Shown piece by piece: positions 1 through 64,000 of a stretch of DNA of 64,000 bases. Source of the DNA: Armatimonadota bacterium (GTDB lineage: Bacteria > Armatimonadota > Zipacnadia > UBA1398 > JAKPQA01); NCBI GenBank assembly GCA_029547025.1, contig JAKPQA010000182.1, positions 1 through 64,000 on the forward strand. The letters are read 5' to 3'. The first letter of the stretch is position 1, and every line of letters starts with the position of its first letter. The notes beneath the pieces were generated by a model. The model made no database searches. It saw only the letters and a program-made list of their open reading frames with translations, and was not told where the DNA came from. Both the position numbers and the translations under genes were made by a program.

Positions 1-314
1 GGAGCGCAGGTATGTTGCCGGTTGCCGTAGTTGTCCCCCGTACTCCAGCGCGTCAACTCCCAACGCCACAGGCGGACGAAGTTGTGGTGGTGGCGCTCGA
101 GGAAGCCAAGATAGGCATCCCAGTCGAAGGCGGCGGGCGGATCGGTCTCGGCGATGTCCTGCAGATTGTTCCACACGTGTGAGCCGACAAGCAGAATCGC
201 CTTGCCGGACGCATCGGCGAAGTAGCGTGGGTTCGCCTCGCAGACGCGCAGCGGACCCGATGCGGGCGCGAGGATGGTGGATCCGCAGAGCACAGCGGCA
301 AGATGGTGGACCAC
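1..314 (-). CDS. Secreted glycoside-hydrolase-like protein (DUF4038/DUF6298-like N-terminus), truncated by window start
   Basis: Manual translation from GTG at 314: VVHHLAAVLCGSTILAPASGPLRVCEANPRYFADASGKAILLVGSHVWNNLQDIAETDPPAAFDWDAYLGFLERHHHNFVRLWRWELTRW; open to window edge; GGAGGAGG Shine-Dalgarno just upstream. Absent from ORF track because it has no stop in window. Confidence 0.65.
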   Translation of the reverse strand, partial: MVHHLAAVLCGSTILAPASGPLRVCEANPRYFADASGKAILLVGSHVWNNLQDIAETDPPAAFDWDAYLGFLERHHHNFVRLWRWELTRWSTGDNYGNRQHTCA

Positions 315-640
315 GATGGTGCCTCCTCCGGCCGGGGCGTCCCGGGTAGCTGCCCCGGGCGATTGAGCATCGAGTCTCGGGGGTGGCAGTTGGCCATTGG
401 GTGCCCCGGCACCTACAGGTGGGCCACAAGGTTCCGCGAGCCAATGGGGTCCATGCCGGCTGTGGTGGCAGGTCCGGCGGGCCTGGGAGAACAGCGTCTT
501 GCGGCGGGGAGCCGGGAGCCTGGGTGGCCACTGACGAGGAAGGCGGGGAAACTTGTCAGGAAATGTCGGGTTGGTGCGAAGTGTTGACGGGTGCGGGGGT
601 CCATCAGGGGGAAGAGGGATGCTTCTCGGAGAGGGAAGGG

Positions 641-715
641 CGGGGCTGACGGGACTCGAACCCGCGACCACCTCATCGACAGTCAGGCACTCTAAACCAA
701 CTGAGCTACAGCCCC
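641..715 (-). tRNA. tRNA-Asp (anticodon GTC)
   Basis: Reverse complement GGGGCTG TA GCTC AGTTGGTTTA GAGT G CCTGA CTGTCGA TGAGG TGGTC GCGGG TTCGAGT CCCGT CAGCCCC G folds as a cloverleaf; anticodon GTC. One G-G mismatch in anticodon stem; CCA not encoded. Confidence 0.88.
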
Positions 716-740
716 TCGCCTGTGCCGAGGCACACCGGTC

Positions 741-770
741 ACGATACCATACACGTTGCGGGTCGTGCAA
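741..770 (-). promoter_or_regulatory. Candidate sigma70-type promoter for tRNA-Asp
   Basis: Minus strand TTGCAC-N18-TATCGT about 26 bp upstream of tRNA 5' end. Confidence 0.45.
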
Positions 771-822
771 CGTCTTTCGTTCGGGGCGGGCCAGGCCTGG
801 GGTTAGCTCATGTGGGACGGAG

Positions 823-1905
823 CTGTGGGGGATAGACGCGCAGTCGCTGAACGATATTGTTAACGTCTTCAAGTGCTGCATCTTCACCTGGAATATCTTC
901 ACCACGATGGTGCCGGCTTTCATTCTGGCCGGAGCCATCGCCGCATTCATCCCGGCCGAGAAGGTGCTGAAGTACCTGGGCGCGGACGCCAACCGCTTGG
1001 TGGCCTACACCGTGGCCTCGGTGTCGGGTGTGGTTCTGGCGGTGTGCTCGTGCAACATCGTGCCGCTGTTCGTGAGCATCTACCGGCGCGGGGCGGGGAT
1101 CGGTCCGGCGTCGACGTTCCTCTATGCCGGGCCGGCGATCAACGTGCTGAGCATGATCTTCGTGTTCCATGTGATCGGGTTCCGCATTGGCATCTGGCGG
1201 GCGATCGGGGTGCCGGTGATCGCGGTGTTGGTCGGGCTGCTGATGGCGCTGATCTGGGGCCGCAAGGACCGAGTCCGCCAGGCCGAGGCGGTGCTGCAGT
1301 ATGCGCCGAGCGCTGGCGGGCCCCGGCGGCTCCCCCTGGTGTTCGCATTCCTGCTGGCGCTGATGATCTATGGCGGGATCGAGATGCCGACCCTGCCGAA
1401 GGTCGTCGGGATGGTTGCCCTGGCGCTAGGGTTGGCGCTCACGGCGGCGAAGAGCATGGACCGCGACGAGTTGATGTCCTGGCTGCGCGAGACGGGCCTG
1501 CTCGTGAAGCTGGTGGTTCCGGTTCTGGTGCCGGCCGTGTTGATCATCGGGGCCATCGCCTATTACACGCCGATCCTGTTCATTGATAAGTATCTCGGCT
1601 ATCGGAACCCGTTTGCCACGGTCTATTCGGCCGTCTTCGGGTCGCTAATGTATTTCCCGATTCTAACAGAGGTCGCGTTTGTAAAGGCGTTTCTCAAGAA
1701 TCATATGGATGTCGGGCCCGCGTTCGCGCTGTTGCTGACGGGTTCGGGGCTTAGCCTGCCGGGGATGATCCTCATCGGCCGGGCGATGGGCGCGGGGCGC
1801 GTCGTCACCTATGTGCTGATCGTGTTGGCCCTGGTCCTGGTCACCTCGGCGATCTTCGCCCAGTCGATCGGCGCGTACATCTGCCCGTGTCAGAGCGGGC
1901 CGTGA
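823..1905 (+). CDS. DUF318/ArsP-like permease (heavy-metal/metalloid-type)
   Basis: Polytopic protein with VVLAVCSCNIVPLFVSIYRRGAGIGPASTFLYAGPAIN and LPGMILIGRAMG motifs typical of DUF318 permeases. Start uncertain: no ATG/GTG/TTG at the expected N-terminus (CTG at 823; first in-domain ATG at 907). Confidence 0.8.
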   Translation: MWGIDAQSLNDIVNVFKCCIFTWNIFTTMVPAFILAGAIAAFIPAEKVLKYLGADANRLVAYTVASVSGVVLAVCSCNIVPLFVSIYRRGAGIGPASTFLYAGPAINVLSMIFVFHVIGFRIGIWRAIGVPVIAVLVGLLMALIWGRKDRVRQAEAVLQYAPSAGGPRRLPLVFAFLLALMIYGGIEMPTLPKVVGMVALALGLALTAAKSMDRDELMSWLRETGLLVKLVVPVLVPAVLIIGAIAYYTPILFIDKYLGYRNPFATVYSAVFGSLMYFPILTEVAFVKAFLKNHMDVGPAFALLLTGSGLSLPGMILIGRAMGAGRVVTYVLIVLALVLVTSAIFAQSIGAYICPCQSGP

Positions 1906-1998
1906 TGTAGGGGCACCGCAGGTGCGCTACAATCGTGAGGTTATGGCCGGTAGCCCTTGGGTTGCGCACTCATTCGAGACTAATGAGGAGAGAGACTG

Positions 1999-2979
1999 AT
2001 GCGGCGATTGGCGTTCGTTGTGGCCGGAGTGCTCGTGGTCGGATCTCTGGCTGGCTGTCCGAGTAAGGCGCCGGACGACGGTGGCGGGGTTACGGCAGCC
2101 ACCGGAGGCAAGGGGGCGCAGGTAGCCAAGGCCGGTGGCGCGGCGCCGGGGGGGGCTTTGACCGGGAAGCTGGTTCTGTACATTCCATGCGGTCTCACCA
2201 TCCCGATGAAGGCGGTGGTGCAGGCCTTCAAGGCGGCTAACCCCGGGCTCGAGGTCACGGAGGAGTACGATAGCGCCGTGGTGCTGGCGCGGCGAATCAT
2301 CGACAAGAAGGAGCGGCCCGACGTCCTGGTGTCGCCTGGGCCGACGGAGTTGGGGTTGGTGGCGGAAAAGGGCCTGATCGATACCGCCAATCAGAAGTCG
2401 CTCGGGTCCTTCAAGCTGTGCGTGATCGCCCCGAAGGCGAACAAGGCGAAGATGGTCGCCATCGAGGACTTGGCTCGGGTGAAGTCCATCTCGTGCCCCG
2501 ATCCCAAGCTCAACTCCGTGGGTGCGGCCGCCCAGGAGGCCCTGACGAACATGGGGCTATGGGACAAGATCCAGAAGCAGTTGGTCTTCGCGGAGATCGG
2601 CCACGAGTCGCACAACCATGTGGCGGCAGGGCGGGTTGATGCGGGCATCTCGTTCCTGGCGTGCCCGTTGGACACGAACCCTGAGAAGCTCTCGAAGAGC
2701 AAGGTGACGATTGTGGGCGTGTTCCCTGACGGCACCTACAAGGAGCCGTCGGTGGAGGTGGCACCGCTGACGGAGGCCAAGAACCCGGCGGCTGCCAAGG
2801 CGTTCGTCGAGTATCTGGTCAGTCCGGAAGCACAAAAGATCCTGTCGGAGAAGGAGCTTCCGGGTCTCAGTGCTGAGACGACCGGCGAGGGGTGGCCGAA
2901 GCTGAAGGCCCCCGAGGGCACGGCGGCAGACAAGGCAAGTCCGGCGGCGAAGGGTGAGGCGAAGGGTGCCGGCGAATAG
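1999..2979 (+). CDS. ModA-like substrate-binding lipoprotein with PCG motif
   Basis: Lipobox (SLAGC); LVLYIPCGLTIPMKAVVQAFKAANPGLEV...RPDVLVSPGPTELGLVAEKGLI resembles periplasmic molybdate/anion-binding ModA fold; good SD (gaggagaga). Confidence 0.8.
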   Translation: MRRLAFVVAGVLVVGSLAGCPSKAPDDGGGVTAATGGKGAQVAKAGGAAPGGALTGKLVLYIPCGLTIPMKAVVQAFKAANPGLEVTEEYDSAVVLARRIIDKKERPDVLVSPGPTELGLVAEKGLIDTANQKSLGSFKLCVIAPKANKAKMVAIEDLARVKSISCPDPKLNSVGAAAQEALTNMGLWDKIQKQLVFAEIGHESHNHVAAGRVDAGISFLACPLDTNPEKLSKSKVTIVGVFPDGTYKEPSVEVAPLTEAKNPAAAKAFVEYLVSPEAQKILSEKELPGLSAETTGEGWPKLKAPEGTAADKASPAAKGEAKGAGE

Positions 2980-3023
2980 CCGGGTCTGATCGACCGTAGC
3001 GATGGGAGGCGTTCTGTTTGCCG

Positions 3024-4271
3024 ATGAAGCGTTGGCTACCTGTGGTGCTCCTGGCCGGAGCGATGGTGCTCCTAGCCGGCTGCAAGGGGCGTGGCGACTC
3101 CGAGGAGCCGCAGGCCGCTATGCCCAAGGCCCCGACGAAGGCGACAAAGGCGGTTGCGGCGGGCGAGCTCGGCCCCGGTGTCTACAAGCTCGATGGTTTC
3201 GTGTGCGTGACGGCATTCTACCCGGGCAATGAGGACCACCAGTGGGTCCGGGACTACCTGAAGCAGCTCGAGGACAAGCACCCGGGCAAGGTCAAGACCC
3301 GGTTCGTGGCGTTCAACACGGACGAGGGCGCCACGGAGTGGCAGGAGGCGGGGCTCGAGTGCGGGACGTGGTTCATCGACGGCGAGTCGGAGGTCACGTT
3401 CACCCAGGACGGCAAGGAGAAGACGGTCTGGTTCGTCAAGGAGGAGGGCGGCGAGTGGAGCGAGGCCGACCTGTTCGCGGCCGTGGCGGATCGGGTGTCG
3501 AAGCTCTCGGCGGGCGGCGCCGCGGCCAGTTCGACGGGTCCGCTCAGTGGCACGGTGGTGGTGTTGGTTCCGTGCGGTATGCAGGGGCCGTATGGGAAGG
3601 CTCGGGCCCTGTTCAAGGAGTCGCACCCCGACCTGAAGGTCGAGCAGGATGTGCAGAACATCGAGGTGCTCATCCACGGCATCGTCTCTGGGAAGTTCAC
3701 GGGCGACATCGTGCTCTCGATGGGCGATCGCGAGACGGCGTTCCTCAATGACAAGGGCAAGCTGGCGCGCGACCCGGTGCGGTTGGCCCGGAACACGCTG
3801 GGGATGATTGTTCCCAACAGCAACCCGGCTGGTATCCGGGGCTTCAAGGACCTCGCCAACGCGAAGGTCAAGACGCTGGGCTTACCAGACCCCGAACTCA
3901 TTTCGGCGGGCTACTACGGCAAGCAGGCGCTCGAGAAGGCCGGCCTGTGGGAGTCGCTGGCGAAGCGCGTATCGCTGGTGAAGTCCCCGGCGGCGCTCAA
4001 GGGCGACTTGGCGTCGGGCAAGATGCAGGCGGCCATCACCTTTGGCACCTGCATGACGGAAGCGAAGACTGTGGGGGGCGAGCCGACGAAGTCGGACAAG
4101 ACCGACGCCATCGACTACGTGCCGCAGGAGTACTACGACGAGTTCTACTGCACGGGTGCCGTGCTCAAGTCGGCGAAGAACCCGTCGGCGGCGGAGGCGT
4201 TCCTCCAGTTCATGACGACCGAGCCGGTGCAGAAGATCTTCGCGGAGTACGGGCTGAAGACGATCGAGTAG
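3024..4271 (+). CDS. Lipoprotein fusing thioredoxin-like N-domain and ModA-like PCG binding domain
   Basis: Lipobox (VLLAGC); N-part FVCVTAFYPGNEDHQWVRDYLKQLEDKHPGKVKTRFVAFNTDEGATEWQEAGLECGTWFIDGE is thioredoxin-like; C-part VVVLVPCGMQGPYGKARALFKESHPDLKVEQD parallels the preceding gene. Start ATG 3024 (TTG 3018 alternative). Confidence 0.72.
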   Translation: MKRWLPVVLLAGAMVLLAGCKGRGDSEEPQAAMPKAPTKATKAVAAGELGPGVYKLDGFVCVTAFYPGNEDHQWVRDYLKQLEDKHPGKVKTRFVAFNTDEGATEWQEAGLECGTWFIDGESEVTFTQDGKEKTVWFVKEEGGEWSEADLFAAVADRVSKLSAGGAAASSTGPLSGTVVVLVPCGMQGPYGKARALFKESHPDLKVEQDVQNIEVLIHGIVSGKFTGDIVLSMGDRETAFLNDKGKLARDPVRLARNTLGMIVPNSNPAGIRGFKDLANAKVKTLGLPDPELISAGYYGKQALEKAGLWESLAKRVSLVKSPAALKGDLASGKMQAAITFGTCMTEAKTVGGEPTKSDKTDAIDYVPQEYYDEFYCTGAVLKSAKNPSAAEAFLQFMTTEPVQKIFAEYGLKTIE

Positions 4272-4420
4272 CGACTGGGCTCAGGAATGAGGAATCAGGG
4301 GTCACGGTGCCATAGGCGCTAACATAGGGCCCTTGGCCGGGCGGCTGGGTCTCGCGAAGGTCGCGCGGAACGCCCGCCTGGTCTTGCGGAGGGCCGCACA
4401 GAGGTGCGCCCAGAGGGCGC

Positions 4421-4585
4421 GGGGCCCCTGTCCTGAGCCTGTCGAAGGACCCAGTCGGCCGGACGACGACAGAGCGGCCCGGGATGCGGCAGCAAGCCGC
4501 ATCCCGGCCTCCAGATCGGGCGCGTTGGGGGCCCACCACGCTGGGAGACGCGTGGTTCCCCCCATGGCGCCCCTCCGCAACCAGG
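4421..4585 (+). repeat. Dispersed intergenic direct repeat, copy 1
   Basis: 33-bp identity ggggcccctgtcctgagcctgtcgaaggaccca at 4421-4453 and 26-bp identity gggcgcgttgggggcccaccacgctg at 4518-4543, plus cgtggttccccccatggcgcccctc, shared with 6473-6651; internal stem ACCACGC/GCGTGGT. Confidence 0.9.
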
Positions 4586-4630
4586 CTGATGGGCCACTGG
4601 AGCCCCAAGTTACCGCCAATGCAGAAATCA

Positions 4631-4682
4631 GGGGACACGGTGCTCGGCCTCGCCCGGTGGCGGAGCTAGGAGCCGTGTCCCC
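4631..4682. repeat. Inverted repeat GGGGACACGG ... CCGTGTCCCC
   Basis: 10-bp perfect arms 4631-4640 / 4673-4682; AATCAGGGGACACGGTGC nearly duplicates AATCAGGGGTCACGGTGC at about 4292-4309. Confidence 0.75.
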
Positions 4683-4977
4683 GAGTCGTCTGTGGGGTGT
4701 TCTCGGGCGCGAAGCCGAGGATGGTTCGCGTGGTGCTGACGATCCAAGACCAGTGCAGGGCGATGTGCACCGCCAGCAGGGCCAGGAACAGCAGTGCCAG
4801 CACCGTGTGCAGGTCGCCCCAGTCGTGGCGGCTCATGCCCCACAGATGCCTGTTGTGGGCCGCCCAGTGTGGCCCCCTGCCGATGCCGAGCCCAAGGAAC
4901 GCTCCCACGGATGCCACACCGAGCATGGTTAGGAACATCGCCACATCGATGCAGTAGCACAGCTTGGTACGGTTCAA
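4666..4977 (-). CDS. DUF4405-type small integral membrane protein
   Basis: LNRTKLCYCIDVAMFLTMLGVASVGAFLGLGIGRGPHWAAHNRHLWGMSRHDWGDLHTVLALLFLALLAVHIALHWSWI; TTG start at 4977 preceded by GGGAGG SD; ORF extends to 5037. Confidence 0.7.
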   Translation of the reverse strand: MNRTKLCYCIDVAMFLTMLGVASVGAFLGLGIGRGPHWAAHNRHLWGMSRHDWGDLHTVLALLFLALLAVHIALHWSWIVSTTRTILGFAPENTPQTTRGHGS

Positions 4978-5113
4978 TGCTGGACGCCTCCCGCGGGTGC
5001 TTCGGTCGCTACAGGACGGGGCGGGGGGGCGGGGCATTCCGGGAGACTGGCCGGCAGGTGACGGAGGCTCCGCAAGTGAAGTGCGGCCCGGCAGGTGCAG
5101 AGGAGGGCGACGT

Positions 5114-5629
5114 ATGGACTTCGCAGATGTGGTTCGTGCCCGCTATAGCTGCCGGGCGTACGAGGACCGCCCCGTGGAGGACGACAAGCTTCAGCGGATC
5201 CTCGAGGCGGCCCGGCTGGCGCCATCGGCCAGCAACCGCCAGGAGTGGCGGTTTGTCGTGGTTCGGGACGCCGCGAAGCGGCAGGCACTGGTGAAGGTGG
5301 CGCGCGATCAGGCCTTCGTGGGCCAAGCGCCGATCGTCATCGCCGCGTGTGCCAAGACCAACGGCCACGTGATGTCGTGCGGCCACCGATGCGACATCAT
5401 CGACGTGGCCATCGCGCTGGAACATATTGCCCTGGCTGCGGCCAACGAGGGGCTGGGCACGTGCTGGATCGGGGCGTTCTTCCAGGACAAAGCCAAGGAA
5501 CTGCTCGGCATCCCTGACGATGTTCCCGTCATCGAGCTGATGACGCTCGGGTACCCGGCCGACTCGCCCAAGCCCAAGAGCCGACTGGCGCTCGATGAGA
5601 TCGTGATGTACGACGCGTGGCGGAGTTAG
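5114..5629 (+). CDS. Nitroreductase family protein
   Basis: MDFADVVRARYSCRAYEDRPVEDDKLQRILEAARLAPSASNRQEWRFVVVRD...; SD GGAGGGCG before ATG 5114. Confidence 0.92.
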   Translation: MDFADVVRARYSCRAYEDRPVEDDKLQRILEAARLAPSASNRQEWRFVVVRDAAKRQALVKVARDQAFVGQAPIVIAACAKTNGHVMSCGHRCDIIDVAIALEHIALAAANEGLGTCWIGAFFQDKAKELLGIPDDVPVIELMTLGYPADSPKPKSRLALDEIVMYDAWRS

Positions 5630-5690
5630 GGGCGGGAACCGGCGTGCGGTAGCCAAGCCGTTCGCGCAGCGACGCGGCACCGGCCGGTAG

Positions 5691-5719
5691 CCGGAGGGCA
5701 GCACCGCGCCGCCCTCCGG
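5691..5719. terminator. Hairpin between convergent genes
   Basis: CCGGAGGGC (5691-5699) / GCCCTCCGG (5711-5719), 9-bp perfect stem between stops at 5629 and 5730. Confidence 0.55.
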
Positions 5720-5729
5720 CATAGAGGGT

Positions 5730-5918
5730 CTACTTGGTCGCGGCCCCGTGGCACTTGGCCTTCTGCTCCTCCGAGCAAGCGGACGGATCCGGCGCGCCCA
5801 GGCACTCGCCGGCGTCAACGCACGGGTGCCCCTCGTCGCCGTGACACTTGCGGATCTGCTCGGGGGAACAGCTACCCGGATCGGCTTCTCTCGTGCACTC
5901 CGTCTTGTTCTTCTCCAT
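5730..5918 (-). CDS. Small Cys-rich peptide (62 aa) with duplicated CHG motif
   Basis: MEKNKTECTREADPGSCSPEQIRKCHGDEGHPCVDAGECLGAPDPSACSEEQKAKCHGAATK; 4 bp downstream of the arsR stop, same strand. Confidence 0.7.
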   Translation of the reverse strand: MEKNKTECTREADPGSCSPEQIRKCHGDEGHPCVDAGECLGAPDPSACSEEQKAKCHGAATK

Positions 5919-5922
5919 GGCT

Positions 5923-6264
5923 CTACTCCCTATCCCGTGCCGGGCATTCGTCCGGGCCCTGGCACGCACACGTCTGCTCGGCGGTGAGCAAGAGGCCGAG
6001 CTCCTCCCGGATCCGACGTATCGGGCCGTCGCAGAGGCGATAGTGGACGTGGTAGCCCATGCGTTCTCCATGGACGAGCCCGGCATCGGCGAGGCGTCTG
6101 AGGTGCTGGGATACGGCGCTGGGTGTGACGCCGATCTCTCGAGCGATGGCGTCGACACAGAGGGCGCGGCGCGCCACCTGGCGGAGGATCGCCACGCGAC
6201 TGGGTGCCGCGAAGGCTTTGGCGAGTTCGGCCAGTTCGAGGTCGGTCACATGCGAGCACCTCAC
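5923..6264 (-). CDS. ArsR/SmtB-family metalloregulator with Cys-rich C-terminus
   Basis: LELAELAKAFAAPSRVAILRQVARRALCVDAIAREIGVTPSAVSQHLRRLADAGLVHGERMGYHVHYRL...EQTCACQGPDECPARDRE: winged HTH plus Cys tail. Confidence 0.92.
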   Translation of the reverse strand: MRCSHVTDLELAELAKAFAAPSRVAILRQVARRALCVDAIAREIGVTPSAVSQHLRRLADAGLVHGERMGYHVHYRLCDGPIRRIREELGLLLTAEQTCACQGPDECPARDRE

Positions 6265-6472
6265 TGGTTAAGTCTATGCGCGGAGACTTCAGCAGTCAAG
6301 CCCGAGCACGCCGCGGGCGACCTGCTGGTCGCCCCTACTGGCCAGATGCGGGAGTGGCTCAGCAGCGCCGCTGCAAGAGGGGGGGCGGGAGCCCTTGGCC
6401 GCCCAGAGCGGCTAGCCGAGGACTCGGATGGCGCGGGGAATGCACCGAGACGGCACCACCCGATCTGGCGGA

Positions 6473-6651
6473 GGGGCCCCTGTCCTGAGCCTGTCGAAGG
6501 ACCCAGGTCGGCCCTGCGTCTCGTGCTGCGAACCCGCGCGGCTCAGGGCGCGCGAACAGGCCGAACGGAGCACGGCAACCGCGGGCGCGTTGGGGGCCCA
6601 CCACGCTGCGAAGCGCGTGGTTCCCCCCATGGCGCCCCTCGGCAACCAGGC
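6473..6651 (+). repeat. Dispersed intergenic direct repeat, copy 2
   Basis: Same conserved blocks as 4421-4585 in the same orientation. Confidence 0.9.
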
Positions 6652-6726
6652 CGTGAGACGGCCAGCAGCCCTACCGTACCGCCCTGCCGGAGGGGGTCAG
6701 GAGCCCCCTCCGCGGCTTCGGCCCCG

Positions 6727-7560
6727 CTACCGGCACCAGCCCCGGGACCGGAGCCAGGAAGCGCACAGGGTTGGCCAGACGGCGAGGACGGGGTTCTGCT
6801 CGCCGAGGCCGAAGCCGTGCTGGCCGGTCTCGAACAGGTGCAGTTCGAGCGGAACACCGGCACGACGCAGCGCCATGGCAAACAGCAAGCTGTTCTCGCA
6901 GGGCACGCCGGTGTCTCCGGCAGTGTGGATGAGGAAGGTCGGCGGCGTCTCGGCCGTGACCTGCTCCTCGCTCGAGAGGTAGTTCACGAGGTCCGGATCG
7001 GCCGGGTCGCCGAGCAGGTTGGCCCGGGAGCCGGCGTGGGCGTAGTTCTTCAGCGAGATGACCGGGTAGATGAGGATCATGAAGTCGGGCCGGGAGCTGG
7101 CCCGTTCGATGGTATCGGCTGCCTCCGGGTTCCCGGCGTCGAAGTGGGTGCCCACCGTGGATGACAGGTGTCCGCCGGCGGAGAAGCCCAGGATGCCGAT
7201 CTGGGCGCGATCGATATCCCACTCCGCCGCTCGAGCGCGGACGGTCCGGATGGCGCGCGACGCGTCGCTGTGGGCGCTCGGATAGCGGTACTTGGGGGCC
7301 AGGCGGTAGCGCAGCACGAACGCCGACACGCCCAAGGCGTTGAGCCACAAGGCGACGGGCTCGGCCTCGTGGGGCGCGAGGCCTGCGTAGCCTCCACCCG
7401 GGCACACGACCACGGCGGACCGAGCTCGACCGGGGGCGTCGACGACGTAGGGCGTGAGGGCCGGGATGTCGTCATCGGCGGTCCCGACGGCACCCGGCGC
7501 CCCCTCCGGCCATAGCACGATGAGGTCACCACTTGGTCCCGGCATCAGTGCACCCCCCAA
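6727..7560 (-). CDS. Alpha/beta hydrolase (acetylxylan-esterase/BD-FAE-like)
   Basis: VVVCPGGGYAGLAPHEAEPVALWLNALGVSAFVLRYRLAP...IGILGFSAGGHLSSTV (GxSxG)...; ATG at 7545 is an alternative start. Confidence 0.85.
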   Translation of the reverse strand: MGGALMPGPSGDLIVLWPEGAPGAVGTADDDIPALTPYVVDAPGRARSAVVVCPGGGYAGLAPHEAEPVALWLNALGVSAFVLRYRLAPKYRYPSAHSDASRAIRTVRARAAEWDIDRAQIGILGFSAGGHLSSTVGTHFDAGNPEAADTIERASSRPDFMILIYPVISLKNYAHAGSRANLLGDPADPDLVNYLSSEEQVTAETPPTFLIHTAGDTGVPCENSLLFAMALRRAGVPLELHLFETGQHGFGLGEQNPVLAVWPTLCASWLRSRGWCR

Positions 7561-9257
7561 CCTGAGAACTCCGCGGAACCGCCCCGGCAGGTGAAGCCCA
7601 GGTGCCCGATGCGGTCGTTGTTCGTGTCCGGGATGTACACATCCGGGCTCTCGGCGATCACCGTCTGCCCGTCGGCAGCACAGACGCGCATGCGGACACG
7701 GTCTGTCTGGACGATGGCCTGCACGAGGTACTCCGCACCGGCCTCCCAGTGAAGGCCGTCGGCCGACCAGAGCGTCCGCTTCTGACCCAAGTCGACCATC
7801 TCGGCTCTACCGGGCAGAATCAGGCAGGCAAACCCTTGGTCGAGTGCCGGGCTGACCTGCGCCAGCAGGCCGGCCCCGCCCTGGGTGCTCGTGATCGCCA
7901 CGCGGCACTGCCACGTTGCCCGAGCTGCTCGGACCGCCGTATGGACGCACGAGGCGACCTCGTCGACGCCGGACTGCTTCAGGGCCGACCTGGCTTCATC
8001 TGTCCACTCCCACGCCCCGCCTGCCTGGAGCCAGCCTTCGCCCAGCGCCGATGCCGTGGGTCCGGCCGGCCCCGCCGGGCCCTCTCCCTGGCGGAAACCC
8101 CAGAACTCCGCACTCCCCTTCCAGGTGTGGAAGGCCATGATGCCCTCGTGGCCGATCCGGTCCGCAGGCACGGCGATCCAGGGGCTCTCGGTGATGACGG
8201 TGGTGCCATCGGCGGCGAGAAGCTGGATGCGGACTTCTGTGCCCTTGGCTTCGGCACGGATGAGCAGGTCCTCGTCGTAGTGCCACATGTCCTGCGGGCT
8301 CGACCAGAGGGCCTCGCCGACTCCCGTGGGTCCGCTGTTGGTGTAGAGCATGAGGCCGCCAGCGCCGAAGTTGCCGCCGAGCCAGGCCATCATCCCGCCG
8401 TTGGCGCTATCATCGGTGGGGAAGGCGATCCCCGCCCCGCCCGCGCCCGGAGATACGCGCACCCAAGTCTGCCACGTGTTGCGCGTCGCTCGGCTGGTCT
8501 TGTCCACAGCCCACGCCCGCTCGGCCATGGCCGACTGGCGGATGCGGGTGCGGGTGGCATCGGTCCACGCCCAGTTGCCGGTGCCGAACAGGGCCCAGTC
8601 GGGGTTCGGTCCCTCGGCCAGGCGCCTCCGGTTCGGGGCGTCCTCGGTCAGCGCCGCGAGGGGCTCGTCGGCCCGTTCGGCACCCCAGAACCGAGCGATT
8701 CCGTTCTCGGTGTAGACTGCGAGATGGCCGTCGGCTGCCACCGCGCCCTCGGGAAGTGCCACAAAGTCGCTCTGCGAGACCAGGGTCCTCTTGTCATAGG
8801 CCAAGAGCTGCACGCGGGCTCGATCCCCTTCGACGATGCCCTCGATGACGTAGGCCTGGTAGGGGGCCCAAGGCGCCCATGCGTCTTGCCACAGCACCTC
8901 ACCCCTGGCGTCCTTCAGAGCAAAGCCCACCGTGCCCGGGGGCCCGAGCTCGGCGCGGAGGCCGGCCGAGAGATCCTTCGTAGCCTGGAACCAGATGCCA
9001 CAGGCCTGGGCACCCAATGACGGTTCGACTACGCAGCGCCAAGCCCCGGACCCCCCGTGGATGCCATCGCTGACCGCGGCCGCCACGCCCTGGCCCTCTC
9101 GCTGGAGCAGCATGGTCTGGAGGTCAACGACTTGGTCCCACCCCTCCCCCGAAAGGACCGACCAGCCTGCCAACGGCGCGGCACTGGCACTGGTTGACAA
9201 CACACCAAGAGCACCCAGGCTGACCATGAGAAGCCGGCCTCCTCGCAACAGGAACAT
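7545..9257 (-). CDS. Secreted LamG-like multidomain protein (three repeats)
   Basis: Signal peptide; repeated blocks (TDATRTRIRQSAMAERAWAVDKTSRATRNTWQTWVRVSPGAGGAGIAF; TDEARSALKQSGVDEVASCVHTAVRAARATWQCRVAITSTQGGAGLLA). Confidence 0.65.
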   Translation of the reverse strand: MFLLRGGRLLMVSLGALGVLSTSASAAPLAGWSVLSGEGWDQVVDLQTMLLQREGQGVAAAVSDGIHGGSGAWRCVVEPSLGAQACGIWFQATKDLSAGLRAELGPPGTVGFALKDARGEVLWQDAWAPWAPYQAYVIEGIVEGDRARVQLLAYDKRTLVSQSDFVALPEGAVAADGHLAVYTENGIARFWGAERADEPLAALTEDAPNRRRLAEGPNPDWALFGTGNWAWTDATRTRIRQSAMAERAWAVDKTSRATRNTWQTWVRVSPGAGGAGIAFPTDDSANGGMMAWLGGNFGAGGLMLYTNSGPTGVGEALWSSPQDMWHYDEDLLIRAEAKGTEVRIQLLAADGTTVITESPWIAVPADRIGHEGIMAFHTWKGSAEFWGFRQGEGPAGPAGPTASALGEGWLQAGGAWEWTDEARSALKQSGVDEVASCVHTAVRAARATWQCRVAITSTQGGAGLLAQVSPALDQGFACLILPGRAEMVDLGQKRTLWSADGLHWEAGAEYLVQAIVQTDRVRMRVCAADGQTVIAESPDVYIPDTNNDRIGHLGFTCRGGSAEFSGWGVH

Positions 9258-9266
9258 GGGATGGAC

Positions 9267-10445
9267 CTACCTCTCCGGATCGAAGGACGGGACCTCGAGC
9301 TGCTCGCCGTTCTTGAAGGCCGACTGATGGGCGACGATGCCGGGGGCCGTCATGGCGACGGACTCGTAGACATCGATGGCGGGCTCGCGATCCTCGACCA
9401 ATGCGGTGACGAACTCATGGGTGAGGAATGGGTGGGACCCACCGTGGCCGCTCTCGGCTCGCATGGCTTCGGGGAGCCGCTCGAAGTAGTTCGGGTCGCC
9501 GAGCACATCCGGCCCATCGACGGACTTGAGTACGTAGGGTTGGCCCGCCCAGCCATCCATGAAGGCGCTCATGCGAGCCCCCATCCACTGAGCCCGTTCT
9601 CCATGGGCCCAGATGGCCCACATGACGTTGCAGCGGCAGATGTGGCCGCCGCTGGTGCGGAAGATGGCGGCCTGGCACGAGTAGGGGTTGTTGTAGGCAT
9701 TGTCGGACAACCCCGGTCCGTCGGGCGCACCGTAGCCCAGGCACGACACCTTGGTCAGGCGCTCGCGGGTGACGCCGACCAGGAAGCCGGTGGAGTGGGT
9801 GGGGTAGAGCATGGGCGGGTAGCCGTAGCGCCAGGTGCGCTCGCCGTTGTAGAACCACAGCCCGTTGCGTTCGGCATCGTTCATCGGGTGGTAGTACTCG
9901 ACCTCAGAGTACAGGACCTCGCCGAACTTGCCGTCGCGGTAGAGCTCGCGCATGGTGATGGTCGGCCAGCGGTAGTAGCTGGTCTCGGCCATCATGTAGC
10001 GGACGTTGTTGCGCACTTTGGCGTCGATGAGCTGCTCGCACTCCTCCAGAGAGGTGGCCGCGGGCACGGCGCAGATACAGTGCTTTCCCGTGTCCATCAC
10101 CGCGACGCAGTGCCGGACGTGATCCGGGGCACCGGTGAAGACGGCCACGGCGTCCAGCGAGTCATCCAGAATCAGCTTCTCGAGGGACTCATAGGCCGTG
10201 GGGCACTGGTAGACCTGGGTCAGGTAGTCGCGGCGGTCGGTCCGCAGGTCGCTCACGGCGGCCACAATGCAGTTGGGGTCAAGGTGCCACTGGAAGGAGG
10301 CGCCGAAGCCGCCGCCCACCACGCCGATGCGGACCTTCTTGTCGGTGGCCTGAGCCCATGCACCGCGAGCGATGACGGCTCCCAAGGCGCCCCCTCCTAC
10401 CGCTTTGAGAAAGTTCCGACGGGAGACATTCCCGTTCTGGGACAA
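9267..10445 (-). CDS. Tat-exported Gfo/Idh/MocA-family oxidoreductase
   Basis: SRRNFLKAVGGGALGAVIARGAWA Tat signal; KVRIGVVGGGFGASFQWHLDPNCIVAAVSDL Rossmann fold; EVEYYHPM. Confidence 0.9.
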   Translation of the reverse strand: MSQNGNVSRRNFLKAVGGGALGAVIARGAWAQATDKKVRIGVVGGGFGASFQWHLDPNCIVAAVSDLRTDRRDYLTQVYQCPTAYESLEKLILDDSLDAVAVFTGAPDHVRHCVAVMDTGKHCICAVPAATSLEECEQLIDAKVRNNVRYMMAETSYYRWPTITMRELYRDGKFGEVLYSEVEYYHPMNDAERNGLWFYNGERTWRYGYPPMLYPTHSTGFLVGVTRERLTKVSCLGYGAPDGPGLSDNAYNNPYSCQAAIFRTSGGHICRCNVMWAIWAHGERAQWMGARMSAFMDGWAGQPYVLKSVDGPDVLGDPNYFERLPEAMRAESGHGGSHPFLTHEFVTALVEDREPAIDVYESVAMTAPGIVAHQSAFKNGEQLEVPSFDPER

Positions 10446-10563
10446 CGCGGATCCCCCCTCAGCCGCAGAGCGCGGCGGGGGCTAGTTCGGTCCGCACGGG
10501 TGGTGGCCCTCCAAAGGAGCTGGGTAGCGTGCACCGAATCGGCTTGCCGGAGCTGGTGACTGG

Positions 10564-11943
10564 ATGATGCGACGAATGCGCGGGTGGTGGGTCTGGGCCG
10601 CGGCCGCGGCGCTGTCCCTCTGCCTGCTCAGCGCTGCGCCCGAGCGGACCGCCCACCTGGTGGTCCTTCACATCAATGACACGCATGGGGCGCTGCTGCC
10701 CGAGACGCGAGCCGATGGGTCGGTGGCGGGCGGCGTGGCGCGCGTGGCGACGCTGGCGCGTCAGGTTCGGGAGCAGGCTCCCGGGCGGGTGCTGTTTCTG
10801 CACGCCGGCGATGTGCTCTCGCGCGGCGGGCCGCTGACGGTCGAATCCGGAGGGGTCACTGACCTGCAGGCGCTCGAGCAAGCGGGGATCGACGTATTCA
10901 CGCCGGGCAATGGTGATTTCTACTTCGGGCTCGACAACCTGCTGCGAGTCAGCGGGGCCGTGAGAGTCCCCTTCATTCACGCCAACATCGCGCGCGTCAC
11001 CCCGGAGGGACCTGAGCCCATATTCGCCTCACACGTGATCCTCGAAGCGGCCGGCCTCCGCGTGGGGGTGCTCGGCCTGGGCGAGGTGCGCATGGACCAC
11101 CCTTCGGCTCGCGGGCTGACGCTCCGCGGCGCGGCCGAGGTGGCTCGGGAGCGCATCACCGAGCTGAGGGAACAGGTGGACGTGCTGATTGTGCTCTCGC
11201 ATCTGGGCGAGATCGCGGACCGCATGCTCGCGGCATCCGTCTTGGGCATCGATCTGATCGTCGGCGGCCACAGCCACTCGAAGCTCGACCGGCCGGTGCA
11301 GGTGGTTCATCCCGGTACACCGAGTTGCACATGGATCGTCCAGGCCGGCGACTTGTCGCGCTTCGTGGGCCGGGTGGACATCGAGGCCGAGCAACACGAG
11401 GCAGGCTGGCGCATCACCCGCGTGGGCGGCCGCCTGATGCCGGTCGACGGCAGCGTGGAGGAGGCGCCGGATATCCGCAAGTTCCTCGAGGACCATCAGG
11501 AGCGGCTGGCCCAAGTGGTCGGCCGGAACCCGGCCGAGCTGCCCAACGCGCGGGAGGGCCAGGACACCGTGGGGCAGTTCGCGGCCGAGGCGGTGCTGAG
11601 AGCCACGGGCGCGGAGGTAGCGCTGCTGGGCCGGGACGCGTTCGACGCCGGTCTGCCGGCGGGGCCCGTGACTCTGGCCGACGTGTACCGCATTCACCCG
11701 TGGCGCAGTCCGGTGTTGGTCGCCCAGCTCAACGCCGAGCAGATTCGCCAAGCAAGGGAGGAGCTGGACCTGCTGGTGGCCGGTGCCGAGGTGACACCCG
11801 GACAGACGTACGCGGTGGCGGTGGACGGCTTCACGCTGGGCGGTGCGCCGCTCCTCCGCGAGGCCCCCTTCACGGACTCGGGCCTCCGGTTGGATGAGGT
11901 GCTGATTGGCTCCATCCGGGCTCGAAGCCCGGCCGGTGAGTGA
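10564..11943 (+). CDS. 5'-nucleotidase / metallophosphoesterase (UshA-like)
   Basis: LVVLHINDTHGALLPETRADGSVAGGVARVATLARQVRE...HAGDVLSRG; IVGGHSHSKLD; C-terminal 5'-nucleotidase domain. Confidence 0.9.
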   Translation: MMRRMRGWWVWAAAAALSLCLLSAAPERTAHLVVLHINDTHGALLPETRADGSVAGGVARVATLARQVREQAPGRVLFLHAGDVLSRGGPLTVESGGVTDLQALEQAGIDVFTPGNGDFYFGLDNLLRVSGAVRVPFIHANIARVTPEGPEPIFASHVILEAAGLRVGVLGLGEVRMDHPSARGLTLRGAAEVARERITELREQVDVLIVLSHLGEIADRMLAASVLGIDLIVGGHSHSKLDRPVQVVHPGTPSCTWIVQAGDLSRFVGRVDIEAEQHEAGWRITRVGGRLMPVDGSVEEAPDIRKFLEDHQERLAQVVGRNPAELPNAREGQDTVGQFAAEAVLRATGAEVALLGRDAFDAGLPAGPVTLADVYRIHPWRSPVLVAQLNAEQIRQAREELDLLVAGAEVTPGQTYAVAVDGFTLGGAPLLREAPFTDSGLRLDEVLIGSIRARSPAGE

Positions 11944-12069
11944 ACATGGGTCCGGGGTTCAGCCGCTGATGGATGGGCCGGCCCGGCCGGTATAATGGGC
12001 ATCGACTGGCCGGGGCACCTCACTGACCGAGGTGGGGCCGACTCCGGAGGCGTCCGCGCGGGAGGGTGT

Positions 12070-12927
12070 ATGCGACCGGGGCTTGTGCGTGTGGGTCTGT
12101 GGCACCGATGGCTGTGTGCACTGGCAGCGTGTCTGTGTGTTCCGTACGTGAGCTGGCGGGCTACCGCGGCAGATGGGTTCGGCGTCGATGGAGCCGCTGC
12201 GGTCCCCCCGGGCTCTCGCGTGAGCCCGAGCAACACGCGGGCGCCGGGCGAAGCGGGCTTCACCGTTGTGTCCGACATCGACGGCATGGAGCTGGTGCTG
12301 GTGCCTGGTGGGGAGTTCCTCTACGGTGAGGATCGGGTTGCCTGTGAGCTACCGAGCTTCTACATCGACAAGCATGAGGTCACCAACGATCAGTTTGCCC
12401 GATTCGTGGCCGCAACCGGCTATGCCCCGCGGCGTTGGCACTACATCGAGGGGCGCGGAAGCCATCCAGCCGTGAACGTCTCGCTCCTGGACGCCGAGGC
12501 CTACGCCGCCTGGGCGGGTCGGGCAATTCCAACCGAGGGACAGTGGGAGAAGGCGGCTCGGGGCACCGACGGCCGGCCCTACCCGTGGGGTGCCGAGTGG
12601 CATGACACCTATGCCATCACGCCCGAATGCGGCGTCAAGGGGGACGTGCCGGTGGGCAGTGTCCCCCTGGGCGCCAGCCCCTATGGAGCACTGGACATGG
12701 TGGGCAATGTCTGGGAGTGGACTGTGTCTCCCTATCGAGGCGATTCCGATGGTGGGAGGCGAGCCTTGCGCGGTGGTGCATGGGACGCGCACAAGGGTAA
12801 GCGGCGCGCCAACTGCACGTACCGGAGCAAGTTCCCGCCGGAACGCACGGACGGCAAACTCGGCTTTCGGTGTGTCTGGCCGGCGCAGCCGTGGGCGTCC
12901 CCGGTCGCGGGGGGAGAGAGAGGCTAG
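12070..12927 (+). CDS. SUMF1 / formylglycine-generating-enzyme-like protein
   Basis: ELVLVPGGEFLYGEDRVACELPSFYIDKHEVTNDQFARFV...DMVGNVWEWTVSPYRGDSDGGRRALRGGAWD...LGFRCVW. Confidence 0.93.
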   Translation: MRPGLVRVGLWHRWLCALAACLCVPYVSWRATAADGFGVDGAAAVPPGSRVSPSNTRAPGEAGFTVVSDIDGMELVLVPGGEFLYGEDRVACELPSFYIDKHEVTNDQFARFVAATGYAPRRWHYIEGRGSHPAVNVSLLDAEAYAAWAGRAIPTEGQWEKAARGTDGRPYPWGAEWHDTYAITPECGVKGDVPVGSVPLGASPYGALDMVGNVWEWTVSPYRGDSDGGRRALRGGAWDAHKGKRRANCTYRSKFPPERTDGKLGFRCVWPAQPWASPVAGGERG

Positions 12928-12950
12928 CACCCGCGGACAGCGGGTCACCG

Positions 12951-14876
12951 ATGGAGGGCTCGGGCACCGGTTCTGATCTGCTGCAGCGGCGGGCACTCCT
13001 GCTGCGCGTGGCAGCCATTGCGGCGCTGACGATCATCTGGGCGCGCCTGTGGCACATGCAGGTCTGGCAGAGAGAGCAGCATCGGGAGACGAGTGAGAGC
13101 AAGCTCCTGGTCAAGGCATCGATCGCGGCGCCTCGCGGCCAGATCCTGGACCGCGAGGGCCGTCCTCTTGCCAACAATCGAGCCACATGGGCGGTGGCGG
13201 TGACCCCAGACCAGGTGCCCGAATACCGGCGGAGGCACACGCCGGAATCATTCCGTCGCATCGCCGCGGAGCTCGAGCGCATCTTCGGCGGCGTGCTGAC
13301 CGCCGAGGAGATCCAGCGCCGTGCCAGTGAGGGACTGCCAGCGGAATCCTTCCGCCCCCGCCTCATTGTCGACGACGTCTCCGAAGTGACGCGTTGCCGC
13401 ATCAAGGAGCTGGGCCCGGAGCTGGGAGGCGTCGATGTCGTCCAGCGCCTGGTTCGTGCCTATCCACACCCCGAGGGCGCCAATGCATTCCACGCCGTGG
13501 GGTATGCATCCAATCTCAAAGCCGAGCAGATCGGACTCCTCAAGCAGGGCTATGAGTACAGCGATGTCGTTGGCCAGCTCGGGATCGAGGACGTGTACGA
13601 GGCCGAACTGCGCGGCATCAAGGGCAAGGAGGTCATTGACGCCCGCGGCCAGCCTTCCGTCGAGAAGGCGCCGGTGCCTGGCCGCGACCTGACGCTGGCC
13701 ATGGATGCCCGGATCCAGGCGGCCGCCGAGAAGGCGCTGGGCCGATGGGTGAACACCAGCGGCCGACGGGGCGGGGCTGCCATCGTCATGGACTGTCGCA
13801 ACGGGCAGGTGCTGGCCCTGGCGAGCTACCCGGCGTTCGCCCCCGAGTGGTGCACGTCGCAAGCTACCCCCGAGGAACGGCGGCGGTTCGCGGAGCTGGC
13901 GTCGCAGAAGGCCTCCGGCCTGCCCTGGGTCAACCATGCCATCAGCGGCCAGAGATGCCCGGCGTCGACGTTCAAGCCAATCACGCTGGCCACGGCCCTG
14001 GAGATGGGGGCGATCGACCCGACCACGCACGTGTACTGCTCGGGAAAGATGAAGGTGAGTGAGGAGCAGGGCCGGGTACGGACCAAGAACTGCTGGAAGA
14101 AGAGCGGGCACGGCTGGGTCGGGGTCCGAGAGGCCATCGCCTTCTCCTGCAATGTGTTCTGCTACCATGCCGGCCGAGAGCTCAACCGGCTGTGGCGAGA
14201 CGACCCCCGCAAACGCGAGTTCCAGCAGATCGGAGCTCGCGCGTTCGGCTTCGGCCGCCGCAGCGGCATTGACCTGCGCGAGGAGTCAGCGGGCTTCGTC
14301 GGTGACAAGGCGTGGATCTTCCGGCAGCGCCAACTCCAGGATGACGCACCTCCCGATTGGTATGTGGGCCACTCGATGGACATGGCGATCGGCCAGAACG
14401 TGATTGAGGGAACACCTCTTCAGGTGGCCTGCGCCACGGCGGCGATCGCCAATGGAGGCACACTCGTCTGGCCGCGACTGGTCAAAGAGGTGCGGCAAGA
14501 CGGCCGCATCGTGCCATATCGGCACCCACTCGCGGAGCCCGTGAAACGTGGCCCCATCGCGTCACTCTCCCCCGAGACCCTGCAGCTCGTGCGCGAGGGA
14601 ATGCGCCTGGCCGTGGCGCACCGCGAGGGTACGGCACATGCCGCCTTCGAGTCGTTCACCCGGACCGAGGTGGCTGGGAAGACCGGCACGGACGAGGTCT
14701 GGGACAACAGCTGGTTCACATCCTTCGCCCCTGCAGGCAACCCCAAGGTGGTGGTCGTGGTGTTCATCGAGAAAGGCGGCCACGGTTCCGAGTCGGCGGC
14801 GCCGGCGGCGAGGGAGATCTACGAGGCGCTCTTCGCCCCGGATGGGCGCCTCCAGGTACACCTCGATTCGCAGTAG
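12951..14876 (+). CDS. mrdA: Penicillin-binding protein 2
   Basis: N-terminal TM; IAAPRGQILDREGRPLANNRATWAV; transpeptidase CPASTFKPITLATALEMG; SCN (IAFSCNVFCYHAG); KTGTDEV. Confidence 0.93.
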   Translation: MEGSGTGSDLLQRRALLLRVAAIAALTIIWARLWHMQVWQREQHRETSESKLLVKASIAAPRGQILDREGRPLANNRATWAVAVTPDQVPEYRRRHTPESFRRIAAELERIFGGVLTAEEIQRRASEGLPAESFRPRLIVDDVSEVTRCRIKELGPELGGVDVVQRLVRAYPHPEGANAFHAVGYASNLKAEQIGLLKQGYEYSDVVGQLGIEDVYEAELRGIKGKEVIDARGQPSVEKAPVPGRDLTLAMDARIQAAAEKALGRWVNTSGRRGGAAIVMDCRNGQVLALASYPAFAPEWCTSQATPEERRRFAELASQKASGLPWVNHAISGQRCPASTFKPITLATALEMGAIDPTTHVYCSGKMKVSEEQGRVRTKNCWKKSGHGWVGVREAIAFSCNVFCYHAGRELNRLWRDDPRKREFQQIGARAFGFGRRSGIDLREESAGFVGDKAWIFRQRQLQDDAPPDWYVGHSMDMAIGQNVIEGTPLQVACATAAIANGGTLVWPRLVKEVRQDGRIVPYRHPLAEPVKRGPIASLSPETLQLVREGMRLAVAHREGTAHAAFESFTRTEVAGKTGTDEVWDNSWFTSFAPAGNPKVVVVVFIEKGGHGSESAAPAAREIYEALFAPDGRLQVHLDSQ

Positions 14877-14891
14877 TCCTTGCCCCGTCAG

Positions 14892-14914
14892 CCCGAGGAG
14901 GGCAAGCCCTCGGG
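14892..14914 (+). terminator. Hairpin after PBP2 gene
   Basis: CCCGAGG (14892-14898) / CCTCGGG (14908-14914) 16 bp past stop; no T-tract. Confidence 0.4.
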
Positions 14915-15016
14915 TAGGCCGAAAGGTCGCGTGTCTTCTGCCACGCAGAACCGAGCTCGCACGTGGCACACACCGGCGCGTCCCTCGGGCGACAATGCGA
15001 TGGAGTGTAGTGTCCC

Positions 15017-16177
15017 TTGGGTCAGGGCACTTGGCTGTGCCAGATCCCCAATGTGATCCGAGTCTTCGGCCGGCACCGCCAGTTGCTCCGTTGGTGGTGG
15101 GGGAGCCGCGCACGAAGGCTGTCACTCGCTCGCGAGTGCTGGTTCGGCCTGGATGGTGACGTGCGGCCCCCACGCTCGGTCAGCCTCCGTCCCACCTTTC
15201 TGTGCAACCTCAACTGCCTCATGTGCGCCTTCGCCAACTCCGCCGCCGACGGCGACATGCCCATCACACGGGCCAGTGACATGCTGGCCCTCGATGTGGC
15301 GAAGCGCCTGACCGACGATCTGGCACCGCATCACACATGCCTCACGGTCACCGGGGGCGAGCCATTCCTCTGGCCGCCCATGTTCGAGCTGTTCGACTAC
15401 GCCCGATCTCGGGGTGTTCTCACCACCGTCACAACCAACGGCACGCTACTGGTGCGTCGAATCGAAGAAATGAAGGCCAGCCCGCCCGACGTGGTCGTGG
15501 TCTCGGTGCTGGGGCCCGAGGAGGTTCATGACGCCATTGTCGGTCTGAAGGGAGCCTTCTCGCGGATCGTCGAGGGGCTGCACCTGATCGATGAAGCCAA
15601 GAGGGGCGACCGACTGGCCCGGCCCCTCCTGATCGTCAACACACCCATCATCATGGAGAACGCCGAGGTGCTGCCATCACTGGTGTCCCTCGGCCGGAGG
15701 TGGCCGATCCTGGCCAACCACTTCCAGCACCTGTGGTTCACGACACCCGAGATGCGAGCCGCGCAGTGCGAGATGGATGCATGCCCCGACGGCGTGCTCT
15801 CCGAGGGGATCGCGCTGGAGACGGAGAGTGTTGACCCGGCCCACATCTGGCGCGGAATCCGCCAAGCCCGGGCGGAGTCCAAGGGACATCCCGTGCTCTT
15901 CTACCCTGACCTATCGCGGCGGCAGGTCGAGACGTACTACCGGCGCCCGACGGAGCTCGTCACGCGCGATCGCGCGATCTGTGCGTGGATCTTCAGCCAT
16001 GTGCTGCCGAGCGGCGAGGTGTCGCCCTGTCTGGGAGTGGACGCCGGAAACCTCCACCAGGACTCATTCCTGCGGGTGTGGAACTCGGATCGTCTTCGCG
16101 ACTTCCGGCGGGTGTTGCGGGAGCGTCGCGCTCTGCCGATCTGCGCCCGGTGCTGTGTGTTCTTCCGCAACGACTAG
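15017..16177 (+). CDS. Radical SAM protein with SPASM-like C-terminus
   Basis: RPTFLCNLNCLMCAFANSA (CxxxCxxC), TVTGGEPFLWPPMFELFDYARSRGVLTTVTTNGTL, Cys-rich tail CLGVDAGN...ICARCCVF. GTG 15053 is an alternative start. Confidence 0.88.
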   Translation: MGQGTWLCQIPNVIRVFGRHRQLLRWWWGSRARRLSLARECWFGLDGDVRPPRSVSLRPTFLCNLNCLMCAFANSAADGDMPITRASDMLALDVAKRLTDDLAPHHTCLTVTGGEPFLWPPMFELFDYARSRGVLTTVTTNGTLLVRRIEEMKASPPDVVVVSVLGPEEVHDAIVGLKGAFSRIVEGLHLIDEAKRGDRLARPLLIVNTPIIMENAEVLPSLVSLGRRWPILANHFQHLWFTTPEMRAAQCEMDACPDGVLSEGIALETESVDPAHIWRGIRQARAESKGHPVLFYPDLSRRQVETYYRRPTELVTRDRAICAWIFSHVLPSGEVSPCLGVDAGNLHQDSFLRVWNSDRLRDFRRVLRERRALPICARCCVFFRND

Positions 16178-16220
16178 GCGGCCGGGCGCCCGCCGAACGC
16201 CGAGGGGGTGTCGGGCACCC

Positions 16221-17102
16221 GTGGCGCGCTCCGTGCTGATCGCTAACCTCGGCGCCCGCCGTGCGACGGCCGGGAGGCTGGCGGCGCTCGTCGACGTGTT
16301 CCGCTCGCACGGCGAACTGCTTGAGGTGTGCACGAGCGGCAGCCCCGAGGAAGCCCGCGCGATGGCGGCCGCCGCCGTGGCCACCGATGCGCCGCGCGTC
16401 TGGGTCGCGGGCGGGGACGGGTCCATCCACTCCGTGCTTCCCGCGCTGACGCATGCCTCCACGGCTCTCGGTGTCATCCCCTGGGGCACAGGCAATATCC
16501 TGGCTCGGGAGCTGGGGATTCCGCTGAACTGGCGCCGAGCCGTGCGGGCCCTGTTGCGTGGCACCGTGCGTACCCTGGACGCCGGCCGCGCGAACGGACG
16601 CGTCTTCTGCCTCTTCGCCGGTGTGGGTTTCGACGCCGAAGTGGTCCGAAACGTATCGCCTCAGCTCAAGAAGATCTCGGGCCGGACGGCGTTCATCGCG
16701 AGTGTCTGCGTGACGACCGGGCGCTGGAAACCGTTTCACGTGAAGCTGACGCTCGACGGCGAGGTATGCGATCAGTGGGCATGGCTTGTCGTTGTGGCCA
16801 ACACGTCGGCGTACACGGGCGTGGTGAACCTCCCCGACCGTGTGCGTCCCGACGATGGTGTACTGGACACCGTGATTGTCCGCGCGGCGCCCAAGTCCCG
16901 TATCATCTGGCACACGGCCGCCTACGCGCTACTCAGGCGTCGGCTCGCGGAGGCCAGCCGGCACCGTGCCCGGGAGGTGCGGGTGGAGACTGACCCGCCG
17001 GTCTGCGTTCAGGTGGATGGCGAGCTATGCGAGTGGACGCCGCTCAGTGTGGCGGTCGACGCCGGGGCCCTTCGGGTCGTCGTGCCGGCGAGTGGGGAGT
17101 GA
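16221..17102 (+). CDS. Diacylglycerol kinase-like lipid kinase
   Basis: VARSVLIANLGARR...VWVAGGDGSIHSVLPALTHASTALGVIPWGTGNILARELGIPL; GTG start at 16221. Confidence 0.88.
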   Translation: MARSVLIANLGARRATAGRLAALVDVFRSHGELLEVCTSGSPEEARAMAAAAVATDAPRVWVAGGDGSIHSVLPALTHASTALGVIPWGTGNILARELGIPLNWRRAVRALLRGTVRTLDAGRANGRVFCLFAGVGFDAEVVRNVSPQLKKISGRTAFIASVCVTTGRWKPFHVKLTLDGEVCDQWAWLVVVANTSAYTGVVNLPDRVRPDDGVLDTVIVRAAPKSRIIWHTAAYALLRRRLAEASRHRAREVRVETDPPVCVQVDGELCEWTPLSVAVDAGALRVVVPASGE

Positions 17103-17109
17103 TGGATCT

Positions 17110-17400
17110 ATGCGATTCCAGAACTGGTCAGTCATCATTGCCATGGTCGTCATGGTGCTGCTGGCCGCAAGCACCTACTATCGGAGCTCCGCTCAAGCAG
17201 CGGCGGCACCCGTCGGCCGCGCCTTGGGCTTCGAGGTCATCCAGGGACAGGACGACGAGCGGTTCTTCGCGGTGCTCATGGCCGACCCCGAGGGCGCACT
17301 TCGGGTGGATGTCTACCGGGAGGACGGCACGCTCGCCGGACAGGTCGGTCTCACCCAGGAACAGACCACCTCGGCTCCGGTCCGCATCTTGCCCGAATAG
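17110..17400 (+). CDS. Small membrane-anchored hypothetical protein
   Basis: MRFQNWSVIIAMVVMVLLAASTYYRSSAQ... starts 8 bp after preceding stop; TM segment. Confidence 0.6.
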   Translation: MRFQNWSVIIAMVVMVLLAASTYYRSSAQAAAAPVGRALGFEVIQGQDDERFFAVLMADPEGALRVDVYREDGTLAGQVGLTQEQTTSAPVRILPE

Positions 17401-17526
17401 CCCTGCGGCCTGGGACGTCTTGGGAGCATTCCCTCGCCGATGCACCTGGCTGCACGCCGCGCATGGCATAACTCTCTCGGGTCCCATGTGTCGGGGTGCG
17501 GAGGTTTCGGTGAGGGGGCGGGGCGG

Positions 17527-18195
17527 ATGGGGACCTTGCTGCCCATTCTGCAGCACCAGGAGGTGCTGTTCCCGGGTGCGTCGCGGTCACTTCAGATTTG
17601 TGAACCGAGGCAGCTCGCCCTGGTCGCGGACTGTGTGACCTGGGACGCGCCGGCTGGCGTGGTCCTGGCGTGCCCATCCGATCCACAGCTCGAGTCCTAT
17701 GCCACCGGCACGTTGGCCCGATTCGACGGGGTCACGTTGTGCGGCGGGGGCCATGTGCGGGCCGAGGCCCGGGGGCTGTCGCGTTTTCGCATCGATCGGC
17801 TGGTGCAGCGGGACCCGTACGTGCTGGCGGAAGTCCACTACGTCCGTGACCGCGACGCGGAGTTCGTCGAACGGGCCGGAGACGACCTGGCGCCGCAGCT
17901 CGTCGAGGCCTTCTGTGCCTTCATCCGGCTGGCCCAGCGGGTGCTCGGTCCCGAGAGCCCTACGGTGCGCCTGCCGCAGAACCCGGTCGAGCTCTCCTAC
18001 GCGGTGTGTGCGGCACTGGACCTGCCACCGATCGAGAAGCAGCGAATGCTCGAGCTCACCTCGTGGCGCGAGCGGGCTCGACTGGCGCTGGGACTGCTCG
18101 AGCGCGAAAGCCGTGAGCTGTCCATGATGCTTGCGTCACGACCGCGGCCATGCCGTGTCGACGCGTGCTGCCACGACGCCGGCAGCCTGAACTAG
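17527..18195 (+). CDS. Stand-alone LON-substrate-binding (LAN/PUA-like) domain protein
   Basis: MGTLLPILQHQEVLFPGASRSLQICEPRQLALVADCV...GVTLCGGGHVRAEARGLSRFRIDRLVQRDPYVLAEVHYV; no ATPase/protease domain. Confidence 0.75.
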   Translation: MGTLLPILQHQEVLFPGASRSLQICEPRQLALVADCVTWDAPAGVVLACPSDPQLESYATGTLARFDGVTLCGGGHVRAEARGLSRFRIDRLVQRDPYVLAEVHYVRDRDAEFVERAGDDLAPQLVEAFCAFIRLAQRVLGPESPTVRLPQNPVELSYAVCAALDLPPIEKQRMLELTSWRERARLALGLLERESRELSMMLASRPRPCRVDACCHDAGSLN

Positions 18196-18211
18196 CCGCG
18201 CCCCCTTCCGC

Positions 18212-18217
18212 TATAAT
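18212..18217 (+). promoter_or_regulatory. Candidate -10 element (TATAAT) upstream of DUF2961 gene
   Basis: Perfect TATAAT in intergenic space; no convincing -35. Confidence 0.35.
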
Positions 18218-18303
18218 GCTCCGCAGTCCGTCCGGAGCGGCCGCCCGGCCGCTCGTCGCGACGACGCGCCGGCTCCGGCGCCAACACGTCCGGCAAAGGC
18301 GGG

Positions 18304-19659
18304 TTGCGGATGCGCCGCTTGTGGGTTCTGTCCCTGACACTTCTGGAGGCCCTTGGCCTGGTTGTTCCCTGCGCCGGTTCGCAGGCCATGGGGCCCGGCC
18401 TCGGCTCACTGTCCTCGCTGCCGCGCCTGGGCGGGCCGCCTCCGTTGCGGGCCTCCAGCGCCGATGCCTCGGGGAAGAATGCCGACTACGTGCCGATTGC
18501 TCCGGGGGAGACCAAGACGATCTTCGACGAGCCCGGGCCCGGATGCATTCGCCACCTCTGGGTGACGCTCAAGAGCCGCCCCACGAAGCTGTTCAACATC
18601 CCCGATCAGCACCTGCGCTGGATCGTGATCCGCATGTTCTGGGACGGCGAACAGCATCCGAGTGTCGAGGCTCCGATCGGCGACTTCTTTGGCCTGGGTC
18701 ATGCCGAGTACTACTCGTACGAGTCGGCCGTCATGTCGGCGGCCGTCCGCCGGGGCTTGAACTGCTATTTGCCCATGCCGTTCTACAAACGGGCCCGGAT
18801 CGAGGTCCAGAACCAGAGCGACCAGCTGGGCCTCAAAGAGGGCGGGGTCGAGGTTCAGAAGTTCTACTACAACATCGACTACGAACGGTACACCGAGCCA
18901 CTCCCTCCCGACTACGGCCTTCTCCACGCTCAGTGGCGGAGACAGAACCCGACGCCGGCGGTCAAGGGAACGGACGAGAAAGGGCGGTTCTCGGACAACT
19001 ACGTGATACTCGACGCCAAAGGCAAAGGTCGGTACGTGGGATGCAACCTGAGCGTGCACTCCCTCAACCCCAACGAATGGTGGGGTGAGGGGGATGAGAT
19101 GATGGCCATCGACAGCGCCGAACCCAATGTGCTGGGCACGGGCACGGAGGACTACTTCTGCTGCGCCTGGGGTTTCCCCGAGGCGTTCTCGTCACCCTAC
19201 TACGGTGTGCCCTACCTGGATTCCGAGGAGCAGACGGAGAAGACCACCGCCTACCGATGGCATATCGAGGATCCGGTGATGTTCGCCCAGAGCATCATCG
19301 TCTCGATCGAGCATGGTGCGGGCAACCACAGGGCCGATGACTTCTCGAGCACGGCCTACTGGTATCAGACGGAGCCCCACGTGCCCTTCGCGACACTGCC
19401 GGCGGTGAAGGACCGGCTCCCGCTGGCGCGCAAGACGCCGATGCCCGCGCCCAAGACAGGACCCTCGCCCAAGGTTGCGGCTCAGCCTGCCGGACCGCAG
19501 CGCGCCGAGCTGGATGAAGCGGACATGGCCCGAGTGGCCGCCGCGGCTCGCGCCCAGGTCCTGTGGTGCGTATGGGTGCCCGTGGGTCTCGCCGTCGGCG
19601 CCGTGGCCCTGAACCGCTGGGCGCGGCGGCGTGGCCGAAGCTCGAGCGGTGGGCAGTAG
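18304..19659 (+). CDS. DUF2961 family protein with C-terminal TM anchor
   Basis: NADYVPIAPGETKTIFDEPGPGCIRHLWVTLKSRP...NCYLPMPFYKRARIEVQNQSD...LGTGTEDYFCCAWGFPEAFSSPYYGVPY; TTG 18304 or ATG 18310 start. Confidence 0.88.
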   Translation: MRMRRLWVLSLTLLEALGLVVPCAGSQAMGPGLGSLSSLPRLGGPPPLRASSADASGKNADYVPIAPGETKTIFDEPGPGCIRHLWVTLKSRPTKLFNIPDQHLRWIVIRMFWDGEQHPSVEAPIGDFFGLGHAEYYSYESAVMSAAVRRGLNCYLPMPFYKRARIEVQNQSDQLGLKEGGVEVQKFYYNIDYERYTEPLPPDYGLLHAQWRRQNPTPAVKGTDEKGRFSDNYVILDAKGKGRYVGCNLSVHSLNPNEWWGEGDEMMAIDSAEPNVLGTGTEDYFCCAWGFPEAFSSPYYGVPYLDSEEQTEKTTAYRWHIEDPVMFAQSIIVSIEHGAGNHRADDFSSTAYWYQTEPHVPFATLPAVKDRLPLARKTPMPAPKTGPSPKVAAQPAGPQRAELDEADMARVAAAARAQVLWCVWVPVGLAVGAVALNRWARRRGRSSSGGQ

Positions 19660-19677
19660 ACCAAGGAGGCCTGGCCG

Positions 19678-21006
19678 ATGGATGAGCCCGAGCGGGACGC
19701 GCTCGGTGGCATGGCCGCCGGGCGCGGGGCGTGGGCCGGTGCGCGCGAGGGGTTGCGGGAACAGCGCCGGTTCGTCCGCATCGAAGGCCGATTCGCGGCT
19801 GCCTACGAGGTTGTTGCCACGGACACGGGCCAACGAAGCCCGGCGCGGCGCGGCATTGTCGATAACCTCAGTATGGGCGGCGCCCGGCTGGTCACCGAGC
19901 ACCCGCTCCAACCGGGCCTGCTTGTGACAATGAGATTCCCCATCACCACGCCGGAAGGTCCTGACTCGGTCCTCGTCGATGGCCGCGTGGTGCGCTGCTA
20001 CCCCGACCCTCGTCCCGGCGAGTGTGCCTGCGGCATCGAGTTCACCGACATCAGCCTCGAGGAGGCGAAGCGGCTGGCCTATCTCCTCGAGAACATGGCC
20101 CGGCAGCCCGCCCCGATGGAGAAGTCGGTGGCTGCCCTGTTCGACTCCCTGCGGTCCTTCGCTCATCGCGCCGCGACACTGGGCGACCCGCAGGCGCTGC
20201 TGGACGAGTTGGTCCAGGCTGCCGCGGAGGTGACGGCGGCGCCAGGCGGCTGTGTGCTGCTCCTGGACCGCACCGGCGAGTACCTCCACTTCGCGGCCGC
20301 GCGGGGCGCCAGTCTCGACGCCCTATCCCGATTCCGCGTGGCCGTGGGCCAAGGGATCGCGGGGCTTGTGGCCCTTCACGCCAAACCGATGAACATCGCC
20401 AGGCCCTACGACGATCCGCGCTGGTTCGCCGAGGTGGCCGAGTCGGTAGGTGTCGAGACGGACAGTTTGCTGGCAGTCCCTATCATGTTCCGCGAGCGGG
20501 TCATCGGTGTGCTGGAGGTGCTTAACAAGCCAGACGCCGACCGGTTCTCGCCCACCGACATCCTGGCCCTCGACCTCTTGGCCTCGCACGCGGCGGTCGC
20601 ACTCCAGTGTCTGCGAATGGAGCTCGCGCCGATCACCGCCCTGCACCATGTGGACCGGGGGACCGAGCAGGCGGAACGGCGCACGAGTGACTCGCAGACC
20701 GACGATGCCGGTGGTCGCCCGAAGGCGCTGGCAGTGTGCGTGCACGGCGCCGGAACGCCACTATTCACAACCGAGGCCCGGAGCCTACTGGAGCAGCTCG
20801 ACCCCACTGGCGTCCTGGCCTATGAGGTGCAGAACTTGCTGACGTTCGCGGTGGATCCCTCTCGGCGGGAGTCGATGGACGGTGCCGAGAGGGAGATCGA
20901 TGCGCCGGACGGGCGCTGCCTCTTTATCCGTTTCGCGGCGCTCGAGGGCGACGGCGAGGAGCCGGCAGGTCTGGTCGCCTACCTGGGCGCGGCGGCAAGA
21001 CCATAG
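19678..21006 (+). CDS. PilZ + GAF domain protein
   Basis: EQRRFVRIEGRFAAAYEV...GIVDNLSMGGARLVTEHPLQPG (PilZ RxxxR...DxSxxG) then GAF: ALLDELVQAAAEVTAAPGGCVLLLDRTGEYLHFAAARGAS...IMFRERVIGVLEVLNK. Confidence 0.85.
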   Translation: MDEPERDALGGMAAGRGAWAGAREGLREQRRFVRIEGRFAAAYEVVATDTGQRSPARRGIVDNLSMGGARLVTEHPLQPGLLVTMRFPITTPEGPDSVLVDGRVVRCYPDPRPGECACGIEFTDISLEEAKRLAYLLENMARQPAPMEKSVAALFDSLRSFAHRAATLGDPQALLDELVQAAAEVTAAPGGCVLLLDRTGEYLHFAAARGASLDALSRFRVAVGQGIAGLVALHAKPMNIARPYDDPRWFAEVAESVGVETDSLLAVPIMFRERVIGVLEVLNKPDADRFSPTDILALDLLASHAAVALQCLRMELAPITALHHVDRGTEQAERRTSDSQTDDAGGRPKALAVCVHGAGTPLFTTEARSLLEQLDPTGVLAYEVQNLLTFAVDPSRRESMDGAEREIDAPDGRCLFIRFAALEGDGEEPAGLVAYLGAAARP

Positions 21007-21011
21007 GAAGA

Positions 21012-21039
21012 CCGGGGGCGGCGGGCGTGCCGCCCCCGG
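21012..21039. terminator. Bidirectional hairpin between convergent genes
   Basis: CCGGGGGCGGC / GCCGCCCCCGG, 11-bp perfect stem between stops at 21006 and 21053. Confidence 0.75.
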
Positions 21040-21052
21040 CCAGGTGCCCGAT

Positions 21053-21787
21053 TCACACACCGGGCGGGAGCTTCAGCTCCGACTTGGGCAGCTTCTTGAG
21101 GCACAGGAACCAGTCGAGACACTCGTAGCCGCCACTCCCAGCGCCGTCGACCCGCTCCTTGGCGGACCCACATGACCCCGGCGGCGGGATGATCACGTCA
21201 TCGCCGGGCCGCCAGTCGGCCGGCGTGGCACACTGGTGCGCGTCCGAGGTCTGCATCGCGATCAGCAACCGGAGAAGCTCGTCGAAGTTCCGTCCATTGG
21301 CCAGCGGATAGTAGATCAGTGCCCGCACCTTGGACTGGGGGTCGATGAAGAACACGGCCCGGACGGCCTGCGTATCCGCGGCTCCCGGCTGCACCATGCC
21401 GTAGGCCTTGGCCACGTCCATCTTCAGGTCGGCGATCACCGGGAACGTGACCTCGACATGGCTCATGCCCTTGTAGCTGATCTTCTCGCGGATGGTTCGC
21501 AACCAGGCGATGTGGCTGTAGTGGGAGTCGATGGAGAGGCCGATCAGCTCGCAGTTCAGGGCCCGAAACTGCTCCTGCATGCTCGCGAATGTCATGAACT
21601 CGGTGGTGCATACGGGCGTGAAGTCTGCCGGGTGGCTGAACAGGATCACCCACTTGCCCTTGTAGTCCTCCGGGAAGCTGATCTCTCCCTGAGTCGTGAC
21701 CGCCCTGAACGCCGGCGCGTTGTCGCCGATCAGGGGGATGGATGGCGCGCAGGGACCGGTGCCCTCGGGCGCGGCCGCATGGCTCAT
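21053..21787 (-). CDS. Peroxiredoxin, Prx6/archaeal type
   Basis: APAFRAVTTQGEISFPEDYKGKWVILFSHPADFTPVCTTEFMTFA...DPQSKVRALIYYPLANGRNFDELLRLLIAMQTSD; ATG 21787. Confidence 0.93.
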   Translation of the reverse strand: MSHAAAPEGTGPCAPSIPLIGDNAPAFRAVTTQGEISFPEDYKGKWVILFSHPADFTPVCTTEFMTFASMQEQFRALNCELIGLSIDSHYSHIAWLRTIREKISYKGMSHVEVTFPVIADLKMDVAKAYGMVQPGAADTQAVRAVFFIDPQSKVRALIYYPLANGRNFDELLRLLIAMQTSDAHQCATPADWRPGDDVIIPPPGSCGSAKERVDGAGSGGYECLDWFLCLKKLPKSELKLPPGV

Positions 21788-21959
21788 TGGGACCACTCCT
21801 CGTCTGCTGTTGCTGATGCGGTGTCGGGGGTTTTGGAAGCTCACCGCCGACAACGAGTGCAACAAACAACGAGCCGAATGTGTTCCGCACATATAGCAGT
21901 GCTGGGGGTCTGGGGACGCGAATCGAGTGTGTGCGGCCGGCCAGTCCGACGCCGAGGCC

Positions 21960-24689
21960 TCAGCGCCCGACGGGCGCGCCGGGGACACCCAGCCGGAAGT
22001 TGTCGATCCAGTAGGCCGAGTCCTTGGCATTGCCGCCGATGCCGCAGCGAACGTAGTCCTGCACGGTCTCCGGACTGGCGAAAGCCATCGCGGCCACACG
22101 GATGCGCGAGTCCGGGTAGAGCCCCACGAAGGCTTCCTTGAGGCTCAACCTGGCCGAGTGGAACTGACCATCGGCCACAACGTCCGGTATCCGGCCGATG
22201 GGGCGCACTCGACTGCTGTCCTCCGGGGCGCCGCCCGTGAGCTCGATCGCGTGCCACGCCTGGCGGGCATAGAGGTAAAGATTGACCCTCACATTGGGCG
22301 GAATGGCATAGTCAAACGACAACTCAGGCCAGTCGGCGATGCAGAAGGGCTCCACAATGGCGTACGCGGCAAAGGGCCCTCCCGACACGGTGTTGACCAC
22401 CTTCAGACTCCGCTTCCCCGTGGCCGCCCGCTCCGGGTCAGAGTAGACCCGAGTGCCCGACTGGGCCGTTGCGTGGAACTCGCCGGTGTTCTGCTCGAAG
22501 TCAAAGAGCAGGCCCTCGGGCCACCGGTACGGCGCGGGCGTCGCGGGCAGGGCGGAGTAGACGCGCGGCAGCGGGGCGGGCTCCGCTCCGCTTGCCCAGG
22601 TCCGCACACGAGCGTAGATGGGCCCGTTGCGGTAGCTCCACAGAGCAGCTTGGCCATCGGGTAGCGGGTCGGGGTCATGGTACTCGCAGATGGGCGTGTC
22701 TCGGAGATACAGCCGAAGGCGGTTACCGATCTTCTCAGCACGCAGGCGGAACCAGGCGCGCTGGAACTCGAGGTTCGTGTTCACCGCGCCCTGAAAGACC
22801 TGTCCCGGAGCTTCGGCCACAACCTGGCCCTGGCGGAGAATGCAGCTTTTCGTGTTGTTGAACCCTGCGTAGATGAAGCTGTAGCCACTGCCCACGTCGC
22901 GGCCATTCCCACACAGCGTGATACAAAGGTCGCTCGGATGCGAGTAGCCTGGACAGTGTGGGATGTCCATGCGCACGGCGGCGAAAGTCTCGACGGCCAC
23001 ATCGCCCTTGAGCACTTGCTTGCTCCATACCGTCGGATTCTCGTCATCCTTGCCACCAAAGAAAGCCCATCGGCGGTCGCATGGCCAGCGTACGTCGACT
23101 CCCCAAGTGCCTTTCGCCGCCAACCAGTGGGTGGGAGCACTCGTGAACGTATCGTCGAGCTGGTGCCGCGAGGTGACAATGGCCTCGGCCAGCACGTTGA
23201 CGTCGGGCACCATGGCTCCGACCCACGCGCCTGCCAGCGGCGTGGGGTCGGTGCGCTCATAGACGCTTCGGCCGTCGACAAGCACCCGGATCAGGCCCGA
23301 GTCTACCTCCGCCTCGACCACGCCATCCGATGGACAGGGCACGCTGCGCTGGTCGATGGACTCGCCGGCGCGCTTCAGGTCGATGCTCAGGGCGTCGTTC
23401 GCCCACTGTAGGCCCACCATGTAGGCGGCAGACGGATTCGCGCCATCGCCTCGCATCACGATGGTCGCCTGCTGGCCTTGGAGGGGTGCCAGCGGAAGCT
23501 CGATGCGCGCCTGCTCGGGGAACAGCCCCCAGTACCAGAAGGCGCCGTTGGTGGGCCCGAGCCACATGGTCCGCGGGTTGGTGACACCCAGCTGCTGCAT
23601 GAGTTCGTCCTTGGCAAACTGCTCGGGAACCAACACCGGGGGATCGGGAGTCTCGTTCTCGTGCGCCACGGTGACGTCATCAAAGAAAGCCTGGCCCTGC
23701 CATGCGCATATGGCGCCGGGCCCCTGGGAGAGCAGAGGCGTCTCGGCCGAGAGACAGGGGAAGCCATTGATGAAGGCCGTGACCCGCCGCCCCCCGACGC
23801 GCAGCGCGAGCCGGTACCACTGGCCTGGGACGTAGCCACCCGGAGCGGACGCCAGGACCTGTTCCTTGCCGTTGCGCACCACGGAGAGCTGACGGCAATC
23901 GGGGTCGCCATTGCCGCCGGCCCGCCACCGGAGCAGCACCAGGTTGGCGGGGTCATGCACGTGAGCCGCGAGTCCGACCGCCTGCGTGGACACGGGCCGC
24001 ACCGAGACACCAATGCTGTAGTCAATCCAGAACCACTCGCCCGTCCGGGCCATGGCGCGCGGGGCAGCGTCGGCTCGGAAGGCGAAAGGGTTGGCGGTGA
24101 AGTCGCTCAGGAAGCCCTCGGAGGCCTGCACGGTGTTGGCCCACTTGCCCTCGAGGACCTCCCAGGTGGCCATGTCTGTGGTATCGCGCGTGAAATCGTC
24201 GGAGAGAGCCAGGTCTCCGGTCGGCTGAAGTAGCAGGTCGGTGATGGATACGGCACCAGACACACCCGAGCCGATACGACCCACCGGCTCCATGGCGGGG
24301 TCGGCTGAGAGGATGCGCTGGCCGTCTACCAGCACGGCCACATGGTCGCGGCCGCGCTGCAGCACGAGCTCGAACCGCTTGGGCGGCCGGAAGGTGGGCA
24401 CCGACCCGAGGTCGACGACTCGATCGGGACGGACGCGCCCCAGCGACAAGCCCTTGCCGCTGATGCGGAGCGTGTGAAAGCTGCCGTCGTCATGGATATC
24501 GAATGCAATACGCGCCTCGGCATCGGCTGGCCACTTCGCTGAGGCCACCGTGCAGCGAACCGCGTACTCGCCCTCACACTCCGAGGGCTCCGGCGTGAAC
24601 GCGAAAGCGGGGGTCGCTTCCTGGGCGGCCCGAACGGCGGCGGGTCCGGCCAGGGCCAGTGCGGCGAGGATCAGAGGCGCAAGTCTCAA
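21960..24689 (-). CDS. Large secreted LamG/concanavalin-like protein
   Basis: Signal peptide; repeated beta-sandwich-like blocks (LSDDFTRDTTDMATWEVLEGKW; WYRLALRVGGRRVTAFINGFPCLS; WFRLRAEKIGNRLRLYLRDTPICEYHDPDPLPDGQAALW). Confidence 0.65.
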   Translation of the reverse strand: MRLAPLILAALALAGPAAVRAAQEATPAFAFTPEPSECEGEYAVRCTVASAKWPADAEARIAFDIHDDGSFHTLRISGKGLSLGRVRPDRVVDLGSVPTFRPPKRFELVLQRGRDHVAVLVDGQRILSADPAMEPVGRIGSGVSGAVSITDLLLQPTGDLALSDDFTRDTTDMATWEVLEGKWANTVQASEGFLSDFTANPFAFRADAAPRAMARTGEWFWIDYSIGVSVRPVSTQAVGLAAHVHDPANLVLLRWRAGGNGDPDCRQLSVVRNGKEQVLASAPGGYVPGQWYRLALRVGGRRVTAFINGFPCLSAETPLLSQGPGAICAWQGQAFFDDVTVAHENETPDPPVLVPEQFAKDELMQQLGVTNPRTMWLGPTNGAFWYWGLFPEQARIELPLAPLQGQQATIVMRGDGANPSAAYMVGLQWANDALSIDLKRAGESIDQRSVPCPSDGVVEAEVDSGLIRVLVDGRSVYERTDPTPLAGAWVGAMVPDVNVLAEAIVTSRHQLDDTFTSAPTHWLAAKGTWGVDVRWPCDRRWAFFGGKDDENPTVWSKQVLKGDVAVETFAAVRMDIPHCPGYSHPSDLCITLCGNGRDVGSGYSFIYAGFNNTKSCILRQGQVVAEAPGQVFQGAVNTNLEFQRAWFRLRAEKIGNRLRLYLRDTPICEYHDPDPLPDGQAALWSYRNGPIYARVRTWASGAEPAPLPRVYSALPATPAPYRWPEGLLFDFEQNTGEFHATAQSGTRVYSDPERAATGKRSLKVVNTVSGGPFAAYAIVEPFCIADWPELSFDYAIPPNVRVNLYLYARQAWHAIELTGGAPEDSSRVRPIGRIPDVVADGQFHSARLSLKEAFVGLYPDSRIRVAAMAFASPETVQDYVRCGIGGNAKDSAYWIDNFRLGVPGAPVGR

Positions 24690-25918
24690 CGCGCACCACC
24701 CGCCCAGACCCAGGACTGGACCGGGCGCAGGACCGGTTCATCGGGCGAATACGCAAGAGAAAAATCAGTAACCGGATCGCCCGCCGCGTCGAGGAAGCGG
24801 ACGGAGAGCTGCCAGAGATGGTCATTGTTGAGCACCTTCCCCACCAGCACATTCAGACCGCGCCTGAGCGTAACGCCACCCCTGGTGTCGCGGTCTGGCG
24901 CTAGCCAACCCGACTGAGTCGTCATCATCAGCTCTCCGTTGAGCCAGATGCGGGCGATGTCATCGGCCCCGACACACAGGGTCAGATTGCTCATGGTGTC
25001 GTTGCAGAGAACATACGCCACCCCATAGCCCAGAGCTCCGTCGCAGGGACCGCCCACCACGTGGACGAGATCGAGCAGGAAATTGACGGTCCGGTGCGGT
25101 GCCCATCCGTGCTGCTGGTCGCCGTGTGTGACGCGATCACCCGGCCTGGGCCTCAGGTTCGCCTCGTCGTCGACGATGTAGGTGTCGAGACTGCCGTTCG
25201 AGGGGAAATGAGTGAGAGTCACCCAGTCGCGGATGTACCCGTCATCGGTCGGCACCCCCGTGGCTCCGCCCGCGCCGGCCTTGGCAAGAGGCCATCGGGC
25301 CGGCTGAGGCAGCAGGGACAGGAACAGATCGGGTATCGGTGCCCCGGTCTCGTCAGCGAAACGGACGGTGCACGAGAAGCCACCGCCCCCGAGGACCTTG
25401 AGGACTAGCGGGTTTGTGCCCTTGCGAAGCGATACACCTACAACCTTGTGTCCATCGGGCCCCATGGCTCCGGGCGCATTGAGGATCTCACCCCCGTTGA
25501 GCCAGATGCGCACACCCGCGTCAGCCCCACAGAGCAGTTGCAGGCCCTTGAACTCGACATCGCACACGATGTACGTCACGGCATACCCGATGAACGAGTC
25601 GACTCCAGGGCTCAGGCGGACGGTCGGGTCATCGGGGCGGCAGGCGTACCGTGTCCACGTCAGCTCCTGCCCGCCGACGTTGACCGTGTCCCCTGGCGCC
25701 GGGCGGACTTGCGCCTCGTCGCGCAAGCCTGGCGCGGCAAGGCCGCCCGGTGCGGGCAGGGGTGACAGCACCAGCCAGTGCCGCAGAAAGCCATCGGCCC
25801 GGAGGGCGTGAGGGGCGGGAGCCGGGGGGATCTCCGGCGGCTGGGCACATGCTATCCCACAAACGACGGCCACAGCTACGAGCCCGGGGAGGAAGGGTCG
25901 TGATGCGGTCGGACGCAA
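24686..25918 (-). CDS. Secreted protein with two tandem beta-sandwich modules
   Basis: Internal duplication (DGFLRHWLVLSPLP... / DGYIRDWVTLTHFP...); RIWLNG in both; ATGA overlap with next gene. Confidence 0.65.
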   Translation of the reverse strand: MRPTASRPFLPGLVAVAVVCGIACAQPPEIPPAPAPHALRADGFLRHWLVLSPLPAPGGLAAPGLRDEAQVRPAPGDTVNVGGQELTWTRYACRPDDPTVRLSPGVDSFIGYAVTYIVCDVEFKGLQLLCGADAGVRIWLNGGEILNAPGAMGPDGHKVVGVSLRKGTNPLVLKVLGGGGFSCTVRFADETGAPIPDLFLSLLPQPARWPLAKAGAGGATGVPTDDGYIRDWVTLTHFPSNGSLDTYIVDDEANLRPRPGDRVTHGDQQHGWAPHRTVNFLLDLVHVVGGPCDGALGYGVAYVLCNDTMSNLTLCVGADDIARIWLNGELMMTTQSGWLAPDRDTRGGVTLRRGLNVLVGKVLNNDHLWQLSVRFLDAAGDPVTDFSLAYSPDEPVLRPVQSWVWAGGAR

Positions 25919-26261
25919 CGAGCTTGGCCTCCGGCGTCTCTGGCAGTCGGGCCCTCAGGCCCACTCAACCGGACAACTGACGAACGGCGATGTTCCATTG
26001 CCGACAGTTCGCTACCCCGGACCGGGCGCCCTCTCGGCCCCGGAGACAGGCCGGCCACGGGCAGGTGCCAAGGAGATTCGGGGCATCGGTGACAGGTTCC
26101 GGGCACTTCATGTGAGCGCAACGCAGCCGCGTGGCATAAGTCGTACCAAGTGTCCTCGCCCGCACTTGGTGACGGTGGAGCCCACAGACGGCCCACCGCG
26201 AGCGCATACGGGGCGGTCCGACTCAGCCCCCTGCCTCGCGCGGAGCGGAGGTGTTCCTAGC

Positions 26262-26588
26262 ATGAGACGACGCAAAGGCTTCACGTTGATTGAGATGATG
26301 ATCGTCATTCTCGTCATCGCGGTCCTGGCTACCCTCGTGGGCGTGTCGGTCCGCAATGCGCGCGAACGCTCCCGTCAGGCGACACTGACGGCCCAACTCA
26401 ACATCATGCACAATGCGATCATGTACTACCAGAATGACATGAGCTCCTGGCCACCGGACTTGAGTGCGCTGACATCGACCACCAACAGCGACCCCAACTA
26501 CCACGGTCCGTACCTGGAGCGCGTGCCACCGCATCCCTACCACGGGACCTGGACCTACGACTCGTCGACCGGCAGGGTGACGCCCTAG
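26262..26588 (+). CDS. Type II secretion/type IV pseudopilin (GspG-like)
   Basis: MRRRKGFTLIEMMIVILVIAVLATLVGVSVRNARERSRQATLTAQLNIMHNAIMYYQNDMSSWPPDLSALT. Confidence 0.88.
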   Translation: MRRRKGFTLIEMMIVILVIAVLATLVGVSVRNARERSRQATLTAQLNIMHNAIMYYQNDMSSWPPDLSALTSTTNSDPNYHGPYLERVPPHPYHGTWTYDSSTGRVTP

Positions 26589-26649
26589 CAGGGCCAGCAG
26601 GCAGCGCGAAGGGCGCGCGGTCAGGCGGGAGATAGGCTCCCTTCGGAGT

Positions 26650-26685
26650 GCCTGGGGACGGTCCGCAAGGCGGACGTCCCCAGGC
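26650..26685 (+). terminator. Strong hairpin after pseudopilin gene
   Basis: GCCTGGGGAC (26650-26659) + GTCCGC ... GCGGAC + GTCCCCAGGC (26676-26685), followed by gcttt. Confidence 0.65.
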
Positions 26686-26752
26686 GCTTTCCCAGGCCGC
26701 GCAGGAAGGTCTCGCGCTTCCGACGCCGCACCTACATCGGCGTGAGTCCCGT

Positions 26753-28783
26753 ATGAGCGAGCCCGCACTTCCGCCAGCTGGCCCGGGTCAGGGAGTCCAC
26801 CCCGGAGCCGGGTCTGAGACCAACGTGGGTGCCACGTTCCGCGTGTGCCTCCTGGCGCTCCTGATCGCACCCCTCAATGCCATCTGGGTCGTTCAGATGG
26901 ACGGCGTACGGTCGCTGGGGATGCCGACCCTGGCGGCGCCTTTCTTCAACGTGGTGTTCATCATCAGCGTGGCCGTGGCCGTGAATGGCGCCATGCGCCG
27001 GCTGCTCCCGCGGTTCGCACTCTCCCATGCGGAGCTCGTGGTCCTGTACATCCTGATGTCCATCCTCACGTCGGGCGTCGGCTACGACACCGTGAACTTC
27101 ACTTTCGCCACCGCCACCGGTGCCTACCGCTACGGGACGCCCGAGAGTGGCTGGCGCGAGGCCTTCTTCGACTACCTGCCGTCGGGTATGCTCGTCGAAG
27201 ACGCCGACACATTGGACCGCCTCTGGGCGGGGGGCGCCGGCGACCCAGCGCACCGGTGGAGCTGGTCGAACCTGGCAGGCCCCTGGGCTCGGCCCGAGTG
27301 CTGGCGAGGCGTCATTGGGCCCATGGTGCGATGGTGGGTTTTCCTGTCCGCTCTCTGGCTGGCGCCGATGGGGCTGGCCGTGATCTTCCGGTACCGATGG
27401 ATCGAAGCCGAGCGCCTGACATTCCCCATCACGTACCTGCCGCTGGAGATCTCGCGTCCGGACGCATGGATGCTCCGGCACCGGTACATGTGGGCCGGAT
27501 TCGGCCTGGCGGCGGGTATCAGCCTACTGAACGGACTCCACGTTCTGTACCCCACGGTTCCCCAGATTCCCATCCGGCTTGAGCAGGTGCCCATCCTCAA
27601 CCTGGGCAACCAGCTCACAGACCGGCCATGGAACGCCGTGGGCTGGTTCTGGCTCTGTTTCTACCCGTTCGTCATCGGGATCGGGCTCCTGCTGCCCCTG
27701 GAGCTGCCTTTGTCGTGCGCTCTGTTCTATGTGTTCTTCAAGGCCCAGCTGGTCTTCTTCGCATGGCTCGGCATGACCCAGAAGCCCGAGTTCCCTTACC
27801 AGAAGGAGCAGTCGTACGGCGGCTACGTTGCCCTCCTGCTTTTCTCTCTGGTGGCCGGCCGGCAGTACTACATCCGGGTCGCCAAGCAGGTGATCGGGCT
27901 CGTCCACATGCCCACCGATCGGTCCGAACCCATGTCGTACCGGGCGGCGACGGCGCTCTTCGTGGCCGGGGCGGCCTATGTGGTCCTGGTGGGCGTGCAG
28001 CAGCACATGGCCTGGTGGGTCTCGGGTCTGTTCTTCGCTCAGTACTTCCTGTTGACAGCCATCATCGGGCGGATCCGGGCAGAGACGGGCATCCCCTCGC
28101 ACGAGATCGAGCGACTGGGACCCACCGTGATGTTGGGGAATATCCTCGGGGCGCGCATCCTCGGTCCCCGGAACCTGACGGGCGCCAGCGTGTTCTTCGG
28201 CTTCACCCGTGGGATGCGTAACATACCGTTCCCTCACCAGGCCGAGGGGCTCAAGTTCGCGGAGAGACTGGGGATGCCCAGCCGGAGGCTGATGGCCGTC
28301 ATGATGGCCGCCGTGCCGGTGGGGCTGGCCGTCGGCATCTGGGCACACTATGACCAGGTGTTCCGCTATGGCTATGCTGCCACATGGCGGCCCGTTCACG
28401 GCTGGGCCTGCCGCGAGGCCTGGGACCAGCTGGTGGCCTGGATCAACACTCCGGCCGGGTTTCACAGCGGGCGAGCCACGGCGTGTGCCCTCGGCTTCAT
28501 CTTCTACTACGGCATGATGCTCATCCGCACTCGAGTGCTCTGGTGGCCCATCCACCCGATTGGGTTCGCGTTGTCCTCAACCTGGTGTATGCACCACATG
28601 TGGTTTCCGTTCCTGATCGCGGCGACCATCAAGTGGCTGCTGGCGCGGTACGCGGGCCATACCTCGTTCCGTGGCTTGGCCGCCTTCGCCCTCGGGCTGA
28701 TCCTGGGCGACATTGGGTTTGGCTGCCTGTGGCAGATCTACGGCATCATCCAGGGCGTTTCTGTCTGGGCTTTCTGGCCGTAG
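26753..28783 (+). CDS. Polytopic membrane protein (DUF6785/DUF6784-like)
   Basis: About 12 hydrophobic segments; SHAELVVLYILMSILTSGVGYDTVNF, TFPITYLPLEI, GIPSHEIERLGPTVMLGNILGARILGPRNLTGASVFFGFTRGMRN. Confidence 0.7.
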   Translation: MSEPALPPAGPGQGVHPGAGSETNVGATFRVCLLALLIAPLNAIWVVQMDGVRSLGMPTLAAPFFNVVFIISVAVAVNGAMRRLLPRFALSHAELVVLYILMSILTSGVGYDTVNFTFATATGAYRYGTPESGWREAFFDYLPSGMLVEDADTLDRLWAGGAGDPAHRWSWSNLAGPWARPECWRGVIGPMVRWWVFLSALWLAPMGLAVIFRYRWIEAERLTFPITYLPLEISRPDAWMLRHRYMWAGFGLAAGISLLNGLHVLYPTVPQIPIRLEQVPILNLGNQLTDRPWNAVGWFWLCFYPFVIGIGLLLPLELPLSCALFYVFFKAQLVFFAWLGMTQKPEFPYQKEQSYGGYVALLLFSLVAGRQYYIRVAKQVIGLVHMPTDRSEPMSYRAATALFVAGAAYVVLVGVQQHMAWWVSGLFFAQYFLLTAIIGRIRAETGIPSHEIERLGPTVMLGNILGARILGPRNLTGASVFFGFTRGMRNIPFPHQAEGLKFAERLGMPSRRLMAVMMAAVPVGLAVGIWAHYDQVFRYGYAATWRPVHGWACREAWDQLVAWINTPAGFHSGRATACALGFIFYYGMMLIRTRVLWWPIHPIGFALSSTWCMHHMWFPFLIAATIKWLLARYAGHTSFRGLAAFALGLILGDIGFGCLWQIYGIIQGVSVWAFWP

Positions 28784-28860
28784 AGGGCATCGGTCGGCCG
28801 GGGAGAACACCGGCTCACTACGCCTCGCAGCCGAACGGGGGCGATCATCGGGAGGGCCTT

Positions 28861-29820
28861 GTGGACAAGGTGCGCATTGCCATGATCGGGGCCGGTGGCA
28901 TGGCCAATGCCGTGCACTATCCCTCGCTGGCCGAGATGGATGATGTGGAGTTTGCCGGCATCTGCGATCTCGACCCCGAGCGACTCGCCAGCACGGCGGA
29001 CCGGTACGGCATCGACGCGCGGTTCAGCGACTACCGCACGATGATCGAGCAGACGGCTCCAGATGCCGTGTATGCCATCATGCCGCCCCACCACGTGTTT
29101 GATGTGGCGGCCTGGTGCCTGCAGCAGAAGCAGAACCTGTTCATCGAGAAGCCGCCGGCGGTGAACGCCTTCCAAACACGGAGCCTCGCTGCGTGGGCGG
29201 AACAGAGCGGCGTCAAGACCATGGTCGCGTTCAACCGCCGCTTCATCCCCGTTCTCGTGCGCGCCAAGGAGCTCGTGTGCCAGCGCGGCGAGATCATCCA
29301 GTGCCAAGCCAGCTTCCTGAAGAACCACCTGGGGGGCGGCCCCTACTATGGCGGAGCGATCGACATCCTGAGCTGTGACGCCGTCCATGCCGTCGACGCC
29401 CTCCGTTGGATGGGGGGCGAAGTGGCCGCTCTGGCCAGTGTGGTGGCCTCGTACCACTTGCCGTTCGCGAGTGCTTTCAATGCTGTCATGCGGTTCGAGT
29501 CCGGGGCAACGGGCGTCCTGCAGACCAACTGGTCGGTGGGTAAGCGCGTGCACACCTTCGAGCTGCATGCCGCGGGCATCAGTGCATTTGTCGATGGCAA
29601 CGGCGACGCCCGAATCTACACGGACAACAGCGAGGAGCCGCGGGTGCTGGTGAACACCGAAGTGGCCGGAAGCACTGAGTTCGCGCACTACTACGGCTAC
29701 TTCGCGGAGAACCGGCATTTCGTCGACTGCATCAAGTCGGGTCGGCATCCGATGCCTGATCTCGCCGACGCCGCGAAGACGATGGAACTCGTGGAGCGCA
29801 TCTACGCATCGGTGATCTAG
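28861..29820 (+). CDS. Gfo/Idh/MocA-family oxidoreductase (cytosolic)
   Basis: VDKVRIAMIGAGGMANAVHYPSLAEMDDVEFAGICDLDPERLASTADRYGI...LFIEKPPAVNAFQTRSLAAWAEQSGVKTMVAFNRRFIP; GTG start. Confidence 0.92.
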   Translation: MDKVRIAMIGAGGMANAVHYPSLAEMDDVEFAGICDLDPERLASTADRYGIDARFSDYRTMIEQTAPDAVYAIMPPHHVFDVAAWCLQQKQNLFIEKPPAVNAFQTRSLAAWAEQSGVKTMVAFNRRFIPVLVRAKELVCQRGEIIQCQASFLKNHLGGGPYYGGAIDILSCDAVHAVDALRWMGGEVAALASVVASYHLPFASAFNAVMRFESGATGVLQTNWSVGKRVHTFELHAAGISAFVDGNGDARIYTDNSEEPRVLVNTEVAGSTEFAHYYGYFAENRHFVDCIKSGRHPMPDLADAAKTMELVERIYASVI

Positions 29821-29872
29821 GCGGGGCTCGCGCGGTGAGCTCAGCCACTTCGACCCCAGGGGGTGCCTTTGC

Positions 29873-31189
29873 GTGTCGGCAACCATCGGACAGCCGGTGG
29901 AGTATGAGCTCATGGTGTTGGGTGCGGGCCCGGGCGGGTACTCGGCTGCCCTCGAGGCCGCAAGGCTTGGGGCGCGGGTGGCCCTCATCGAACGCGACGA
30001 GCCCGGGGGTACGTGCTTGCACCGGGGATGCATCCCGGCCAAGACCATGTATGAGGCCTCGCGGCACTGTGAGCCGTTCCACGAGGCAACCGAACGCCGC
30101 TATCGGGTGATCCGGGAGCTTCATGGGCAGCTCCTGAAGTTGCTCACACACCCGAAGATCACCCTCATCCGCGGCCAGGGCTTCATCGAGACGCCATCGC
30201 GAGTGCGGGTCACGACCGGCGACGACGTGCAGATCATTGCGGCGCCACGGCTCGTGGTGGCCACCGGGTCCGTGCCCATCATGCCCGACGGGCTGCCTGC
30301 GGTCGGGCGGAAGATGGATAGCGATGGCGCGACGTTCCTGGAGGCACTTCCCGCCCGGGCGGTGGTCCTTGGCGGCGGATACACCGGGTGCGAGTACGCG
30401 GGTATCCTCAACACCTATGGCGTGCCCGTGGTCATCGTCGAGCTCGGCGAGCACCTACTGATGACGGAGGATGCCGATGTGGTGGCCGAGTTGACGGCAA
30501 ACTTCACCGCGCGCGGCATCGATGTGCGGACGGGTACGAGCCTCGAGGAAGTTGAGCTTCAGCCGACCGATCTGCTCCTGGTGACCGTCGGGCGGGTGCC
30601 GGAGTCGTCAGGGGTGGGCCTCGAGCAGCTCGGGGTGCGTTTCGGCCGGCGGAACGGTCTCGTGGTCAACGAGCGGATGGAGACCGGCGTGCCGGGTGTC
30701 TATGCCATCGGCGATGTGCTCGACGCCAAGTGGCGTTTCGCCCACGTGGCCGAGGCCGAGGCGAAGGTCGCGGTGCGGAACGCGCTGGGCCAAGACGCCC
30801 GGGCCGACTACCGTGTGGTGCCGAGCACCATCTTCACCGACCCTCTGGTCATGAGCGTGGGCGCGCGCGAGTCGGACCTCAGCCGAGAGGACTACGTTGT
30901 CGGCAAGGCCCCGTTCCGCTACAACTCCATGGCGAACTGCAGCGGCGACACACGAGGCTTCGTGAAGATCCTCGTGGAGCGCGGCGCGCCGCACCGGATC
31001 CTCGGGGCCGCGGCGGTGGGTCAGGATATCGAGATCCATCAGATGGCCATGGCCATGGCTTCGGGCGCGACGGTCCACGACGTGTCCGAGATGATCCACT
31101 TCCACCCGAGCCGCGGCGAGGCGGTCAAGCAAGCAGCCGAAGCAGCCGTCCGGCGCCTCGAGGCAGAAGCGCGGCGGGCGGGAAGGTAG
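29873..31189 (+). CDS. lpd: Dihydrolipoyl dehydrogenase-family flavoprotein disulfide oxidoreductase
   Basis: ELMVLGAGPGGYSAALEAARLGARVALIERDEPGGTCLHRGCIPAKTMYEASR; GVYAIGDVLDAKWRFAHVAEAEAKVAVRNAL; C-terminal HFHPSRGEAVKQA. Confidence 0.88.
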   Translation: MSATIGQPVEYELMVLGAGPGGYSAALEAARLGARVALIERDEPGGTCLHRGCIPAKTMYEASRHCEPFHEATERRYRVIRELHGQLLKLLTHPKITLIRGQGFIETPSRVRVTTGDDVQIIAAPRLVVATGSVPIMPDGLPAVGRKMDSDGATFLEALPARAVVLGGGYTGCEYAGILNTYGVPVVIVELGEHLLMTEDADVVAELTANFTARGIDVRTGTSLEEVELQPTDLLLVTVGRVPESSGVGLEQLGVRFGRRNGLVVNERMETGVPGVYAIGDVLDAKWRFAHVAEAEAKVAVRNALGQDARADYRVVPSTIFTDPLVMSVGARESDLSREDYVVGKAPFRYNSMANCSGDTRGFVKILVERGAPHRILGAAAVGQDIEIHQMAMAMASGATVHDVSEMIHFHPSRGEAVKQAAEAAVRRLEAEARRAGR

Positions 31190-31394
31190 GGGGGCGCGGG
31201 GCGCCTCTGGGGGCCCGGCTGCCCACCCGTGCACTTCCCCGGGGCTCCGCCCCCAGAGCCCCGCACGAGGGGCCAGCCCCTCGCGGCCCCCATGCGTTGG
31301 CGCAGGCGGGGGCCTCGTCCGGAAAAGGAGTTGGCCTCCTTGCCGCGCAATACCAGGCGGTAGCCGTGGCCACGAGGGCGGGAGGCGGACGACC

Positions 31395-32705
31395 ATGCTC
31401 ACACGGATCTGTGTGCGGGGGTACAAGTCGCTTGAGCACCTCGATCTGTGTCTCGGACCCCTCACGGTCATCTTCGGTCCCAACGCGGCCGGCAAGAGCA
31501 ACCTGCTCGATGCTCTGCAGCTGCTGTCCAGGGTAGGCACTCGGCCGACTCTGGGTGAGGCGTTCGGTCCGCCGCACCGCGGGGATGCGTTGCACTCATT
31601 CCACTACGGTAAAGACGGAATCGCCGGCCTTCTTCGGCACGAGCGGGTCGGGCTGACGATCGAGGCAGACCTGCAGCTCTCCACGCACACGGTCGAGCGT
31701 GTGAATGCCGAGATCGAGGGTCTGCGGCAAGTGCCTCGCGGCGACAATGGCCCCGGTGTGCGTCGCGGAGCCCAGGGGGGAGTTCGCGAGCGGCGGCTGC
31801 GTTACCGGGTGTCGATCGAGGTCACGCCGGCCGACGGTCGTCTGCGGGTCGCCGACGAGAACTTGGCCGCCCTGAGCGACTCGGGCGAGCCCTCGAGGAA
31901 GCGGCAGCCGTTTATCAGTGCCGATGGGGACGAGATCCGGCTCCGGGCCGAGGGCAGGGGCCACCCAACCTATCACCAGCGCTACCTGGACCACACGGTA
32001 GTGTCCCTTCCGCTCTACGCGCCCCACTACCCCCACGTTGCCGCTCTACGGCGCGAGCTGGAGAACTGGCGTTTCTTCTACCTCGAGCCCCGTGAGCGCA
32101 TGCGGGCGCCTTCGTCAGTGGCCGAGGTGCACCATATTGGGCCCATGGGCGAGAACCTGGCCTCGTTTCTGAACACCTTGAGAGCCCTGCACCCGGGTCA
32201 GTTCCAGGCGATTGAGAGGGCGCTCTCGGCCATCGTGCCGACGGTTACCGGCCTGCACGTCGAGCCCAATAGGTTCGGCCAGCTCGAGCTCTCACTGCTT
32301 GAGGGTGACGCAGCCATCCCGGCAACCCTTGCCTCGGAGGGCACGCTCCGCGTGCTGGGGTTACTCGCTCTGTGCGGAGCGCAGGAACCGCCGTCGCTGA
32401 TCGGCTTCGAGGAACCCGAGAACGGCATCCATCCCAGGAGGCTCCGGCATGTCGCCAGCCTTCTGGAGACACGAGCCTCGAGCGAGACGCAGATCATCGT
32501 AACGACCCACTCGCCCCTTCTCCCTGACCTGGTCCCCGAGCCCTCACTCTACGTGTGCTCCAGGCGATCGGGTGCGACCACCGTCGAGCCGTTGGCCTAC
32601 GGTGGACTATTCAGGGCCTCGGCCGTGACGTCAGCGCTCGACGACGAGGCGGCCTCGCCGACATCCGTTTGCGACCGGATCCTCCGGGGCGACTTCGATG
32701 ACTGA
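31395..32705 (+). CDS. AAA15/AAA_21 (OLD/RecF-like) ATPase
   Basis: MLTRICVRGYKSLEHLDLCLGPLTVIFGPNAAGKSNLLDALQLL (Walker A), SLIGFEEPENGIHPRRL (Walker B), IIVTTHSPLLPDLV. Confidence 0.88.
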   Translation: MLTRICVRGYKSLEHLDLCLGPLTVIFGPNAAGKSNLLDALQLLSRVGTRPTLGEAFGPPHRGDALHSFHYGKDGIAGLLRHERVGLTIEADLQLSTHTVERVNAEIEGLRQVPRGDNGPGVRRGAQGGVRERRLRYRVSIEVTPADGRLRVADENLAALSDSGEPSRKRQPFISADGDEIRLRAEGRGHPTYHQRYLDHTVVSLPLYAPHYPHVAALRRELENWRFFYLEPRERMRAPSSVAEVHHIGPMGENLASFLNTLRALHPGQFQAIERALSAIVPTVTGLHVEPNRFGQLELSLLEGDAAIPATLASEGTLRVLGLLALCGAQEPPSLIGFEEPENGIHPRRLRHVASLLETRASSETQIIVTTHSPLLPDLVPEPSLYVCSRRSGATTVEPLAYGGLFRASAVTSALDDEAASPTSVCDRILRGDFDD

Positions 32706-33288
32706 TATCGCGTTGTTCTGCGAGGACCTCGGTCATGAGGTGGTGCTTGGCGCTCTGGTTCGCCGCGTGGCGCGCGACATGGGAGTGGCGGCCGCAGTCG
32801 CCATTCGGAGCGCTCGCGGGGGAAGAGGCCGAGCTCTGGCATCCCTGTCGGACTACCAAGAAGACGTCAAGCGCGGGGTGGCACGCCCCGTCGATGTGCT
32901 CGTCGTGGGGCTGGATGCCAACTGCCACGGGTACGCGCGGAGGCGGGACGAGGTGCTCGCACACGTGTCCAGTGCGCCGCTGTCGTGCGTTCTGGCCGTG
33001 CCGGACCCTCACGTGGAGCGATGGCTTCTTCTGGACGGGCAGGCGTTTCGGAAAGTTCTCGGGCACGGGTGCCAGCCACCTGACCAGAAGTGTGAGAAGG
33101 CCCGCTACAAGGCCCTGCTCCGAGAGGCCGTGCGGGCCGCCGGCGTCGAGCCCGTGCTGGGCGGGCTCGAGCACGCCGATCAGTTGGTGGCGGCGATGGA
33201 CCTGAACCGGGCAGCGCACTTGGACAGGTCACTCGGCCGGTTCCTGGCCGACCTCCAGGCCGCTCTCAGGGCCCGGAAGCAGGGCTGA
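32698..33288 (+). CDS. DUF4276/TOPRIM-like partner of the AAA15 ATPase
   Basis: MTDIALFCEDLGHEVVLGALVRRVARD...DVLVVGLDANCHGYARRRDEV...AVPDPHVERWLLLDGQAF; 8-bp overlap with the upstream ATPase gene. Confidence 0.6.
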   Translation: MTDIALFCEDLGHEVVLGALVRRVARDMGVAAAVAIRSARGGRGRALASLSDYQEDVKRGVARPVDVLVVGLDANCHGYARRRDEVLAHVSSAPLSCVLAVPDPHVERWLLLDGQAFRKVLGHGCQPPDQKCEKARYKALLREAVRAAGVEPVLGGLEHADQLVAAMDLNRAAHLDRSLGRFLADLQAALRARKQG

Positions 33289-33321
33289 TCCCGCGATGGG
33301 CGCCCCGGCCCCTCCGGCGGC

Positions 33322-36300
33322 TCACGATGGCGCGTCGGTGAAGTAGCCCTCGGGCACCGGGCGCGTCGACTCCTGCCACCAGCGCTTTACGAGCCAGGCC
33401 TCCGGCTCGGCGGCGACATCGGGCGGGAGCCAGGCGCTCACGGTGAGCCGAAGCTCTTGCCCCGACCACTCGCGGCTCAGGCGGCTCTTGTAGACCACCC
33501 ACGAGCAGCCGGCCTTCTGCGTGTTACCGAACTGCCGCGCGTCGGGCACGGGCATGAGCTGGAGCTGTTGGCCGCCGATTTGCGCGGTCACCTGGACGAC
33601 CTCGGCCACACAGGGCGAGTGCCGCCACTCGACACCGTCCCGCCGCAAGCGGATCGGCACGGCCAGGATCGGCTGGGGGCCGGTGAGGTCGGGGAGCGTC
33701 GTGCGCAGCGCCACCGTCCGCTGCTCGAACCCCTGGGCGCGGAAGCGCTCCGCATCGGTGAACTCGACGGGTGCCCCACCCTCCTCGAGGGGCTCCAGCA
33801 CCAGGGGCTCGCCGAAGCCCTCCGTCTGCGCCGCCGTGGTGAGACGGGCCGGCAGGTCGCCCGTCTCCGGCAGGCCGGCATCCACCTCAAGCATGAGCAC
33901 CTCGAACGGCCGCAGCCAGAGGTCGAGCGTCTGGCCTGCACGGGGCTGAGCGCCGTCGGGGAACAGGACCCGCGCGCGGTCGGGGAAGAGGCTGGTGATG
34001 CGGATCGGCGCGCCAGGGGCCGCTCGCAGGCCAAGCGGCTCGCCCAGCTCCAGGTGGATCGGCCGCGCGGCGAAGTGGGCGTTGTTCACGAACAGGTAGC
34101 CGTGGTCATGGGCGAAGTCCGCATAGCCGTAGGGCTCGTTCCGGGCCGGGTCGCCGCCGATCGCGCGCCGATGCAGGAAGGCCTGCTCGTTTTCCTTCGC
34201 AAGCCTGCTGATCCAGGCGAGGAAGCCAATGTCGGCATCGTCGAGCAGGTAGACGTCGCCCCAGATGTTGGGGAACAGCAGGCTGCCGCGGCCCAGGTCC
34301 ATGACCAGCGCCTCGCGCCAGCGCTCCCTGCCCATGTAGTTGCCCCAACGGGTGTCGGCGAGCCAGACCCCGAGGCTGTCCTTGCAGCGCGGCGGGATGA
34401 GCCGGGCGTGGTGGGCGTTCTGGTCCTGGGCCAGCGTAACCGAGTCACGGTAGTAGAGCGTGGGTGTCGAGCTGGTGCCGGAGCCTTCCATGAACAGGCC
34501 GGACTCGAACACGGTGTCGCCGTAGAGCACCCAGAGAGGTGAGCCGAGGCCCCAATACCACATCACGAAGGTCTCGGGCGCTTCCGCGCGGACCGCGTCG
34601 GCGAGGTCGATGAGGGAGTCGTACATGCGCTCGGTGGCGTACTTCCCCGGCAGGTGCCCGTGAGTCGTGTCATCACAGGCGTAGCTGCCGCCATCGAACT
34701 TCACGAAGCGTACGCCGTTCTCGCGGACATGGTGCAGCACCGCGTCGCGCACAAGCTGCGAGTAGGCCTCGCTGCCGTAGCAGAACACGTGCCCGAAGCC
34801 GGCCTTGTCCGGCGCGCCGTTCCTGTAGCGCATCGTGGGCTGGGTCTGTGGGCCCCAGGCGGCGCGGTTGGCCCAGCAGGACTCGGCGGCCCAGCTTGTC
34901 GCGAACCAAAGGCCGAACTCCATCCCGAGCTGGTGCACCCGCTCAACGATGGCTCCGGGGCCGTCAGGATAGGCCCACGGGCGGAAGCGGGTCATGTCGG
35001 AGCTCGGATCCGGCCAGCCGGTATCCAGCGTGAAGTAGTCGAACCGCGCGCCGCGCTGGCGCCAGCGTTCGAGGACGCCGAGCACGTCGAGGGTCTCCTC
35101 GTCGGTCAGCGTCGGGCACGGCCCCCACTGGTTGTTGATGCCGAAGGGCGTGTAGACCGAGACGACACGCGGCTTCCGCACGGCGTGGGCATCCAGGTAG
35201 TCGACGAAGTGGGCTTCGGCCTGGTTCGCACCGGCCATGCTGATGAGGGCCACGCGCGTCTCGCAGGCCTCGCCTGGAGCGAGGAGCTTGCCGGGGTAGT
35301 GAGTGAGGGTGACACGCCCGCCGGCCGCCAGGTTCTCGCCCGACGGATGCTCGATGACGGCGAAGGCTTGATCGGCTATGAAGAGCGGCCAGCCCCTGCC
35401 GCCGCCCGAGACTCTCGCGCCCGTGGCGAGGTCGTCGAGCCGGACGTCGAGCAGCAGGAGGGGCTGGTCGCCCGTGTTCCGCACCGTGGCCCATTTCCGG
35501 CGAGTTGGCCCGTCGAGCCGGTAGTGCAGCGCGGCCTCGAGCGCGGTGCTCGGGCTCCGGACGCGGACTTCGGCGCTGTCGGGAGTGGGTTGAGCCGCGT
35601 CGACGACGCGGAAGTCATCGACGAAGCCGAGGGGCTCCGCCACGCCGTCGATCGCGGAGGACAGCGTCAGTGCCAGCTCGTGGGCGGCGGCGAATACGAA
35701 CGTGCTGCCGGTGAGATGGTTCACCAGCGTCGTTGTGGCGATGCCATTGTCGGCGAGCCCGAGTCGCCATGCCGCGGACTCGTTCTCGAGCCGGACCTCT
35801 CGTTGGCGGCCGCCGGTGGGCTCGCCAGCCTCCAGTATCAGCAGCCAGTCGGTGGCCTCGCCGCCGGGCGGCTCGCAGGTCCACGAACCGTTCGCCGGGT
35901 GGACCTGGCCGAGTTCGGTCTCGGCTCCGGTGACGGGATCGACACACCGAGCCAGGTAGCTCACGCCGTCGTCGAGATCGTGGATGGTCGTCGCCCGTTG
36001 CTGGGGCATGTAGATGACCCGCACCTGCCCGGCGATGCCTGCGGCGTAGGGCACTTCGTAGGGGCCGTGATCGGCGAGCGTGCCCCACGGCGCCATGCCG
36101 TACGGCCCCAGGTCCATGGCAGAAACGAGTGCCGCATCGTCGAAGTCGAGGAACGCCCAGCCCGGCGTCTCGGTCTCCGCGCAGCGCCACTGCGGGCCGG
36201 AGTCGATGCGCCGGATCTCGCCGTTGGCGAGGCGGATCTCGAGGCGGGCGATTAGCCCGGCTGGGTTCTTCGCGACGGGCGCCTGGCCGTTCTCGGCACG

Positions 36301-38034
36301 GATGGCCAGGACGTTGCGGCCAGGGCGTAGGCGTGCGGCCAGGCTGCCGATCTGTGCGCCCGTGCGCCACGATCGGGCCTCGCCCACTGGGTCGCCGTTG
36401 AGGTAGGCCGTGCACGCATCGTCGGCCGACATCCGCAGTGTGGCCGCGGCTGTCTGGCCTTCGGGAAGATCGAAGCTGATGCGGAAGTACCGGTGCTCGA
36501 CCGGGGCGTCCTCGGCCGGGTTGCCCTCGGGGAACCAGATCCACCGGCAGCCGTCGAGGCTGAGGGTGGTGCCCTCGCCATAGGACGCCCATTCGGGATG
36601 GGGCTCGAAGCGTTGCCAGGGGTACCGCTCGAGGAGGCGCTTCCCGAGCGCGAGTTGCGAGGATCCGGGCAGGTTCATCGCCTCATCCCACGGGATCGTG
36701 CCGTAGTTGCCGCCATGCGGCGATGCGCCGTGGGGCTGGTCCCTGCGGTTGACCTGCCAGATGCCGTTGGCGCCATAGGTCTGTCCCGCCGCGCCCGACA
36801 GCATGCTGGCCCAGAAGATCAGCCGCTGCACGTCGGCCGGGATCCAGCCGAGGAGCTGTTCATAGCAGACCTCGCTGTTGAGCACTGGCATGCGCGGGTC
36901 GGCGTCGTAGGACCACCGGAGGGTCCTGATCGAGGGCTCGAGCACCTCGCGGCCACCGTGGCCGGTCTGGAGCATGTCGAAGTCGAGCAGCGCGGGGTCG
37001 TCAATGGCGCCCCGGGCGCTGAGCTGCCCGAGGCCCGTCGGGTGGATCGAGAGCGGGCGGTGGAAGGGATCCACGCGCTTGAGATAGCGGGCGACTTCGG
37101 TCCACTGATGGACTTGCTCGCGGTCGTCATAGGGGAATCCGGGCGCGAGGTACCAGGGCAGGTTCGCCTCCCCGGCCACGCACCAGACAACCGGCAGGGC
37201 ACCGTAGCGCGCAACCAGATAGCGCCAGTGCTTCTGGAGCTTCTCGGTGCCCATCCACGGGCTGAAGTAGCCCCAGGCGCCAACCAGACATGGTACGAGG
37301 CCCTGGTCCGCCAGGTACTGAAGGCGACGGTCGGCCATGTCGAAGTACTCCGGTCGGATGCGGGCGTAGTCGGCTTCCCATGGGAAACCAGCCTCGTTGG
37401 CGCCGCGCTCGTCGAAGGCAGGCATGTCCGGGTAGAGCCCCGCGACGATCTGGATGACCGTGAACCCCTTGGCCACGCGGTCGGCGGCTAGTGTGTGGAA
37501 GTCCTCGGGCCAGTGCAGGCGGTTGCAGAGGCCCATCCACCAGGTGTCACCCAACCAAAGGAACGGCGTTCCGTCCTCATGAACGAAGTGCCGCCGGTCT
37601 GGCGCAATGGTGATGGGGCCATGGCGGTACAGGGGGTTGTCTCCGTCGTACGGAGTAACGGTGACCGTTCCGGCCTGGCCGTGGAGGCCCTGGTCGCTGA
37701 CATCGGAGCACTCCGTGCGAAAACGATGCTCGCCGGCAATTGATGAGGAGTACCGCATCGCCCAGGCTCGGCCGCCGCGCCAGAAACCGGGCACACGTCG
37801 CTCCGTACCATCGGGCGCTGTGAAGATGGCATCGAGTTCGACCTGGTTGAACGGGTCGGCGCGATCCCCTTCCGACTCGAATGTCACTTCCATGACATGG
37901 TTCTGCGGTACCGTCCCGTGGTTCTCCGCGCTCATGGCGCCCGCTCCCCCAATCCAGAAAGCCGTCAGCATCGCCAGCGGCCTGACGTGGCGTGCGGCGG
38001 CAGGTTCTGAAGCCGTCAGAGTGGAGGTCAGCAT
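33322..38034 (-). CDS. Giant secreted bimodular glycosidase: DUF5060-DUF4038 (GH140-like) N-half, GH36-like alpha-galactosidase C-half
   Basis: N-half VMEVTFESEGDRADPFNQVELDAIFTAPDGTERRVPGFW (DUF5060), FVHEDGTPFLWLGDTWWMGLCNRLHWPEDFHTLAADRVAKGFTVIQIV (DUF4038); C-half YFTLDTGWPDPSSDMTRFRPWAYPDGPGAIVERVHQLGMEFGLWFATSWAAES...VRFVKFDGGSYACDD (GH36-like). Start chosen at ATG 38034 before signal peptide; ORF extends to 38226. Confidence 0.72.
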   Translation of the reverse strand: MLTSTLTASEPAAARHVRPLAMLTAFWIGGAGAMSAENHGTVPQNHVMEVTFESEGDRADPFNQVELDAIFTAPDGTERRVPGFWRGGRAWAMRYSSSIAGEHRFRTECSDVSDQGLHGQAGTVTVTPYDGDNPLYRHGPITIAPDRRHFVHEDGTPFLWLGDTWWMGLCNRLHWPEDFHTLAADRVAKGFTVIQIVAGLYPDMPAFDERGANEAGFPWEADYARIRPEYFDMADRRLQYLADQGLVPCLVGAWGYFSPWMGTEKLQKHWRYLVARYGALPVVWCVAGEANLPWYLAPGFPYDDREQVHQWTEVARYLKRVDPFHRPLSIHPTGLGQLSARGAIDDPALLDFDMLQTGHGGREVLEPSIRTLRWSYDADPRMPVLNSEVCYEQLLGWIPADVQRLIFWASMLSGAAGQTYGANGIWQVNRRDQPHGASPHGGNYGTIPWDEAMNLPGSSQLALGKRLLERYPWQRFEPHPEWASYGEGTTLSLDGCRWIWFPEGNPAEDAPVEHRYFRISFDLPEGQTAAATLRMSADDACTAYLNGDPVGEARSWRTGAQIGSLAARLRPGRNVLAIRAENGQAPVAKNPAGLIARLEIRLANGEIRRIDSGPQWRCAETETPGWAFLDFDDAALVSAMDLGPYGMAPWGTLADHGPYEVPYAAGIAGQVRVIYMPQQRATTIHDLDDGVSYLARCVDPVTGAETELGQVHPANGSWTCEPPGGEATDWLLILEAGEPTGGRQREVRLENESAAWRLGLADNGIATTTLVNHLTGSTFVFAAAHELALTLSSAIDGVAEPLGFVDDFRVVDAAQPTPDSAEVRVRSPSTALEAALHYRLDGPTRRKWATVRNTGDQPLLLLDVRLDDLATGARVSGGGRGWPLFIADQAFAVIEHPSGENLAAGGRVTLTHYPGKLLAPGEACETRVALISMAGANQAEAHFVDYLDAHAVRKPRVVSVYTPFGINNQWGPCPTLTDEETLDVLGVLERWRQRGARFDYFTLDTGWPDPSSDMTRFRPWAYPDGPGAIVERVHQLGMEFGLWFATSWAAESCWANRAAWGPQTQPTMRYRNGAPDKAGFGHVFCYGSEAYSQLVRDAVLHHVRENGVRFVKFDGGSYACDDTTHGHLPGKYATERMYDSLIDLADAVRAEAPETFVMWYWGLGSPLWVLYGDTVFESGLFMEGSGTSSTPTLYYRDSVTLAQDQNAHHARLIPPRCKDSLGVWLADTRWGNYMGRERWREALVMDLGRGSLLFPNIWGDVYLLDDADIGFLAWISRLAKENEQAFLHRRAIGGDPARNEPYGYADFAHDHGYLFVNNAHFAARPIHLELGEPLGLRAAPGAPIRITSLFPDRARVLFPDGAQPRAGQTLDLWLRPFEVLMLEVDAGLPETGDLPARLTTAAQTEGFGEPLVLEPLEEGGAPVEFTDAERFRAQGFEQRTVALRTTLPDLTGPQPILAVPIRLRRDGVEWRHSPCVAEVVQVTAQIGGQQLQLMPVPDARQFGNTQKAGCSWVVYKSRLSREWSGQELRLTVSAWLPPDVAAEPEAWLVKRWWQESTRPVPEGYFTDAPS

Positions 38035-38080
38035 CCGGTGGTGCCCGTCCCGTCCAACACACGATGGGTTCCGGGGACAG

Positions 38081-41000
38081 CTACACATATGGGCATGGCC
38101 CATGCTGGGCGGACGGCCCGGACCCATCGAGTACCTCGCGAACTCGGGCGACGAGGATGGCCGGCCCAAAGGGTTTCGCGAGGAACGGCTGGCCGTGCAA
38201 GTCCGCGGCGGCACCAGCGCCACCATGGCTTGGGTAGCCGGACATGTAGAGCACTCTCAGAGCCGGCGCCTCCTGGACGAGTATCTGGTGCAGGGCAGCA
38301 CCGGTCATCTGTGGCATGACCACGTCGGTGATCAGCAGGTCAACATGCCCGCCGTGGGCCTTGAACAGCGACATCGCCTCCGAGGGAGTGGCTGCGGGAA
38401 GCACCTGGTAGCCCTGCTGCTCGAGCACCTGGCATACCAGGTCGAGTACCGACGGCTCGTCTTCCACCACGAGAACCGTCTCGCTTCCCTCCGGAGCCGC
38501 CGCCGTGGCGGCCCGCTCCGCAGTGACGGAGGCAGGGCCGGTGCCCATGGGTAGGTAGACGCGGAACGTGGTGCCGATCCCCGGCCGCGAGTCCACCTCG
38601 ATGGTGCCCTGGTGCTGGCGCACGATCCCATAGACGGTGGCCAGACCCAGTCCCGTGCCTTTGCCGACCTCTTTGGTTGTGAAGAAGGGCTCGAAGATTC
38701 GCTCGCGCGTCGCCTCGTCCATCCCCTGGCCCGTGTCCGAGACCGAGACGCAGGCATAGGTTCCTGGGCTCACTCGGATCAGCGCGCCCGGAGGTTCGCG
38801 GTGCAGCTTGACGTTGTGGGTTCGGATCGTGAGTGTCCCGCCGTTGGGCATGGCGTCTCGCGCGTTGACGGCCAGGTTCATGAGCACCTGTTCCATCTGG
38901 GCCGCGTCGGCGTAGACCGTGACGAGATCGGGGGCCAGCGCCAGGTCCGCATGGATGTCTTCACCAATGACCCGCCCCAGGAGCCGAGTGAGGTCCTCGA
39001 TCACCCGATTCAGGTCAACCGGACCTTGCTCGCCGGTCTGCGCGCGGCTGAACAGCAAGAGCTGCCGGACAAGCCCAGCCCCGCGTTCGGCCAGGTCGCG
39101 GATGAGACGCAACTGGCTCGCATGCCGTGTGTCGGTCACGTTCATGAGGAGGAGATCGGAGAACCCCAGTATGCCCGTGAGCAGGTTGTTGAAGTCGTGG
39201 GCGACGCCGCCGACCAGGGTGCCGACGGCCTCGAGCTTCGAGGTCTGCCGCAGATGCGATTCGAGACGCTTTCGCTCGGCAACGTCGCGCACGGTAACGA
39301 TGGTGCCGTCGACCGGACTACCCGGGCCGGGTTGGTAGCCCAGCCCTTCCGCATCCAGCCACGTGCCATCGCCGCACCGGATGCGGAACTCGTGGTACTC
39401 GCCGGGACCGGGGGCAGTCAGCCTCCGCCGCAGCGCCGTGGCCACACGGGGCCAGTCATCGGGGTGGATGAACTCCCTGGCGTGGCGCCCGACGACCTCG
39501 GATGGGTCCCATCGCAGGATCCGGCGGCAGGTCGGCGCGATGTACGTAATCGTGTTCTCGGCGCTGAGGATCATGATGACGTCGTTGGAGTTCTCGATCA
39601 GTGCCTGGAACCGCAGCTGGCTGTCACGACGCTCAGCCTCGGCACGCTTGAGTTCGATGAGGCTCGCGAGGATGGAGCAGTAGACCGACAGGACCTGCTG
39701 CTGCACCTCGTCAGGCGGCGATCCGGAGATCGCGGCATCGTTGGCGAGCCCTCCAATGACCCGATCCGCAGTCGCCAGGGTGGTCATCGCGACCCAGCCT
39801 CGGGGGCCCATCACCTGGGTCTTCCCGTCATAGTGGCTCAGCGGCACCTCCTCGAGGTCGTAGGGCCGCTCGCCTGGTGCCCGGAGATGCAGAGCCCTGC
39901 CCCAGGCTCCGGTCCGCTCGAGGACCAAGGCCCGCTCATCGGTGGTCCGCCCGCTGCTATCGGTGCCATAGGTTCCGTGCAGCCGCTCTCCATCCCAGAG
40001 AAACAGGCCACAGCGTTCGATGCCCAGGCGCTCCCGCGCGAGCTCCACGCCGCGCCGATATAGGGTGTCGGGGTCCGGGCACTCCATGAGCTCGGCAGCG
40101 GCGCCGATGACCCGTTCGAGGCCGTCAGCCATCCGCCACCGGGTGTCCTCCGCCCGGCGGCGCTGGATGAGAGCGGCCAACACGGAGCAGTACAGGGACA
40201 GTATCCACTGCCGCGTCTGGTTCGGGGGGGCTCCCGAGAGGGCCGCGTCGTTCCAGAACAGCGCGATGGGCTCCCCATGGGCTGCCAGCACCGTCTCGGC
40301 CACCCACCCGTGACCGACAACCACGACGTCGTCGCCCTGGAGGGCGGTGAGCCTCACGCCCTGCTCGATCGTCCAGGGCAGCTCACTCCTTGCCGCTTGG
40401 CTCAAGGCGGCCTTCGACCCCTCCTCCAGGGGCCTGGACAGGGCGTGCTCATCGGTCGTGCGCCCCTCGGAGTCAGTCCCGTAGGTCCCGCGGAGGACAT
40501 CGCCGTCGACGAGGTAGAGAGCGCAGCGCTCGACCCCGAGGCGCTCGCGCGCGAGTTCGACTGCGCGGCGGCAGAGCATGTCGAGATTGGGGCACTCCGC
40601 AAGCTCACGCACACTGATCAGCGCGGCCCTGAACAGCTCCTCCTGGGTCCGCTCTGACTGGCGCTGCGCGATGAGCGACGAGAGGAACGACACGTACACG
40701 GCCAGCCGGTCCTGGAGCTCCGAGTCCACCTCGGCACCGGTGATGGCCGTGTCGTTGTAGAACACCCCTGCAAGCTCTGAGCCCTGCCAGAGGGGGGTGC
40801 ACACCACCCATCCTCTGCGGACGGCCCGGAAGTGGCCATCCTCCCACTCGCTTACCTCCGAGGGCCAGTAGATCCAGCGGTCCGCATCCGGTCCCGACGG
40901 TACTACCCGGCCATCCGGGTACTCGGTCGTGTTCCGCGCATAGGCCCTTTCATCGGTGGTCTGTCCGTGCAGGTCTGTGCCAAACGTGCCGCGGATGCAT

Positions 41001-41194
41001 GGGCCGTCGCAGACGAACAACGAGCACCGTTCCACCCCGAGCCGCTCGCGGGCGAGCTCGATCCCTCGCCGGTAGAGCGTGTCCAGGTCAGGACAGGCGG
41101 CCAGTTCGTCGACAGCCGTGAGCACCGCCCGCAGCCCGACGTCAATATGCTCCCGCGGGCTCGAACCCCGGGTGCTCTCCGGCCCATCCGGCAT
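38081..41194 (-). CDS. Hybrid histidine kinase: GAF x3 - PAS - HisKA - HATPase_c - REC
   Basis: Three near-duplicate GAF units (DTLYRRG(I/V)ELARERLG(V/I)ERC...[15 protein letters not shown]); [38 protein letters not shown]-box [39 protein letters not shown]...[13 protein letters not shown]. Confidence 0.92.
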
Positions 41195-41386
41195 GGGTGC
41201 CCCTCATCGGCGGCGACACGGGTTCGGAGCAGCGGCGATGGCACACGGACACCGGGGAGTTCTGCCAGCGCCGCCCCCCCAACTGCATCCATCGGTATTC
41301 GCTCGAAGGGGCCAGCGGTCCTCGCCTGGCCCCACCAGGTGCGCGGGTTACCCGCTGGCCGTGGTGTCCCGTCGTGCAGTGTCGGC

Positions 41387-41941
41387 TCAGTCAGCACCCA
41401 CACCCGATGCCATCGCATCCGCAGTAGGCCCATTGGCCGCGGGCGGTGCTCCGGGAAACCGGCCGGGCCCGTCGTCGCCGTGCGACAGCCGGTGGCCAAG
41501 CTGCACGAAACGAGTGAAGGGCTCCATACGCGCCAGAGTGCCGCCGGCGAACAGCAGCACGATGGCGATCGCGACCGCCATGCCGAGGGCCTGGTGCTTG
41601 CGGGTCGACGACCGCAGCTTGAGGTAGCTCACCAACGGCCCGAGATTCCAGACGGCATGGAGCAGTGCAGCGATCACCAGCGGGATCATGAACACGACGT
41701 GGAGTTCCTTGTGCTGCCCCTTGTCGAGCCCAAGAAAGTGCGAACCGCCAGATCCTGGCCCATGGCCAGGCATCGCGAACATGACCACACCAGTGATGGC
41801 CATGATGAGCGTTGACAGGAAGAGTACGAGCGATGTGATTTGCCGCTTCACAGAGTATACTCCTTCTCTCACCCGCCTCTGCGGGCCTGACGGTACTGCT
41901 TCTGACGGAGCCGCCGAGGTCCGGTTCGGTTGTGCATTCAA
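41387..41941 (-). CDS. DUF4405-type membrane protein
   Basis: KRQITSLVLFLSTLIMAITGVVMFAMPGHGPGSGGSHFLGLDKGQHKELHVVFMIPLVIAALLHAVWNLGPLVSYLK; internal GTG start near 41854 possible. Confidence 0.7.
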   Translation of the reverse strand: MNAQPNRTSAAPSEAVPSGPQRRVREGVYSVKRQITSLVLFLSTLIMAITGVVMFAMPGHGPGSGGSHFLGLDKGQHKELHVVFMIPLVIAALLHAVWNLGPLVSYLKLRSSTRKHQALGMAVAIAIVLLFAGGTLARMEPFTRFVQLGHRLSHGDDGPGRFPGAPPAANGPTADAMASGVGAD

Positions 41942-44763
41942 CTATCTTGCCCAGCGAGGGCTCGATACGGGGCCGCGTCATCCGGCCTTCCGTGATCGTC
42001 GAGTATTCGAGCAACAACAAACGCAAGCTCCGAGCGACGTCCTCTCGGATCGCCCATCTCCCCGTAGAGCTCGATGGCGCGCCGGTAGGCCTCCGTAGCC
42101 CCAAGCCAGTCACCGAGGCGTTCTCGGATGAGTCCGAGTGACTCGAGAATGACGACCTCCTCCTGGGGCCAGCCGTGCGTAGCGAAGAGCTCGGCGGCCC
42201 GGGCGAGTAACGGCTCGGCCTCCGCCACACGGCCATCGGCCTGGTACAGACTGGCGATGTTTCTGCAGGCTGATGCCCGCCTCAAGCCGCCTTGGTCACC
42301 GATAGCATCCTCGACCTCCAGAACCCGCTCGAAAAAGGCCAGCGCGCGCGGACGATCGCTCGCGGTGCGCGGACGGAACACGACCGATAGCACGGTCTCG
42401 AGGCGGTGAGCGAGACTCCGCTCATTGGCCACCGCCTCGCTTCGCGCACGCACCGCCGCGTCGTGCCGGCCCAGGAGAACCAGAGCGTGGCTGAGTCCTC
42501 CATACGCGTAGGCCCTCAGGCCGCTCACCGCCTCGACACCCACCAGGCTCGCCAGCGCCTCCTCGTACTGCTCCACGGCGGACGCCAAGTCACCGCTCAG
42601 GTGGTACGACTCAGCCAGCCTGAGCAGCACCGTCGCGACGGCGATGCTCGATGGGGGGCTCACTTCGCGGTAGAGATCCAGCGCCCGCCGCAGGCACGAG
42701 CGGGCTTCATCAAAGTCCGAGCCCGCCAGCAGAATGTCGGCCAGAGCCTCCTGGGTCCGCGCTCGCTCCTCGGGGGAGTCACCCGCAGACTCCTGGTCGC
42801 GGGCGCACCGCTCGAGGACGCGAGCCGCTTCGGCGTCGTCACCCGAGCGGCGCAGCACACCGGCTAGTCGGGGGAGCAGCTGCCGGGCGCGCCGCTGCGC
42901 CCCCTGGTCTCCCCCCTGGGTCAGCAGCTCGGCCGCGCGCCGGTAGTACTGGGCAGCGATACCCGGGTCGTCGAGGGCCGAATCATAGAGCCCGGCCAGC
43001 GTCTGGCAGACCGCAGCCTCCTGGGCGGTACGTCCGAGTTCCTCATAGAGCGCCAGGGCGCGCTCATAGCGGTCGAGGCTCTGAGACGCATCGCCCGTGG
43101 CCTGGCGAGCCCAGGTTGCCGACTGAAGCAGCCACGGGGCCGCACGGGCCTCCTGCCCGGCCGCGCGCACCAGCGCGATGGCCTCGTCAGCACAAGCCAG
43201 CGCATCGGCATAGGCGCCCCGGGCAGCATGGGCTGACGCCGCCGTAGCCAACGCCTCAGCCTGAACCAGCTGGTCGCCCCGAGCGCGCCCCTCGGCCCGA
43301 GCACGCTCGCAATACCCCAGCGCCTGGAACGGCAACTTCGCATTGGCATAGAGCGTGGCCACGACCAGCGACTGGCGCGCCAGGGCGGACCCGTCGACTC
43401 TCGCCTGTGTTCGCAGAAACTCGGCGAAACAGCTCTCAGCGCGGGCGCCGGCCGCTGACGGGTCGGCCTTGGCGGCACGGAGATAAGCCGCGCCGGCCTC
43501 CCTGAGCGGTGTGAGGAGGGCCGCCGGATCGCCCAGCGAGCGGTAGTAGTCCAGATGGGCTTCGATGTGGCACTCCGCACCGGCCAGGTCGCCTGCCGCC
43601 GCCAGGGCTCGCCCGAGCCGATGATGGGCGCCCGCCGCCTCGCGCGGTTGCCCGGCAGCCTCATAGACGGCAGCGGCTTCCTCATAGGCGGCAACGGCCG
43701 CAGATCCGGCACTCGCTGCTTCGCAGGCCTCCCCCAGCTCGATCAGTGCCTGGCCCAGAAGATCCTCACGGTGTGGTGTGCCCCATGGCGCGTCCCGCAG
43801 CTCGGTGGCTGCGGTCTCGAACTCGGCGACGGCCTCGTCCATGTGGCCGGCCTTCCGGAGCGCTGGCGCGATCCGCAGGTGGACCTGGGCCAGCAACGCC
43901 GTGTCACCGGCCGACCGGGCCTCGTCCAAGGCCTCGCGTAGCCGCGTTGGCACCGGGCCGGGCTCTTCTGTCGACTGATCGGCCGCGAAGAGCAGCCACT
44001 TCACTCGCTCGGAGGGCGGAACGCTGCCGCGCAGGGCCAGCGCGTTCTCGCAGTGCCGTGCCACGGCCCCGGTGTCCTTCCGGTCGCGCGCGATCTGGGC
44101 GCAGGCCATCTCGAGCCGGGCCAGGCGAGCCGCATCGTGGCCGACGGCGGACTCGGCAGCCAAGGCAGTCGAGAAGAAGAGCCAGGCATCGTCCGGGCTC
44201 CTCGAGGAATGGGTGCTCGCGAACCGGTCAAGGAGCGCTTCCACCGGGTTCGAGGCATCGAGGACCGCTTCCGCCTGGCGCGCTACGGCGTAGGCGGCCT
44301 CAGCATCGGTCGGGGACCCAGCGCTGACGATGGCCAAGAGGCGATTTGCCGCGTACGCGCGCAGCCAGCGCTGCCCCGGCTCGGTGAGTAGCTCGAGCGC
44401 TTCCCGCAGGTGGCCGGAGGCTGCTGCCAGGTCGCCGCCTCCGTGCTCGGCCGTGGCCAACCAGTAGAGGCACCGCCCTTGCCCATGGGCGTCGCCCGCG
44501 CGCCGGAACGCCTCGACAGCCTGCGCCATCCGCGCGGCGGCACGGGTGTGATCGCCCTTGGTGAGGGCCTGCAGCCCCGCGGCCTCGAGCCCCGCTCCGC
44601 GGCGGCCCGGGTCTCCGGCGGGTTGCTGGCACAAGCCGGGATCACCGATGCACCCAACGACCATGGCGATCATCGCCAGCATGCGGAAACGCCGGCCGGG
44701 CCCGCGAAACCAACCCCTCGCGGCGTCTGGTGGCCGATGGGACGACGGCGGTCGGGGTAGCAC
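41938..44763 (-). CDS. TPR-repeat lipoprotein/secreted protein (941-aa ORF)
   Basis: Many TPR-like helices (A..Y..A...E...G); likely start ATG 44682 before MLAMIAMVVGC lipobox. Confidence 0.8.
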   Translation of the reverse strand: MLPRPPSSHRPPDAARGWFRGPGRRFRMLAMIAMVVGCIGDPGLCQQPAGDPGRRGAGLEAAGLQALTKGDHTRAAARMAQAVEAFRRAGDAHGQGRCLYWLATAEHGGGDLAAASGHLREALELLTEPGQRWLRAYAANRLLAIVSAGSPTDAEAAYAVARQAEAVLDASNPVEALLDRFASTHSSRSPDDAWLFFSTALAAESAVGHDAARLARLEMACAQIARDRKDTGAVARHCENALALRGSVPPSERVKWLLFAADQSTEEPGPVPTRLREALDEARSAGDTALLAQVHLRIAPALRKAGHMDEAVAEFETAATELRDAPWGTPHREDLLGQALIELGEACEAASAGSAAVAAYEEAAAVYEAAGQPREAAGAHHRLGRALAAAGDLAGAECHIEAHLDYYRSLGDPAALLTPLREAGAAYLRAAKADPSAAGARAESCFAEFLRTQARVDGSALARQSLVVATLYANAKLPFQALGYCERARAEGRARGDQLVQAEALATAASAHAARGAYADALACADEAIALVRAAGQEARAAPWLLQSATWARQATGDASQSLDRYERALALYEELGRTAQEAAVCQTLAGLYDSALDDPGIAAQYYRRAAELLTQGGDQGAQRRARQLLPRLAGVLRRSGDDAEAARVLERCARDQESAGDSPEERARTQEALADILLAGSDFDEARSCLRRALDLYREVSPPSSIAVATVLLRLAESYHLSGDLASAVEQYEEALASLVGVEAVSGLRAYAYGGLSHALVLLGRHDAAVRARSEAVANERSLAHRLETVLSVVFRPRTASDRPRALAFFERVLEVEDAIGDQGGLRRASACRNIASLYQADGRVAEAEPLLARAAELFATHGWPQEEVVILESLGLIRERLGDWLGATEAYRRAIELYGEMGDPRGRRSELAFVVARILDDHGRPDDAAPYRALAGQDS

Positions 44764-44846
44764 GTCTGCACTGCCTCCTTGACTCCGGCCTACTCCTCAC
44801 CGGACAGTATAGGGGCTCCGGCAGCTCGCTGGGGTGACGCGAGGGC

Positions 44847-47180
44847 ATGGGAGGCTTCCACCCGATGAGTGTGCGGCGCTCTAGGCGCCTGCGAGTCCCA
44901 TGCATGGCGCTGCTGGTACTCGTGCTGGCTTCGGGCGCACATGCCGTCCCCGTGCGCGAAGTGTCGATCCTTGGCCTCCAGGGCGTGTCCGAGCAAACCG
45001 TCCGCGCGGTCATCTCGATGCGCGAGGGCACCCAATACGATCCCCAGCTCATGCAGCGCGACCTGCGCAGCATTCTGGACCTCGGGCTGTTCGACGAGCG
45101 GAGCTCCAAAGTGGAACCCCAAGCACAGCCCGATGGCGTTCGGGTCCGGTATCTCCTGGTCGAGAACCCGAAGATCATGAAGATCCAGGTGGACGGCGCC
45201 ACGGCCGTGGCGCCCGAAGCGATCATCGCCGCCGTGACCGAGCTCGTTCCCGAGGGTTCCGTTCTCAACAAACATGCCCCGGCACTGGCCGTGCAACGGA
45301 TTCAGGACCTCTATGCCGAGCAGGGATACCACATGAACATGCGCCCGGCGAGCTTCGACCGGGACGGCACGCTCACGCTGCACATCATCGAAAAGTCGCT
45401 GGCGAAGGTCTCCGTGAGGGTAATGGGGCCGAGCTACGTGGACCCGGAGGTGGTCGCGAGGTGGCTGGGCCCCGCGCCGGGGAGTCTCCTGCATATTCCC
45501 TCGATCCAGGCCGCGGCGGATCGGGCACGGTCGTGTGGGCTGTTCGCGGGCATACGGCCCGAAGTGGAGCTGGGTGAGCCGTTCGCGCCGGCCGAGCTCA
45601 CCTACGTTGTCCAGATGCTGCCGCGCCCCTATCCCACGCCCGAAGTGGCGCCCATGGTCAATGCTCAGGCGGTCATCGCCGGCCTCGAGTACTATCGCGA
45701 TGACTATGTCGATAGCCACTATGACCCGTACCCGCCTCCACTCCCCAGCTGGATCACGCAGACAACGATGATCCTGGACCAGGGCGGCGTCGTCGACGGC
45801 CTGGGACTCGTGATGGCGCTGCTGCGCCACTCGGGGTTGGCCAGCGCTCGGGCGTGCGCCGCCCGGGCCGCCGCCCCGCTGCGTGCCCAGGTCGATGCGG
45901 GCGATACGAACCCGCAGCTCCTCATTAACCTGGCGCGTCTCGAACTGGTGCAGAACCACACCGACTCCGCCCTGGCACTGGCCTCGCGGGCTTTCGAGTC
46001 GGGCGCCTTCCCACCGGAGACGTACGCCACACTCCTCCAGGCCGCCGTGATGGAGTTGGCACGCGGTGCGGCCACCCAGAAGGGCGCCGCAGTGCCGGAT
46101 GACCCCGATCTGGCATGGGCCGTGTGGTGGCTGTCGGGCTATGTGGACTCGGACCCGATCCTGACGCAGGGCCCAGCGGCCTGGATCCGGCCGGCCGTGT
46201 CGCGCGGTCTCGACCACTTCGACTCTCTCAACGAGGACGGGCTGCTCCAGGAACTCCCCGCGTACCTCCGCTTCCTGCACCTGTGCGACTTCCTCAAGAT
46301 CGTGCCTGCGCCCATCCGCCCGGCAGACGTCGACCCAAGGCTGGCGGACCGGATCGGACTCCCGCTCTCACCGACTCACTCGGACCGGCGCGTGCTTCCG
46401 CTTCTGACCGCCCGGGCCGCCCTGGAGCCGCCCGACTGGCGAATCCGCTATGCCTACGCCAACTGCACGGTGCATCGCGAGATCGGCCTGGCGTTCCTGG
46501 GCGCAGATAGCGCCACCAAGCTGGGGTTTCCCCCGGCCGAGCGGGCCCAGCGGCTGGCCACCGCGGAGCAGTATCTGCAGGCGATGGTCCAGAGTGCCGA
46601 CGCCGAGTACCCGTGGGCTCGGGCTCTGCTGGCGATCTCCCGGGCGCTGCAGGGCGACGTCGCCACTGCCCGGGCGCTGCTCCTGCCAGCCCTGGATGGA
46701 CCCGTGGATATCGGCGCCAGCCACCTGTACGCCAATGTCATCACTCTCGATCAGCTCGCTAACGCCCGAGACGAGGCCTATGTCAAGGAACAGCTCACGA
46801 CGGCCTTGGCCGAGATTCAGACTCGTCTGGCCACGGCGAGCGGCCCCATGCCCGGCGTCCGGGCCTCCCAGACGCGCATCGAGTCCATGCTCGGTCTGTT
46901 CGATCAGGCTCTGGCCACGGCCAAGCGGCTCGCCGAGGCCTTGCCGGAGGCGGAGCCGCTGGCGATGCAGGGCTTTCTGGAGCTGAAGATGGCCAAGGTT
47001 CCTGAAGCCGTACGAACTGCCGAACGCGCCGTCGAGCTGGATCCTGACGACCCGTTCATCCAGTACACGCTGGGCCTTGCGCTCCTGGCCGCCGATCAGC
47101 CGGAGAAGGCGGCGCCCCATCTTCGCGCCATCGAGCGGTACACCCTGGATCACCGCCTGGCCGGCCTGCTGGGCGCCTGA
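44847..47180 (+). CDS. POTRA-domain plus TPR protein (no beta-barrel)
   Basis: Signal peptide; VREVSILGLQGVSEQTVRAVISMREGTQYDPQLMQRDLRSILDLGLFDE and KIMKIQVDGATAVAPEAI... POTRA repeats; C-terminal TPR (LAKRLAEALPEAEPLAMQGFLELKMAKVPEAVRTAERAVELDPDDPFIQYTLGLALLAADQPEKA). Confidence 0.8.
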   Translation: MGGFHPMSVRRSRRLRVPCMALLVLVLASGAHAVPVREVSILGLQGVSEQTVRAVISMREGTQYDPQLMQRDLRSILDLGLFDERSSKVEPQAQPDGVRVRYLLVENPKIMKIQVDGATAVAPEAIIAAVTELVPEGSVLNKHAPALAVQRIQDLYAEQGYHMNMRPASFDRDGTLTLHIIEKSLAKVSVRVMGPSYVDPEVVARWLGPAPGSLLHIPSIQAAADRARSCGLFAGIRPEVELGEPFAPAELTYVVQMLPRPYPTPEVAPMVNAQAVIAGLEYYRDDYVDSHYDPYPPPLPSWITQTTMILDQGGVVDGLGLVMALLRHSGLASARACAARAAAPLRAQVDAGDTNPQLLINLARLELVQNHTDSALALASRAFESGAFPPETYATLLQAAVMELARGAATQKGAAVPDDPDLAWAVWWLSGYVDSDPILTQGPAAWIRPAVSRGLDHFDSLNEDGLLQELPAYLRFLHLCDFLKIVPAPIRPADVDPRLADRIGLPLSPTHSDRRVLPLLTARAALEPPDWRIRYAYANCTVHREIGLAFLGADSATKLGFPPAERAQRLATAEQYLQAMVQSADAEYPWARALLAISRALQGDVATARALLLPALDGPVDIGASHLYANVITLDQLANARDEAYVKEQLTTALAEIQTRLATASGPMPGVRASQTRIESMLGLFDQALATAKRLAEALPEAEPLAMQGFLELKMAKVPEAVRTAERAVELDPDDPFIQYTLGLALLAADQPEKAAPHLRAIERYTLDHRLAGLLGA

Positions 47181-47262
47181 ACGCCAAGGACCCGACTGCG
47201 CCGCCCCCGAAGACACCCGCACAGCACTCCACCAAATACTCCCGCCGCGCGAGGCGAATGTG

Positions 47263-49041
47263 ATGGGTCCAAAGCTCCAACTCGGGCCGCTCGATTCCGT
47301 CATCGTCGTGCTCTACCTGGCCGTTGTCGTGTCCCTCGGGCTCATCGTGAAACGGCGGGCCCAGAAGAGCATCCGCTCATACTTCCTCGGCGAGAGGCGT
47401 CTGCCGTGGTGGGCGCTGGCTATGTCCGGGAGCTCGTCTTACTTCGACATCACGGGAACCATGTGGATCGTCAGCCTATTCTTCGTGATGGGCTTTCGGG
47501 GCATGTGGGTGCAGTGGATCTGGGGCTTCCCCATCACGGTGTTCTACCTCGCCTACATGGGCCCGTGGATCCGCCGCTCGGGCGTCATGACGGGGGCCGA
47601 GTGGATGGAAACCCGGTTCGGCAGTGGCAAGGCGGGCGAAATGGCCCGGCTGGCCTACACGGTCTATGCCATCCTCACGATCACGGCATTCCTTGCTTAC
47701 GGTGCCGAGGGGATGGGCAAGTTCGGGTCCGTCTACCTGGGCATGGATGAACACACCTGCTCGGCGCTCATCATTGGGGTCACCGGGCTCTACGTGGTCG
47801 TCGGCGGCTTTCACGGCGTGGTGCTGGTGGAGATCTTCCAGACGGTCGTGCTAAGTGCCGGCGCCCTGCTCATCGCCTACCTTGGGTTCACCCGGGTCTC
47901 GTGGGAGGCCGTTGCAGCGGCCCGCCCGGCGGACTGGGCGGGGATTCTGCCCGCCTGGAGGTTCGACTACCTTCGCGACACCGAGTACTACTGCTTCGGC
48001 GCTCTCCTTCTCGTGTGGCTGACCAAGGGGATCCTGCTGGACCTGAGTGGGCCCGAGCAGTTGTATGACTTCCAGCGGTTCCTCGCGGCACGCAGCCCGC
48101 GGGAGGCCTCGAAGCTCGGGGCCCTGTGGGGCGCCGTTCACACCATCCGATGGCCCATGGCCATGGCGATCGCGGCGATGGCCATCGTCGGGCTCAGCGG
48201 TGTCACCGATCCCGAGAAAGTGCTCCCGCAGGTCATCAACGATGTGCTCCCCGTGGGGCTCCGCGGCCTCGCCATCGCCGCGTTGCTGTCGGGCTTCCTG
48301 GCCACGTTCAACTCCACCGTGAACGGCGGAGCTTCATACCTGGTCAAGGATGTGTTCCACAAGTACCTCCGCCCCCAGGCCTCCGAGCGCACGCTGATCG
48401 TGGCAAGCTATGTGTCCTCGGCAATGCTGATCGTTCTGGGCATTCTCATCGGCACCCAGGCCAAGTCGATCAACCAGATGTTCACCTGGATCATGGGGAC
48501 GCTCGGGGCCGGAGTCCTGCTCCCAAACGTACTGCGCTGGTACTGGTGGCGGCTCAACGGCTGGGGCTACGCCGCCGGCGCCCTCTCGGGAATGGCCCTG
48601 TCACTGGTTCAGGCCCTGGTGCCCTCGCTGAACGCGCAGCCGCTGTATGTCACGTTCCCTGCCATCGCCGGGGCGGTGCTGGCAGTCAGTGTTGCGGTCA
48701 GCCTAAGGTGTCCCCCCACCGATTCCGAGACCCTCAACCGGTTCTACCGCACGGTGCAGCCATGGGGGTGCTGGCGGCCGGTGGTTGAAGCCGTGCGGGC
48801 TGCTGACCCGGCCTTTGCCCGCCGGGCGCCCGTCTCTCGCGACGTGGTGAACGTTCTGCTCGGCCTGCCCTGTCTGCTCGCCATGTACACGTTCCCCATC
48901 TACCTCATTGTCCATCGTTTCGCCGAAGCCGCCATCCTGTTCGGCGTGATGGCCACTCTGTGTGTTGCTCTCTACTTCACATGGTACCGTCACCTATCTG
49001 ACTTCGAGCATGAGGAGCTTACTGAGGAGGCCGCAGCATGA
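47263..49041 (+). CDS. Sodium:solute symporter family (SSS) transporter
   Basis: LDSVIVVLYLAVVVSLGLIVKRRAQKSIRSYFLGERRLPWWALAMSGSSSYFDITGTMW...LLSGFLATFNSTVNGGASYLVKDVF. Confidence 0.9.
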   Translation: MGPKLQLGPLDSVIVVLYLAVVVSLGLIVKRRAQKSIRSYFLGERRLPWWALAMSGSSSYFDITGTMWIVSLFFVMGFRGMWVQWIWGFPITVFYLAYMGPWIRRSGVMTGAEWMETRFGSGKAGEMARLAYTVYAILTITAFLAYGAEGMGKFGSVYLGMDEHTCSALIIGVTGLYVVVGGFHGVVLVEIFQTVVLSAGALLIAYLGFTRVSWEAVAAARPADWAGILPAWRFDYLRDTEYYCFGALLLVWLTKGILLDLSGPEQLYDFQRFLAARSPREASKLGALWGAVHTIRWPMAMAIAAMAIVGLSGVTDPEKVLPQVINDVLPVGLRGLAIAALLSGFLATFNSTVNGGASYLVKDVFHKYLRPQASERTLIVASYVSSAMLIVLGILIGTQAKSINQMFTWIMGTLGAGVLLPNVLRWYWWRLNGWGYAAGALSGMALSLVQALVPSLNAQPLYVTFPAIAGAVLAVSVAVSLRCPPTDSETLNRFYRTVQPWGCWRPVVEAVRAADPAFARRAPVSRDVVNVLLGLPCLLAMYTFPIYLIVHRFAEAAILFGVMATLCVALYFTWYRHLSDFEHEELTEEAAA

Positions 49042-51083
49042 GCACCTCTCATCGCAGGCGACTGGTTGTGGCACTCGTCGGTTGTGGGACCATACTGGGG
49101 GGAGTCCTCATGGGCAACGCAGCGGAACCGCCCTCATTCGAGGGCCGGCACTACCGAGGCACCGGCGACGTGGAGTACCTGCGGCTCCTCGAGACCGCCC
49201 GGAGGCTCTTTGTACCCAACCCCGAGACGCAGAACCTGCCCATGCTCTACATGCCCGCCTGGAATGGGTTCGTGGAGGGCCCCACTTGGGGCGCCTGGTG
49301 GATCCAGAATAGCTACGGCACGACCTACTGCGCGCTGCCCTTCTACGAGGAACCCTATGTCACGTTCCTCCAGAACTCGCACGACCTGTGGTTCGACCAG
49401 ATGGGTGACGGCCAGCGGGCCGGCGCCAATGGCTGGGTTGCGCCCGATGGCTGTCTGTGCGATGCGGCCGCGCCCGGCTGGATCGTCTACCGCCAGGGCG
49501 ATGGACGTACGGACATCCACGACTGGGGGATGGAGTTCACGGCGGCGGGCCTGCTGATGCAGTCAGAGCTGTTGCTCATCAGCCGCGATGCCGCGGCCAT
49601 CGACCACTACCTACCCATGCTCGAGCGATGCGCCCACTTCATCGAAAGCCGGCGCGACCCTGCGAACGACCTCTTCCTGGCTGGTCCGGCGGGCAACCTG
49701 CTGGCTCCCAGCTATGCTGGTTGGGCCCGGCCCGACGGCACCTATGACCAGGCCTATCTCACGGGCCTTTCGGTGACCTACATCGCCGCGCTCGACCGTC
49801 TGATCGAACTCGAGCGATTGGCCCGGCGGAGCTTCGTCGCCGATGTGCTCGAGGGCCGACGCGAGTCGGCCCGGCGCGGGCTGTCCCGACTGACGACCGA
49901 CGAGGGTTACCTCATCCGATCGCTCGATCCCGACGGCACTCGCCACGGCGTGTTCGGTGCCCAGAAGCATGGCTACTTCGAAGCCTCGCCCAATCATGAC
50001 GCCATCTGCTTCCGGGTCGTGGATGATATCCAGGCCAAGCGCATCTACGACAAGATCGCGTCGATCCCCCAGCTACGGCCCCACGCCTTCATCCTGCCCA
50101 ACTACCCCTCGTATGACGATATGTACACGGCGCCCGAAGGACTGTGGGGGTTCGGCACGTGGGTCAACGGCGGCCACTGGTCAACGTGCGAGGGGCGCGC
50201 GGTCATGGCCTACTGCCGGCTCGGGCAGTTTGAGGACGTCCGGAGGTCGATGAACCAGCTTCTCACCTTCGTCCGGCGGTTCCGCATGGACAACCCGCTG
50301 GTGAAGATGGGCAGCGATGTCTATCAACCCAACGAACCCATCAACCTCTGCTACGACACCTTCGCCCCGGCTGCCGCCATGATCCGCGGGCTGTTTGAGT
50401 ACCTCTACAAGGCCAATGGGCTCACCCTGATTCCGCACATCCCGCCGGGCATCACCGAGCTGGAGCAGCTCGATCCCATACGCTTCGGGGCCAAGCGGCT
50501 CTACCTGGCCACCCGCGGCAACGGGCCGATCACCGGAGTGCGCGTCAACGGCGCGCCGTGGACGCGCTTCAGCGCGAGCCAGGTGGACCTGCCCTATGAC
50601 AGCGTTCCCGGTACCGCGCACGTCGTGGTACTCATGGGGGGCGCGGCCTACCGGCCCTCGACGCTCCCCTGGCGGTCGCCGGAACCCCCGGCCCTCGAGG
50701 CGGACGGCTCGGTCCCGGAGGAGCTGGAGGCACTGGTAGCCCGAGCACAGAAGCTACGTGCCTTCAGTCAGCGGTTGTTCGGCGCTCTTCTGGGCGACTC
50801 ATATGAAGCAGCGCACGCGCGGCTGGCGGTCGAGTGTGTAGCCACGGCTCTCGAGCGTGCGCGGCTCCGGGCTGCGGGGAAGATCGAACTCCTCCCCGAG
50901 CCATCGCAGACGGCCGCGGATCAGTCCTACATCGTAACGGCCGCCAAGCTGTGTGATGGCCTGGAGGCTGTGCTGCGAACCTATGAGGGCTCCGCCGATC
51001 CCCGCAAGCAGCAGGTGCTGAGGCTGTGGCAGGCTGAGCAGGGGCTGCCGTCTGCTCATGGCCCTGGCACTCCGAGTCGGTGA
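49038..51083 (+). CDS. Secreted six-hairpin ((alpha/alpha)6) glycosidase-like protein
   Basis: 4-bp ATGA overlap with symporter; MLYMPAWNGFVEGPTWGAWWIQNSYGTTYCALPFYEEPYVTFLQNSHDLWFDQMGDGQR...GLWGFGTWVNGGHWSTCEGRAVMAYCRLG. Confidence 0.65.
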   Translation: MSTSHRRRLVVALVGCGTILGGVLMGNAAEPPSFEGRHYRGTGDVEYLRLLETARRLFVPNPETQNLPMLYMPAWNGFVEGPTWGAWWIQNSYGTTYCALPFYEEPYVTFLQNSHDLWFDQMGDGQRAGANGWVAPDGCLCDAAAPGWIVYRQGDGRTDIHDWGMEFTAAGLLMQSELLLISRDAAAIDHYLPMLERCAHFIESRRDPANDLFLAGPAGNLLAPSYAGWARPDGTYDQAYLTGLSVTYIAALDRLIELERLARRSFVADVLEGRRESARRGLSRLTTDEGYLIRSLDPDGTRHGVFGAQKHGYFEASPNHDAICFRVVDDIQAKRIYDKIASIPQLRPHAFILPNYPSYDDMYTAPEGLWGFGTWVNGGHWSTCEGRAVMAYCRLGQFEDVRRSMNQLLTFVRRFRMDNPLVKMGSDVYQPNEPINLCYDTFAPAAAMIRGLFEYLYKANGLTLIPHIPPGITELEQLDPIRFGAKRLYLATRGNGPITGVRVNGAPWTRFSASQVDLPYDSVPGTAHVVVLMGGAAYRPSTLPWRSPEPPALEADGSVPEELEALVARAQKLRAFSQRLFGALLGDSYEAAHARLAVECVATALERARLRAAGKIELLPEPSQTAADQSYIVTAAKLCDGLEAVLRTYEGSADPRKQQVLRLWQAEQGLPSAHGPGTPSR

Positions 51084-51342
51084 CGCGGGGATCCAGGAGC
51101 CCACTGGGCTCGGTGAACTCCAGGGTCTGCTTAACCCTGCCCATGCGGCGTCTGCCGCGGGCGAGCGCCATCTATGAGCTCGAGGGCTGCGCTGCCGCCC
51201 TCTTCTGTGTGCCTTTCCCTGACTGGGCCATGCCTGTGCCAGGCCGACTCCTTTCGCGCTCTCAACCCCACGCGAGACAAGTTATGAACTGATGTTGAAT
51301 ATAGTCTCGCGGGCTTGGCTGCTGCCCAAACCGGCTCTCGCC

Positions 51343-51371
51343 TTGACAGCCGCCCCGACGCGCGGGTTACC
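51343..51371 (+). promoter_or_regulatory. Candidate promoter for DRE-TIM synthase gene
   Basis: Perfect TTGACA at 51343-51348 with 17-bp spacer to GTTACC (weak -10). Confidence 0.35.
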
Positions 51372-51429
51372 CTGAGAGAGTGCCCAATCCGCCGGGCGCC
51401 GGATCGCACGGCGCCGAGAGGAGCCCGCG

Positions 51430-52806
51430 GTGCTGCATTTCGACAAGCGCTCGCGCCTGTTCTACGTCAACCTGCGTCCCACACGGCTGGAGGATGTGCC
51501 CGAGCCCAATCTCTACCGTGAGATCTTCCCGTACAGCCAGTTCCCCAAAATCCCATTCAGCAACGAGCGGGTGCCCACACTCATCCCCGAGGAGACCTGG
51601 GTCACCGACACGACCTTCCGCGATGGACAGCAGTCGCGTCCGCCGTACACGGTCGACCAGATCGTCACGCTCTACAAGTTCCTCCACCGCCTGGGAGGCC
51701 CGAAAGGGCTGATTCGGCAGTCGGAGTTCTTCCTCTACTCGAAACGTGATCGCGAGGCAGTCGAGAAGTGCCTCGAACTGGGGTACGAGTGGCCGCAGAT
51801 CACCGGCTGGATCCGCTCCGTCAAGAGCGACTTCGAGCTGGTGAAACAGATGGGGCTCAAGGAGACCGGCATTCTCATGTCGTGCTCCGACTACCACATC
51901 TTCCTGAAGCTTCGGCGAAGCCGCGGTGAGGCCATGGCCATGTACCTGGATCTCGCTCGCGCCGCTCTGGACGAGGGGATCACGCCTCGCTGCCATTTCG
52001 AGGACATCACCCGGGCCGACTTCGAGGGCTTCGTGGTGCCCTTCGCCGTCGAACTCATGAAGCTGGCCGAAACGTACGACGCTCCTGTCAAGGTTCGTAT
52101 GTGTGACACTCTGGGCTTCGGTGTGCCCTATGTAGGTGCCGACTTGCCGCGGTCTGTGGCCAAGATCACCTATCTGCTGCACCAGCGGGCCGGTGTGCCT
52201 TCGGAGTGGCTCGAGTGGCATGGGCACAATGACTTTCACAAGGTGCTCGTCAACGCGACCACGGCCTGGCTGCATGGGTGCTGCGCCTCGAACGGCACAC
52301 TGCTTTCGATTGGGGAGCGTACGGGCAACCCGCCCATCGAGGGCCTCGTGGTCGAGCACGCCATGCTGTGGGGCGAGACTGAGGGTGTGGACTATTCAGT
52401 CATTAGCGAAATTGCGGACTACTACCGCACGGAGATCGGCTACGAGATTCCCCCGATCTACCCGTTGGTCGGCCGCGACTTCAACGTCACCCGGGCAGGC
52501 ATCCATGCCGATGGCCTGCTTAAGAACGAGGAGATCTACAATCCGTTCGACACCGAGCGGGTTCTCGGATCGGCTCCCAGTGTGGCCCTCACAGACAAGA
52601 GCGGGGTCGCTGGCGTGATCCATTGGGTGCAGGATCACTACCATCTACCTGAGCCTCTGGCGAAAGATGATCCCCGAATTCGGCAGATTTTCGCCTGGAT
52701 CGAGGCCGAGTACGAGGATGGCCGAGTGGCCGCCCTCAGTGACGAGGAGCTCCATGCGCAGGTCCGTGAGGCCTTCGGCGACGGTATGAAGCGCAAGCCC
52801 CGCTAG
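51430..52806 (+). CDS. DRE-TIM metallolyase (2-isopropylmalate/homocitrate/Re-citrate synthase-like)
   Basis: LIPEETWVTDTTFRDGQQSRPPYTVDQIVTLYKFLHRLGGPKGLIRQSEFFLYS...EWHGHNDFHKVLVNATTAWLHGCCASNGTLLSIGERTGNPPIEGLV. Confidence 0.85.
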   Translation: MLHFDKRSRLFYVNLRPTRLEDVPEPNLYREIFPYSQFPKIPFSNERVPTLIPEETWVTDTTFRDGQQSRPPYTVDQIVTLYKFLHRLGGPKGLIRQSEFFLYSKRDREAVEKCLELGYEWPQITGWIRSVKSDFELVKQMGLKETGILMSCSDYHIFLKLRRSRGEAMAMYLDLARAALDEGITPRCHFEDITRADFEGFVVPFAVELMKLAETYDAPVKVRMCDTLGFGVPYVGADLPRSVAKITYLLHQRAGVPSEWLEWHGHNDFHKVLVNATTAWLHGCCASNGTLLSIGERTGNPPIEGLVVEHAMLWGETEGVDYSVISEIADYYRTEIGYEIPPIYPLVGRDFNVTRAGIHADGLLKNEEIYNPFDTERVLGSAPSVALTDKSGVAGVIHWVQDHYHLPEPLAKDDPRIRQIFAWIEAEYEDGRVAALSDEELHAQVREAFGDGMKRKPR

Positions 52807-52840
52807 TGCGACCGTAGCACGCCAAGGCGCAGACGCGACC

Positions 52841-52900
52841 AAGCTGGGGACAGATCCCATCCCTCCCGACGTGCCGTGGAGATCAGCCTGTCCCCAGCTT
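52841..52900. terminator. Long inverted repeat between convergent genes
   Basis: AAGCTGGGGACAG (52841-52853) / CTGTCCCCAGCTT (52888-52900), 13-bp perfect arms, 34-nt loop. Confidence 0.65.
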
Positions 52901-52908
52901 TCTGGGCT

Positions 52909-54015
52909 CTAGCCCACCTGCATTGGCATCAGGATGTACCGATAGCCGTCGTCGCCCATGGGGCACACGAGACCGGACTCGAGGGGACCGCGCAGATCAA
53001 TCCAGATCTCCTCGGCATCCATCACGTTCAACGAATCAAGTAGGTACCGTGCGTTGAACCCGATGCTGACCGGCGGTCCCTCTAGAGTGGCCGCAAGCTC
53101 CTCGTGGCCTGTGCCCACTTCCTGGCTATCCGCCGTAATGGTGATCCCGTCGTCTTTGATGCCCAGGATGATCTTGTTGGCATCCTCGCGGGCCACAATG
53201 GCGGCGCGCCGCAGAGCCTGACGGAAGCTTTCGGCCTCCACGGTGACCCGGGTCTGGTGGTCTTTGGGAACGACCTTCTCCCAGTTGGGGAACTCCCCCT
53301 CAATCAGACGAGACTGCACGGCCACTCGACCCAGACGGAACTGGGCCTGATTCTCACCGATGCAGATCTCGCACTGCTCCTCACTGACCGCGTTCAGGAC
53401 GCGGAGCAGCTCGCCATAGATGCGGCCCGGTATGATCGCGCTGGCCGGGGCACTCACGGGCTCGTCCAGGTTTCCCTTGGCCCAGGCCAACCGATGGGTG
53501 TCGGTGGCGACCAGCATGATCGTATCTGCCGTCAGCTGCGTGAGAACACCCGTGAGGATGGGGCGTGTCTCGTCCACCGAGGTGGCGAATGAGGTGCTAC
53601 GGATTAGCTGCCGGAAGCGAGCGCGGTTCACCAGCGCGCGGGCACCTTCAGTCAGGAGCGGAAGACGCGGGAACTCCTCAGCTGGAAGGCCGTGGATCTC
53701 GTACCGGGAGCCACCACAGGTGATGGTCACCACCTGGCGCTCATCCACCTCGATGGTGATCTCGGCCTCAGGCATACTCCCCACAACCTCCGCGAGGATG
53801 CGCGCGGGGATCGTGGCCCCGCCCCGGGCCTCCACCTTCACCGCCAGGGTGCACTCGATGCCAAACTCGAGGTCGTAGGCCACCAGGCAGAGCGTGTCAT
53901 CATCGGCCTCGAGCAGCACATTGTTGAGGATGGGCAGCGTGCTGCGTCCCGAGACCGCGCGCTGCACGGTCTGGATGGCTTCATAGAGCTCGTCCTTGGC
54001 ACACCGGATCTTCAT
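52909..54015 (-). CDS. dnaN: DNA polymerase III beta clamp
   Basis: MKIRCAKDELYEAIQTVQRAVSGRSTLPILNNVLLEADDDTLCLVAYDLEFGIECTLAVKVEARGGATIPARILAEVVGSMP...YRYILMPMQV; adjacent to dnaA. Confidence 0.97.
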   Translation of the reverse strand: MKIRCAKDELYEAIQTVQRAVSGRSTLPILNNVLLEADDDTLCLVAYDLEFGIECTLAVKVEARGGATIPARILAEVVGSMPEAEITIEVDERQVVTITCGGSRYEIHGLPAEEFPRLPLLTEGARALVNRARFRQLIRSTSFATSVDETRPILTGVLTQLTADTIMLVATDTHRLAWAKGNLDEPVSAPASAIIPGRIYGELLRVLNAVSEEQCEICIGENQAQFRLGRVAVQSRLIEGEFPNWEKVVPKDHQTRVTVEAESFRQALRRAAIVAREDANKIILGIKDDGITITADSQEVGTGHEELAATLEGPPVSIGFNARYLLDSLNVMDAEEIWIDLRGPLESGLVCPMGDDGYRYILMPMQVG

Positions 54016-54298
54016 GTCTTCCTAGCCTCCGACGCAGAGTGGCTATCTGCTGGAACGGGTTATCCCCAACCCGAAGATCTCACTATGATTCTGAGAAGAG
54101 TATATGTCCCAAGACGCCCTCGTCTTAAGAGCGTGGACCCTGTGGATAACTGGCCGCAAGCACGCTAGGATGCGGTATGGCAGGTGGAAAACCCTCTGGA
54201 TAACCCTCAAGTTCTTTCCCCGGTATCCACCGGTTGCCCTCCCGATAGAGATATCCACGCATGGTGCACAGCGTTTCCACGGTGCGGATGTGGATGAT
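54016..54298. promoter_or_regulatory. dnaA-dnaN intergenic DnaA-box cluster (candidate oriC part)
   Basis: TTATCCCCA 54060-54068, TGTGGATAA 54141-54149 (perfect reverse box), TCTGGATAA 54195-54203, ATATCCACG 54251-54259, TGTGGATGA 54289-54297. Confidence 0.7.
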
Positions 54299-55720
54299 TC
54301 AGTCGCCTTCGCCGAGTGAGTCCGGTGATCGGATTGCCGATGTGATGTCGGCAATAAGTTGAGCCGCTCCGGTGTCCGTCTCCAACATGTCGCGCACCTT
54401 CTGGCAGGCATGGAGCACGGTGGAGTGGTCGCGGCCGCCGAAGACGGTGCCGATCTGCACGGTCGAGGCCTGGCCGAGTTCTCGGGCGAGGTACATGGCG
54501 ATCTGCCGCGGCACGACGACCGCGCGATCGCGCCGTTTGCCGGCAAGTTCCTCAGGCTTGAGGCCAAAGTGCCGGGCCACAGCATCCCGAACCTGGCGGG
54601 GCGTAATCCGAACATGGCCGTCGCGCGACGCATAGTCAGCCAGCCATTCCCGTGCGGTCTCAAGCGTAATGTTCGATCCCGTGAGACTGGCACTGGCAAT
54701 GACCCGTGTCAGAGCGCCCTCGAGAGCCCGCACACTGGATCGGACCATGTCAGCGATGTATTTGAGGACCTCATCGGGAACGCGTGCCTGTTCGCTGGAT
54801 GCCTTGCGTTGCAGGATGGCGAAGCGCGTCTCCTCATCGGGCATCCTGATATCCGTGAGGAGTCCCATCTCAAAACGCGACCGCAGGCGATCATCCATGA
54901 TCTGCAGATCCTGCGGGGTACGGTCACTGGATATGACAATCTGCTTGTTGGTCTCGTAGAGTGCATTGAAGGTATGAAAGAACTCTGCTTCCGTGCGGGA
55001 CTGCTCCTTGGAGGCAATGAACTGGATGTCGTCCACGAGCCACAGGTCCACGGTCCGATAGGCCTGCCGAAACGCGTCGGTCCGGCCGTCGCGGATGGCA
55101 GTGACCACGTGATTTAGAAATGTTTCCCCAGATATATAAACGACGCGGATGCCGGGGTTGGCCTGAAGAGCATGGTGTCCGATGGCCTGCATCAGGTGGG
55201 TCTTGCCGAGCCCAACACCCCCGTAGATGAAGAGGGGGTTATATGTGCGTCCGGGCGAGTTGGCCACATTCTGGGCCGCGGCATGGGCCAAACGGTTGCT
55301 GCTGCCCACCACGAAGCAGTCGAACGTGTACCGAGGGTTGAGGGCGAGAGAGCTGAACCCGAGCATGTCGCTGCCCGAGGCCGAGGAGACCTCGGGGGCC
55401 GCCGGGGTGGGCCCCTTCTCGGGTTCGACCGTGGGTGAGGCGGCGGGGCGGAGCATGACGAACTTCACGCGGATAGCCCGGCGGAGCTGGTCGGAGAGCA
55501 CGGACTCGAACGTACGGGAATAGCGTTCCTCGAGGCGGGATCGGGCGAACTCGTTGGTGGCGCCGATGGTCAGAATGGGGCCCTCAAGGCTAACCGGACG
55601 CAGGTTGTCTAAGTAAGCGTTCCGTGCCCAATCACCCATTTGGGCACCGATGTCCCTGATCGCGCCATGCCAGGCCCGATCCAGCTCCGCCGTCAGGCCT
55701 CCTGACTCCCTGCGATGCAT
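54299..55720 (-). CDS. dnaA: Chromosomal replication initiator DnaA
   Basis: NPRYTFDCFVVGSSNRLAHAAAQNVANSPGRTYNPLFIYGGVGLGKTHLMQAIGHHAL; LWLVDDIQFIASKEQSRTEAEFFHTFNAL; domain IV GRDHSTVLHACQKV. ORF extends to 55780; ATG 55720 likely. Confidence 0.97.
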   Translation of the reverse strand: MHRRESGGLTAELDRAWHGAIRDIGAQMGDWARNAYLDNLRPVSLEGPILTIGATNEFARSRLEERYSRTFESVLSDQLRRAIRVKFVMLRPAASPTVEPEKGPTPAAPEVSSASGSDMLGFSSLALNPRYTFDCFVVGSSNRLAHAAAQNVANSPGRTYNPLFIYGGVGLGKTHLMQAIGHHALQANPGIRVVYISGETFLNHVVTAIRDGRTDAFRQAYRTVDLWLVDDIQFIASKEQSRTEAEFFHTFNALYETNKQIVISSDRTPQDLQIMDDRLRSRFEMGLLTDIRMPDEETRFAILQRKASSEQARVPDEVLKYIADMVRSSVRALEGALTRVIASASLTGSNITLETAREWLADYASRDGHVRITPRQVRDAVARHFGLKPEELAGKRRDRAVVVPRQIAMYLARELGQASTVQIGTVFGGRDHSTVLHACQKVRDMLETDTGAAQLIADITSAIRSPDSLGEGD

Positions 55721-55812
55721 CCCGCTCAGCTCCTCAGTCCCATACAACCCGGACCCGTACCCGGATCCGCCCCGCACCACTCGCCGCTCACCCCACCCTC
55801 GTTAACCTGGGG

Positions 55813-56646
55813 TCATGTCCCCGTGAATGAGCGCACCAACTCCAGACCTTCCGCGGTGAGAACGCGCTTCCCCTTACCCACGTACTGCACCAGCCCCATG
55901 GCCTCCATGCGCCCCATCTCGCGATGAGCCGTCGCCAAGGCGACTCCGAGCTCCTTGGCGAGGACTGAAGGGCCTGCATGCTGACTCTCGGCCAGCACCA
56001 GAAGCGCCCGCTTCTGCCGTTCGTTGAGGTGGAAGCCCGGGCGGAGTCCGGCAGCCAGTCGGGGCGCACCCGGAGCGGACGCATCGACCGGAGCCTGCAG
56101 CGGTTCGGCGAGCGTGACCACGGCGCCCCGACCAAGGTTGTCCTCGACCCGAACGCTCCCTTGGAGGCGGCTCATGCTCTCGGACGCCACCACGAACCCG
56201 GAGCCCACGCCTTTGATGTACTGCCGCATCCACGGAGCAGCCGTCGTGAACCCTGGCAACATGCAGCGCTCCTTGTCCGGGATACCGCATCCCTGGTCCG
56301 ACACGACGATCCGGTGCCCACCATCCAGGATGCTGATTGTGGCGCCGGCACACCCCGCATGGACGAGGTTCTCCACGATCTCTCGGATGGCCGTGTGAGC
56401 GATCCGGCCCCCGAGTTCCCGGGCCAGCGCGTAAGTCCGAATGCTGGCGCGTCCCAGCAACTCCGTGAGCGATCCGGCCGTGACATCCTCGACCATCGGA
56501 GCCTCCAGCCCCTCGCGGTAGACCGCAATTCGGATGGAGGAACCCGAATCCTTCCGGCCCATCGGAGGGCCAGGACGGGAAAGCAGCCGGGCATGTTTCC
56601 AGGTTCTTCCGTGGGGAGCGAAAGGCTTTCGGATACGGACTCTCAC
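55813..56646 (-). CDS. HATPase_c (anti-sigma-like) + winged-helix protein adjacent to dnaA
   Basis: IAHTAIREIVENLVHAGCAGATISILDGGHRIVVSDQGCGIPDKERCMLPGFTTA (GHKL N/G1 boxes) then wHTH NERQKRALLVLAESQHAGPSVLAKELGVALATAHREMGRMEAMGLVQYVGKGKRVLTAEG. Confidence 0.75.
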   Translation of the reverse strand: MRVRIRKPFAPHGRTWKHARLLSRPGPPMGRKDSGSSIRIAVYREGLEAPMVEDVTAGSLTELLGRASIRTYALARELGGRIAHTAIREIVENLVHAGCAGATISILDGGHRIVVSDQGCGIPDKERCMLPGFTTAAPWMRQYIKGVGSGFVVASESMSRLQGSVRVEDNLGRGAVVTLAEPLQAPVDASAPGAPRLAAGLRPGFHLNERQKRALLVLAESQHAGPSVLAKELGVALATAHREMGRMEAMGLVQYVGKGKRVLTAEGLELVRSFTGT

Positions 56647-56779
56647 GCCAAGACCTCCCCGGCGTACCTTGGGCTACCGTACCTATTGGACGGCACGCTT
56701 TCCGGCCCAGGGGCGGGTTCGCACGCGGACCGAAAGGTCACCTGCTTGCCTTTCACGGCTCGGAAGGCCATGGCAATCC

Positions 56780-56939
56780 TGTGGATAACCCGTACCACGG
56801 TGCGACCGAGTACCGCGCCCGGCGCCCCGAAGGATGCGGGCCACCGTACAGGGCCTCCAACGCTGGCGGTACAAGCCTTGGAGGCAGATCGTCGCACACC
56901 TGGAAGGTTTTCCACAGAGTTATCCACAGGTGTGGAAAA
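56780..56939. promoter_or_regulatory. Second DnaA-box cluster (candidate oriC part)
   Basis: TGTGGATAA 56780-56788; TTTTCCACA 56908-56916; perfect TTATCCACA 56920-56928; TGTGGAAAA 56931-56939. Confidence 0.75.
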
Positions 56940-57196
56940 GATTCTGTCCGGGAATCTTTGGCCCGTCGCCACATCGTTGGCAAGGTGACTCCCATACGCA
57001 GGCCGGACCGGCGGCAAGCACGACGTTTCCACGGCAGTGTACGGACTCATCCCCAAGCTCCCCATCCAGAGGTGGCGGATTCTAGCGTACCCATTAGGGA
57101 GCTGCAATGGACGCAAAGGCCGTGGTTCAGCCACAGGATCAGAGGGCGCTCCTGCAGTCCGATGGGCCCGCTTTCCCCCCGGGCCAGAGAGGACCG

Positions 57197-57646
57197 TCAG
57201 CGATGGCGGGAAATGGGGCGGCGGACGTGAAGGGTCTCGCGATCGCAGTCCTGGATGTAGCGGGCCAGGCGCGATCGGAGGGAGGGATTCGGCATGCTGA
57301 GGGCCAGGGCCACGCGAAGCTCGGACCGCGTGCTTGCGAGTTCGCGCCAGACCACCCGCGCGCCAACGGTGGGCACTCCATCGCACGCCTGGCCCGAGGA
57401 GTCCCAGGCTTGAGACGGGTCGAGGAAGGCCAGGTAGGCCACACCGGCCGATCCCGGGGCGATCGACCGCATCGTCGTGTGGGCTCGACAGGGGAGGGCG
57501 ACCCGCATGCCCGCGCAACTCAGGTCAAGCACATGGCCGCCCAAGGGCGCGGGAAGGCCGTCGATCCGGATGGCGACCGGTGCCGTGTAGGGCACGGGAC
57601 GTGCCCGGAACGCCTCACGCCGCTGGAGGACTGAAGAGTGTCGCAC
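57197..57646 (-). CDS. PilZ-domain-like protein
   Basis: LQRREAFRARPVPYTAPVAIRIDGLPAPLGGHVLDLSCAGMRVALPCRAH (RxxxR ... DLSxxGM). Confidence 0.72.
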   Translation of the reverse strand: MRHSSVLQRREAFRARPVPYTAPVAIRIDGLPAPLGGHVLDLSCAGMRVALPCRAHTTMRSIAPGSAGVAYLAFLDPSQAWDSSGQACDGVPTVGARVVWRELASTRSELRVALALSMPNPSLRSRLARYIQDCDRETLHVRRPISRHR

Positions 57647-57755
57647 GTCGCCGCCTTGTCGCTCGACTCAGGGTTGCCGGCCGTGCCAGGAGCGCGGCTC
57701 ATAAGAGTCTTCGGCAGACAGAGACCGCCCCTTGACCCGTTCGGGCACACCAAGA

Positions 57756-57789
57756 GGCCCCGCACGCGCGAGAGCGGCAGTGCGGGGCC
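57756..57789 (-). terminator. Hairpin downstream of CarboxypepD_reg-like lipoprotein gene
   Basis: GGCCCCGCAC (57756-57765) / GTGCGGGGCC (57780-57789), 10-bp perfect stem. Confidence 0.6.
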
Positions 57790-57817
57790 GGCGATGTGAG
57801 TCGATAGATGCCCGAGC

Positions 57818-58273
57818 CTAGAGACTGGGTGGGCTCGGCGGCAGCTCGGTGTTGAGCGTGATGTTCCCGAGGTTCAGACTCGGCTCGGTGGCCGTGAGCC
57901 GGAAGGTGCCCGAAGAGCCACGGAGGCTTCGCCCACTGACGACCGCCTGCGCGATAACCTGGACATCCCGGTTCGCCGCCACACTGGCGAAGGAGAACTC
58001 GCCCACGGCGTTGGTCGTGGTGGTCGCCAGCGGCGTGGTCAGATCTGAGGCAGCCACGAGCTGGCATGTGGCCGAGGCCACCGGCGCGCCGGAGGCGTTG
58101 ACCACCACACCCACGATGGTGCCATCGGCCAGACCACCATTTCCGTTGTTGTTATTGTTGTTATCGCCATAGTCCGGCACCAGGCCGCCGCCGCCACAAC
58201 CGGAGAAACCCACGGCCACAGCGACTGCGAGGCAGACAATGAGCACCGCCACACGCCGGGTTTGCATGTTCAT
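57818..58273 (-). CDS. Lipoprotein with carboxypeptidase-regulatory-like domain
   Basis: MNMQTRRVAVLIVCLAVAVAVGFSGCGGGG lipobox; NNNNNN linker; GTIVGVVVNASGAPVASATCQLVAASDLTTPLATTTTNAVGEFSFASV. Confidence 0.75.
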   Translation of the reverse strand: MNMQTRRVAVLIVCLAVAVAVGFSGCGGGGLVPDYGDNNNNNNGNGGLADGTIVGVVVNASGAPVASATCQLVAASDLTTPLATTTTNAVGEFSFASVAANRDVQVIAQAVVSGRSLRGSSGTFRLTATEPSLNLGNITLNTELPPSPPSL

Positions 58274-58531
58274 GCGATGACGCCTCCCACGGACCCATTC
58301 TCCGAGGCCCGGCCATGTCCTGCGCCCGAGCCGCGCCATAGTATTCACCCGAAGCCGAGCGAGACCTGTCGCCACCGTCAGGCACCGGCAGACGATCCAG
58401 AGATCCGTGTCTCGCACCGAATCTAACGAACACGGGCGCCGGACCGTCTCGGGAATCGACACCCGCAGCGGCCCCGTTGTCCCAATGGGCCGGGAGACAT
58501 GCCGGTTCATCGCCAGACCACGGCCGCGATC

Positions 58532-59686
58532 TCAAGTGCCATGCACCAGAGTCAGATCGACGTCGCGGCGGACCTCGCCGGGGAGGATGCTGACAGTGAC
58601 CTCCGCGGCGTCGAACCCGGGGAGACTGGCGCGGACCACATAGTCGCCCGCAGGCACGAGGACACCGTACCAGGTGCCCCTCTCAATGATATAGCGCGCG
58701 GCGGGCGAGCTGGCGCCCACGGGCGTCACCACCACGGTCACACCGGCCGCCGAAGCCAAGCCCTCGACGGTGACATTGCCGCCGATGTTGTAGGCCGTCG
58801 GGGGCGGGTCCTCGCTGATGGATGACATCTGGATCTGGATGGGATCGCTTTCGGCCAGGATCAGAGCCGACACGTAGGCCGGGTCGTAGCCCTGGAGCGT
58901 GGCCGAGAAGGTGCGCACGCCGACCAGCACGCTCGAGAGTGTGAAGGCTCCGGCCGAGTCGGTGGTGGCGGTGTCTGTCGACTCATCGACGGCGACCAGG
59001 ACCCCGGCCAGGGGCTCGCGCGTCTTGACGTCGACGACGGTCCCTCTCACCGGAACTCGCGCCGTCCCGGGCGTGAGTTTTAGATTGATGAACCGATTAG
59101 AGCCCTGGCCCGGCAGTACCGTGACGACCTGCTTGGCGGGAATGTAGCCTTCGAGCGTCGCCGTGACGCTGGTCTCGCCCACGGGGATCCCGCTGATCTG
59201 GAACTTGCCCTCACTGGATGTGTGAGCCGTCTGCTGATCGACCACGGTGCCCAGGCGCTCGACCGTGGCGGTGACCGGGATCTGAGCGAGGGGCTCGCCG
59301 GTGCTCGAGTTGGTGAGCTGCCCGTTGATGGTGCCGGCCTGCAGCTCGTCAGCCACCGCATGGAGGGCGACGACCAGGTCTCCCGCAGACTGCAGGTTCA
59401 GGCCCTCGTCGATGGTGCGGTAGCCATCGCGCGAGACCGTGAGGTAGGTGTTCATGCTCTCGACGGGGATGTCGTCGAACCGGAAGCCGCCCTCGGCGTC
59501 GGTCCGCGTCTGAAGCCCCGAGAGCACGACCACCGCATCGGCCACCGGTTCGGCCGGGTCGGTACCGTATACGACGACCCGACCGATGGCCACCGCATAG
59601 GTCTGGAACTCTCGCGGCGCACAGCCCCCCAGCGCGCACAGGGCCAGACAGACCGCCAGCGCTCCAGCGGAGGTCACCCGGCTCAT
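58532..59686 (-). CDS. Lipoprotein with repeated carboxypeptidase-regulatory-like domains
   Basis: LCALGGCAPRE lipobox; repeats like VPVRGTVVDVKTREPLAGVLVAVDESTDTATTDSAGAFTLSSVLVGVRTFSATLQGY. Confidence 0.8.
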   Translation of the reverse strand: MSRVTSAGALAVCLALCALGGCAPREFQTYAVAIGRVVVYGTDPAEPVADAVVVLSGLQTRTDAEGGFRFDDIPVESMNTYLTVSRDGYRTIDEGLNLQSAGDLVVALHAVADELQAGTINGQLTNSSTGEPLAQIPVTATVERLGTVVDQQTAHTSSEGKFQISGIPVGETSVTATLEGYIPAKQVVTVLPGQGSNRFINLKLTPGTARVPVRGTVVDVKTREPLAGVLVAVDESTDTATTDSAGAFTLSSVLVGVRTFSATLQGYDPAYVSALILAESDPIQIQMSSISEDPPPTAYNIGGNVTVEGLASAAGVTVVVTPVGASSPAARYIIERGTWYGVLVPAGDYVVRASLPGFDAAEVTVSILPGEVRRDVDLTLVHGT

Positions 59687-62421
59687 GAGCCCACCGACTC
59701 GAGGGTAACCCAGAGCAACCGGGGACTCGGTGTGACCGCCAACGGCCCGAACCGGCCCGGGCCTCGGGACGGCAGGGCGGCCCCTGTCGTGGCATCACAG
59801 ATGCCCAGCCGCCAGCCGGGCGGGACGTTCTCGGCGCAGAGGACCGCCGGCAGGGAGCCGTCGACCGCCCCGACCCGGATCGTGTAGGTCACGACTCCAC
59901 CCTTCACGGGACGAACCTCGCGCGCCAGCCCACACTCGGGGCCGCCGTCGGCCAGGGCGGACACGATGAGTGGCTGTCCGGGCCCGGGGGGCAGAGCCTC
60001 GACATCGAAGGAGGGATCGAAGCCCTCGCTGGCACCGCGTGCCGCGCCCAACAGCACGGAAGCGGTCACTCCGGAAGGGGGCTCGGCCCGCAGCCGCACG
60101 GCCCATTCGGGCTCCGGCACCGAGCGAACGCCCGCGCGCACCGAAGACGCGGCGGCAGTCGGGTTCGGCACCGTGACCGTCACGCCGCTGACCTTGCAGT
60201 ACATCCAGTAGCCGGACCACGGGACCAGGCTGCTCGCTTCCTGGTAGCCGGCGGCCTCGGTGTAGCCGAACACCAGGCCGCGCACCCAGGCGTTCTGCAC
60301 GGCTTGGGCGAAGCTGACCGAGCCCGAGCCGTTGTCGACGGCCAGGTCGGCGACGTTGACGTTCTGGGTGAACGGACAGCCGACCAGGTTCCACCCCGGT
60401 GTGAGGTAGAGCTTGTGGGACATTCCCGCCGGGATGACATCGGCCTCGAACTGGACCTGCAGGGGCGAGGTCACCCGCAACCAATAACCCCGGCCGGGGA
60501 CGAGAGGCGGCATGAACGGGTAGACCTCGTAGAGCTCATCCTGCCGGGCTGGATCCCAGTAGGCCATGAGGAGTTGCGAGGGGTCCACGCCAAGCGCGGC
60601 TGAGTCCTCGGTGGCCACGGGATAGCCGGGCACGGACATGAGGTGCATGCCCGCGGTACCCGCCGCGAAGTAGTGGGAAAGAGTCTGGCGCTCCAGGATG
60701 CTCGGCAAGATGACATAGAAAAAGTAGCCGGTATTCACCTGACGAGTCGTGGAGACGCCATCGGCGTCGGTGAAGGTGAAGCGCACCTTGGCGGGATAGG
60801 AGTCGACGCCGCCAACTCGCGATCCGAAGGCCCCCTGGGACACAGTGATGTTCTCGGACGATCCCCCGTTGAAGGACACGCTCACGGTGCCGTCATCCCG
60901 CCCGATCGCTGCCCCGAGTATCGAGCTGCCGGTGGCCTCGGTCTCGCCCCGCACCATGTAGGGGAAGATGAGCTGCCGCTGGACGGAGCCGATCGCCACG
61001 GTGACCGTGATGCGCTGAGCGCCGCCAATGTTGTACAGCGACCCCACGTAGTAGCCCTGCCCGGCATCGGTGCCCACGCCGGGGATGGAGACCTCGTAGC
61101 CCTCCTGCACATACAGGGAGAACGCGGCGGTGTAGTCGAAGAACTCGAGCACGGCGCCACCCGAGCGCGGCGTCTCGCGGCCGTCTTCGGTGGCAACGAA
61201 GGTATCGATGACGAGAATCAGCCGGTCGTGTTCGGGGAGTGAGTAGATGTAGGTGCGGTCACCGACGTCGAGGCTGGTGTCGAGAGCATATTGGCGACGG
61301 AACCACTCATAGAAGGATTGCCCTTCGACCGAGGGCAGCACGCTCGACGCGATCCTCGCCAGCACAGGCACGTTCCCGGCAGCGGTAGCGTCGGCGTTCC
61401 ACCGGGCGTAATAGGCATCATTGAACCGGGCGAAGAAGGTGGGGTCCTCGACCCAGCACTTGGACCAGGCAGCCGCAGCCATCCCGAGCCGCCACGTGAT
61501 CATGCCGTCGAACCCGGTGCCGAAGATGCGGTCATGCCCGAGTTCCGGGGTGTTGAGCAGCTCGTAAAGATTCGTCACGTACAATGAGCCATAGCTGGGG
61601 TCATAGGCCGGGTTGTAGATGCTGACGATGGCATCGGCCGCCGCGACGGAGAACCCCTGCTCCCACTGCTCGTAGTAGAACATGGCGTCGTCGTGGAAGG
61701 CGTGCAGGAGCTGCCGGACGATCATGACATGGTTCGCGTCGGCATTGTCGGTGAGCGCGGGGATGCGGATCTCATTGGCCGTGGCATCGTACACGCCGCC
61801 TGTGAGATCCGTGATGGTGTCATCTAGAACCAGGGTCACCGTGTTGCTGAAGGCGGGTTTGCCGTAGACCTGGACACAGACGGGATAGATGGCATCGACA
61901 AAGGCACTCAGCTCGGCTTGGGCCGCCGGGCTCCAGCCATCATAGGCGAAGGTCAGATCACCATTACCCGCACGCGCCAACCCTCTCGCCACGGCGTCGC
62001 GGTTGGGGAGGACGAGCTCGCCGTCACGAGTATGGATGAGGCGGCGTCCCAGCAGGAGCCGGGAACCGGCTGGCCTGGCGCCCACCGACGCGAGGAACCG
62101 GTGGAGCGACTGCGCGCCGGCATAGGACTCCGTGGAAGCCCCTCGAACGGACACACGGTCTGAGGCCGATGCGGGCTCCTCGACGAGTAGGGCATCGATT
62201 GGGCCCGAGGCCACCGTGGCGAACGGCAAGTTGACCGCGTTGCCGAAGCGAAAGGCGGCGCCCGCAGTGGCCATGCCGCCCGCTCCGGTTCCTGCCCCAC
62301 AGCCGCCCACCAGCACCCCCCAGGCGACCAGAAGGGCACCGAGCGCGGCCCGTCCCATGACCGGGCCTCGCAACACACCCATGTGGCACCGCCTCGCGCA
62401 CATCGCTTCGCTGATCTTCAC
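59683..62421 (-). CDS. Large surface lipoprotein with degenerate metallopeptidase-like region
   Basis: LVGGCGAG lipobox; VTLVLDDTITDLTGGVYDATANEIRIPALTDNADANHVMIVRQLLHAFHDDAMFYYEQWEQGFSVAAAD; 4-bp overlap with downstream gene. Confidence 0.6.
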   Translation of the reverse strand: MKISEAMCARRCHMGVLRGPVMGRAALGALLVAWGVLVGGCGAGTGAGGMATAGAAFRFGNAVNLPFATVASGPIDALLVEEPASASDRVSVRGASTESYAGAQSLHRFLASVGARPAGSRLLLGRRLIHTRDGELVLPNRDAVARGLARAGNGDLTFAYDGWSPAAQAELSAFVDAIYPVCVQVYGKPAFSNTVTLVLDDTITDLTGGVYDATANEIRIPALTDNADANHVMIVRQLLHAFHDDAMFYYEQWEQGFSVAAADAIVSIYNPAYDPSYGSLYVTNLYELLNTPELGHDRIFGTGFDGMITWRLGMAAAAWSKCWVEDPTFFARFNDAYYARWNADATAAGNVPVLARIASSVLPSVEGQSFYEWFRRQYALDTSLDVGDRTYIYSLPEHDRLILVIDTFVATEDGRETPRSGGAVLEFFDYTAAFSLYVQEGYEVSIPGVGTDAGQGYYVGSLYNIGGAQRITVTVAIGSVQRQLIFPYMVRGETEATGSSILGAAIGRDDGTVSVSFNGGSSENITVSQGAFGSRVGGVDSYPAKVRFTFTDADGVSTTRQVNTGYFFYVILPSILERQTLSHYFAAGTAGMHLMSVPGYPVATEDSAALGVDPSQLLMAYWDPARQDELYEVYPFMPPLVPGRGYWLRVTSPLQVQFEADVIPAGMSHKLYLTPGWNLVGCPFTQNVNVADLAVDNGSGSVSFAQAVQNAWVRGLVFGYTEAAGYQEASSLVPWSGYWMYCKVSGVTVTVPNPTAAASSVRAGVRSVPEPEWAVRLRAEPPSGVTASVLLGAARGASEGFDPSFDVEALPPGPGQPLIVSALADGGPECGLAREVRPVKGGVVTYTIRVGAVDGSLPAVLCAENVPPGWRLGICDATTGAALPSRGPGRFGPLAVTPSPRLLWVTLESVGS

Positions 62422-62634
62422 GAGTTAGACGTCCCGCTCACCGCCCTCGTCTCAGTCAGACGGTACCACAGGACCGAGGGTTCAGGCACGGACCTCCAGG
62501 GGCATGGACGCCCAGTTGGGGCCACGGGGCGCGGCCCGCACCCTGACCGGCTCCGAGCGGACGGTGGTGCGGTCGATTGGTGCTGACCTGAGGGGCCACC
62601 AGGCCATATACTGGGGCCGCAGCGGAGGTGAGCC

Positions 62635-63030
62635 ATGGACGCGCCGGACCATCGAGCGCCTCTCGGCTGGGTCTTCGTCGTCGTGGGCATTGCGGCGATC
62701 GTTGGGGGAATGACAGCCCGGCGGGAGCCTGCGGCACCGGAGAGCGGCGACGAGGCGCTGTTGGCGGCCATGGGCAGCCGCGAGCGGATTGAGGGCCGTC
62801 TCCGCGCCGAGGCCAAGGACCTGCTCGAATGGGAGATGCTGTCGACCGGGGAGCCGGTTCGCTCGGGCCGCATCGTGATCCCGGTATCGCCCGAGGGGCT
62901 GGGGGCGGTGACCATCGAACAACCGAAGTCTCCGAGACCGGGAACCATGATCGTCAGCGGCATCATACTGATCGGCATCGGCACGATCCTCAAGCTGTTC
63001 GCGCAGCCCAGTCCGCCGCCGGTCGCCTAG
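62635..63030 (+). CDS. Small two-TM membrane protein, unknown function
   Basis: MDAPDHRAPLGWVFVVVGIAAIVGGMTARR...GTMIVSGIILIGIGTILKLFAQPSPPPVA; ggaggtgagcc SD. Confidence 0.65.
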   Translation: MDAPDHRAPLGWVFVVVGIAAIVGGMTARREPAAPESGDEALLAAMGSRERIEGRLRAEAKDLLEWEMLSTGEPVRSGRIVIPVSPEGLGAVTIEQPKSPRPGTMIVSGIILIGIGTILKLFAQPSPPPVA

Positions 63031-63065
63031 ATCCATCGGCCGACTCACATACGGAGGGCCGCTCC

Positions 63066-63563
63066 ATGTCAGATCCAGGGTCACAGACCGATGCCAGGCA
63101 AGCCATGGAGCGTATCCTGGCCAGCCAGTCCGTCGGGCATCTGGGTCTCACCGACGCCGGTGAGGTCTATGTGGTGCCGCTGAACTACACGTACTCGCGG
63201 GGACGGATCTTGTTCCACTGCGCGCTGGAGGGCCGGAAGCTCGACATGATCCGCGCGAATCCCCGGGTCTGTTTCGAGGTGTCCTGCCAGGGCGCAGAAC
63301 CCCTTCCTCACGGGGGCGATCCATGCGACACGCCCTTCGAGAGCGTTATCTGCTGGGGTACGGCCCGGATCGTCGAGGACCTATCGGAACGGCGGGCCAT
63401 ACTCGACGAGTTCCAGATGCGCTTCGAGAAGCCTGGCGGTCCACGGGAGCCGGTCCCCATGGCCCGTGTCGAGCGCTGTGGGGCGGTGGAGATCGCCGTC
63501 TCGCGCATGACCGGACGCCGGGGACTGGGGCATCGGCCCGAGCGGTGGGAGTGGGTGGCATGA
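63066..63563 (+). CDS. Pyridoxamine 5'-phosphate oxidase-like FMN-binding protein
   Basis: MERILASQSVGHLGLTDAGEVYVVPLNYTYSRGRILFHCALEGRKLDMIRANPRVCFEV...SVICWGTARIVED. Confidence 0.88.
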   Translation: MSDPGSQTDARQAMERILASQSVGHLGLTDAGEVYVVPLNYTYSRGRILFHCALEGRKLDMIRANPRVCFEVSCQGAEPLPHGGDPCDTPFESVICWGTARIVEDLSERRAILDEFQMRFEKPGGPREPVPMARVERCGAVEIAVSRMTGRRGLGHRPERWEWVA

Positions 63564-63585
63564 GCGCCGCCCAGCAGGCGGGGCC

Positions 63586-64000
63586 ATGAGGCGGTCGCTG
63601 GTGGTGGGGCTCCTGGCATGGGTCGTGGCCGGCAGCGTCGCGCCGGCCGCGCCAGCTCGCGAGACGATCTCGCTGGACGGCACCTGGCGCTTCTGCATCG
63701 ACGAGAACCGCATCGGGCTCCACCGGCAGTGGCACGTGCGCGCCCCGCAGACACAACCCATCCGAGTGCCCTCGTGCTGGGAGGAGTACCCGCAGTGGGC
63801 CCACTACGACGGGGTGGCCTGGTACTTCCGGACCATCGCGGTGGGGCCCCGAAGGGGTGCCGAGCGCATCGCCTTGCGGTTCGAGGCCGTGAACTACCGG
63901 GCCGAAGTTTACCTCGACGGCACCTTCGCCGGCCGGCACGAGGGCGGCTACACCCCCTTCGAGGTGGATCTGACCCAGGCACTGCAGACGCCGCCCCGGC
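63586..64000 (+). CDS. Secreted glycoside hydrolase family 2-like N-terminus, truncated by window end
   Basis: Manual translation: MRRSLVVGLLAWVVAGSVAPAAPARETISLDGTWRFCIDENRIGLHRQWHVRAPQTQPIRVPSCWEEYPQWAHYDGVAWYFRTIAVGPRRGAERIALRFEAVNYRAEVYLDGTFAGRHEGGYTPFEVDLT; open to window edge, so absent from ORF track. Confidence 0.82.
   Translation, partial: MRRSLVVGLLAWVVAGSVAPAAPARETISLDGTWRFCIDENRIGLHRQWHVRAPQTQPIRVPSCWEEYPQWAHYDGVAWYFRTIAVGPRRGAERIALRFEAVNYRAEVYLDGTFAGRHEGGYTPFEVDLTQALQTPPR

Follow-up and report, generated by a model that had tools for sequence, protein, structure and literature searches.

Within the 64,000-nucleotide stretch of the genome of an uncultured Armatimonadota bacterium analysed here (the window), a gene for a DUF318-type permease is followed by two genes for ModA-like lipoproteins, all on the plus strand (positions 823-4271), and this arrangement raises the question of which ligand such proteins handle and in which direction it is carried. 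The initial 4.3 kb of the window also contain a tRNA-Asp gene (639-715, minus strand), and an ArsR gene is found 1.7 kb downstream of the operon.

The permease and the two lipoproteins

The first gene (823-1905, plus strand) encodes a member of the ArsP_1 family (PF03773; E = 5e-57, 193.7 bits, above the gathering score of 32.3), confirming the DUF318-type assignment of the preliminary description, which had also noted its CSC motif (codons 1045-1053). Codon 823 is CTG, a non-standard start, and the reading frame is open from 553; as a CC pair in TM1 (874-879) is conserved, the true start of the permease is placed upstream of approximately 870. In addition to the CC pair, conserved cysteine codons occur at 1045 and 1051 (CSC) and at 1882 and 1888 (CxC), and all six cysteines are invariant in an alignment of 17 operon permeases, which are 41-55% identical to the window permease. 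A plasmid search with the window permease returned one distant homologue. The single outgroup DUF318 permease that was compared, a distant relative from a Leptolinea plasmid, where a redox-active disulfide (thioredoxin) protein and a regulator are encoded in the same cluster, keeps CSC but neither CC nor CxC. The best-named NCBIfam matches of the window permease are SaoE (equivalog NF040736, 90.1 versus 325 bits) and the SO_0444 Cu/Zn efflux family (NF033936, 63.2 versus 300 bits), and in both instances the score is far below the curated one.

The two co-directional lipoproteins described at first reading were also confirmed, each with an LAGC lipobox and a PF13531 match: PBP1 (1999-2979, plus strand; E = 1.3e-37) belongs to the ModA1 type, and PBP2 (3018-4271, plus strand) matches over residues 181-413 (E = 2e-38). 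PBP1 scores above the cutoff of TIGR01256 (modA; 102.6 versus 62.5 bits) and PBP2 below it (46.2 bits). The AlphaFold model of PBP1 has a pLDDT of 92.8, with the loop carrying the distal cysteine discussed below as its weakest part (block mean 65), and its top Foldseek matches are ModA-type binding proteins, with TM-scores of 0.6-0.8 to ModA structures. The comparison with ModA suggested in the preliminary description, run for PBP1, thus confirmed a ModA/PBP2 fold. A plasmid search with PBP1 yielded only ordinary modA-type proteins of less than 30% identity.

PBP2 is a three-part protein, in which a lipoprotein signal is followed by a domain overlooked in the preliminary description (residues ~38-168; 3129-3521, plus strand) and then by a ModA2 domain (3546-4262, plus strand). 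The middle domain is conserved in relatives and is predicted to adopt a thioredoxin fold: its AlphaFold model has a pLDDT of 84 and its top Foldseek matches are thioredoxins (probability 1.0), although with modest scores (E ~1e-3, TM-scores 0.4-0.5), and a PDB profile search with the domain gave no significant match. A CXXC active site was sought in the alignments of this domain and found to be absent; they contain one invariant cysteine only, in the motif ECGTWFIDG (codon 3360-3362). The domain is fused at either of two places: most members of the window's class carry it at the end of ModA1, whereas the window itself and other families carry it ahead of ModA2.

Cysteines around the former oxyanion site

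Both binding proteins carry a PCG motif and a second aligned cysteine, as had been proposed, and the alignments place them at positions 11 and 173 of E. coli ModA. The PCG motif of PBP1 spans 2185-2193 (plus strand), with its cysteine codon at 2188-2190; the corresponding cysteine codon of PBP2 is at 3573-3575. The distal cysteines, three residues beyond Tyr170, are encoded at 2662-2664 (plus strand) in PBP1, where the residue is invariant in two alignments, and at 4050-4052 in PBP2. Among the compared domains, the PCG cysteine is present in 34/39 ModA1 and 21/21 ModA2 domains and the distal cysteine in all of them (39/39 and 21/21). The ModA1 domains that lack the former are tandem paralogues from Hebobacteria-type loci, with PMG or PQG instead. 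The overall cysteine frequency is 1.6-1.7%, and conservation against this background rules out a chance occurrence.

In E. coli ModA, Ser12, Ser39 and Tyr170 provide hydroxyl ligands for molybdate. Judged by alignment, all three have been lost in both window proteins: Ser12 is replaced by the glycine of PCG and Tyr170 by phenylalanine in PBP1 and PBP2 alike, while Ser39 has become alanine in PBP1 and isoleucine in PBP2. Further paralogues carry other patterns. ModA3 proteins have cysteines near ModA positions 9 and 41, and ModA4 proteins have them at positions 38, 41, 153 and 173 (9/9 each), those at 38 and 41 forming a CPPC motif. Altogether, the patterns of ModA1 to ModA4 indicate that cysteines have been introduced in these paralogues at several different places about the former oxyanion site. 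The Foldseek matches of PBP1 include an engineered A11C/R153C variant of ModA (PDB 3axf), in which a disulfide linkage is present and the affinity for perrhenate is raised (PMC8895017, review). Position 11 of ModA can therefore be bridged across the cleft, and a resting disulfide between the cleft cysteines of PBP1 and PBP2 is possible.

Conservation and ABC transporter genes in relatives

The ModA1 alignment was used to scan 85,488 species genomes; the scan, which relied on two peptide patterns and may thus miss distant forms, gave 15 confirmed ModA1 loci, all belonging by title to Armatimonadota (Armatimonadetes/Armatimonadia, Zipacnadia and Hebobacteria). Within this phylum, ModA1 was detected in 35 of 292 genomes at a threshold of E<=1e-45. 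The neighbourhood search for DUF318 genes paired with PCG-type ModA genes, which the preliminary description had suggested, showed that the linkage recurs: at approximately 20 Armatimonadota loci the operon maps contain DUF318 and ModA1, usually together with the thioredoxin-fold and ModA2 domains. The combination is a conserved system across Armatimonadota families and not a chance arrangement.

The preliminary description had also stated that an ABC ATPase is lacking, so that a DUF318 permease appeared to be paired with binding proteins outside any ABC transporter. This holds for the window operon, in or next to which no ABC permease or ATPase gene was found, and for three further loci in which the ABC module is absent beside the operon (L027, L107 and L036), but it does not hold for most relatives. 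In at least nine of these the operon is extended by genes for an ABC permease, the Cys-rich ModA4 and a WtpC-like ATPase (L026, L029, L044, L045, L046, L047, L049 and L090; rearranged in L056), and ABC genes are present in other arrangements at L096, L097, L104 and L105. The ABC permease of L026 matches Mo_ABC_porter above cutoff, and WtpC is the top match of its ATPase. Neither is the window genome devoid of such genes, as a 3.75 kb contig (C282) carries the end of a ModA3 gene together with genes for an ATPase and for an ABC permease that shares 52% identity with its L026 counterpart. In genomes G005 and G105 only distant ABC permeases were detected, and none in G029. Because ABC permease and ATPase genes come after those of the lipoproteins in most relatives, the latter were probably derived from an ABC importer, which in many genomes they probably still serve. 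Proximity to ABC genes combined with binding of molybdate or tungstate had been named in the preliminary description as one of the observations that would speak against its proposal; homologues do adjoin ABC genes, but molybdate binding is implausible.

Ligand, proposed function and comparison with known systems

The invariant cleft cysteines, the lost hydroxyls and the six permease cysteines support the earlier suggestion of a thiophilic ligand rather than molybdate, as does the large number of carriers without a Mo/W-cofactor pathway or Mo enzymes. We lean, if only just, towards a system for the periplasmic capture and transport of soft, thiophilic metal(loid) species. In such a system, PBP1 and PBP2 would have lost the oxyanion-binding hydroxyls and gained a single thiol on either side of the Venus-flytrap cleft, with the ligand gripped between the lobes by thiolate coordination. 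Trivalent arsenic or methylarsenic, Hg(II)/methylmercury and Cu(I) are candidate ligands, with tellurium or selenium species also conceivable. The single-Cys thioredoxin-fold domain may keep the cleft thiols reduced or accept the ligand, which the six-Cys permease would carry across the inner membrane. As ABC permease, ATPase and extra Cys-rich binding proteins share the operon in most relatives, the ancestral system probably relied on ABC import with DUF318 as a second route, the latter, as ArsP and SO_0444 suggest by analogy, most likely serving homeostatic efflux. In ABC-free genomes, DUF318 could alternatively act as an importer fed by the lipoproteins. It is tempting to speculate that in the ABC-free operons of the window, L027 and L107 the Cys-pair lipoproteins hand the ligand straight to the permease, which would then be a binding-protein-dependent secondary transporter, an idea that we regard as rather unlikely. 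The tripartite arrangement would resemble that of TRAP/TTT transporters and the thiol hand-off that of MerP/MerT; to our knowledge, binding-protein-dependent secondary transport is not known for the DUF318 family.

Among the mapped loci no single neighbour gene is universal, and no recurring neighbour points to a particular metal, those of arsenic type being isolated and scattered occurrences. Hints of metal(loids) nevertheless come from an ArsM-like methyltransferase directly upstream, next to the permease, at L105, a MIP channel at L103, MerR-thioredoxin fusions at L036 and L103, and a SaoX/SaoP/SaoA-like ABC system upstream at L051, whose permease and ATPase match SaoP and SaoA best. Genome-wide, ArsM is mildly commoner in carriers (22/35 versus 142/292 overall), and its phylogenetic profile was dropped as proof of arsenic on account of this mild difference. 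NifS (L027, L048 and L105) and MoeB/ThiF-like genes (L048, L097, L104 and L105) recur more often than arsenic-type neighbours and fit sulfur chemistry; lipoyl-carrier-like domains are encoded at L052, L103 and L105. Together with the single-Cys thioredoxin-fold domain, these genes would suit a system in which zero-valent or sulfane sulfur (polysulfide, thiosulfate or persulfide) is bound by the thiols, either by exchange or through S-H contacts, and then passed inward to the NifS, MoeB/ThiF-like and lipoyl-carrier proteins. We consider this unlikely, since the DUF318 relatives for which evidence exists handle organoarsenicals or Cu/Zn (PMC7176098, PMC3219624), and neither the window operon nor the full-operon class (L026/L029/L044-L047/L049) has NifS or ThiF beside it.

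Those same relatives are efflux proteins (PMC7176098, PMC3219624), which, along with the ABC-free operons of the window, L027, L107 and L036 and the ArsR gene downstream in the window, would agree with a role in metal resistance only, the lipoproteins acting as sponges or chaperones in the periplasm, where they would buffer the metal that DUF318 exports, and feeding no importer. Such a role appears distinctly improbable given that at least nine operons contain ABC importer genes alongside those of the lipoproteins and that the window genome keeps an ABC module on another contig.

Of the nine genomes in which the operon is complete with its ABC genes, eight lack MoaC. Nine carriers (G001, G002, G014, G018, G019, G032, G038, G287 and G288), of which six reach a completeness of at least 89%, jointly lack MoaC, molybdopterin oxidoreductases (PF00384), MoCoBD_1 enzymes and nitrogenase. 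Across all ModA1 carriers MoaC is missing from 11 of 35, versus 125 of 292 genomes of the phylum, a difference that is not significant (Fisher p=0.20), and the case against molybdate is therefore made by the full-operon genomes and the joint absence, not by enrichment. As the window genome itself contains MoaC and a MoCoBD_1 enzyme, the MoaC data indicate what the operon does not need rather than an association. A variant molybdate/tungstate (or thiomolybdate) uptake system, with which the ModA fold, the TIGR01256 score of PBP1, the Mo_ABC_porter and WtpC matches of L026, the MoeB-like neighbours at some loci and the Mo genes of the window genome would be compatible, is rendered highly improbable by the loss of Ser12, Ser39 and Tyr170 and by the absence of MoaC and Mo enzymes from carriers, which disfavour ordinary molybdate transport as well and make molybdate/tungstate nutrition an unlikely role for the operon.

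Returning to the thiophilic metal(loid) reading, the proteins described here form a radiation of ModA-type binding proteins with at least four paralogue types, whose former oxyanion site has acquired cysteines in differing geometries and whose genes have stayed linked, across one phylum, to that of a six-Cys permease. With a metal(loid) as ligand, the system would be devoted to acquiring or handling an element that is generally encountered only as a toxin. As PBP1 scores above the TIGR01256 cutoff, a warning on annotation is also in order: the label "molybdate ABC transporter substrate-binding protein" is probably wrong for such proteins.

We found no description of DUF318 combined with ModA-like proteins in the papers searched, and each of the closest known systems resembles the present one only in part. 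ModABC and WtpABC, including E. coli ModA, share the fold, PF13531 and, in relatives, ModB/WtpC-like partners; here, in contrast, the molybdate ligands are replaced, a cleft Cys pair is present, a DUF318 permease and a thioredoxin-fold domain are added, and many carriers lack Mo cofactor synthesis. The engineered A11C/R153C ModA shares Cys 11 with the PCG motif and Cys 153 with ModA4, but no natural domain was seen with both, ModA1 and ModA2 pairing position 11 with 173. ArsP, an organoarsenical efflux permease (PMC7176098), and SO_0444, a Cu/Zn efflux permease (PMC3219624, PMC10092412), have PF03773 membership and the CSC motif in common with the window permease, whereas the permeases of the present operons have the extra invariant CC and CxC and are consistently linked to binding proteins.

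The selenocysteine-assisted organometallic (SAO) system consists of the SaoE permease, the binding proteins SaoB/SaoX, the SaoP/SaoA ABC transporter and the thioredoxin-like SaoT (PMC13188914, review). Membership of the present operon in this system, or a selenoprotein nature of its products, was rejected: the SAO HMM scores of the tested proteins are all far below the curated cutoffs, no in-frame TGA occurs in the window genes, whose frames are open and whose cysteine codons are TGC, and no MerB-like SaoL was found among the neighbours scanned at the examined loci. The binding proteins also differ, those of the window being of the ModA/SBP_bac_11 type with no match to SaoB or SaoX, and cysteine stands here where SAO uses selenocysteine. 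The types of parts are nevertheless the same, namely a DUF318-family permease, thiol or selenol binding proteins, an ABC importer and a thioredoxin-like protein, and the best reading of the system, drawn by analogy, is that of a Cys-based counterpart of SAO, built from the ModA lineage, should its ligand be a metal(loid).

Cys-rich ORF and redox-domain proteins near the operon

The ArsR/SmtB gene of the window (5923-6264), whose product ends in a Cys-rich tail, is followed immediately downstream by a co-directional ORF of 62 aa on the minus strand (5730-5918) with repeats like DPxxCSxEQxxKCHG. A search for a family match to this Cys-rich ORF found none; it looks like a metal-binding peptide controlled by ArsR. 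At two loci compared with the window, a protein that joins a MerR regulator to an ArsE/TsoX-like thioredoxin_3 domain is encoded beside the operon (L103, 8467-9255; L036, 4580-5386), and this fusion is possibly a one-protein thiol/metal sensor. Another repeated find near the operon (L052, 914-1186; L103, 11454-11696; L105, 11252-11539) is a small protein that resembles a lipoyl carrier and has a conserved Cys early in its sequence, together with an adjoining thioredoxin (Trx)-like protein of 80-100 aa.

Hebobacteria-type loci

DUF318 is absent at the Hebobacteria-type loci L053, L054, L057, L094 and L095, where ModA1 paralogues occur in tandem, the first with PMG or PQG replacing PCG, and are adjoined by a conserved 391-aa membrane protein. 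Several of these loci encode Trx as a separate gene.

ModA4-type and ChrA-like loci

At L037 (2217-8751), on contig C57 of the window's own genome, a ModA4-type substrate-binding protein with a Cys-rich cleft is encoded beside genes for an ABC ATPase and a cysteine desulfurase (TIGR01977) as well as two ThiF-like genes; the same interval holds a ChrA-looking ORF. At L034 (11012-14000) and L040 (6770-9000), an ABC permease, an ATPase and ModA-like substrate-binding proteins adjoin ORFs resembling ChrA chromate-transporter halves, and with this assignment made by eye only, both look like a further case of an efflux-type permease paired with substrate-binding proteins.
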